Made by a program: the position numbers and the translations under genes
Notes under the pieces: generated by a model
What the model saw: the letters and a program-made list of their open reading frames with translations, nothing else
Told to the model about the DNA's origin: nothing
Database searches by the model: none
Shown here: piece after piece, positions 1 through 49,061 of the stretch
Position numbering within the stretch: position 1 is the stretch's first letter
Layout of the letters: each line of letters begins with the position of its first letter
Origin: Intoshia linei
Lineage: Eukaryota; Orthonectida; Rhopaluridae
DNA length: 49,061 nucleotides
NCBI GenBank assembly: GCA_001642005.1
Contig: LWCA01000130.1
Span: forward strand, 1 to 49,061
Direction of reading: 5' to 3'

Positions 1-351
1 TTCAACTGTCCAAAAGTATAATTTATAAAAGCTTTGAATGATTTCAAATTAGTTTTTCAAGCTTGTTTTGGCACTGTCTTAGCAATAGATTAAAAAATTG
101 AAAATTTTCGAAAGAGCTACCTGAACTTAAACATAAGAATCACACCAAAACTACATTCTGTATTTTTTCACATAGCAGATTTCTGTGACCAAAAGAATTC
201 AAGTCTTAGCTATTGGTCTGAACAAGCATCAGAGGCAGTACATGCAAATTTCAAAAAACGTGGAATAAATACTCAGTTTCTCAAGTTAATGTGGATAAAT
301 ATGGTCAGCAGCTCCTAAAATCAGTACAAGACTATGCTAGCAAGCATATCT
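1..351 (+). pseudogene. Decayed DNA-transposon transposase fragment, cut by the window edge
   Basis: The + strand reads as the C-terminal part of a transposase type common in arthropod genomes. Recognisable pieces are a 'TPKLHSVFFHIADFC' segment near 148-190 and 'YWSEQASEAVH' near 208-242. After a frameshift near 260-265 comes 'WNKYSVSQ' and then 'YGQQLLKSVQDY', ending at a TAA near 350. An in-frame TAA near 91 and the frameshift show it is dead. The fragment runs off the left edge of the window, so its start and terminal repeats are not visible. Family membership is judged from the 'FW-SEQASE-VHHDF' style signature; I cannot name the superfamily. Confidence 0.6.
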
Positions 352-835
352 AATAATTTTCTTCTACTAACAATAAATTTTTTAATTTTTTGCTCAATAT
401 TCACTGATACTGAGACTATATATATTAGTATATTATTATATACTATATTATACATATATGCCATTTCAAATAACTTTTACAAGATGTTTGAAGTCTTTCA
501 AAATTAAAAAAATTTGAATTCAAAAGTTTTAAGACATTGAAATCTCCATCTATTTAAATTTTTGGAGAAAAATATACATTTTTGACCTTTACTCAAAAAC
601 GGTACTAAGAATTTTTAAAATACTCCTGAAAGTGTGCCAAATGAGAAAGTGTTGAAATTTTTGATGAGTAATTTTTTTAAACTAAATTTTAGTTCAGACA
701 GGTTGTGGGTAATTATTTAAATACAGCGTAACACACAAACAAAAATCGCGTAGCATATTATATAAGTTAGGATGTAATTAAAAATTTCAGTATTATTCAA
801 ACTGGAAAAATACTGTTGTCTTATACTGTCTATAG

Positions 836-1941
836 CAGGGGTGCACAACGTGCGGCCGTGAGACCGTTTATGTGCGGCCGTGGGCAATACATCTGATTAT
901 TTTACATTACATCATTTTACTTCAAATTGAAAAGTTAAAATGAGATTTTATTCAAGGTCTATTTAAAATATTTTAATCAAAAAGTTACATTCTTGACTTT
1001 GCCCCAGTTTCTTAAATGTTAGCGAATGGCAGACAAAATCAAGGCAGTCACTGATATTTTTTTTATGTCATTATTACTATTTACATATTTTTTATGTTTT
1101 CCACTCTAATGTATCAACAAATCGGTTTCAATGGAACTTTTTTATGTTGTCCAATTATTATTATTATTAATTATTTACCGAAAAATTAATGATTAATGAT
1201 TTTTCAAATTTTTTTAAAATCAGGTTTTTTTTTATGGAATCAAAAGAATTATTGATCTAAAAATTTATTAAAATGGGATTTTTCATAAAAATATTGGTAA
1301 AAGCGATTTTTTTCCTTAAGGGTTGGTAAAATTTGATTTTTTTTTTTTGGAATTAGATAGGGTAGTTTTTATTCTAAAACTTTGGTAAAAATAAATTTTT
1401 AAAAAAAAATATTGGTAAAAAGGGATTTCTTCCTTAAGGGTTGGTAAAATTTTGGTTTTTTCTCATAAGACTATTAAATTGGATGATTTTATGAACTTGT
1501 TAATTAAAAAATAATTAAAATTAATTAAAATTAAATTAAAATATGTTGAAAATTGTAGATTAGACTACAATCATCTAAATTTTCGTATTCACCCATTGGG
1601 GTTACCAGTCATCCCTATGAGAAGCATGCATTAATCCTACTACATTAATACTACTACTATTACTGTATTGCTATTTATTCCGATTCAGATAAATGACAAA
1701 TGTGGTGTTAATTTATATGAGTAAATTAAGGATTAATTTTAATTGAAAATTATTAAGAAACTTGCTGATACAATAATGTATTAAAATTTAAAGAAAACTA
1801 TTTTATTAGACCTATAATTTAGGTCCAGACTCTGAATTCCAGAGTAAACTTTCTCAATGTCAAAGTAAATTTTGTGAGGCCAAGGCACCAATGAGAAAAG
1901 TAGTATTGTGACTGAATTGGTGGAAAGGTTGTGCACCTCTG
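836..1941. mobile_element. Non-autonomous hAT element with perfect 8-bp target duplication
   Basis: The left end CAGGGGTGCACAAC (836-849) and the right end GTTGTGCACCTCTG (1928-1941) are inverted repeats with one mismatch. They are flanked by identical 8-bp direct repeats GTCTATAG at 828-835 and 1942-1949. A CAG..CTG terminus with an 8-bp duplication is the classical hAT signature. The 1.1-kb interior has no intact transposase. It holds AT-rich sequence in which the phrase TTGGTAAAA recurs several times between about 1290 and 1450. It is an internally deleted or MITE-like derivative. Confidence 0.9.
1286..1455. repeat. Degenerate internal repeats inside the 836-1941 hAT element
   Basis: The unit CCTTAAGGGTTGGTAAAATTT occurs near 1314-1334 and again near 1431-1451. 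Other diverged TTGGTAAAA copies lie near 1293, 1380 and 1411. The repeats sit wholly inside the hAT element and resemble subterminal transposase-binding repeats, although that role is inference. Confidence 0.55.
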
Positions 1942-1949
1942 GTCTATAG

Positions 1950-3163
1950 TCTAAATAACTAAATTATACTAAGCTTTAGTTACTAAAGCTGAGTCTAAAT
2001 CTCACTCTCCAAATCTTAAATTAAGAAAATAATAAATGCGTTTAACAGATTTTATTAAACTAAGCTTTAGTTACCAAAGTTGCTCTATAGACAATTAATC
2101 TTCATAAATATAATTTTCACATTGCCTGCTGCACGCAAATTGACTAGATTTCCAATTTATATTATACACTGATATATGGTTTCTATATTAACGCCGTAAT
2201 AGAAAGTAATTATTCTCGCATGGCAATGCGTAGAAAGTAAATTGATGTTCTCATATGAACCAATGAAAATGAAGAATTCTTCTCACTAAACTGTAAAATT
2301 AGTTTATTTCGAAAAATGGTTTTAAAATTTTAATTTATATTTTAAATTAATGGTGAGTTATAGAGGGAATACTGAACAATAAAAATGAAATACATTTTGC
2401 ACATTTTACAAATTATAAATTGACCACGACTAAAAAAGGATTGTTTGTATATACAAATGTAAATAATAAACGTTTTGAAAAATATATAAATCTTGCTTTT
2501 GTATAATTGAAAATTATTTATTATTATGAATTTATATCAATAATTATTTTCGTATTTCTATTTATTATAATAAATTATAGTATAAATTAAATTAAATAAT
2601 ATATAACATTTATTTTTATACATATTAATATTTATTTATACAACGTTTATACTCTAAGAATAATCATCAATCGAGGAATTTTTAAATTTTAAATTAACTT
2701 AGTGCATTATTGTAATATTAAAATTTGAAAAGTTGTTTTTTGTAGATTCTCACATAAAAACAAACAATATGTGAATGTTAGAAGAAATATCATACAATGT
2801 AGTAGAAAATATTTATTTTTTATCGATTCAAAAAGTATATTTTGAATTTATAATTTTTTTTGTGTATGATTATCAATTTTTGAATTTTAAATCTTAATTT
2901 CTACGGGGAAAAAATAATTTTTTTTTTTGAAATTACTGGGACTGTTAGTTTTCTCAATGAATTGATTACACTCAAAGACATTCAAATATTTTCAACTTTT
3001 AATATATTCATAAGTAAACATAAATCATTTAGTTTACATTTTTCTATTTATTAATGATGAAATAAAGCAGCTGAGAAAAAAAAGAGTAGCCTGGTCAGAT
3101 TAAAATGGTAGGACTTGTTACACATTTAAAAATTTTTTGAGTTCCTCTATTCATTGTATAATC
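1950..3163. other. Intergenic, nothing recognised
   Basis: AT-rich sequence with no coding region, tRNA-like structure or clean terminal repeats that I can see. A short related phrase (AAACTAAGCTTTAGTTAC) occurs near 1969 and near 2057, which may be a small local duplication. Confidence 0.5.
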
Positions 3164-3417
3164 CAGCGGTTGCCAAATTTTTTTTTAACGTTACTCTGCT
3201 AGAGTCAAATTTTAAAATAAACTAATTTTCCGTATGTTACCTGAGGTTTAAAAATGAGTAGTGCTCATAGAACACATATTATTAAAAAAATTACAACTAT
3301 AATTAGTTATTAAAAGTAAAAGTCCCTAAAAAATATTAATAATATAATAAAATAACAAATTTAGTCCAGCGTCCCATAAGTTAAAAATTTTTCTACCGCC
3401 CACGTTAGGAATCACTG
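3164..3417. mobile_element. Probable small hAT-type MITE with eroded target site
   Basis: The left end CAGCGGTTGCCAAAT and the right end GTTAGGAATCACTG (inverted: CAGTGATTCCTAAC) follow the hAT terminal pattern CAG.GG/ATT.C.AA. The flanking octamers GTATAATC and ACATACAC match at only about half of positions, so the target duplication has decayed or the boundary is off by a base. It lies just 3' of PRP8. Confidence 0.45.
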
Positions 3418-3557
3418 ACATACACTGTGAGAATAATAATAAAATTATAATTTCAAAGAAATGTAATTCTATTTTAAACGATATTGCAGTTATTGTTTAA
3501 AGATGGATAATGTCAATTTAATTTTGTGAATACAAGGAATTACAAATATCTATTTAA

Positions 3558-3563
3558 TTTTAT
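3558..3563 (-). terminator. Polyadenylation signal for PRP8
   Basis: AATAAA on the minus strand, about 20 nt downstream of the PRP8 stop codon at 3584-3586. It is the first such hexamer after the stop. Confidence 0.5.
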
Positions 3564-3583
3564 TTAAAAATGTAATGTACATA

Positions 3584-6500
3584 TTATGCAAACATGTTTT
3601 CGTTGTCTACAGGTAATACAGCATCCTCAGAGGTTCCAAAATTTAAAAAGTGAGCAGGTCTGTGTACTTCATGATAAAAATTTTTAGGTGTACCAAGTAC
3701 GACATCATAGTGCATATTTACGTCGTGGCGAACTCCTATTTACAACATAAATATAATAGTTCATAATACATTACCCATAAAATTGTAATTCCAGGATACA
3801 TGAGTAGGTATCATGAAAAATCCCAAGAATCTATCACTAAGCAACATTTGGACACGTTCATAGTGAGTAGTCATGTAACCACGTGGATTAGCTCCTTTTT
3901 CAGTATTTGACCGACCCCATTCAAAACCACCAGGTGTAAGTTTGTAGGCAGCAAGAGAACACGACCCAGGCGTAAAACTAGAAACAATTATATACATATT
4001 AAAAACGTATACCTGCATGTCATAATAACTGACTTATCACCGTCCCATGATGGGTTATCTCGCATTATTTTAGCATGCATGGTTATGTCCTGAGGAGAAA
4101 GCTGCGGCAATTCATTCGGCTGAGTGTGAATCCAACCCAACGGTTCATAATCCTATATAAAGTTAAAAATATCCAAATAAATCAAAACCTCTAAATAAGT
4201 ATGCTTTGGTAATTGGTTGGGAACATAAACATTCTGGTGAGTTCCGATCTGAGGAACCATAACAATACATTTAATTTCTTTAACTGATTTATTATCCGGA
4301 GGACTAATTCCATACAAGTACCCACAAATCTGAACACGTAAATCTGAAATTACGATAAATTTTTTCAACAAATTTTTTGGCAATACATATGTATAACTTG
4401 TTTCCTTTAAATCTTCACTACTAACATAAATATGGTTGACTCTGAGATGCAAATTAGTTGAAGAAATTGCTCTAACTCTCCATTCGGTGCGCGAAGAAAA
4501 TATTTGAGCTTCATAATTACTAGTGGTTGTGGAAATAATAGAATCACCATGTTTATTCACGGTTTGCGTAGTAATGGCAGTTATTTGAGATTGCTCCGAA
4601 GATTGCTTTTCTATTTCTGCAATTTTTTGTCGGTCCTGGGAGGGTGCAGTGATTTCCATACCAAGTATAATGTCACGAATTTCCGATTGGGTTAGAGATG
4701 CCACATTAACATTATTTTTTTTACCATAATCAGCCAAAATTAAATCTTTTAATTGAACTTCAATTTTGACCCACTGTTCATCTGTCAAAGAAGGCCAAAC
4801 ATGGTGAGGTTCAACAGTAGTCAGTTTGTCTGGTCTCAATATCAACTTAGCTCTGTCATTATTTACATGCAACGCTCTTAATATGAGAATTAACCTGGAA
4901 AAAGCAGTATAAGAGGAAATAGATTTCAACCAATCATCATAAAGGTTGAATAGTACCATTTGAGGTTCTGTAGCTTTCAAAATTAAATCACCAAATTTTT
5001 CAACTTTCATGCATGCTTGGAAAGGAAGTTGCAATTCACTTCCTTTGATAACAATGTTTGGAAAATCGAGTAAGTGAACTTCTAACGGGTCTAACATACC
5101 TCTACGAGTGACAACAACTTGTTTAGGTTGTTCTTCTACAGGGAGTGATCTAATCAAAGCGGCAACTTCTTCTGCAGTTTTCCATTTGGCAAGTTGACTT
5201 AAACGTTTTTGTCCGGCCCATACAGATGTATGTATAATTTTTAAAAATAGTTGACCTGTCCTAGGATTAAAAATGAATATTGCGCCATTAATTGGTTTTG
5301 TTGTCAAATTACCTTCAAAAGTTTTATGGATTGTGACTCTATAGACATTTGTATCATCCACAAACCAAATTATTTGATTTGAGAAAAGTTCTCCGTAATT
5401 TTGGGATGATAAATAAGGCTCAGTCGGTTCTGATGAATATAATTGCAAACCTTTTCTAATTCTTTCTCTGAGTACATACAACGCCGGATTGGCTTTCATT
5501 ATTTTTGCCATAGCTTGCTGGATAAGAGGCTTTGTTCCGGGTATCCAATTTCCATAAGCACTGTGTAAATTGTAAGCCATGTCAACAGCAATCAATGCAC
5601 CATAAGGTGAAGGGTAGATACTCATATTATCAGTAGTATAATCCAAAAATTTAGCACGTGCATATCTCTCCACATCATGCGAATCAAAATCTCCCCACCT
5701 AAGCTGAACATCAATCCAATATTTTTGAGTGGTAGAGTTATCCATCGTATCTTTAGTGTCAAATAACAATGAAGGTCTAGAAACATTCCATTTATAAGAG
5801 GAAATTAACAAAATATCAGCACATGAGCTATTCATTTTATAAGATTTTCGAGGGTGTATAGTTTCTTTCTGTACTGTTTCTATACTAAGAGCATCTAATT
5901 CTTGGTCCAATACTTGACACAAATCCATAACTATACTTTCGTGTACTTTTTGCCATAAATGTGCACGGAAAATCTGAATTAAAGAAATTTTCAGAGTAGG
6001 AATTTTACCATGCATGAATATACCAGTTAGGTCAAGTTGTACTTGAAAACCAACATAAACATTTGCGCGATTAATTGTAGGAGACCACCATAGTGTAAAA
6101 CGTCGATTTGGTATTTGATTTAATCCAGCCCTTTGTGCATTTGTAAGTTTTTTAAATTTCATAGATTCTTCAAAGCCACTTGCTTTTTCCCAAAACAAGC
6201 CCTCCCATGTTGGAAAGTATGTTCCCTTAAACAAAGTATGCTCTAATATTCCTTCTACGCCACCAAGTGCTTGTATCATATCGGTTCGGTAATTATTTAA
6301 ATTCCACAATTTTCCGTCGTGTCGTTGGTGAGTCCACCAGAATGGATTTTGTCGTAAAACTTGATATTGTTTAAAATCTGTACGTACACGCCAACCCTTA
6401 TCATATGCCAAAGTATGTCTATCAACTTGAAACAAAGTGTTTATTCTTGGAATGCCTCTATCCCAACTGTCTTCCAAGTCTTCTAAAGTGAGACGTCTAT

Positions 6501-9500
6501 TCTGTGCATTCGCTTCTTGACGTTTCAAAGCATATTCGGCCCAAACACGCTGAGAATCAATAAACTCACTTTCCCAGGGCATGATATATCTGTACAAATT
6601 AGGAATTAATTGATCTTCATCGTGAGTCATACCTGATCTAAAATGGGTTATTCCAGTATCGGTTTGTTTAGACCACCTTAGATCCGAAGTAGGTATCAAT
6701 ACGTGACCCATACTCAACATACCAAGACCACCTAGTTCTTTAGGTGTATAAAATACAACGGGTGGAAATCTACTAGGCATTTTAGAATTGAGACCAATTT
6801 TTATTCTAGTTTGAATTTTATTTTCACATTTAACCAATAAATCTAATAATTCTTGAGTGTTTACTACAGCCTCTCTGAAATAAGTCATTAGTCCAATAAG
6901 AGAGGTATTCCATTTGTTCACAATTTTTGTAAAAGTAGTAGACCCTGATGCCATCAAAATTTGTCTTACTCTGTTATGAAATCTTTGAAGTGATTCATCA
7001 TCAACTCGCAAAAAGCATTGAGCTGTACGTTCCTTTGTTACTTCATTTTGTAAATTCCATACACCGTCCCTATGAGCAAATTCCTCATACGTCATTCTAC
7101 ATTTTGGTAATATGCGACATTCAAAGCCAGACATATTGAACAGTAAATTCGGATTGTCTTTACTATAAATTGAAACAAAATTAGAATTCCAGTTTATCGT
7201 TGTAATTGAACGTGGCAATCGGTTTTTCATATCCCAAAACACTGCTCGCCCCAAATTTACATCATGCTTCATAAGTCGCATACGAGCGTCCCGTGGCCAA
7301 CATTTCTTATTATTGTATCCAACAATATTTTCATTGTTGGGATCGGGGTGTTCAGTTAAATAGCGTTGTATCAAATCCTTAGCTTCATCTGCAGTAAATT
7401 TAAAAAGTATATGTAGTCGGTCAATATATCTGGAATAAAGACGTACGGGATGGACTTGTTCGGTTTCGATATCCTTATAAGTAAGAAAATCATTGGGCAT
7501 TTGAGGAGGACCTGCCATTTGTGAAGCACGTTGTAATCCGAGTAAAAGTAAATCTAGAACTAAACCATAATACTGAACTATAAAAGACGCGTACTGTAGA
7601 CCTCTAATTATTCCATAAGAATTAGTGTGATTCATATCCTTATAATTTATAACTATGTTATTCTTGGCAGTCATATAATCAGCTATATTGTGATCGACAA
7701 TAAGTCGCAACAATCTATTTAGAAGAGTTAAGTCAATTTTTTCCGTTACTTTTTCAAATTTTGTGTCCATCATGACAACACATTCACCATCATTAGTTTC
7801 CCAAATTTCTTGTAAATTATTAATACCCTGACACCATTTGTACACAAGCAATGGTGGAGGTTCTGAATCGGACGGTTTTATCCACGGAGGAAACAACCTT
7901 CTTTTATCAGCTTCGTACCATAAATACTGATCCAAATATGCATCAGTGATTTTTTCAAGAGGTTCTACTTCATAAATGGGTAAAAGATGGCTGTACAAAT
8001 CCATAAACTCGACGCCTATTTCTTTAAAAGCTCTCTGAGTAAGCAAATGTCGTTTGATTCTGGATAGTGCTTCATGAGGGTTGTCATATGCCTGTTCAAT
8101 TAAACCCAATTCTTCACGTTGAGCCTGATTTAATCTATTCTTAACACTATATGCTTCTTTTAACCTTTCCAAACACAAAATAAGTAACTTTGTGTCATGT
8201 TTATACGAAAGCGGAGGAAAAGGTATCGGAGAAAATCTACGACTTTCTAACCAATGCACAGTTGTAGTATATATTGCAACAGCTTCTTCTGCAGATATGT
8301 AGGGACCATCTTTTAAATAGTTGTGTTGTCTCTCTTGCTCTGCCTTTAGATATAATCTGGTGAGTCGTCCTAAATTTTTTTTACACACCGTTTTATCTAC
8401 CGTAGCTCCTCTTCGAATTCGTTCTCTGTTATAATGTGCTGTATTTGTCCACCAATCTGCTTTAGCTTTGACATATCTCAAAATAATATTTTCAATAGGA
8501 ATGGGTAGCCCAGGCACCTTCCAAGGTATATTAGCTTTCCAGCAACGCCAAGCTTCACTCAAATGCTGCAATATCGTTCTAGCTTTATTATGCTTGATAC
8601 CTTCTGGCATCATGTCCAGTATATCGTGCATTACTGCGGCTCTTAATTCTAAATCATAGTGACTTTCTACTCTTTGTTTCGTCACAGTTTTAGCAACGCC
8701 TTTGGAATGACGACCCTCGAATTGTCTGGACAATAAATTTCCTAACCATCTTTCCAATAATGGAGTGATGCCTCTCATAAAAAACAACCAAACCCTCCAC
8801 ATCGGTGCCCAAAATCCTACACCTGGTCCTTTACCAACGCTACCGGTATTAAATCTATAGTATATGACATGCTTCAAATCTTTGCACATCCTAATTTGTT
8901 TCATGAGTTTGTATTTATATCTGTACATCCCAGTTAATTGACCGACGTGAGAGAATATGTATTGAATACCATCAGCCAGCTGAAAAGCATCAACGTTACC
9001 TAACCTATACTGTACTTGGCTGTCCACAAGAAGTTTAGTCAAACGTAATATTTCACGACATAAGTGGAAAGCATTCCCAAACCTAGACTTTTTTCGTTCC
9101 TTAGTGGTCAAAGTTTTAACTGGCTTAAGGTTAAAATTGTAATCAAGATGAAGATAATTTAAATTTTTTCTATGAATAAGTAAATTCAACATATTATAGC
9201 CTTGACGACATACTTGTAAACCAGCTTCGACCCAGTCAATTTGAGTTGTTTGAAAAAATTTTGTAGATTTGAAGGATCTGAATAAGTATCTTCTTTTTTG
9301 AGATTTTGGTGGTCGTTTGTGCAAGCGATTTAGTACAAAATATTTCAAAAGTTTTTGATAGGATACACGGACTTTGACAGGCATACCTGAAGGACAATGT
9401 TCAGAGTACCAATTGTTTATCAATGGTATATCTATGGCTCTTCGAGTTCGATGAGATCGCATATTGAATGGTCTAGGTGCCCATAATAAAGCAATTCCAT

Positions 9501-12500
9501 TTGAAGTATTTTCGCTGTAGAGATTGTCATGCGACAAAAGTGTTCTAAAACCCTGAGGTAGAATAAATTCTTCATCGTCTTGCGATTCGAGAGCATCTAA
9601 TGTTCGAACGTTGTGGCGTTGGGTAATTGGATTTATCAAAGGGTCGAAATAAAATGCTGGCAAATCTGGATCTTCCGTTTTAATAAAAACAACATTTGGA
9701 GTGTGATATCTAAGAATATAAAATATATAATATACCAATCTTACTTTGATATTTGAACTTGAAAGGGTATACTATTATACAAATAGGGAAAAGCGATTCT
9801 ATATTCTGTTCTGATTGGTTGTCTAATAATTATTTTGTTTATATCATTGAATTCATTCCAATCCTCATCTCTAAAATCAGATAAATAACAAAATTAGACT
9901 AAAAATACTCCATGTTTTTCGATTTAACCAACGGTTCAAATTTTGGTCCACCAGGGATGGCCATGTTGAGAGCTTTGGCAGTAAAGAATGACTTTAAATC
10001 GAAGAGATAAAAGTAGTTGTCGTCTACCAAGTCTGTAAGGAGTTGATTTGAAAGTCGGTAAAGTGTTGAAATTTGATTTAAGGAAAGAAACCATTTTCGG
10101 TAAGAAGTTCCGTTTACATGTCTAAATATAAATAGTAATTTAGTGCACCATAAGTTATAGTTTAAATTATTTAAATTAACATATACACTGTGTAATGATA
10201 ACAATTACAACTGAATAAGGATTCTTAACCTTTTTTTACGAGCGTCTCCATTTTAAAATTAAAAAATTATTTACGACCCCACTATATTTTATTACTGACT
10301 ATATATAATTCAAATTTATTGAGTGCTGAAAAGATAAAAATCTAAATACAGGTAACCCGAGATTAGTGCAGTTAATCAATAGTAAATTAAAACCGCACTA
10401 ATCGAAGGTTACCTGCATATTATACATTTTTCAATGTCATTTTGATGTTTTTGGTGGAAATAGTTCAAAATTAGTATTTATATTGTAGACAATGGTTCTC
10501 AACGGTGAGCTAAGTGCCTCCCAGAGGAGAAATTATTTTAATTTAATTGTGTAGTGTGCAAAATATTTAACTTTAAAATAGGATTAGTGACTGTCATATA
10601 GATAATTTACAGATATGCACAAAATTATGACATAATGTATAAGTTAAAATTTAGTCATGAATGAACTGATTGGGGAGGAATTATAAAAAAGGTTGAGAAT
10701 CACTGTTGTAGACACTGCAATGGGGACTTGTTGATATAATAATAAATAATTGAATAAAATCACTTGATTTTAAAAATCTATTCGGTGAATCCAAAATGAA
10801 TCGTTTAATTTATTAACAAAATAGCATTAATTTATTTTATTTTATTAGTTATGATTTTTGCAAATTGAAAATTAAATTGGAGAATGATTTAAATCATTTA
10901 TCAATGAAAAATAAATTTCTTTTAATTAGGCTTGTATACACAAATACATGGAATATAACGAAATAAGTATATCTATGCAATATACTACGTACAATATAGC
11001 ACAAAATTCGAAAAAAACCAATGCGTATATTGGTGTCAATGATTATTAGAAATTTGAGATAAAACGTTGCAATTAGTAAGTCTGGTAAATTAACCTAATT
11101 TGCATTAAAGCAGATTTTACTAGATAAAACAAAAATAAAGCTACAATATAAAAGCAAACATTACAATTTTTACAAGATAATCAATAGTCATATGTTTACA
11201 CATAGAAAGATGATCATTACTAATGAAACTAAAATTTAACAAAGTAGTATAACAAAAAATAATTCACTCACATTAGAAATATGGGAATAAAAAGAGAACT
11301 GTTCGTAAAAAAACTAGACGAACATTTTCATTGTGGTATTTGCTTAGATGTATTCGAAAAAACCACCATATGTTGTTGTGGTCACAGCTTTTGTCAAGAA
11401 TGCATTTATAAGTGGGCCACAAAAACCGACAAAAAAGAGTACAAACTGAAAATAACGTGCCCTACGTGTAGACAATCCATATCACGTGATTTCTACCCAG
11501 TGTTAACCGTGGATAGTATAATAAATAGTCAAAATGTTCATTGTCAATATCAAAAGTTAGGATGTAAATCTATATTCAAACACTACGATTGGGACAAGCA
11601 CAATTGTACTTACACAGCTAAAAAAAATCAATTGTGTCGTAAATCTCTAAGAAAAGATTTGGACATAATAGAATCATGTATTGAACGATTGGAGGAAAAC
11701 ATTGTACTCATACGAGAGCAAATAAAAAAGACAACAGATCTTATCAAACTAAACGGAAATCAGTTACTAGTATTCAAAACACAAGTAGAACTGTCTGACA
11801 GTTAAGCAAAATAAAAAATACTTTGAATCCAATAGTGGTTTATGATGATAAAACCATTTAAAAACAGATTTATCCTCATTTTCATCCAAAGGAATTTGAA
11901 TCGCTTCTAACGGTTCAGCATCCAAAACATTATCTCCGTAATCAAGAGGTGGTTCTTCGTCATCAAAAGGTGGAAATCTCATCCTCTTAAAATGACGCCT
12001 ATCTCTTTTTTCACGTCTCATCATAATCCACATAGTTCTATAAAAATAAATTTTTAATTACAATGATTGTTACCCCCATTGTGCCAAATATACTGGTTCG
12101 ACGATCCAAGGAATTTCATTGACAAACGTTATAGCACCAGTGACATGATACAGTACGTTCACATCTCGGATTTGTTCCCATGGCATAGGCATATTCTCTA
12201 GTAATTTCATAATTGCATGTGGCATGTATTTCAGTGCACTAATTCATAATTTATAAAAATAGTATTTTTTTATACCCCAAGTAAACTCTTTTATCGTGTC
12301 TAAATTTTCGACTTGTCAAATCGCCATGATCCTTTATAATCTTTCTCACATGTTCAGGTGGCATATCTTCTTTCTGTATGTCTACATATCCAAATTTTCT
12401 TTTCTCGCTGTATTTTTGTGACTGCAATTGCTGCCATTTTTGCGCTGTATTAAAATTAGAAAAATTTATAAATTACAAACATTTTTCTTGAAGCTGAATA

Positions 12501-12517
12501 TCATTTAATTGTCTCAT
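3584..12517 (-). CDS. Prp8: PRP8, U5 snRNP core spliceosome protein (complete, 10 exons, 2313 aa)
   Basis: PRP8 is the scaffold around the spliceosome active site. Identification is certain: nearly the whole protein aligns with animal PRP8, including the N-terminal, reverse-transcriptase-like, linker, endonuclease-like, RNase H-like and C-terminal MPN/Jab1 regions. Exons (transcript order): 12481-12517, 12276-12444, 12074-12238, 11822-12037, 9909-10121, 9745-9870, 4189-9709, 4013-4152, 3775-3977, 3584-3735. They total 6942 nt, an exact frame. Eight of the nine introns are 35-39 bp; the exception (10122-11821) is 1.7 kb. The start ATG at 12515-12517 gives an N-terminus shorter than the human one, beginning next to the conserved 'LQEK..KWQQLQ' motif; a stop lies just upstream in frame. 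The 5.5-kb exon is the longest open stretch in the window. A RING gene and two repeat elements lie in the long intron. Confidence 0.98.
10349..10415. repeat. 67-bp fold-back element in PRP8 intron 4
   Basis: The left arm CAGGTAACCCGAGATTAGTGC pairs with the right arm GCACTAATCGAAGGTTACCTG with few mismatches around a loop of about 25 nt. The arm sequence resembles termini of Tigger/pogo-type MITEs. A TA precedes the left arm, but the right flank is CATA, so the TA duplication is not clean. Confidence 0.55.
10491..10705. mobile_element. Short hAT MITE in PRP8 intron 4
   Basis: The ends AATG.GTTCTCAAC-like (left) and GTTGAGAATCACTG (right) are inverted repeats, flanked by identical octamers TTGTAGAC at 10483-10490 and 10706-10713. 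The left terminus has lost one base of the expected CAGTG. At about 215 bp with no coding capacity, this is a MITE. It inserted into the long intron of PRP8. Confidence 0.8.
11281..11805 (+). CDS. RING-finger / TRAF-type zinc-finger protein, nested in a PRP8 intron (174 aa)
   Basis: Single-exon ORF with its own ATG. Residues about 18-63 form a C3HC4 RING finger: a CGIC pair, then CGHSFCQEC, then CPTC. Residues about 86-110 carry a TRAF-type zinc-finger pattern (C..., GCK, H, C), and residues 125-165 look coiled-coil. This order is that of NRDP1/RNF41- and TRAF-like E3 ubiquitin ligases. The gene lies entirely inside PRP8 intron 4 on the opposite strand, and its stop is only 16 bp from the PRP8 exon at 11822. 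Transcripts of the two genes must therefore overlap. The ring cysteines and histidine are intact, so it should fold. The substrate is unknown, and I cannot assign orthology. Confidence 0.8.
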
Positions 12518-12620
12518 ATTATTTTAATACATGAACTGATGATTAAGTTTATATTTTCGAGTGATAAATTATAAATGTGTACTTTATTACTATGCATATT
12601 ATATGGTTACGCAAAAAAAA

Positions 12621-12626
12621 TTTATT
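12621..12626 (-). terminator. Polyadenylation signal for the calmodulin-like gene
   Basis: AATAAA on the minus strand, about 32 nt downstream of the stop at 12658-12660. It lies in the 140-bp gap between this gene and the PRP8 start. Confidence 0.45.
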
Positions 12627-12657
12627 TAAATTGAAAATACGATACATGAAATGGACA

Positions 12658-13284
12658 TTATTTTGATTTAGGATCTCGCATCAGATTAGCAAATTCTAAA
12701 AATATTTGTAAAACTTGTAATAATATGTACCATCAAAACTAATTTTTCCGTCCCCATCCAAATCTGCTTGTTTTACCTATTTTTGGATATTAATGTTAAC
12801 ATTGTATTTACCATTTGATCTGCTTCTTCGTCTGTTATTTTGTCTCCTAATTTGTTCATTACGTATTTCAACTCTTTAGCGTTTAAATACCCGTCACCAT
12901 CTCGATCAAATAATAGAAAAGCATCTTTAATCTCTTTGTCTGAATCAGCCTGTTGCATAATTTTTGCAAGCATGTAGGTAAATTCTTCTATATCTATTTC
13001 GCCGTTACCTGTCTACGATTAGTTTAATAGGTGGTATAGTACCATCGACGTCGACCTCTGCAACCATTGTTATAAGTTCTTCTTCGCTTGGCTAAAATTA
13101 TATTTATTGTATTTTTTAGTTTTACTTTTTGTCCTAAAGCATGCATGACAATTCCTAATTCCTTTACAGTGATGGACCCGTCACCGTCTTTATCAAACAA
13201 TGCAAATGCTTCTCGTATTTCGGACAATTCTTCTTCACTAAAATCGTGCATTATTCTATTCATTTCTTCGATATCGACCGCCAT
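12658..13284 (-). CDS. Calmodulin-like EF-hand protein (5 exons, 162 aa)
   Basis: Exons 13126-13284, 13043-13091, 12812-13008, 12731-12776 and 12658-12695 join in an exact frame of 489 nt. All four introns are 34-35 bp. The protein has four EF-hands, and all four loops keep canonical calcium ligands: [36 protein letters not shown] and [12 protein letters not shown]. It is about 13 residues longer than calmodulin at the N-terminus and clearly diverged from it (calmodulin is almost invariant in animals), so it is a calmodulin-like paralogue rather than calmodulin itself. It probably acts as a calcium sensor; its partner is unknown. It lies in tandem with PRP8, with its 3' end 140 bp from the PRP8 start. 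Confidence 0.88.
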
Positions 13285-13639
13285 TTCAAAAAAAATAATT
13301 GCGTTAAATTGGATGTTGATTGTTCTTGTTTATAAATTGTTGCTCAACTTAAGATTTTATAAAAGTTATAGTTCGATTGGCCTATATATCAGTATTCAAA
13401 GAAAATGGTTCCACATTCAATTAATATTGATTGGTTTATTACAGATCAGACGTGTGTTGCGAATCCATAAAAAAAGCGCACTAAATTCAATCTTTACACG
13501 TAACATTCTTTTATTCAAATGGCTAATTTACTTTTAATTATGATTTTACCTAAACTGTTATGTTGAATTACCTACTTTCACAAATTGAATGACTGCTAGC
13601 TGATATTTTCTATTGTAATCAGTTGACCCATCAACTGGA

Positions 13640-15200
13640 AAAAACACATTATAGACAATTATATACAGTCAAATATGTACTAGGTGAACAGGAGGGTTGC
13701 AGTTTTCTAATTTTCACATAGTACAGGATCGCATCATTTTTAATCGTGTTTAGGACCGTGATGTAAAACTTTCTATTTCTACTTTCATGATTGGGCTGTA
13801 GGATGGACATAATTTCAATATTTTTGAATTTCTGATAGGCCATGAGCCAAATTTTTTCGTTTTGATTAACAAACATATTATCCACAATCTCAACAAAATT
13901 CAAAAAGTTGATAGGGGTGCTCAAGGGTACAGCATATCAAAGTATTATTTAAACATACAGAGTAAGAATATTATATACTCATATAATCAAATTAATTATA
14001 GGAAAGCCGAATAAGGTTCAATTAATATTTTTACATTTTTAAAGTTTCTGCATGTCGGCACAACGTTATCCATCAATACAAGAGGTCTTTTGGATGTCTC
14101 ATTGTTGAAAGATATATCCATAAACTGTATGGTTTTATTCCAAAGTTTCATTAGACAACAATACGCTTTGTGATATTACAGGCCTAAACAGTATTCAAGT
14201 GGTTCCCCCAAAGCTATTTTCTGATAACGACCTGTAAACCAACAATTAATAGGTATATAGATATAAGATGAAATTACACTCTTCGATCATAATTTCTGTC
14301 CTATCCAAATTTAGGATGAAAGCTTTGAGGCAGTATATGCTTCTAGAATTGCACCTAGCATTAAATATATTGCATGGTTTCACGAAATTTATTTTTGGAG
14401 CGGAATTATATTTTCTAAGAGTTCTATAACAGTTCACCAATTCATATAATTTATTATAATCATTTATCTACTGTCCATTTATAGTAGCTTCATATTCAAT
14501 ATTAATTGTCGCAATATAATTGTTGTATAGAGAAGAATAATTATTACAAATCGTGTTAACAAAAGAATAATAAATATTAGGAGATGCAGTTCTGTATCCA
14601 AATATTTGATTGAACACATGCTTTAAAATCAAATCTAGGACATGAAACCTACATACTTCATATTCTGTGCCTTTGTGCAACAACTCCATTGATGCTTCCT
14701 GGATTTGTTGCAGTGGTATCACATATGATAAGTATAATCCTGAATAAAATATTGTATTTTATAATCTTTTTTGGAATTTTCAGAGTTCGAAGAGCTATCA
14801 TCTTAGAAAATTCATCTGATGTGAGACACACCGATAAAAACTCCACAATATTATTATCATAGCCACGACCCCTTTTTCTGTCAAATTAAAGACAGAAATC
14901 ATTCCTGAAGCTATCAATGTCTATTTTAATTTTATTGCTGCAACGTCCAATTTCTTCGTTTAATGCACTAATACAGTTTTTCTTGAAGGAATGGCATAAT
15001 TGGAGATAGTTTTTAAAATCTTTTGCATTTTCGCGTAGAAAACACAATTCTTCAGCATGATAACACATTAATTCTTCATTTGTGTGTGATATATCGAATA
15101 ATTTATCAATGATATTAATGCAATTTTCTTCACGGAGTATTTGAGACTTGGATCATCTATTTTTATTTTTTTAATACTCCATAGAGTTCGCATGCCTTTG
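13640..15200 (-). pseudogene. Decayed DNA-transposon transposase
   Basis: Several broken minus-strand reading frames together resemble a transposase family common in insects and cnidarians. Visible pieces are 'LCDTTATN-G'-like sequence near 14690-14745 and a histidine-containing 'CRFHVLDLILKHVF' segment near 14600-14660. 'CNIFNARCNSRSIYCLK' near 14310-14380 matches the family's 'GA-HNARWMAK-IYCLK' block. An upstream region near 14886-15170 looks like its N-terminal part. Stops and frame changes separate the blocks, and no terminal repeats were found. The downstream piece near 13650-13920 is less certain to belong. Confidence 0.55.
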
Positions 15201-15689
15201 ATTTGTTTTCTATGTTTAATCGGAATGCTAATAGTACAAATTACAAATCCATAACTTTAATTACAGTTAAATCAACAATTTCAGATTATTAATAGGTTAT
15301 TAATAATAACTTATTATTAACATGAAAAAAATAAGCCTTCAATGCATATATCATTGTTGAAAAATTATAACAAGCAAATTCTTGCATAAAATAACCTATT
15401 AACCATATATTGCCTTTCGATCTTGATGGTAACATTTTAATTAAATTTTTAGATGTAAATTGATAATAAAAATATCAATTTGGCATACACATACATATGA
15501 ATGCTACAAATATAATTATTGATTGTTTTTTTTGGAAAATATTACGATAACATTTTATTATAATCATAATGTTCACCAAACTCAATTAAATTCAACTTTT
15601 AGTGTATTTCCCACCCTTGAGTACTACTATAACATTATGGTGGATTTGTAAAATTTCGTACAGTTATAGTATATTTAAAAACAGTTGTA

Positions 15690-15830
15690 TAATTTAAAAA
15701 ACCCAACTTTTAATACAGTTTTTCGTAGGGATCTATTTTTCAGTTTCCGAATTTGAGTCCTTTAGAGTAAAAAACCCAATTTACCCTTTTGTTTAAAAAT
15801 CAATAACATTGTTTAATAATATATTATACA
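15690..15830. repeat. Dispersed repeat shared with 38960-39110
   Basis: The 22-mer CAGTTTCCGAATTTGAGTCCTT near 15742 occurs exactly near 39034. Similar sequence (AACCCAATTT..., then TTTGT.GAAAAAT) lies on both sides, so at least 100-150 bp are homologous. Two copies in 49 kb suggest a family, probably a non-autonomous transposon. Ends were not resolved. Confidence 0.5.
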
Positions 15831-16048
15831 CATTTTTACTTGATACAAACAGCACCTAGCTCTGACGAGGGCCGACATTTTTAATTCTACCATAAAAATA
15901 AAATCTTACATAAAAAAGCTACAATTCACTATTACGAATATTTTAAAGAAATTTTTATTTTTCAACTTATTTTATTCTAGGACCATTGATGATATCAAAT
16001 TTTATTCTATATTTGTGTTACAATGATTTACATAATAATTAAATATTG

Positions 16049-18576
16049 CTAATCAGATTCTTTCATGCAATCGGTCATTTTTTCGGACATATCAGTTGAA
16101 GTTTTTTTCAAATATTTTGGAATGTCATAATAATCCATTGACATTGATCTATTTTTGCTGAAACTAGGCCGATGTCTCAACGGAGCTGATGCAACTAATC
16201 ATAATAAATATAATATACCAAAAATAGTTAATTAATTACTAAATCCTATCCCTTGTAGTAAATATTGCAATGACTCTGTCACTTTTTTAGGCTAATATTT
16301 ATGAAACATTAGTAATATATATGAAATACATATATTATATATTATGGAATACACATTGTATAATTATAATATATTATAATATACAATGTATATGTATTTA
16401 TATAAATACAATATTGATTTTAACCTGTTCACGGAGAGGGTTAGATATACCATCTAGATCCAAAAATTCTACAACAGATTTGTCGCTACTGTGCTTTAAA
16501 AGTTTAATATAAAATTTTTCTGCTTGATCATTATGTAGTGAATTCTTTCCTGTGATGAGCAGGATCGGATGTCTAAACTAAATTAAAACTTTTTTCATAA
16601 AATGTATTACGTTATTTTGTTAACTATTGCTATACTTGTCCTTCTAAAATTATTATATGTATATCAGCACATTTATGTGGTCTTACCCATCGATTTTGTG
16701 ATCGGAAACATTTTTATGGTTCATTGTACAATGTACATGTGGTAAAGTAAACTCTCGAAAAGTGACCACTTTTATGGAGGTGGTAAATTTTTTGACTAAT
16801 GTTAAAATTACAATATTACGATAGTTATGGTAATGAAATAAGAAAGAAAAAATATACAAAGTGAAAATTTATATAAAATACAAAAAAAATTTTTTTTTGG
16901 GTGAATTCGAAATTCAATTGCATCATTCTTATTTATTTTGAAAACAAATACGATCCTACCTAAGCTTAAGCGAAAATGTTATTAGGAAAAAGAATTTGAC
17001 ACCATTGTGGTCATATATACGAAGTGGTCATTTTTCGAGTGTCTACTTAGTAGACTCTACTGTATATTATGTACAATGTATTACCGCATATAAGCGTCGA
17101 TATAATGATTAATGTTTTCATCTTCAATATTTTTTCCATAATTGACTTTATATTCGTCGACTAATGGCTTTAAATCTACCGAAACTCTCTTAATATTTAA
17201 ATTATTAATATCGATATAAAAATTACTTTTCCATATCTATGCGAAACCAAATAATTCATATAATCAGATTTTTTTGGTGTAATCTGTACAAATTGAATTA
17301 TTTCATATCATTATTATTACTTTATCTTTGATATAATCTAAAAAAGAAGAACAATCTGAGTGTGCATTAATAAAACAGCAAGCGTTCACCATATTAGGAT
17401 GGCATATCTAATATGTTATATATTTTAATAATTATAATATTATAACTATATTAATATTACTATTATAATATTATAAGTACAATTATACTTATAATAATTC
17501 ATTTATAAGAAAACTGCACGAATGTAGTAAATTGGATTTCCCACAAACTTTCCTGAACATAACTTAAAATAACATATTTTTTAAATGTTATCTTAATTTT
17601 ATTTATTACCACCCGAGTTAAAATCTACTCTAATCATAGATTGACCTATACATGCGGCTCAAAGTTTCTTTTTTTCGATTTAAGGGTCAAGTGACTAATC
17701 TTTTTTAAAAATTAGTTACATATATTATTACTTCAAGAGTTGGTAAATTATATGTTAAGAAAATTCTCGTAATTTTTACAATGTAAAACATTTATTTTAT
17801 GCTCTCATAAACATAAAAAAATAATGATAAATAATTTTTTCCACCTCCGCAGACCATTCGACTTACTTACTATAAATTTTGAATATTTTTAAAAAAAATA
17901 ATGAAAACAATATTTTAATTTTAAATATAATAAACTTTTTTATTTTGAATGGAAATTTTCAGTCATTTTAGCTGAAGGGTTAACAAGTAATGATTACCAT
18001 CAATCTAGACAAAATATTTGCTCCAGCGCCTTCACCAAATAAAACCACACTTTTTATTCTATTAAATTATAAATGCAATTTAGATACTTTACAACTTTTT
18101 CATAAATATATAGTTCATACCTGAAATGTTTTAAAACGTCTATAAGTGATTCAGATAAACTGTGCAACGAAGGATATTCTCTAAGAAAAATTAATATAAA
18201 GCAGAAAAAGTCCACCTGTTCTTTATTGGTTTTGCTCCTTTTTCGTGACCTGGCATATCAACAAAAATAGTAAAAATTCTGTTAGTTATAGGACGCATCG
18301 TTCTTAGCATAAAAAAATCATGCAAGTCTTGGTGATTCGTCCCGACATCGTGAATGGCCAAAATAGTACACCCACTGCTTATTTTCCCCTAGTATATCAT
18401 TAAATATGTACTTACTGTGACTTTACCAATGTTTTGACATTAACGTTAGTCTTAATAGTTTCTGAATACACAGAGGAAACGTTAATTATTAAATCCTTGT
18501 GATACTCTTCTTCGAACTATATCTATATTAATTGTTAATCATAAATAATTACTTTTCTGTCTAAAGCTATATTCAT
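16049..18576 (-). CDS. NDRG: NDRG-family alpha/beta-hydrolase-fold protein (11 exons, 333 aa)
   Basis: Exons: 18553-18576, 18427-18516, 18388-18216, 18180-18121, 18058-17998, 17407-17321, 17283-17227, 17188-17085, 16572-16425, 16291-16240, 16194-16049; total 1002 nt, exact frame. Family features in order: 'AIHDVGTNH' (equivalent of YHDIGLNH), the pseudo-nucleophile elbow 'GEGAGANILSRL', the helical cap region, 'PILLITGKNS', 'SLQYLLQGIGF', and a serine/arginine-containing tail 'RPSFSKNRSMSM' where NDRG proteins are phosphorylated. NDRG proteins keep the hydrolase fold without the catalytic triad and act in stress responses and trafficking. Sequence identity is modest, so the paralogue cannot be assigned. 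Introns of 590 and 512 bp break the tiny-intron pattern; the latter contains a Tigger MITE. Confidence 0.88.
16745..17062. mobile_element. Tigger/pogo-type MITE in NDRG intron 8
   Basis: The left end AAGTAAACTCTCGAAAAGTGACCACTT and the right end (inverted) CAGTAGAGTCT...ACTCGAAAAATGACCACTT are inverted repeats; the right arm carries about 13 extra bases. Both are flanked by TA (16743-16744 and 17063-17064), the Tc1/mariner-pogo target. No coding capacity. It accounts for most of the 512-bp intron. Confidence 0.75.
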
Positions 18577-21204
18577 TTAATTTTATATTAATTTTAAAAT
18601 TGTAATAAATATTCAGCTAAGGAACAATGACAACAAAATCTAGCTTTATGATTTGTAAAAAATTCTAATATATTCAGTTCTCAATAGATGCGCAATATAT
18701 AATTAGTTTCTGTAATTGCAGTATAACGATATATTTGTTACACATGAGATTAAAACATCAATATTAGAATGGTAATAACTTAACGAAGCCAGTCTCATGT
18801 AAACTGTTCTTATTTAGATTGCTAGACAAATTACATTTCTATGTAGATTGACAGAATTTTTTGGAATTGTTACAAACTGATTATATTATATAGTGTATTC
18901 AACAAAATTGGGTCATTCTAAAGTTGGCAATATTTTTTATTTTTATGCATAACTAGAATTTATTATATTGATTATTTTGAAACAAATAATTGTATATGGA
19001 GATTATTTTACATTGGATTTTTATTTACATTACATTGTTAATAAAGATTCATACAAGTAACAGATGGAATTAAATGCACTAGCAATAAATATACATTGTC
19101 CAAAATTTTAAATTTCACCTTACAAAAAATGTATTAATAATTTATTTTTTTCTTGATAAAATATAATTATTATATAATACGACTACATAATATGAATCAT
19201 AATATTAATATTATACAGTAGCAATTTTTTAAATTTATGTTACACTGATACGACTCACGTTACTGATTTTTAATTTTTATCAAATATCAATCAATATAAA
19301 ATATAGAATATATCAATGTACACCTAGTTAATTAGATTAAAGTGATTAATAATTGTTATAATAACCCAAAATATTATATTGATATTATAATTATACACAT
19401 CGTATTAATATATTATAACCTAGATTATGTTTTAAATTTAGTGTAATTTTAATCAATTTAAATACTAAAATTTTGTAGAGTTCTGCATCGGATCGTGTTG
19501 AGGTGATATGTACGATGAAACAAAAAATTTTTGTCCGAAACACGATTCAATAAATAAAAAATGTATATAACTATATAAATAATAAAATAATAATAATGAT
19601 ATTATATGATGATGAATATGAAATTTTTAAATCTTTAAATTAATTTTAGAATTAAATCTTATAACTAAGTTTTATCTATTAATAATAACTTATCAAGGAA
19701 GTAAGGCTCGATAGGCATGCCGACAGACAATTTGGTTTCCATATTTTCATATAGTGAATGTTAAAGAAAATATTTTTATACAAGCACAGATTTACTTTTT
19801 TTACAAGCGACAAATCATGGTAACCCCTATACAATGTATATGCTAATTAGCTAATATATCATGTATATATATATACTATACATATTAAGGCTGTCGCGTT
19901 AAACTTGCGCGCCGCCGCAACTTCGTATATGTATATATACTATATTATTAAATATTCCAAAATTTATTGTTTATCGTCATTATCACACCTAAACTGCGAG
20001 AATTAATGATTATTAATTAATAATAATACTTAAAAATTATATGCACTTTAAAATTTGTAAAAATACGTGCAACTCATATCAAATTAAAATTCTAGTTTTA
20101 TCATTCGAACCTAATTTTAAAAAATCAATGTTGCACAATGGATACAAAACCATAAAAAATAATATTTCATTTTTAATAGCCAAGATCGAATTATCATAAA
20201 ATATAGACGACTAAAATATCTCATCTATAGTAAAACTGGAAATAAATAAGGGATTTCTTTCTGATATTAACAAGATAGTTAACATTATTTAAATCAGTAA
20301 TTTTGAAACATTTTTGACAGTGAATGACTTATAAAATAAAAAAAATGCGGTAACGTCGTAGGGCGTAAGACATAGGATATGGCGCATATCATTATTAGGT
20401 TATGTAATGTTTTAGGTCCTTGAAGGTCTTCTATGATTAGCAAAACGTATTCTGATAATTTCAAGACAATTCAATGTTACGATTTAATACAAAATTATAA
20501 AGTGAGCGACAACTCGCTCACTCTATAACAAAATAAACTGGTACAACACTACAGGTTATTTTGATAGCCAAGACCATAAATTTGTTAAAAACTTTTTGTA
20601 CAGTTTTTAGGATAACTTAGGGCGACCAAAATTACTTTTTTTTTTAAAAGTACATTTTTGAAATTGTGACATAAATGTACTAATAACATACTAAATAAAG
20701 TTATGAAATACAATATTAATATATTATTATAATAATATTATATAGAATTAGCATCACCACTCAATGCTCTATAAACCGGTCGTAATGTAACATAAAAAGT
20801 GATGTGGGAAATAGACCTAGTAAAATCAATTATAAACTATAAAAATAAGCAGATGTTGATTGTTTGTGAAATTTATTAACAATAACTTTGGATTATGTGT
20901 CATTATGCAGAAAATTTTATAAATTCCAGTAGATATCAAATTCACCAGGCATATCTATAAGTCAGAGTGTTTCAAAGTGTGACCCAATAAAAAACTAACT
21001 TACAACTACTGGAATCATTATAATTATATATGTAAATTAAAATATTATGTAGTGCTAATTACGATGATTCCATATTTGTGGCGTTATTGATATTTTTATT
21101 ATAAATTGGTTTTATTATACGTGTGTGGAATATATGAATAATCAAAATTTAATGGGTTTAATAGGTAGGTAATTGTGTAAATAACAAGTCGTAAATATAT
21201 TTTT
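18577..21204. other. Gene-free AT-rich interval
   Basis: No coding exons recognised on either strand between NDRG and the zinc transporter. Two points stand out: a short GC-rich patch at 19889-19925 (CTGTCGCG, GCGCGCCGCCGC) and a near-perfect 34-bp hairpin at 20495-20528. Otherwise AT-rich, with simple-sequence runs such as TATATATA near 19866. Confidence 0.5.
20495..20528. repeat. Hairpin with 15-bp arms
   Basis: TTATAAAGTGAGCGA at 20495-20509 and its inverted copy TCGCTCACTCTATAA at 20514-20528 differ at one position and enclose the loop CAAC. It lies far from any gene I can see. It may be a transposon relic or an RNA hairpin. Confidence 0.6.
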
Positions 21205-22559
21205 TTATATATAATTAATTTGTACGTTTATATTATCTACATTTCTTGTAGAAAAAAACTTTCTGATATTTTCTGAATTATTAATATTATATTATTTTTA
21301 ATTACAAATATTACGTTTATATTGCATTGTATCTCGAAATGTATAATTTTTATACAAAATTATTGAAATGGTTGAAACATTATTTTGGCCATCGAGGGAC
21401 CAAATGTGTACAGATTCAATTGTCATTATTTGTGGCACCTATTTTTGTATTAAAAAGGAGTATTTTTATATTTTTACCTCATTTTTTAATTCACTTTTTA
21501 AGTTGTTTAAATTATATCTGTCTGGTGTCTTCTGCATTAATATTCTGCACGTTTTTCCAACTAAATAATAGTATGTTTTGCTTTATAAATTAAACTTATT
21601 GGAACAGTTCCAATCATCAGTATAATCACTATAATGGAACTAAATATTTAATGTAAATTAATTTATTGTCAATTTACCTGCAGATTGGATCAAAATATTG
21701 AACCCAATCATACTCTAATTTCAACATAATAGTGGCATTGACTATAACCATTATTGAACCCATTATATCACCAATGATGTGTAACAAAACTCCTCTAATG
21801 TTTAAATTTGGATTTACTAATTAAATTTAAAAATTATAAATTTTGATAATTTTTAATTGTAATTTTAAACCTCTATAATTTTTAATAAAATTTGTATATT
21901 TTTTGCAAAAATTCTTCTTAGTTTCATGGGGTTTTGATTCTTTTATGTTTAAAATTGCATCGTTAGTTGAATTAACATATTTTGTGGGGTTGGGCAGTTT
22001 ATCCCAGTAATCTAAAAGTTACTGTATTTATTATTACGTTTAATTTACCATTGTGATTTATTACAAAAAATCCAATAATATTTATTATTAGTCCTAAAAT
22101 AGCAATCCACAAGATTGACGGGAAATCTTTTTTTTGAATGAAATAAACACGTTCCATCTCACTATTATCTTCTCCGTTATAATTTAAAATTTTATATATT
22201 GAGAATATTTTAATAAATATTTCAATCATTATCGTCCAACATAAGGTTATCATAAAAACTGCATTTGTTAGACCTCCCAATATTATCGATCTTGATCTAC
22301 CATAACTGTATTTGATACTTTTTTCTTTAGAAAACTATTTACAAAATGTAATTAATTGCAGTAATGGAAAATTATTTTATATTACCACTAATGCGAATAA
22401 TCCAATACCAAAACCAAATACGTCTCCGAACATGTGATACGCATCTGATATTAATGATATAGTGTTACTGTAATGTCCAAATACTAATTCTACCACGAAA
22501 TATGCCAACGAAAGGAAAATCATTAAAATAAATCCCCATGTTGACCTGGTGCAAAACAT
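21205..22559 (-). CDS. SLC30 (ZnT1-like) zinc transporter (8 exons, 352 aa)
   Basis: Cation diffusion facilitator that moves zinc out of the cytosol by proton exchange. Exons: 22559-22386, 22334-22049, 22011-21871, 21816-21678, 21639-21596, 21560-21478, 21438-21315, 21272-21205; total 1059 nt, exact frame; introns 35-54 bp. The four zinc-site residues of the membrane domain are present: H42-xxx-D46 in 'DAYHMFGD' (TM2) and H213-xxx-D217 in 'LHIIGD' (TM5). 'RSIILGGLTNAVF' matches TM3 of the family, and the C-terminal domain keeps 'VHIWSL' where ZnT1 has 'LHVWQL'. The usual histidine-rich cytoplasmic loop between TM4 and TM5 is replaced by a short, histidine-poor linker. Closest to the ZnT1/ZnT10 branch by gene structure and motifs. 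Confidence 0.9.
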
Positions 22560-23049
22560 TTTAAATCTAGTTTGAAGTATTCATATTTTTTAGTACACAA
22601 CAGATGAATAAATTTCAAAGAAATGAAACCAGCTGCACCTTTCTAATACTAGGATTTTAAACTTTTGCAGGTGTTTTATTTTATTTGAATTTTTTTCGCT
22701 TTTCTGTAGAAAATCTCTAGCTGACCATTTAACAAATGTATTTTTAGTATTCTATTTTCATTTAATATACATTTTACCACAAAGGAATGGCTATGCGAAT
22801 CTACTTTAATTGCAACTTTGAACTAAAGGTTCAATAAAATAAAGAGTAAATTAATTAATAATTAATTATAAATGCATAATACACATTATTAACGACTTTA
22901 CAATGCATTTTTATACACCGAATATTTAACAAGCCAATGCCACTCTTATTGGTATAAAATATAAAAAGACTGATAGCCACATATACAAATGTACTAACTG
23001 AACCATAAAAATGTTACGAAAAGCGCAATGTTACGCAATATGCAAAACA

Positions 23050-25859
23050 TTTTAAAAAAGGAAATGAATAGCGAAGATTGTGGTGGATTAAAAAAGTTTA
23101 AAGCCAGTGATGGATAGATAAGGTCATTCAAACGTAAGTATGATATGTTATATAAAACGTTGTCTGGTACGAAAGCATCATTTAGTCAAAATGATATTGA
23201 TGATTTCTTTCATATTTTCAAAGATAAATTAATTGGGTATGAATTAAAGGACATTTTTAATGCCGATAAAACTGCACTATATTATAAAAAATTGCCTACG
23301 AAAAGCTACATCTTTAGTGCACAGGAATCTACTAAAAAGATTAAAGACAATAAAGATAGAATGACAATTTTACTCAACTGTAGTGCTCTTGGTGAAAAAA
23401 TCAAACCGTTATTCATTGGAAAAAGTGCCAAACCACGGTGTTTCAAGGGATTAAATATGAATGAATAACCTTTATATTATGAAAGTAATTAAACAGCTTA
23501 GATTACAAGTTGAATATTTCAAGATTATATGGATAACACTAGACAACAAAATGAAAACTTTTTTCGAGGATCAGCATGAGACCCATACAAATAAAAAGCT
23601 GAAATTTTGCTGATCAACATGATACTTCTCTTTTTAATTTTACAGTTCGCTATCAAAAGATAATGATTGACAACATCATAGCAACTAAGCTATTTCAATT
23701 AATTTTAGTTTTTTAATTTTAAATTTAATTATAGTATATAATGAGATATTTAAATTTTTTTTTCAATATATATGAAATTGATAGCGGATAATTACATGAT
23801 CACATTTAAATTAAAAAGAAATGAATATTAAACAAATTACAGGTGTACAAAAATTTAACTGATGACAGGCGCTTTAATAGGATGAAGATCTGATATGAGC
23901 TATAATCAACCTTTTAACAATACATTCTAGTGTCTAAATCCAGATTTACGGAATAGATTTAGTTCGATATTTTTAGCTATTGATATTTAAAAAAAATATA
24001 TTAATAAATTTAATTTTTTTTCATTTAATTTATCAGTATACATTGAAACAACTGTTTCTTGAGATAATAATGGCTCGGATGATGAAACTAAATTATATAC
24101 TTCCATTGGAATTGGTAAAGTTGAACTTTTGGTGGCCGGATAAGAGTAAAAGCTTAATTTATTCAGGCTTTATTTTCTTCTTTTCAGAATACAGAAATAG
24201 CAGTCATTCGCACTTTCTGAATGTTTCCATATTCTAGGTGTCACAAATCTCTTTTTAAATCTCATTATAGACGAATGGCACGTTTGATATAGATTTGAAG
24301 GATTTCAAAGTTGATTCTCGTACATTAAACTGTATATTTCCATTATCAAATTTTTACATTTATCAGTTATAGTAACATTTTTTAGTGTTTGGCAAATATA
24401 TACCACATCAAAAGCAATAATATGTTTCGTTTATTTCATAGACATGCATTTTAAATTAATAAATAAATATTCAAACTTAAAAAACTTCACCTTTTTTAAA
24501 GTAAACATTATTTTGAATGATATAATTGGTCAATTTTAGAATTGAAGTGAAACTTTGTTATATTTTTTTTAACATTAAAAGTGTTAATAAATGGGTGATA
24601 TGAATTATAACTTATAAATATATTATATCATTAAAATCAGCGCTATATTATCCACAAGATGGTATTATTTTTATGCAGATGTATTTTTCAGTGTTGTCTA
24701 GTGTAATTTAAATTATTTATTTTACAAAACTAATAGAAAGGTTCTTATTTTGATAGACAAGGCTACATGCCATTCTGAAATGAAATTATATAATGCTGAT
24801 ACAATGTTTTTACCTACCAATACAACATCTATGTTACAACTATCAAGGTGTAGTCTGGTCGTTTAAGTTTATTTATACACAGATATATATTAGAAATTTG
24901 ATTAACAAAGAAAACCTTAAAATCAAAAATATGAGAGGAATCACTATTCTTGACGACATATTATATTCCGTTGAAACTTGGAATAAAGAAACGATTCAAA
25001 ACTGTTTTAAAAAACAGATGTTATTAATGTGGAAAATTACCAATCCAACACTTAGTCAAATACGATCGTATCAGAATAGGAAATGTTGAGTCTATAGTTA
25101 ACAGAACTTAACTCGTATAACTATAATGTAACTATTTGATTTGAAAGATGCTGAACAATATAGCGATAATTACAATTTTGATGGGTTAGAATTTTTAATT
25201 GATAAAGAATTTGAATAAAATAGCCAGGAATTTACAAATATGGACGAATTATCAAGTAAAACCATTTGGAATTCGGAAGATGATATCACAAATTCTGACT
25301 ATATTAGGTATACGGTATTAATTGATCAACTAAAATCGATGATATCAAAAATATGTCCGAATAGTTTAATTAATATTTACTCGATAGAAAATGAATTTCA
25401 CGAAAAACTATCAAAGAAGAAAAGACAAATAAAAATATTTGAACATTAAGTTTTGTATAAAAAATAATAAATTTTTGTGAATTTATTAGAAATGAAATGA
25501 AAATAAAAAAAATTTATTATTTGAACGTATAGCACATTATTTATAAAAAACTTGTTAAAAACAATGTTTTTACAAAAAAATTCCTCGTTAACCCTTTCAG
25601 TCTGATGCAATTTTATGTACTATCACCACACGTCTGGAATTTATTTTTTAATTTATACTTGTATTATTTTTAAATTACCTATGTGAAAATGTATGAAAAT
25701 AAAAAAATGGTCTTTCAAAATTATGCTGTGTATATCATAGAATACAGACATGTTAAGTGAAATTGCTGTGTATAGTATAGAATACACAGACAGTGAAACG
25801 GTTAACGAAATGGGATTTTTTTTCAGGACCAAAAATTTCGTTAACGAGGAATTAGCCTG
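23050..25859 (+). pseudogene. Dead Tigger/pogo transposon with interrupted transposase
   Basis: A CENP-B-type helix-turn-helix ('KKFKASDG.IRSFKRKY', with a TAG at 23115-23117 replacing the usual tryptophan) is followed by the start of a DDE domain: 'NADKTALYYKKLPTKSY' (first D) in 23145-23468. More stops lie in 23466-23560. The domain then resumes near 24730 with 'ILIDKATCHSE' (second D), 'FLPTNTTSMLQ', and after a frameshift 'QGVVWSFK'. The roughly 1.1-kb gap between these parts looks like a later insertion. The right terminus CCTCGTTAACGAGG-type repeat ends at 25859 next to TA. The left terminus was not found, so the left boundary is approximate. Confidence 0.8.
25592..25801. mobile_element. 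piggyBac-like MITE nested in the Tigger right end
   Basis: The termini CCCTTTCAGTCTG and CAGACAGTGAAACGG are inverted repeats flanked on both sides by TTAA (25588-25591, 25802-25805), the piggyBac target. Removing it would restore a continuous ATTCCTCG-TTAA-CGAAAT arm of the Tigger end, showing insertion after the Tigger. Internally, TGCTGTGTAT.T.ATAGAATACA is repeated twice near the right end, as subterminal repeats. Confidence 0.8.
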
Positions 25860-26408
25860 TATTTATTCTACAATTTCAAAAAAAATGTGCATTGAACGTC
25901 TACACAATTTCAATGATGAAATATGGGTGAAAATCTCATAAATTGATTCCTTTGGATTTTTTGTCATTGCTCGCAATTTTTCATTTTCAAAAAGTTAATC
26001 ACTCTTAAATTAATCAATCATTCTAACATAACATAACCATAACACTATTACATTATATGAAGTTGAGCCTCTTTATAACTATCCCACTCTGTCTGAAAAT
26101 TCTGGATCCGCTACTAATCCCAATACCCATTTGGGAACCGCTGCATTATATAAATTGATGGACCAGATTCTTTATAACAATTAAGGAAATGAATAGTGAA
26201 TAATAAAAATAAAATATATTCCAACTTCTTTCAATATAAATTTGAATCAATATTAGCAGAAAACTATGTACAAAGTTAAATACGAAATTATACCTCGATA
26301 TTATTTAAATTGTAGTAAGGCATATATTTTTGAATTTAAATAAAAAGATTTATAAATTTAATAAATCTTGACAAACAGAAAATAATTAAGTTAGGTAAGG
26401 TTGGCAAT

Positions 26409-26792
26409 TTATACAGACGAAGATGATCCGTAGTCTGGATCGTTAGCATTTGTATTTTGGTGTTTAACGGGCTGAGCAGTATTATTTCGTCTGTATAAAA
26501 ATACAACAGCCAACAATAATAGCATCATTGCTCCAATAAACAATTGCATTACAGAATTAGCATTTTCGTGTAGTGATTGTGACGATGAATTACCTGAAAT
26601 TAAAATAGAATAATAAAATATATGTAATAAATAAAATAAAATTGTACTAGTAAGGCATTCATTATTGTTACATACAGTTTCAGTGGACCCAATCTAAATA
26701 TCGATGTAAAACTCTACTTAATAAATTACCATATTCATTAGACGAGCCATCGCATTTTCGTAAATCCATACACACTCACAATTATCTGACAT
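26409..26792 (-). CDS. SMIM14: SMIM14-like small ER membrane protein (3 exons, 97 aa)
   Basis: Exons 26730-26792, 26648-26693 and 26409-26593, total 294 nt. The N-terminus 'DNCECVWIYENAMARLMNM' matches the SMIM14 hallmark '[20 protein letters not shown]', and a later 'VCNNNECL' matches 'YCTDTECLQ'. A single membrane helix follows (about residues 54-73, 'LFIGAMMLLLLAVVFLY'), ahead of basic RR and a short polar tail. SMIM14 is a single-pass ER membrane protein of poorly known function. The introns are 36 and 54 bp. The middle exon was inferred from phase and the Cys pattern and is the least certain part. Confidence 0.8.
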
Positions 26793-27688
26793 GTGAAAAT
26801 TTTAAATTCCGACGAGTGAAGTAAACGTAATCAGGTAAACAATTGAATCTAATGTATCCAATAGAAAATAAGCACGTAATACCAAGTATCTATGTATTTA
26901 TAGTTTAATTAGAACAGCGATTTTTAAATACAAGAATTTCAATTAATTTAATAGAGCAGAATTTATGTAGCTTGGTTACAGTTCCATTCTTAAAGTGTAA
27001 CAAATGTTTACAGATATAAACTGACTACTTGTAGTAGCCTTCCTAGACAGTTGTAAATTATGCTGCCTGCTTAAATTACAATCACTCCTTTCATATCGAT
27101 TTTTTGACATTTGCATGACACGAAATTATTGAGATTAAACAAAAAAATTTTCCCTTCCCAACATTTGTTATTAAAAAGACCGAATTACGGGATTTCAAAA
27201 ATAAAATTATCGCCTGGCTATGATATAAACACTATCTACTAATGACGCCCAGTTGTTAAAATGCATAATAGTGACTAGGCAGCAGACACTCATTAAGATC
27301 AAAACATAAATTAGAATCATGTAGTGACAATCATAGGCAGACGACTTAAAACAATGACAAAAATAGACACTCAAATAAGTCTAACTTGGCTGCAACCAAT
27401 GCAGCCTATTTGTTTGTAACTAATACAATATTGTGTGACAGCTTTTATTGTTATGGATATACGTCAGCTGCCTTCAATACAAGCCACATTCTGAATTGTA
27501 TAGTTGATTTTCTCCTGTCGACAATATTTATATTTTACGATGAAAACTTGTTTTTCAAAATATATCATTGTAAGCTCACTAGTCAAAATATTAATGTTAT
27601 ATTATCCTGAATAATCCAAAACACACGTATATTCAATTTATTAACCCTTTTCTTTTAAAATTGACACCTGTGTGAAAGAAGATCATAT
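26793..27688. other. Intergenic, shared upstream region of SMIM14 and the Gag-TALE gene
   Basis: The two genes are divergent, so this 0.9-kb stretch should hold both promoters. No clear TATA or initiator combination was picked out. A 74-aa open frame at 27386-27610 has no recognisable similarity. Confidence 0.4.
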
Positions 27689-29497
27689 ATGATGAAATCC
27701 AATTCTAAACAAAAATCTCCTAAAAAATTTTCATTACAAACAAGCAATAGCATATCTCCAAATCCTTCATTCAATGATGCAACCCAAGCACCTTTGATCG
27801 ACGATATTGAATCACAAAGAGATTACAACCACGATACAACTGAAAATAATATTGAGTCTACTGATGCAGTGTCTATATCTAAAGAATATTTGACTAATTT
27901 TCTTAAAAATGATCCTTTGTTATCAGGTAAATATTTGTCAACAGAAAATATTAAAATTACACCATATTCATTAAACACTTTTAAATCGAAACCCCGGCAC
28001 TCCTGGGAAATCCATAGTCTGAGCGACGTGGACAGATTTAATCTGATGATGCAGAGCTTATGCTCCAATGAAACGGAAAGAATATATTTTATTTTCGGAG
28101 AGTTGTCACGCATCTCAATTGAGATTGTATGTAGTTACCACAATCTGTCTGGTACTAATTTAACAAGTTCAGATATTATAGATATTTTACGTAAACATTT
28201 TATCAATAAAAATAATCGGGGCCAAGAACGGTATAACTTTATGAACATGCGTCAAACTGATGACGACCGTGTGCAAGATTATTATGTCAAGTTACGCACA
28301 GCCGCAAATGGGTGTGAGTGGGGTGAAATCGAAGAATCATTAATTGTTGATGCTTTACTTAATACCACGAAATGTAGCTCTAAAATACCTATCGATATAT
28401 ACAACTCCAGAAAAATATCTGCAGATGAAGTTTTAGAAACATTGTCATCTCTTGAAAATAGAGAAACACCGATTGCATTGCCAAAGAGTCCCATAAATGA
28501 ATGTCCCACCAAGCCAAACTTGTCCGATCTCAACAAAAACCCTATTATAAACTCTCCTTTTTCCAGTGGCTTTGAAGTGCTATATCTATCACCCGGTTTG
28601 ATTGATAAACAGTTAAAATTACAAATTAGTATAGACAGACAATTTGCTAGTAATTCCGACTCTACGTTCGTACAGAAAGTTCCTGCCGGTATGAGTTATA
28701 GTGAATTTGTGGAACGAGAGTATATTGACGGCGGAAATGAAAAATATACTCAAAATCCTTTATTTAAACTTATTAAATTTTTGGCTCAATGTGACAATTG
28801 TTTTTGGGCAAATAGTCTATCTCAACAATATCTACCACGTATTCCAGTTAAATTTGATGAATTGGTAGAAAAATTTAAAGCCATCAATCCTCAAATATTT
28901 ATTAATTTTGATGAAAAAGATCAGCCGTCAGAAGAACTTTGTCAAGTTTGCCGCTACATTCACATGTCCATCCTTAGTAATTGTTAATATTTTATTTTTT
29001 AACATTAAAATAGTGAAACTACAGCTTCGCCATAAAGAGGCCGGATCAAATAACTTCACAGTTCAAAATGCGGCAGATGTATTATTGCTGTAATTTTTTA
29101 ATTAATGAAAAATTTAGAATGTCTCCGGTTTAAAACGGTACAACACTGAACAAATTATCTATACTCCAGATTCAAAAAAGAAAAGATTTCTTACTCGAGA
29201 TGTTTACTTGTCTATATAGTTTATATTTAAATTTAGGCTACAACTATAATGATGAAGTGGTTGAGAGAGCACAGAAATAATCCATATCCTAATGAGTACG
29301 AAAAAGAACAACTTTTACGTCAAACAGGAATTAAGAAATCACAACTAAATTATTGGTTCGTCAATGCTCGTAGAAGAATCATGAAATCCTGGTCATCTAA
29401 TGATTCAGAAAAAATAATTGAAAATGACTCTCCTCCAAAACCTACCAACACCTCATCCCCTAATTTAAAAAAAGAAACCGAACCCATTAAAACGTAA
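27689..29497 (+). CDS. Gag-like domain fused to Meis/Prep-like segment and TALE homeodomain (4 exons, 565 aa)
   Basis: Exons 27689-28976, 29014-29078, 29118-29201 and 29237-29497 join through introns of 37, 39 and 35 bp into 1698 nt in exact frame. Residues about 103-256 resemble the capsid part of LTR-retrotransposon Gag ('MRQTDDDRVQDYYVKLRTAANGC', 'EESLIVDALL'). Residues about 353-436 look like the N-terminal Meis/Prep interaction domain: 'YTQNPLFKLIKFLAQC' against 'Y-RHPLFPLLALLFEKC', and later 'CRYIHMSIL'. Residues about 472-533 are a TALE homeodomain with the 'NPYP' three-residue loop and 'WFVNARRRI' recognition helix. The predicted role is a DNA-binding transcription factor with a Gag-derived extension. 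No reverse transcriptase, protease or LTR is seen nearby. Alternatively exon 1 could be a separate Gag-derived gene, as a stop follows in exon 2 if the 39-bp intron is kept. Confidence 0.72.
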
Positions 29498-29528
29498 CTG
29501 TTTATATACATTAAAAATACAAATATTG

Positions 29529-30536
29529 TTAACATTTAAGCCAAGGGTGATTTTTAATAGCATTTTTTGATCTATCTCCATAATCATACATAATTTCTTC
29601 ACCTATGTCTATGTGCTTGAAACTTACAAAGTACAATCTCGGTTTTCCTTCTACTGTAATCGTTTTTGATACTACATTTTTTTTTTTTGCAGAGTGGTTG
29701 ATCAATCTACCCAATCTTTGTGACTCTTTAGTTGCATCTATGCTAACAAATATATATACAAATAAATATAAAAATACCAATATGATTTTCCACTATACTT
29801 AAAATAGTACATGTAACATCCAAATGAATCGCATTTAACATAATCGGATTCTCTCTTTTTTGCTTCTTTGACAGTTACAAGTTCTCCAGCATATTCTACT
29901 ATAAAATCTCCACGATTAAATACAACTTTAGAAACAATTCCTCTTCCTTTATTGTCAAAATGTTCAACCTAAAAAACATTGAATTGTACTTACAGTGATA
30001 CCTTTAGATTTTGTTCATCGTTCCCATCCTTTATATTTTGATATAAAATTAATTGTTTTTGTTCCTTTCATAATGAATGTAAATTAATAGATTTTATACC
30101 TGAATACTCTTTTCGGTTTTTCTGTTACTTCTCCTCACATAAAAAAAAGAAGATATTGAATTACGTTTCATATCATCCTTGTTCCCATTTTTTTTACTTT
30201 GCTTCGAAATTTTTTTCTTTTTATCAATTATGCTGTTAATTTCGACAGATGTTTCATTATCGCATAATGTCTTGTCTTTTTCATCTTGGATTTTTATTTC
30301 GGTTGTATTTATACTATTTTCAATGCTGTTGGTTAAAGTGATAACTGATAAAGCATCAGAAGCAGAGTTAGAAATTGACTTTTTACTATTACAATCATTG
30401 ATTAAACTTGCACCATCATTTAAGTTTTTATTTTTCGTTTGTTTCGCTAAAAATAAAAATAATTTTCATTTAAATTTTTACCTGATTTTTTGTTGCATTT
30501 TGGTGAAAAATAGTTTGTAATTGTTTTTAGTTTCAT
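29529..30536 (-). CDS. KMT5A: KMT5A/PR-Set7 histone H4-K20 monomethyltransferase (5 exons, 289 aa)
   Basis: Exons 30482-30536, 30100-30446, 30002-30064, 29778-29968, 29529-29742; 870 nt, exact frame; introns 33-35 bp. The C-terminal half is a SET domain: 'DNKGRGIV', 'GDFIVEYAGE', 'GCYMYYFKY', 'CIDATKES.RLGRLINHS', 'EEIMYDYGDRS' and the ending 'HPWLKC', as in human SETD8. It monomethylates H4 lysine 20 and controls cell cycle and chromatin compaction. The N-terminus starts with a PIP-box-like 'KTITNYF'. A second one, 'SISSFFYVRRSNRK' (about residues 115-128), aligns with the PCNA-dependent degron of human SETD8. It converges on the Gag-TALE gene, with 31 bp between stop codons. Confidence 0.95.
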
Positions 30537-31157
30537 AGTTCAAATTTAATTAGGAATAACGTTTAGCGCCATAAATATTATCTTCATTAGGTAACTAATG
30601 AATAAATATATGTTTATTTAGTTATGGATTTACATTTTTGCCATATGCAAATCTAAATGTAAACAATACTAATAATACGACTGGTTCGTATTAACATCAT
30701 ATTTTTAAATCTTAACTTCGAAGCTTTGAAAGTAAAGTACTATAGTTATTAATATTTTTGCATTATAATATACCTATTGTAATTGTATAATAAAAATTAT
30801 ACAGATTTTCTAGCGTCCGATGTTATATTATAAAAAAAATCTAAATATGCATCATACTGATGTGGAAACTTATTTTTATAAAGTTATAAAATATATGAGA
30901 TCAAAACCCGTAGTCAATTTTAAATGTCTATAATTCTGATGTAATTTAATGTTTGATGAGTCACAAAATATGGATTCCAATTATCAGGAATTGTGTGTAG
31001 TATGTTGCTAAAATATACATGAAAATTTAAAACAATCACAAATTATGATTTCTCATTTCATTTTGTATAACCGTGGAAAACAAAATAACAGTAAATTTAC
31101 CGAAATGTCTTTGTTACTAAGAATATATAAACATTTTGTTGTATAATTAATTCAGCA
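30537..31157. other. Divergent promoter region of KMT5A and AK8
   Basis: A 620-bp AT-rich interval between two divergent start codons. No distinct motif can be assigned with confidence. Confidence 0.4.
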
Positions 31158-33032
31158 ATGGATGTTACCAACCGCCCCTTTAAAATATCAAAGGAATTTT
31201 TGAAATATGCAGAGGAAAACAATCTATTTGATTTATTCACAGTATAAAATATTTAACTATTATCATGAATTTTAGGATTTATTTCAAAAAATCATAATAG
31301 ATAAACCGCTTGACCCTTTGTTATATATACAAGAATACATGAAAGATGATTTGAAATTGAATAGTAACGTATAAACTACATTTTACAAATCTTTGTAGTT
31401 CCAAAAATATGCATAATAGGACCACCTGCTTCTGGGAAGTGTACAGTATCAAACTTATTATCCTTTCAGTTATCTGCCATCCACATAGATAGAACTGAAA
31501 TATTAAACAATGCATCCACAGATTTTATGAAAGAAATTAACGAATATGATGCGTGGGTATAACAATTAATTATAATTAATCACATTGATATTAGGATATC
31601 CCCATCGATTTGTGGGTGCGTCTTCTTTCAGATCGTCTCAAATATAGTGATTGTGTCAATAATGGTTATGTCTTGGAAAATATACCTTCATCCTTAGAGG
31701 AATGCTTGTTAATACAAGAAAGTGGAATTATAATAAACAATTGCAGTAGATTTTATATTTTTAAATCTATATTTTGATTTTAGTTGTTTTAAATACCGAA
31801 GATAGTGTTCTGGTCGAAAGATCCATAGGAAAACGAGTCGACCCTATTACAAATGGTTAATTTGTTAAAATTCGTAGATAAATTATATTAGATATTTATC
31901 ATTTAACGTTTGACCCTCCTCGTACTATGGATGTAGCGCGTCGTTTGATACAACCAGAAAATAATGGAATTGAGAGAATCAAGGAAAGATTAGAAGAATA
32001 CAGAAAACTAGAAAAAAAATTAAAAAAATATTATAAACATATTATGAGTGAATTTAATGTAGATATGCCAAAAGAAGATATTTTTACAAAAGGTAAAAAC
32101 ATTTTGAAAATATAATTCGAATACATGATTAGTTTTAATCCACATACACACATTTAAAAAGAATATTTCTCCATTGAAACCGAGAATATTAGTTTTGGGA
32201 CCAATAGGATCTGGTAAAAAATATCAATGTGAATTATTGGCCAACAAATATGGATTTGTCAATTGTAAATATTTAAAAAATGTATTTAATGTCTAAATCA
32301 TAAATTATTTTATGTTTTTACTTTCAGATCCAATTTTTTTATGTATGTTCTAAATTATAATTATTAGTGTCCAGTGGTACATTGATAAAGGAGGAAATGT
32401 GTAAAAGAAGTGATATTGGGATAGCTTGTCAAAATTATGTAGACAATAACAAACAGAGTAATTTTAATATTTACGGGGGAATATACATAATCTACATGTT
32501 TAGTTCCCGATGTCCTCGTCAACAAAATAATGGACGAACGGTTGAGTCGAAATGATTGTATTTATAAAGGATGGGTTTTACGTGGATTTCCTAGAAATAT
32601 TGATCAAGCATTAATGCTTACGGAGAAAGGATTCAATCCGACTAGGTTTAAGCCAAAGCGCATTAAAAAATCAATAATTTAGAGTGTTTATGTTTGACAT
32701 CAGTAAAGAAAGTATATTGGAAAGATTAACATTAAAGCGAATAGATCCCTTGACAGGTAACATTAAAAATATTATTACAGTATATTTTAGGAAACAAATA
32801 TCATTTGCTTTTTAATCCACCATTGGACGAACTAGTAAATGACCGATTATTAACTCACTTATGCGACTCAAGCGAATACATATTCATGAAAATTGATAAA
32901 TATTTAAATTATATTGAAGTTTTGAAAGATTTGTACAAAAATATAATTCAACAAATAAATGCAGATCAACCAGCAAATACTATTTTTGAATTGTTAGAAA
33001 GTTGGATCATAAAGGCTATTATAAAGGATTAA
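31158..33032 (+). CDS. AK8: Adenylate kinase 8 (11 exons, 477 aa)
   Basis: Two adenylate-kinase repeats as in human AK8 (479 aa). Exons: 31158-31241, 31276-31363, 31399-31556, 31595-31745, 31784-31855, 31892-32092, 32133-32264, 32368-32457, 32504-32645, 32683-32756, 32791-33032; 1434 nt, exact frame. Repeat 1 has P-loop 'GPPASGKC' (residues 65-72), 'GKRVDP' and 'YHLTFDPPR'; repeat 2 has 'GPIGSGKK' (274-281), 'GWVLRGFPR', 'LKRIDPLTG' and 'YHLLFNPP'. AK8 is a nucleotide kinase of motile cilia and sperm flagella, so the organism probably makes flagellated sperm. In both Walker A motifs the Ser/Thr after GK is replaced (Cys and Lys), which may weaken catalysis. An AATAAA lies about 40 bp after the stop. 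Confidence 0.95.
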
Positions 33033-33276
33033 GGGAACAGTCTATTAAAATTAATTAATACATTTCAACAACAAATAAATGTTATTTATATTTTTTGTTT
33101 GTATAATTCAAAGACCATTATACTAATACATTGTTAATGATTTATCGAGTATGATAAGAGTAACCATTTTGAGAATATCGTATATATACAATAGTAAACT
33201 AGTTGAAATAGAATAATTACCACTTGTTAATGGTCACACAATATTTTAAAGAAAACCTGGTAAAAATAATAATTAA

Positions 33277-33939
33277 ATGAAAAATAAAGAAATGTACATA
33301 ACCCAGCCTAATATGTTTATACCTAGTAAGTTTATTATTCATAACAAGGCTCAATCAAATCGTATTTATAACATATACGCTGATATTCTCAGAAAAAACC
33401 ATAAAACATTGACAACTTTTGTGGATGCTTCTTCACAACCACAAAAAAATGGTAGAGTAAATATACGAAAAATAATAAAAGATAAATTTTTGTCAATATG
33501 TAAGAAAACGCTAGATCGAAAATCGCTTTTCAAAATTATGTTAATGTTAAATAAAGAATTATCTAAAAAAAATGTAAAATCAATATATGGAAAATCAAGG
33601 AACAGGCTTCGAAAAAAGAAAAATAAACGTAAAAAAATCATAGAACGAATACGAAAAATAAAGACGGCATATCTACAAAAAAAAACAACAGGAAATAATA
33701 AAGAGCAAAAAAAAAGAATACATCAAACTTGTAATTTATTTCCAATTTATGAATTATTAATTTTATTAATTTATCTAATATTAGATTTTAACAATTGTTT
33801 AAAGTTTAATAATGGAAATAAAAAAAGATTTAAAAAACTTTATCTTATTCTAAAGCTCATCAGAATATTCAATAATATTTGTGTGAATAGGTCCATAAGA
33901 CCTATCTATATAAAGGTTATACATTTACAATTCACTTAA
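33277..33939 (+). CDS. Uncharacterised lysine-rich ORF (220 aa)
   Basis: Not recognised. A 220-codon uninterrupted frame is unlikely by chance in sequence this AT-rich, so it may be a real gene. The protein is very rich in Lys, Asn and Ile. A strongly basic block (about residues 104-155, runs such as RLRKKKNKRKK) could be nuclear or RNA-binding. It is followed by a hydrophobic stretch 'LLILLIYLILDF' (about 160-171) that could be a membrane helix. No intron is evident, unlike its neighbours. It lies 245 bp after AK8 on the same strand. The antisense frame over 33366-33641 was judged a shadow. Confidence 0.4.
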   Translation: MKNKEMYITQPNMFIPSKFIIHNKAQSNRIYNIYADILRKNHKTLTTFVDASSQPQKNGRVNIRKIIKDKFLSICKKTLDRKSLFKIMLMLNKELSKKNVKSIYGKSRNRLRKKKNKRKKIIERIRKIKTAYLQKKTTGNNKEQKKRIHQTCNLFPIYELLILLIYLILDFNNCLKFNNGNKKRFKKLYLILKLIRIFNNICVNRSIRPIYIKVIHLQFT

Positions 33940-34089
33940 TATCATTGTCCTTATCTTAAATAAACACGAATCTCAATAAATCTGTCCAACAAAATGACAT
34001 TTTTTTCCTTTTTGAAAATATTAATTAAGAATGTCGACCTATAAACAAATTTTCATAAAAATTGTTTTCATTCCACTTAAATTAAACTA

Positions 34090-34558
34090 CAGTAAACTAT
34101 GCGTTATAAGAACAAAATAAAACAGTTGTAACGAATGTTATTGTAGCAAATTGAATATTCTACTTTTTACATTTTAACAGTCATTTTAAAACAGTTTTTA
34201 ATTGTATTTTCCTTTAATATACTCTTACATTGCGATATTGTTTGAATTGCTTCGTGTAGATTAACACTGCAATGATTAATATCAAATGTTTCATTTTCCA
34301 TATTCTTTTCTTCCATTTGAATCAATAAACGTTTGACTAAGCATTTCTGATATTTCTGTTCAAATTAATACATTTTATAATGCCAGCATCCAAGGGTTGG
34401 GTTTTATGTGTAGTATTTTTAGAAAAATAAATTAATTTAACATTAGTTAAAACTTGCTGTGAAACTGTGTACGTACTATGGAAATCAAAATTTATTACTA
34501 AGCTGTTATTATAACAAGTCTTATTATAACGAGTGTTTTTATAAAGCATAGTTTACTG
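34090..34558 (-). mobile_element. Deleted Tigger/pogo element with transposase C-terminal relic
   Basis: The termini CAGTAAACTATGCGTTATAA and (inverted right end) CAGTAAACTATGCTTTATAA match at all but one of 20 positions and are flanked by TA on both sides. On the minus strand, 34337-34549 encodes 'VKLIYFSKNTTHKTQPLDAGII', which is the third-catalytic-Asp region of Tigger transposases ('NTT-LLQPLDAGII'). The rest of the transposase is gone. The element is 469 bp long. Confidence 0.85.
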
Positions 34559-34813
34559 TATATAATTAAATTAACCCAATATGTCAACTTGAAACGCTCT
34601 GTTTTTGTAAATATTAACAATAAAATTAGAAAATTTTGTAAATTGGATTATCGTCATCATATCATATTTAATATCATCAAAATAATTTATTTCATGTATA
34701 TCAATAGATTTAAATAAAAAATTAAATTTCGATTGTAAATCAAATTAATTATTATTTTTACAAACTTTTTCTTTGGATTTTTGTATATGCTGTTTAATTA
34801 TATTATATAGAAC

Positions 34814-37800
34814 ATGGATAAAAAACCATCTAATTTGTTTGGAGATGTATTTAGAATACAAGTACCTGAAACCCCAAAAGTAAATTCTGATAAACTCGAA
34901 ATATTCAATAGAAACCATGATGAAAGTAATTTAAATCATTACTCATATAATAATAAATTATAGATTTAATAGAAAAGTTAAAATTACTTTATTTGGTAAT
35001 AAATAATTTAATATACATTATTTATATATATTTATAGAGCAAAACATATGGAAATGCAGCCTCTACATTTTTGAAGTCAAAATCCAATTTTAAAAATTCA
35101 AGCGTAGATACATCACTATTTCAGTGTACTAAAAGATTGGGTGGACGAAAGAATGCTTTCTATCCACAATTGGATATGTATTCAAACCTATTCAATTCTT
35201 CCGCCAGTCCGGGTTTTGAGGGTAAAAATAAATTCGCAGAAGATAGTATTATATGCGATACTCTATCTTATAATGAAAGTTTACTAAACGGTTGCTTGTC
35301 TCCAATCGGATCAGAAGCTGATTCTGTTGCAGTTAAATCGCCTGTAAAAAAATCTATAGAAAACGAATCTTTCAGTAGTATTAATAGCAATGAGGACGTA
35401 AAAGTAAATAAAACATTACCCCTGCGAATTTCGGTTACTTCCGAACCAGATACTGGTAATATAACAAACACTATATATAGAGAGGAAAGTAGACCTAAAA
35501 GAAGATTAACAACATCGAAACAGCCAAATCTAATATTTTCGCATAATGATGTGGTGACGAAAAAGTCTATTGTAAAAAAATACATTGATTTGCCAATTAG
35601 AAAGTTCTCATTAAATAGAATTCCTGCTGAAATAATAAACAATAGATTCACGTTTAATAAAGACAGAGTAGCTTCATATGGAAATAGTGGCAATAAGGAA
35701 ATTATTTCGCGTTCCCCTTCTGTGTGTTTAGAAGGGGAAAAGGCTACTGTTAAAATTACACCAATAGAAAATTCCTCAAAGCCACAATATATACATTTAA
35801 ATAAATTAAAACAGCATTATCAAAAAATTCAATCAGACAAGTTAAGCTCCAGGATGTATTACCAAAATTTTAGTTCTGAAACGAATCACAATTCAATATA
35901 TACTATTAGTAGACACGTTAGTTTAGATTCAACTTTTCCAACAGCTAGAAAGGTTAAAATTGATGTTAAAATTCCTAATGAGAAAAACAATAATTTAATT
36001 CGAATATTGTAATTTTTTTTATATATATTTTTATTTTATTTTAGTTACCAACCCAAATCAAGCTCCATGGAAAAAGTATCTCAGCAGGTCAAAATATTTT
36101 AATAATTATTATATAAATATTAACTCTGACTGAAATGTAATAATAGTCAGTTTCGTCGTAGGAGTTAGCATTTACTTCATGAAAAGTTTACTTAAGATTA
36201 GCGTTCTCACTCATTTTAGACAAGCCCAACCCTATATTAGTATATATGAAAACCTACAATTTTATAAACGTACTAATAATAATACTAATATTAACAAACC
36301 TCTTCAATTAAAATAAATTAAATTAATAATATAAATAATTAATATATTATAATATTAATTTTATATACTGTGAAAAATAAGTATTTAACACGATTTCGAA
36401 GATTGGAAGTGTCATTTACACAAATATTTACCAACGTTTCGAATCTTGCACTTCAAACGCGGCGGCGGATCTAGAATTTTTAGCCAGGTGGACAAACTCA
36501 TATTAATTATAATTTAATTTATATTTTTTTCTAGTTTTCATTCTACTTAATTTTTCAACAACAAAATCGAATATTTCGGTAAGTTTTCCTTCGATTAACA
36601 ACAACATTCAGTTCGATAATTTAACTTAAATTGCTGTTAGTAGAATAACAAATAATACATATATTATGATCATTATATACATAAAACGTTAAGAATGATA
36701 ACAACCACAAATCAATAAGCCAAATATGATGGCGTATTATAATTTTTTTTCAATTTTACACTGTTAATACATAAATTAAAGTATTTTAGGATACATTTGT
36801 TACGCCAGGGAGCGCCCTGCACCCCATCTAGATCCGCTACTGGTCAAAAGGTAAAATATTTTGACGGACAGTAAAAACTAGCTATTTTAAATTAAAGTGT
36901 AAATCAGCTGTGATTATTTCTTATTTGAAATAAGCCACTCGGTGTGGGTATCAAGTATAAAACTGTTAAAATAAAAACGATTTTAAAAATATTGTTTGGA
37001 TGATTTCTAATATAATAAGTGTATAAATTATAATGTGTTTAAGTGATATAATAATAAAGATCTTAAATTAAGCTGAAAGAATGTACACAAAGTTAAACCA
37101 GTTAAAAATTATTGATCTAGGTCAGTGATGGCAGCCAACTAAAACTAGGTGTGGTTCATTTAATACTATTTTCAGAAATTTTTTTTAGTGTGTTTTTATT
37201 AAAAAAATAATTTTTACATTTATTTAGATTTAAAAAATTGATTCTATCATGAATTTTTTCAATTTAGGGAAATATTTGTAATCTTTATTTTTTATATCAT
37301 GATAAAATATTGATAGTTTATAGTCAAATGCCTTAATAATACTAAACATTACAACAATTAAACAACAATTCTTCCCGTACCCTTGAAATTTAAGGTTAAG
37401 TTCATTTAAATGCAAGGAAAGCTCAGTAAAAAACATAAGACTAACAATCCAATCGTTATTATCTAATTGAGAGTTATCTTTATATCTTAAAAATGTTTTA
37501 ATTTCTGATAAGCATTTCACAAAGCGCTCAAGAACTTTACCTCTACTGAACCTTTGATATTGATGTACATAAGCAGTCCATTACAACTTGATTTTACTTC
37601 CTTTAACATCAAAGTGAATTTTCTTTTGTGTAAGGCGCGTGCTTGGATGTAATTAATGATTTTCGTTACAGTGATAACAACCATATTTAAGTGACCAGAG
37701 CTGTTTTAGAGCAGAGTACTTCTTGGTGTATAATGCAATGAAATCCAACCAGAGGATGACCCACGAAATTTGAAAAATTGGCCATAAATCTTTGAATTTT

Positions 37801-40609
37801 ATAGATAATTTTAGATGTATTAAAATATCGTTAATTATTTTAGTAATATTTTTTATTTGAAGTCAATTTATATATTTTTTCAAGTGTGTAAAAAAAATGT
37901 CAAATGTGTATTTTTTACATGCAAACACGTACTTTTCCATCACTGATCTAGGTCTTACATTGAATTTCTATGCCTAAATGTGCCTTGTAAACATAACGAC
38001 ATTTTTTCAAAAGAAAATTATTAATTATTAATTAATTCACTTCAATTAGTAGTAACCTATTAAATCAATGCTACACAAATTTTAATGTGATAATTATCAT
38101 GCGAATAAAAATATACAATATACTTATATCATTATTTGTATTATATTAATATTATACAAACAATTTTGTATTCGAATGATAGATTAAATTTAGAAGATTT
38201 AAAAAAATAATTATAGATTAACGATGTAAGACTCGCCATACTTCAGGAATCAAAATTTCATAATGATGAAATGGAAATGATTAAAAAAATTAATTCTAGA
38301 GTAATGTTGATATCATAATATGCCGTAATTGGTTTTATTTTGCATTTAGTTTCCAAAAATAAAATTAGGAGAAACGATTGTTAAATCATTATTAAACAGA
38401 ACATCAGCTGTGTTCAAAATACCATCAAATATCAATTTAATACGCACTATAACACCAAAAAACTACTTAAGCAAATATGTCGACGTTAAAGCTCACAACA
38501 GACTCAACATTTATAAAAATGTATTCTCTGTGTATCAAGATCCATTCAAATGTTTAACTTTCAACGTAATAATACTAAATAAAATATATTTATCAGCTTT
38601 TCCAAAATGTCGAACTCCTTATATTTAAACAAAAGGTGTGCAAAATATTTGAGTTTTAAAATTTTTCTGTAATACGAAAAATTAATTATTAATTAGTGCT
38701 AATACAATAATTATATCAGTCATTCTCAACGGGTGCATGGAGGGGTCCACATCAGTTTGGGGTGGGGGTTTGGTAAAATGAAAAATTATATTTCGGCAAT
38801 TATAGTAATTATTTCTAATTAACGACATATAATTTAATATCTCTTTTCCATTACGACTAAATTTAAGTAAATACTCCATATAAACGTAAAAAAAATAATT
38901 CTATATCCTGTACTAATATAAAATTGAATGTCTATGGGTGAGTGTGTATTTAAAAAAATTGAATCATAGAATTTAAAAAAAACCCAATTTCTAATATATT
39001 ATTTTCCAGTTTCCAGATATGCATTTATTTGTCAGTTTCCGAATTTGAGTCCTTCTAGGGTCAAAACCACAATTTGCTCTTTTGTAGAAAAATAGAATCA
39101 GCCCAAAAATATAATAAAACATACATTCTAGACGCGTTTTAAAATCATTAACACTGTACTAAATTTCAGCCTCAGAAACGCACACCTTCATGGCCAAAAC
39201 TACAGATTACCCTATGTTTAATAGATGAAACATCCTAAAATTTTATAAAAAATAAATTCTGGGATAGTTATTATAATATTATAAATATATTATTATTATT
39301 TATTATAATAAATGGCAACTTCACAAAAGTCCATTTTTACGACCAAAACCATGATTGTCTTTTTTTAAAATGTAATGATAAAGTAAATGTAAAGATAATA
39401 ATTTTCAAACGCGTCCAAGAATATGTGTTTTTTTAATTTTAAGGTTGGTTTTATTTTTAAAATAAGATTTTTTACCCTGAATCACTCAATTTCGGAAAAT
39501 GATATGGCGATGCTGCATCACTTGAAAAAATGTATTACCAATTGCTTTTTTTTTTTTAATAAACACACACACTAACATTAACATTAACACACACATAACA
39601 TTTTATATATGTAAAGGATGTTATGTATATAATTTTTTTGGGTCCACAGGTTTTTTTCAATACCATCGTAAGGGTTCACAGTGAAAACAGTTGAGAATGT
39701 TTGATATATATTATGACATTTATAATGTAGTTTATTTCATCTTAATATGCATTTACTATATACCAGGGTCTTCAGGGGTGGCAATTATGCGGCCCCAATT
39801 CTGGAATGTCCTGTTTGTGTCGACAAATAATATTTTTTTGTAGTTTTTTATTAAAATTGTTAGTTTAATAATCGTTCGAGTAAACATTTTTTGATGTAAT
39901 GCCCCCATAATTTTTTTTTTTTAAAATAAAAAAATACAGTAAATTAATACTCCGATATTATATTATATATTAAATTATATTATTAAATTTATGATACAAA
40001 AATTTTTTCTTTAATTTCGTTATAATAGACCGTATATTAAAGTGCTTTTCAACCAGGGGGTCACAAAATTTATCAGGGGGTCGTGAGAATTTGAACATTT
40101 TATGAATACATTTATTTATTGTAATATATTATTGACAGTAATAATGTTACGGAAATATTTTTATTCTGAAAATTTTTGGGTCGCGAAAATTTTTTAAGTT
40201 TACAATGGGGTCGCGAACACCAAATAATTGAAAACCACTGGTGTATTATGTATTTAATATAAAATTGGTAGTTTTCATGGTTTAATTTTAGAAAACAGCC
40301 ATAGCATTAAAATATATCTATCCAAATTTAATAAACGATAATACATTCAAGGAAATAGCAGGAATTTCAGGATTAGAACAAACTCCAGTGAATTACGAAT
40401 ATTTTAAAGGAATATGTGCATTTTCAGAAAGATATTTATACAACAAAATGTAATATTAACAAATGTTTATACATGTATGAATTAGCAATGAAAATAATCC
40501 AATGGATGATCGAAAAAAAAGGGTTTCATATGAAATTCTAGATAGAAACATAGCATTAAACAGAATGCAGTACGAAGTACCCATAAGTGCAATATTAAAA
40601 CATTTGTAA
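34814..40609 (+). CDS. Uncharacterised protein, 9 exons with two transposon-filled introns (592 aa)
   Basis: Not recognised. Exons: 34814-34925, 34964-34995, 35038-36008, 36045-36087, 38217-38300, 38350-38565, 38597-38635, 40292-40449, 40486-40609; 1779 nt, exact frame, ending TAA. Six introns are 31-49 bp; two are 2129 and 1656 bp and contain hAT elements. Residues about 49-370 are Ser/Asn/Lys-rich and probably disordered, with repeated basic-serine patches (e.g. 'SRPKRRLTTSKQ'). The C-terminal 170 residues are more ordered, with 'YIYPNLINDNTFKEIAGISG' and 'YFKGICAFSERYL', which faintly resemble EF-hand-like helices but lack a calcium loop. A phase-consistent chain across the two long introns supports the 3' exons, but these joins are the weakest part. 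It converges on GDPD1, 14 bp apart. Confidence 0.6.
36460..36842. mobile_element. hAT-type MITE with GGCGGATC termini
   Basis: The left end CGGCGGCGGATCTAGA and the right end (inverted) CAGTAGCGGATCTAGA are inverted repeats. The flanking octamers TTCAAACG (36452-36459) and GTCAAAAG (36843-36850) agree at 6 of 8 positions. This 383-bp element lies in the long fourth intron of the 34.8-kb gene. No coding capacity. Confidence 0.7.
37123..37945 (-). mobile_element. hAT element carrying a ZBED/GTF2IRD2-like transposase relic
   Basis: The short termini CAGTGATGG and CCATCACTG are flanked by perfect 8-bp duplications ATCTAGGT (37115-37122 and 37946-37953). The minus strand at 37230-37560 encodes 'SRGKVLERFVKCLSEIKTFL' and, further on, 'FFTELSLHLNELNLKFQGYGK'. 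These are hallmarks of the hAT transposase lineage that includes ZBED5 and GTF2IRD2-like proteins. The rest is deleted or frameshifted, so it is not functional. It sits in the same intron as the 36460-36842 element. Confidence 0.88.
38717..39703. mobile_element. hAT element containing another repeat
   Basis: The termini CAGTCATTCTCAAC and GTTGAGAATGTTTG (inverted CAAACATTCTCAAC) are flanked by AATTATAT and ATATATAT (6 of 8 match). Within it, 38930-39200 is homologous to the repeat near 15.7 kb. An (AC/ACATTA)-type simple repeat lies near 39566-39600. It fills most of the 1656-bp seventh intron of the 34.8-kb gene. Confidence 0.65.
38960..39110. repeat. Second copy of the 15.7-kb dispersed repeat
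   Basis: Shares the exact 22-mer CAGTTTCCGAATTTGAGTCCTT (near 39034) and similar flanks with 15690-15830. It lies inside the hAT element 38717-39703, so it probably inserted there or was captured. Confidence 0.5.
40040..40240. mobile_element. Short hAT MITE
   Basis: The left end AAGTGCTTTTCAACC and the right end (inverted) CAGTGGTTTTCAATT are followed inside by GGGGGTCAC / GGGTCGCGA motifs typical of hAT MITEs. The flanking octamers GTATATTA and GTGTATTA match at 7 of 8. It ends about 50 bp before exon 8 of the 34.8-kb gene. Confidence 0.8.
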
Positions 40610-40623
40610 GTACATTAGTTGTA

Positions 40624-41978
40624 TTATTTTTGATTTTTACAAATATATTCATTTAACTTTTTTGGAAAATCTGTCATTATTCCTACAGGAACTTTTAAAT
40701 TGTGTATTCTATTCCAATCTTCTTCTTCATTTAATACCCAAAAATAGGTCTAAAATAAACAATGACAAATGGTAAATTGTATTTATTACGTGAATTCCGC
40801 GTCGACGTAAATAATTGACAAAAAACGAATTCACTATTAACCTAAAAAATTATCAAAAATAGCAAAGTAATACTTGTCGAAGAGTAGAACCATTATTCTT
40901 CTTATAAAGGAACAGTTGTGTAAATAATGTCCTTTCCTAACATAAATATGCACGTATATATGTAGTTATCAATACCTGAGCAACACTTTCGGGACGGGAA
41001 TTTCGCAGGAAATTTCAGTTATAGGCATGTACATGAGTAAACCCAAGTAAAAATAAATAACATATAGAACCATTTGGTTTTCAGAGAAAAAATAATGAAA
41101 ATCCCTCTACGCATATTGAAATATTATACTAATGTAGTTACTTGAGACTTGATTTTCGATGCAATTTTATCATTCCCAGACCCCAAAATGGTTAGATGTT
41201 TGCGATCGTAAACCCTTAACAATTCTTGAACCTGTATGTTTGGATATACAGTAAATTAAGTAAAACCTTTTTGATCAATGGAATGCTATCATATTTAATG
41301 TCAATATTCATCGGTATATTTGGGAAAGCGATAAATATTTCTTCCAATTGAGGGATTTGCCTATCCTCGTTTGGTTTAGATACAGTAATATGGTCTTAAA
41401 TTATGAATAAAGGAATTATATTAAATACTGGCATGATTGTCTATTGCAATTTTTGTTTTCAATAGAGGTAAATTCTAGGACCGTATAAAAAATATAATGA
41501 AATATTACTTTATATATGGTATCACTGATTTTAACTTTATGACCGGTTAAACGGTACAAATAGTTTTCATGCACTACGACTACTTTTTCATCCAAGGTTA
41601 TGTGGACGTCTAGTTCAAGCATATCCGTTCCATTCTGGATGGCACTAAACAATTCTAGGAAGATTGAAAAACCGATACCGTTTAAATGCTCCTATAGTGT
41701 TCTCAAGGGATTCGCCAGCGCCTATCGGATATAATACAATTATTTAGAAATGTACCTCCACGATGAGAAATATGTCTAGCATCAAAGGATAATTTTTTTT
41801 TCTTGTGTAAAAGTTGTGGCCACAAGAACAATATTAATGAAGATGTAAAATATATAACAAGAATATATAACAAATGTAAAAACCAAATCGAGTTATACAT
41901 AAAAGATGATGTAATATTTATATTTCCGATGTTTTCTGGAAAAAATTCGAATATATTTATTTTTTCAATAATATTCAT
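40624..41978 (-). CDS. GDPD1: Glycerophosphodiester phosphodiesterase, GDPD1-like (10 exons, 345 aa)
   Basis: Membrane lysophospholipase D / glycerophosphodiesterase of the GDE4 type. Exons: 41756-41978, 41679-41721, 41509-41644, 41429-41474, 41267-41394, 41142-41231, 40976-41106, 40874-40936, 40790-40841, 40624-40749; 1038 nt, exact frame; all introns 32-40 bp. Features: N-terminal membrane helix (about 30-55), 'ARHISHRGGAGESLENT' (catalytic His-Arg and Glu), 'GTDMLELDVHIT' (metal-binding Glu/Asp), a His in 'VVVVHENYL', 'MNIDIK', a second hydrophobic helix, 'RRRGIHTYFWVLNEEEDW' and 'GIMTDFP'. The second catalytic motif is 'HEN' rather than the usual 'HD'. The N-terminus is about 25 residues longer than in human GDPD1. 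It diverges from COG1 across 289 bp. Confidence 0.93.
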
Positions 41979-42267
41979 ACTACATGTAGATTTAAAGTAT
42001 AGTTGAATTAAGTTTGGCTAAATTTTGTACATGTAACACTGTATGTGTCTTTAATAACTACATTTATAAATGTTAAAGTAAATAAATATATGAGCTTTAA
42101 AATACCATGGAAAAGTTAAATACAATATTGATACAATTACAATTACGTATGTAGTTTATTATTAGTCTGAGTAATAACTTGATTCATACGGAATAAGACA
42201 TATCTATGAGTACATAATATTGAAATAAACTATATTTATTTACCTGTAGACGTGGATTTAAAATTAA
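41979..42267. other. Bidirectional promoter interval between GDPD1 and COG1
   Basis: Only 289 bp separate the two divergent start codons. It is AT-rich, and no specific element is assigned. Confidence 0.45.
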
Positions 42268-45258
42268 ATGACTCAGTCTGAAGTTGAAGACTTTACGAAA
42301 ACCTTGTTTTCAAATAATAAGTTAAATGTTCTTCGGCATAAAATTGATGAATTCAAGTATTCATCATATTATTCAAGTAAAATATTTTTAGAAATGACAG
42401 TGTAATACTGAGTGATACTTTGAGCGGATACCTTTGGTTAGTAATGGGTGAATAATAATAACAAATATTATAGTACCAAAGCAGCTGATATTTTGGCTGT
42501 GGGTCATGTTTTATTTGATCTGTCTAAAAGCTGTCAAGATATGTGTGAAAATTTTGATTACCTTCGCAAAAACAAATGTAGCTTAAATGATTTGGATAAC
42601 CAGACGTATGTGTTATGTTTACAAAAGTAAATCATTTAGTGGAGAAGAATTTTTGCGAGATTCAGCCATGATTGGATTAACAGATTTAACTTTAAGTGTA
42701 ATTCCTGACTATATGCTGAATAATTTGTAATAGATTGATCAACATATAATCAATGGCGAATACCTCAGAGCATATGCAATAATTTTGATATATGAAAAAA
42801 TTAAAGATGAATATTATCAAGATATGGGTATTTATAATGAATTACAACAATTGTGTTATAATAAGGGTACAGATACCATTACTTCTATTGTAAGAAAATT
42901 AATGTTGTATATCATAATATATGTTTAGATTTTTGATAAAGAGGAATATCGCTGTAGAAGCATAAAGGTTTTATTTGTAAGGTTTGATATATGTTTAGAC
43001 TTTATCGGAGTTGTATATCATATCATGCAACATGCTAGATGAAAATTTTTTGGAAATCAAAGTTAAAAATCTTATTGTATAAAAATTACTTTTATCGTTT
43101 ATATACATATATAGGGATATTGTATATATTTAATGAAAAAAGATGATTTAGTCAATATATTTTTGCTATTGAGTAATGAACTAAAAAAACTTATTGCATT
43201 AAATGAAATTGAAAATGGTTATAAATTAATTGAAAATAACAATTTAATTATTTAGAAGAAAATTTCGGAAATACTTTCAACAGATTAAAAAAAAATTTAG
43301 ATTATGGTTGGTTTGTATATTCAAAAAAATATTAATTTTAGATATGGATAATATTCAAGTGAATTGTATAGATAAAATTGCCACAAACAAACATTTTAAT
43401 AGAGGTAACTTTAATTATGATTGTATTGTAATTAAAGACTTTCTCTATTTTGAAGAAATGTTAAAATATATTGAATATTATAGAACAGCTTTTTGAAACG
43501 GGTTACATTTTAATAAAATAATTTTCGCTGACATCATGTAAAAATCATTGTCAAACTATTTGTCAAACGCTCTTATACTTTACATTAATCTTTAGATGTT
43601 TCAATTAAATGCATACATTATGCAGATCTCAAAGTGGAATTGAAAAAGAATACAAATGTTATTGAACAAGCTTTGGAAAAACTTTTCTGTAATATAATGG
43701 ACCTTAACGAATTGATCAAAATTTATGTACAAATTAAGCTGAATATCGAATACAAAATAGTACACCTTATCGACGGGATTATTAGTTTTACTTTAAAAAG
43801 ACTCGAAGCAATATGCACAGTATTTTAATTTTTGTTTTTTTCTCACGAATCATAGCAAACATTTGCAAAAATGACTGCTAAATCTCTAGTTATTTTGGAG
43901 GATAGTTATACGTCAATCGCCAACTCAGATGTTAAACAAGAAACAGATATAATTACAACCGTAGAAAAGGACTTATTAAAATCGCATGATATGTATTACG
44001 CCAATAATGAATTTATTATAAAATGGTATCAATTTTTATTATAAAATACAATTTTAGCTTTGAAAAATTTTACAAATATATAGATTATTGCATAGAATGT
44101 ATTACAGAGTCTTATCAAATAAATTTTGATATGCCCCAAAAGTTAGGGAACACGTTTGTGGAGAATATTGTTAGTAAAGTTTCAAGGTATATATTGTAAA
44201 TTATAAAATTATATATTTAGTTGGATATGTTCTACTAAGGATAATATTGAATTTAAATTTAGAGAGTATGGTTAATAAGTGATTAAATTATTTTAGATTA
44301 TTTATATTTTCAAAATTTATCAATTTGTTTCACCATCCATTGATGAATTTACCAGATAAGTATTATTTTTAATTTAGGCATCAATCAGCATGCTGGGAAA
44401 ATTAAAATCTTTAAATTCATTTGAGAAAGTACAAATAGTTTCCCTAGCATGGTGGTCAACTTTTGCTGTTCATAATAATAATGTAATGATTAGATTAATG
44501 ACATGCCATTCAAATGATCAGAATATTATTGAAGATTTTTCACATACAATTAAAACTATTATGAATGAAATCAACTCAAATCTTAATTCACATATATTTT
44601 TAAGCACTCCATTCAATATATATTTCAAAAATGTAAGAATATTTTAATATGATAATTTTTTTGAGGATTATCAATCTGGCGCTACACCTATAAGTGTATT
44701 AATATTAAAAATATTGGCTTTATTGTTTATTTAGATTTCACAATCTCTTTCTAAGTATATGAAAAATGTTTCTCGTATGCTATTGAAATCTAATTTATTT
44801 ACAAAGTAAATATTATGGAACATAATACAATAATTATAATTAGTTTTCCAATTAACAAAGAAGTATTACACCATTTAACATGTGTCTACAGTACAAAAAA
44901 TACTCAGAATTTATTCGATCTCTTATTTATTCGGGAAATTTGTAAAAATTTAAAAGACACTGAAGTAAATATAATGTAAGTTTAACAATATAAAATATCA
45001 GGAATACAATAATCTCCAAAAACTTGTGGAATCGTACTCAGAGGAAACGTTTGATGTTAAAGAAATACATACATTGGTGTGTCAATATTTATTATATACA
45101 CAGGTGTGAACAATTTACACTTTAATATAATATATTAGGGATTATATGCAGCAATTCCACAACAAGCAGAATTTTACAATAATAATGATTTTGATACGAT
45201 TGTACCTAATATAGTCTCGTTTGATAAATACATATCTAAAATTCCCATTTTAAAATAA
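42268..45258 (+). CDS. COG1: Divergent COG1, conserved oligomeric Golgi complex subunit 1 (about 20 exons, about 700 aa)
   Basis: A chain of about 20 exons with introns mostly 29-42 bp. The N-terminus ('LFSNNKLNVLRHKI', then 'KAADILAVGHVLFDL...C') aligns with the COG1 start ('LFE..EIR.LE..I...AADTI'), followed by 'GLTDLTLSVIPDYMLNNLAYAIILIYEKI' against 'IKLLLEIPEKIW....CLHATQLYLL'. 'ISFTLKRLEAICT' fits 'YLKDTLQKWIHMCN'. The C-terminal 'TQNLFDLLFIREI' fits 'QLLFDLRYLNIVL', and 'TLVCQYLLYTQGL' fits 'LVQRTSVLFGLV'. COG1 belongs to the Golgi vesicle-tethering complex. Identity is low and the protein is shorter than human COG1 (980 aa). First exon 42268-42356; last exon about 45140-45258. Between 43404 and 43596 two alternative splices are possible, one giving early termination at 43494-43496. 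Confidence 0.62.
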
Positions 45259-45599
45259 ATTTAATAAATTACAAACGTTTATTTTCTTTTTTTTTCAGAT
45301 TTGTTTGAAATCTTGGCCAATTTACTACATTTAAATAACATTTAGAGAATGGATAAGGGTTTTCAAATTTACTCACTACCCGAAACGGTGGATTCGAAAT
45401 TTTAGTCGTGACGGTAAATAAATGGCGAGAGAAAGATTAATTTATAAAATTAAATATTTCTAAATGTCTTATCAAAGGAGGAATGAAAAACGTCCACTTC
45501 AACATATTACAATATTTCATTTCAAAATTCTAAGCTGTAAAAAATAATTATTTTATTTTATTAAGCTGACTGAATTCTTTTAAATGAATCAATATGTAC

Positions 45600-47211
45600 T
45601 TAAAAATAGACAGATCTGTGGATCATGTAACATTAAAAACTTTTTCATAAATTACCGTAATAATTTCTTCTTCTGTTTGTATGTAAGTCCTTTAAGAAAT
45701 TCAGTTTCATCACTACTATCGTCAGATAAGTACAATTTCTAATATATAATGTAACTATTAATACTATTATTATTTACTACTTTAATTATTATTGATTTAT
45801 TGTCATTAAAATTCAATTTTTTTAATTATAATTTATTCAGTAAAATTACGGGGATCTATGGACTGAATCATACACAAGATTGATACAAATTGAACATTAA
45901 AAAAATATATTCATGAATATCAACTATTTTGTGCTAAATTCAAAATTTTAAGTCAAGAGCCTTGGAGAGGTGGCTAGGTGTATGTGACACTACGCATTGT
46001 GATCGAATTTTTTATTTTTAGGGGTGACATCGAGATTGGTAGGTTCTTCTCTGGCAACACGGTTCAGAGTTCGTTTTCGATGTGTTGAAAAATTTTTAAA
46101 GTTCGTGTATTAAGAGTTAGTTGTCAACTTTGACATGAATCTTTTTCAAGATAACCTTCGTAAAAAATAATCATGGCTCGAGTATAATAACGTCTCTATG
46201 AGAGTAATTATTTAAAATATCAATCCTAGATTTGAAACTCTGTGGCAAAAACACCTCAAATATTCCAAATTGTGATATATTTCGATTTTTATCACCTGAA
46301 CAAGTACACTTTTCAGAAAAATTAGTTATGGTGCGGGTCGCGTGACAAAGGTAAAAAATCTATGAAATATTTAATCATTTCTTTCTTTTATTGTGTACTA
46401 AAAAATAAATTCTTTTACCCTTACAGTTAATCAAATTTAAAATAACCTTAAGAACCTAAATTTGACAAACCATGTAATAATTAAGTTTTCAACAGGCATA
46501 GCAAAAATTGACCAAAAGTTAATATAACCCATCAATAAATTACATCAAAAGTTTTTATTTTAGCTTGAATTTCCAGTCCACCTTCTAATTTATCTTTCTT
46601 AATTTTTTCGTCGGCTAATTAAATTTAAGCGATTAATATAATAAAATTACGAAAAATTGGCTCGGCAGTTAAGTTTTCTCCAAAAAATGGACATGTTCTT
46701 GACGTATTAACGTGTCCCCATTGTCGACATTTGACACATCTTACATTTTTAACTTCAATACCAAAAGGTTGGTCCAAAATCGTATCATCATTTTTTAAAT
46801 ATCTGAGTATAAATTACGAAATAAATGCAATTACGTTTCACGTGGTGCCGTATATTTTCTTTGCCATTCGAATTTTATTTCCTTTACAGCTTTCTAAATG
46901 GTTAAAATATATACATAATATTTCTTACATCTTCACGTTCTATACCGGGAGGAGCATCATACATGAATGATAATCCCAATTTTGCCTTTTCATCACCTAA
47001 CAATGCTTTATTTCCTATTAATTCTTGTTCCTTCTGATATTGGTTCATCATTTCATCTTGTTTTTTTTTATCATAACTAGCTTTTTGTCTTGCCATCCAG
47101 ACCTACATATATCTAGTTTACGTACAAATCAGAAATTACTCTTTTAATGTTGTCTTTGTTTCCGGGATGAAAGAACTTTTTTGACATAAAGTTTTTATAA
47201 CCTTTTCCCAT
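45600..47211 (-). CDS. CIR1: CIR1-like corepressor / splicing-associated protein (7 exons, 208 aa)
   Basis: Exons 47140-47211, 46929-47102, 46835-46893, 46651-46802, 46544-46614, 45656-45738, 45600-45615; 627 nt, exact frame. The N-terminus '[19 protein letters not shown]' and '[19 protein letters not shown]' match human CIR1, as do '[11 protein letters not shown]' and a CCHC zinc knuckle '[18 protein letters not shown]'. Near the end, '[18 protein letters not shown]' matches CIR1 'EVEFLKSLTTKQKQKLLR'. CIR1 links CBF1/RBPJ to HDAC complexes and contacts splicing factors through a long SR-rich tail. That tail is absent here: the last exon is only 16 nt. Most introns are 32-40 bp; one of 805 bp (45739-46543) contains repetitive-looking sequence. 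Confidence 0.88.
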
Positions 47212-47790
47212 TTTGTCGTTATTTTAAAATAGAAAATTATAATATTTAGTTGATTTATGGAATATAATCAATTTGAAGCAAATTGTAAAGTGGTGTTATA
47301 GATACCAATTATTGTTAGAAAACAAAGAAAATTATGAAATTAAGTTAATGCTAATGTTAATGTTAACATGTATGTAAATTATTTATTAATTTTATTCTTA
47401 TTGTAAGTAATTAATACAATAGCCAAATTTAAGTTTATTTTCGTATTTTTCTTAATTTTTTTATACAAAAACATAAATTCCTGCTTCGTTTATAAAGAAA
47501 AATTAAAAATTTTTGTACATTTTAATTAATCATGTTTAGCTGCATCTATGCCACTTTGTATAACACTAATATGTGTCATAGAATACTAGATATTTGACTC
47601 AAATTGGAATTTTATTTTTTGTAACTTTTTTTTCATATATTTCTTAACGAGCGAGGCTTACGTTAACAATTGAAGTCTGTGTAATGCTTCGAAGCTATCG
47701 GTCTGATTAAACACAATATTCCAATAAATATTTAATATTACACGTAGTACATTTATATCAACATTTGTACTACCAAGTTGGTGTTGGTTG

Positions 47791-47815
47791 TTGAAGTTGG
47801 TGCCACCAACTTCAA
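47791..47815. repeat. Perfect 25-bp palindrome
   Basis: TTGAAGTTGGTG, one unpaired C, then CACCAACTTCAA. A related CAAGTTGGTG copy lies just upstream (47774-47783). It is close to the Merlin-like transposase relic and may mark a transposon end. Confidence 0.7.
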
Positions 47816-47884
47816 TCGGTTCATAAATAAGTGAACGGTAAATATTTTACAGTAATGTATAATAAATATTTAGAAAAAATATTG

Positions 47885-48240
47885 CACTTGGATCAATAAT
47901 AGTTTCCGATTGTTGGGCGGCGTACAATATCATAAGTTCATTTGGGTACACTCATTTAAGGGTAAATAATCAAATAGATTACAAATATTTATGGTTACAA
48001 TTATTTAAAGGTGAACCATAAAGAAAATTACGTGGACCCCGTAACGTTGGCGCATACTAACAAAATAAAATCATTGTGATTTCTAGCCAAGAGAAGTATT
48101 GTAATTTGTATAATTGTTATATATTTTTTAGGAAACAAAAAGGAATGTGGAACTTCAAGAAATTTATTGAGGTTATATTTAGCGGAATTTGCATGGAGAA
48201 GGCGATTTAGAATTACATACATTCATATAAATAAATAATA
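47885..48240 (+). pseudogene. Merlin / IS1595-type transposase relic
   Basis: Three frames together give the C-terminal half of an ISXO2-like DDE transposase: 'GSIIVSDCWAAYN...GYTHL' (with the second catalytic Asp), 'ENYVDPVTLAHTNKI' (equivalent of 'NFVDP-TGAHTQ-IE'), and 'GTSRNLLRLYLAEFAWRRRF' (equivalent of 'GTHR...YL.EFMWR'). Frame changes between the blocks and internal stops show it is dead. No terminal repeats were delimited. Confidence 0.72.
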
Positions 48241-48760
48241 GAATTCACCAAGATACATCATTTAAATATATCATTGAACATATTTGTAAATAATACCCTC
48301 AATAAATATTTTTATATATCGCATTAATGTAATTAATCACTTGATGCATATATTCTTAATTGAGTAATTATTCATATTATAATGTTCTAATGAAATTGAA
48401 GAACTTAAAGAATAGACTTATTTACATAAGTTACATATTTTTTTAAAATTAAATAAAATTCAATTATAAAAGTTTATTCTACAAAAGGCCCACCTTTTTT
48501 TGTAAAATTAAAATACACCTTTTATTGAGTAAAATAAATGCAATCGATTGAAAAAGAGTTAATTTTTTATTTAAAAGAAAAGATATTAAATTTAAAACTC
48601 ATAATATGAAATTCACATTTGAATATAATTACACCAAACGAAACGAAATTAGTTAAAATAATACTAAAATTAAACGACAAGAAATAATGATACACATCAA
48701 GTATCATCAGTCAAAACAACAATATCAAATACAACTATACAATCACATTGATTGGACGTT
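48241..48760. other. AT-rich interval, nothing recognised
   Basis: No coding exons or repeat termini identified. Confidence 0.4.
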
Positions 48761-48762
48761 AA

Positions 48763-48802
48763 TATAAAATATATAGTGTACTTGACAGATTTCACGTCAG
48801 TT
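48763..48802 (+). promoter_or_regulatory. Possible core promoter
   Basis: TATAAAAT at 48763-48770 is followed by TCAGTT (48797-48802), an arthropod-style initiator, with a second TCAGTTAG just after. The TATA-to-initiator distance is a few bases longer than usual. In AT-rich DNA a TATA match is weak evidence. It is offered only because an ATG-led frame begins at 49010. Confidence 0.25.
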
Positions 48803-49009
48803 TATCAGTTAGTTTACTATATTACACATTTAACTTTGTATTATTGGATGAAATCCAAACATATGCATTAACAAATAAATAATCATACACAAATAAACAT
48901 AAACAACACACAGTATTCATTGAATTCATTATTGGAAAAATTTTATACAAGTTGCATTAAAAAAATTTCACATTTATAAAACATTAAAAATTTAAATAAA
49001 AGGATAAAA

Positions 49010-49061
49010 ATGAATAATAATCAAGAAAAATCATTATACCATGAATTAACCAGTAGTAATG
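49010..49061 (+). CDS. Possible start of a gene cut by the right edge
   Basis: ATG followed by 17 open codons ('MNNNQEKSLYHELTSS') to the window end. Too short to identify. Confidence 0.25.
   Translation, partial: MNNNQEKSLYHELTSSN

What the first reader, a model, noticed from the sequence alone, without database searches (positions are those of the whole stretch)
27689..29497. Retrotransposon Gag-like domain fused in frame to a Meis/Prep-TALE homeodomain protein
Seen: one continuous spliced frame (phases 1, 0, 0; introns 37, 39, 35 bp, like those of every neighbouring gene) joins a Gag capsid-like region, a segment matching the Meis/Prep 'HPLFPLLALLFEKC' motif, and a TALE homeodomain. Known: Gag domains are domesticated as Arc, PEG10 and SCAN/PNMA proteins, but I know of no Gag fused to a TALE factor. 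Inference: a captured Gag could add multimerisation to a developmental transcription factor.
Basis: partly seen in the sequence, partly recalled or inferred. Interest (0 to 1): 0.85.

Follow-up and report, generated by a model that had tools for sequence, protein, structure and literature searches.

The report
Capsid–homeodomain fusion gene in an orthonectid
A gene in a tiny parasitic worm appears to join a retrotransposon capsid domain to a TALE homeodomain (a DNA-binding domain); if it is expressed, it would be another case of capsid domains being recruited into transcription factors, so far best known from vertebrate zinc-finger proteins.

Summary
The observation largely holds. A database protein from the same assembly identifies the organism as the orthonectid Intoshia linei. 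Four exons join into one open 565-codon frame.

The Gag assignment is well supported. Both non-self genome matches of exon 1 (2 of 2) are Gag ORFs of LTR-element type, and a two-row AlphaFold model of residues 89-265 lists only capsid proteins in the 50 VIA rows shown. Pfam Gag scores lie below cut-off, as they do for Gag ORFs of this genome.

The TALE homeodomain is certain. A second TALE gene, C68, has introns of the same phases at matching places and similar residues across the first junction. This supports splicing of the Gag exon into a homeodomain gene, without RNA.

The Meis/Prep motif is not supported: Pfam reports nothing, and 80-615 of 1000 shuffles align as well.

Best reading: an old Gag capsid domain domesticated as the N-terminal half of a divergent TALE factor, probably for self-association, as in SCAN zinc-finger proteins. 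Expression, selection and multimerisation are untested, and no annotated protein with the fusion was found.

The parts
27689..28976 (+). Exon 1: disordered-looking N-terminus, Gag capsid-like domain, linker, and segment before the homeodomain; ends in phase 1
   Evidence: Open frame and GT donor; ORF open 27665-28987
28019..28471 (+). Gag capsid-like domain, residues about 111-261
   Evidence: Pfam Retrotrans_gag and PNMA below cut-off; genome Gag relatives; capsid-like model
28205..28471 (+). C-terminal lobe of the capsid-like domain, residues 173-261 (model residues 85-173)
28739..28976 (+). Helix-rich segment before the homeodomain, residues 351 to the first junction; the claimed Meis/Prep motif lies here; homology not shown
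   Evidence: Shuffle tests negative; last residues match C68 across the intron
28977..29013 (+). Intron 1, 37 nt, phase 1; if retained, the frame stops at 28985-28987
   Evidence: same phase and matching place in C68
29014..29078 (+). Exon 2
   Evidence: Similar to C68 over MKLQLR/VKLHLR
29079..29117 (+). Intron 2, 39 nt, phase 0
29118..29201 (+). Exon 3: ends in the first residues of the homeodomain (KKKRFLTRD)
   Evidence: same junction (LTRD|ATTIMM and LPKE|AIEIMM) in C68
29202..29236 (+). Intron 3, 35 nt, phase 0
29237..29497 (+). Exon 4: rest of the TALE homeodomain (to about 29392), C-terminal tail and stop
   Evidence: Homeobox_KN E 1.3e-18; genome search 68.3 bits

Best explanation
The locus is a host gene of the orthonectid Intoshia linei for a divergent TALE homeodomain protein whose N-terminal half is a domesticated Gag capsid domain of LTR-retrotransposon type. 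Shown by computation: one open frame over four exons; Gag-type sequence and a capsid-like predicted fold; a TALE homeodomain; introns of the same phases and places in a second TALE gene (C68); one copy at DNA level in the held assembly. Inferred: a Gag ORF was captured into, or in front of, the first exon of an existing TALE gene long ago and has been kept open by selection. Inferred: the capsid part, above all its C-terminal lobe, lets the factor dimerise or multimerise, while the homeodomain binds DNA with altered specificity (Tyr at position 47 and Val at 50 by recalled numbering; Asn51, Arg53 and Arg55 are kept). This is the logic of vertebrate SCAN zinc-finger proteins. Retention of intron 1 would give a Gag-only product, since the frame then stops after three more whole codons.
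For: Frame and introns. The two non-self matches of exon 1 in 34.65 Mb (E 0.0165 and 0.0237) are both Gag ORFs: the C41 one lies before reverse transcriptase, RNase H and integrase, the C1146 one before a zinc knuckle and a DTGS motif. A profile of three genome Gag ORFs hits the protein at E 3.7e-8 with Z set to 1000. Ours scores better on Retrotrans_gag (0.0011) than the C1146 ORF (0.0062), though worse on PNMA (0.0025 against 2.7e-5). Fold: 47 of the 50 Foldseek rows shown and 50 of the 50 VIA rows shown are retroviral, retrotransposon, Arc, PNMA, MOAP1 or PEG10 capsid proteins. C68 has intron phases 1, 0, 0, and residues across intron 1 align in register (SILMKLQLR / SLLVKLHLR; 16 of 2000 shuffles reach the score). 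In-frame coding score is the highest of six frames in all 6 segments tested. DNA search finds no second copy.
Confidence: 0.68

Rival explanations
1. Two genes or two products: a Gag-derived ORF ending at 28987 without splicing, and a TALE gene that uses another, unseen first exon and skips exon 1.
For: Reading through intron 1 gives an immediate stop. No RNA was seen. Exon 1 is long (1288 nt) beside exons of 65, 84 and 261 nt. No annotated fusion protein was found.
Against: C68 has an intron of the same phase at the matching place, with similar residues on both sides of it; on our side those residues are the end of exon 1. The frame stays open for the 165 codons after the Gag domain (chance 5e-7).
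Confidence: 0.17
2. A retrotransposon Gag fragment exonised recently into a TALE gene, without function and not under selection.
For: The genome holds many retroelements (101 RVT_1 matches listed). The Gag part and linker have higher GC at third positions (0.34-0.35) than the parts around them (0.20-0.30).
Against: No second copy at DNA level, only distant Gag relatives (20-23% identity), no long flanking direct repeats, and an unbroken frame.
Confidence: 0.1
3. The 'Gag' region is not Gag but a fast-evolving helical region of a spiralian TALE protein, and the similarity is chance.
For: Pfam scores below cut-off; model of moderate confidence with a Gag in its alignment; a related helical PADRE region before the homeodomain is known in spiralian TALE genes (passages of PMC5322547 and PMC8524836).
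Against: Two separate Pfam Gag-type models match the same stretch; 2 of 2 non-self genome matches are Gag ORFs of elements; the capsid rows dominate the fold lists.
Confidence: 0.05

Closest known systems
SCAN-domain zinc-finger transcription factors of vertebrates
   Same: A Gag capsid-derived domain N-terminal to a DNA-binding domain. SCAN is the C-terminal part of a Gag capsid from a Gmr1-like element (passages of PMC3406341) and forms dimers resembling the retroviral capsid C-terminal domain (passages of PMC3720700).
   Different: Here the DNA-binding part is a TALE homeodomain, both capsid lobes seem to be present, the animal is a spiralian, and dimerisation is untested.
Arc/dArc, PNMA, MOAP1, PEG10 (domesticated Gag proteins)
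   Same: Capsid-like model; rows include dArc2, dArc1, PNMA2, MOAP1 and PEG10.
   Different: Those proteins are not homeodomain proteins (recalled); no zinc knuckle or protease was reported by Pfam for this protein.
Meis/PKNOX TALE factors
   Same: Homeodomain closest to PKNOX1, then Meis, among PDB sequences.
   Different: No detectable Meis_PKNOX_N domain; 45% homeodomain identity to recalled MEIS1 and PKNOX1; intron place in the homeodomain differs from the canonical Meis gene C756.
Lophotrochozoan-specific TALE clades and SPILE genes with a PADRE domain
   Same: Divergent spiralian TALE genes, some with a conserved region of about 87-90 residues before the homeodomain (passages of PMC5322547 and PMC8524836).
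   Different: Membership untested, no PADRE sequence was at hand. [quoted passage not shown] 'gag' occurs 0 times there.
Bs1 chimeric gene of maize
   Different: Arose by transduction within a retrotransposon; no homeodomain is mentioned in the passage.

Membership tests
TALE-class homeobox gene | Homeodomain with the three-residue loop extension; Homeobox_KN match | tested here: met
   Homeobox_KN E 1.3e-18, 67 bits, cut-off 24; PYP loop present
TALE-class homeobox gene | I, A or G at homeodomain position 50 (named as diagnostic in PMC5322547, passage) | tested here: not met
   Val here, Thr in C68 by position relative to WF.N.R; a soft residue criterion, not the loop that defines the class
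Meis/PKNOX family | Meis_PKNOX_N domain (PF16493) | tested here: not met
   Not reported; genome matches only on C756 (over cut-off) and C758 (17.5 bits, under it); shuffle tests
Meis/PKNOX family | Homeodomain groups with Meis/PKNOX | tested here: inconclusive
   PKNOX1 is the best PDB match, but an 11-row tree pairs it with C68 (93/97, below the tool's star level) on long branches
Gag capsid-derived domain | Sequence similarity to retrotransposon Gag | tested here: met
   Genome Gag ORFs; Pfam scores under cut-off but in the range of C1146 Gag, while C41, C645 and two other ORFs are not recognised by either Gag model
Gag capsid-derived domain | Two-lobed helical capsid fold | tested here: inconclusive
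   C-terminal lobe well matched; N-terminal lobe of low confidence; two-row alignment with a Gag row
Autonomous LTR retrotransposon | Protease, reverse transcriptase, integrase and LTRs next to Gag; more copies | tested here: not met
   No RVT_1 match on this contig in the list of 101; no long direct repeats in 25500-31500; no second DNA copy
SCAN-type transcription factor | Dimerisation through the capsid C-terminal lobe | not testable with these tools
   Needs purified protein
SPILE/PADRE TALE genes | PADRE region and clade membership in homeodomain trees | not tested
   No PADRE or SPILE sequences at hand

The most novel reading that the evidence does not exclude
A working Gag-TALE transcription factor that assembles through its capsid part into dimers or larger capsid-like oligomers on DNA: an independent, invertebrate counterpart of SCAN zinc-finger proteins, in a lineage reported to have one of the smallest homeobox sets, and possibly a two-gene family if C68 carries the same part beyond its contig end.
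Probability: 0.4. Interest if true: 0.78.

Novelty: new variant of a known kind. Interest (0 to 1): 0.6.

Why it matters
Recruitment of capsid domains into transcription factors is known best from vertebrate SCAN zinc-finger genes. An independent case with a homeodomain, in an extremely simplified spiralian parasite, would show that capsid lobes are a reusable self-association module for DNA-binding proteins and would give a small, testable protein. It would also show a developmental gene gaining a new part in a lineage otherwise known for losing them.

Tried and rejected
Meis/Prep N-domain: rejected as shown. Pfam, a profile of four sequences, hhalign, local and global shuffle tests all fail, although the best window against PKNOX1/2 in the protein does fall at residues 331-351.

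Protein database: three searches, no relative of the fusion or of the homeodomain part, one Gag relative. The set seems poor in animal proteins, so this says little about other species.

Genome search with Pfam Retrotrans_gag rang nowhere, not even in the controls, so it says nothing. PNMA search gave three weak places, this locus not among them.

C68 upstream exons: the first 186 bases of the contig match only themselves, so whether C68 has a Gag part could not be settled.

AlphaFold on exon 1 alone: failed, pLDDT 33.9. Viral fold library: 0 of 117 matches at E 0.001 or better, mixed rows.

Papers: no listing named a Gag-homeodomain fusion (capped lists, titles and abstract starts only). Searches were for background. 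The library lacks many subscription journals, so absence from print is not claimed.

Full report
Where it is. The window is contig C406 of a 34.65-Mb, 1319-contig assembly. A protein search returned A3Q56_01357 of Intoshia linei, held on a contig of 54,731 bases; its sequence matches the Gag ORFs read on G000:C1146, a contig of the same length. The organism is therefore the orthonectid I. linei. A passage of PMC6543705 says that this species has one of the smallest homeobox repertoires.

The gene. Exons 27689-28976, 29014-29078, 29118-29201 and 29237-29497, separated by GT-AG introns of 37, 39 and 35 nt in phases 1, 0 and 0, translate to 565 residues and a stop. Exon 1 alone is open for 432 codons, against a chance of 4e-17 under the window's base composition. 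In each of the 6 segments tested, the proposed frame had the highest codon score of the six frames, although the margin over the Gag part is small (-0.04 against -0.09 to -0.15) and no better than the 95th percentile of intergenic stretches.

Independent support for the splicing. Contig C68 carries a second TALE gene. Its introns (66, 47 and 40 nt) have phases 1, 0 and 0. The third lies at the same place in the homeodomain (LTRD|ATTIMM here, LPKE|AIEIMM in C68). Across the first, the residues align in register (SIL|MKLQLR and SLL|VKLHLR); 16 of 2000 shuffles reach the score. The last residues before that intron in our gene are the end of the Gag-bearing exon. The two homeodomains are 55% identical over 60 columns and 58% in the genome search. 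The canonical Meis gene on C756 lacks the intron at that place: its frame runs from KKRGIFPK through FQHLS. C68 is cut at its contig start, so its N-terminus is unknown.

The homeodomain. Homeobox_KN E 1.3e-18. Best PDB sequence matches are PKNOX1 (2.1e-15) and Meis (7.6e-14 and weaker), with TGIF1 next (1.1e-11). An 11-row tree with recalled homeodomains pairs it with C68 at 93/97, with long branches and 1 of 8 inner branches well supported. By recalled numbering it has Tyr47 and Val50 and keeps Asn51, Arg53 and Arg55. PMC5322547 names I, A or G at position 50 as diagnostic of TALE genes (passage), so specificity may be altered. The genome search lists 15 Homeobox_KN matches.

The Gag domain. 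Pfam: Retrotrans_gag E 0.0011 and PNMA E 0.0025 on residues 91-265, both below cut-off. Searching the genome with exon 1 at E up to 10 gave three matches: itself, C41 (0.0165) and C1146 (0.0237). The C41 ORF stands before reverse transcriptase, RNase H and integrase, the order of Ty3/gypsy elements; the C1146 ORF before a zinc knuckle and, by eye, a DTGS protease motif. A third Gag-like ORF stands before reverse transcriptase on C645. A profile of these three hits our protein at E 3.7e-8 with Z set to 1000; they were found with our protein as query, so this is not wholly independent.

The segment between. The claimed Meis/Prep motif (NPLFKLIKFLAQC) is not supported statistically. PF16493 is not reported, and in the genome its matches are on C756 and, weakly, C758. 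Against recalled MEIS1, PKNOX1, PKNOX2, HTH and the C756 Meis, 80 to 615 of 1000 shuffles do as well. The best window in the protein against PKNOX1/2 does lie there, so a decayed N-domain is possible. A PADRE-like region, known before the homeodomain of some molluscan TALE genes (passages of PMC5322547 and PMC8524836), is another possibility that I could not test.

Age and state. DNA search found no second copy in the held assembly. The nearest Gag relatives are 20-23% identical. No long direct repeats flank the gene, and the contig is not among the 101 listed RVT_1 matches. An unbroken frame in an isolated, diverged Gag suggests selection, but this is inference; no relative was available for dN/dS. 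No annotated protein with the fusion was found in a set holding at least one I. linei protein; the searches are limited by length and by shared words.

Mechanism. By analogy with SCAN, a capsid C-terminal-lobe domain that dimerises zinc-finger factors (passages of PMC3406341 and PMC3720700), the Gag part most likely makes the TALE factor self-associate. This is inferred and untested. Novelty: a new combination of two known kinds of part; paper searches did not list a Gag-homeodomain fusion, but they cover an open-licence library only.

Noticed in passing
window 4153-9771 (-): Long ORF of 1872 codons matching PRP8 domains (PROCN, PRP8_domainIV and others), the core spliceosome protein.
   Followed up: no
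window 29532-29968 (-): SET-domain gene, convergent with the TALE gene (SET E 5.2e-9 and 2.8e-5 on two ORFs), resembling KMT5A/SET8 by eye; a 25-nt intron is proposed at 29969-29993.
   Followed up: partly
window 23118-23465 (+): Possible DDE_1 transposase remnant (E 0.0011, below cut-off); a similar-looking ORF by eye beside the C41 retroelement.
   Followed up: no
window 22002-22334 (-): Cation_efflux match, E 8e-6, 26.2 bits, just under the cut-off of 26.6.
   Followed up: no
L003 (C68:1-2150): Second divergent TALE gene, cut by the contig start; its homeodomain has Thr at the position of Val here.
   Followed up: partly
L018 (C756:26500-35500): Canonical Meis gene with conserved Meis_PKNOX_N exons and homeodomain split by introns, apparently much less diverged than the C406/C68 pair.
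   Followed up: no
window 11263-11802 (+): RING-finger ORF (zf-RING_2 E 1e-7, over cut-off).
   Followed up: no
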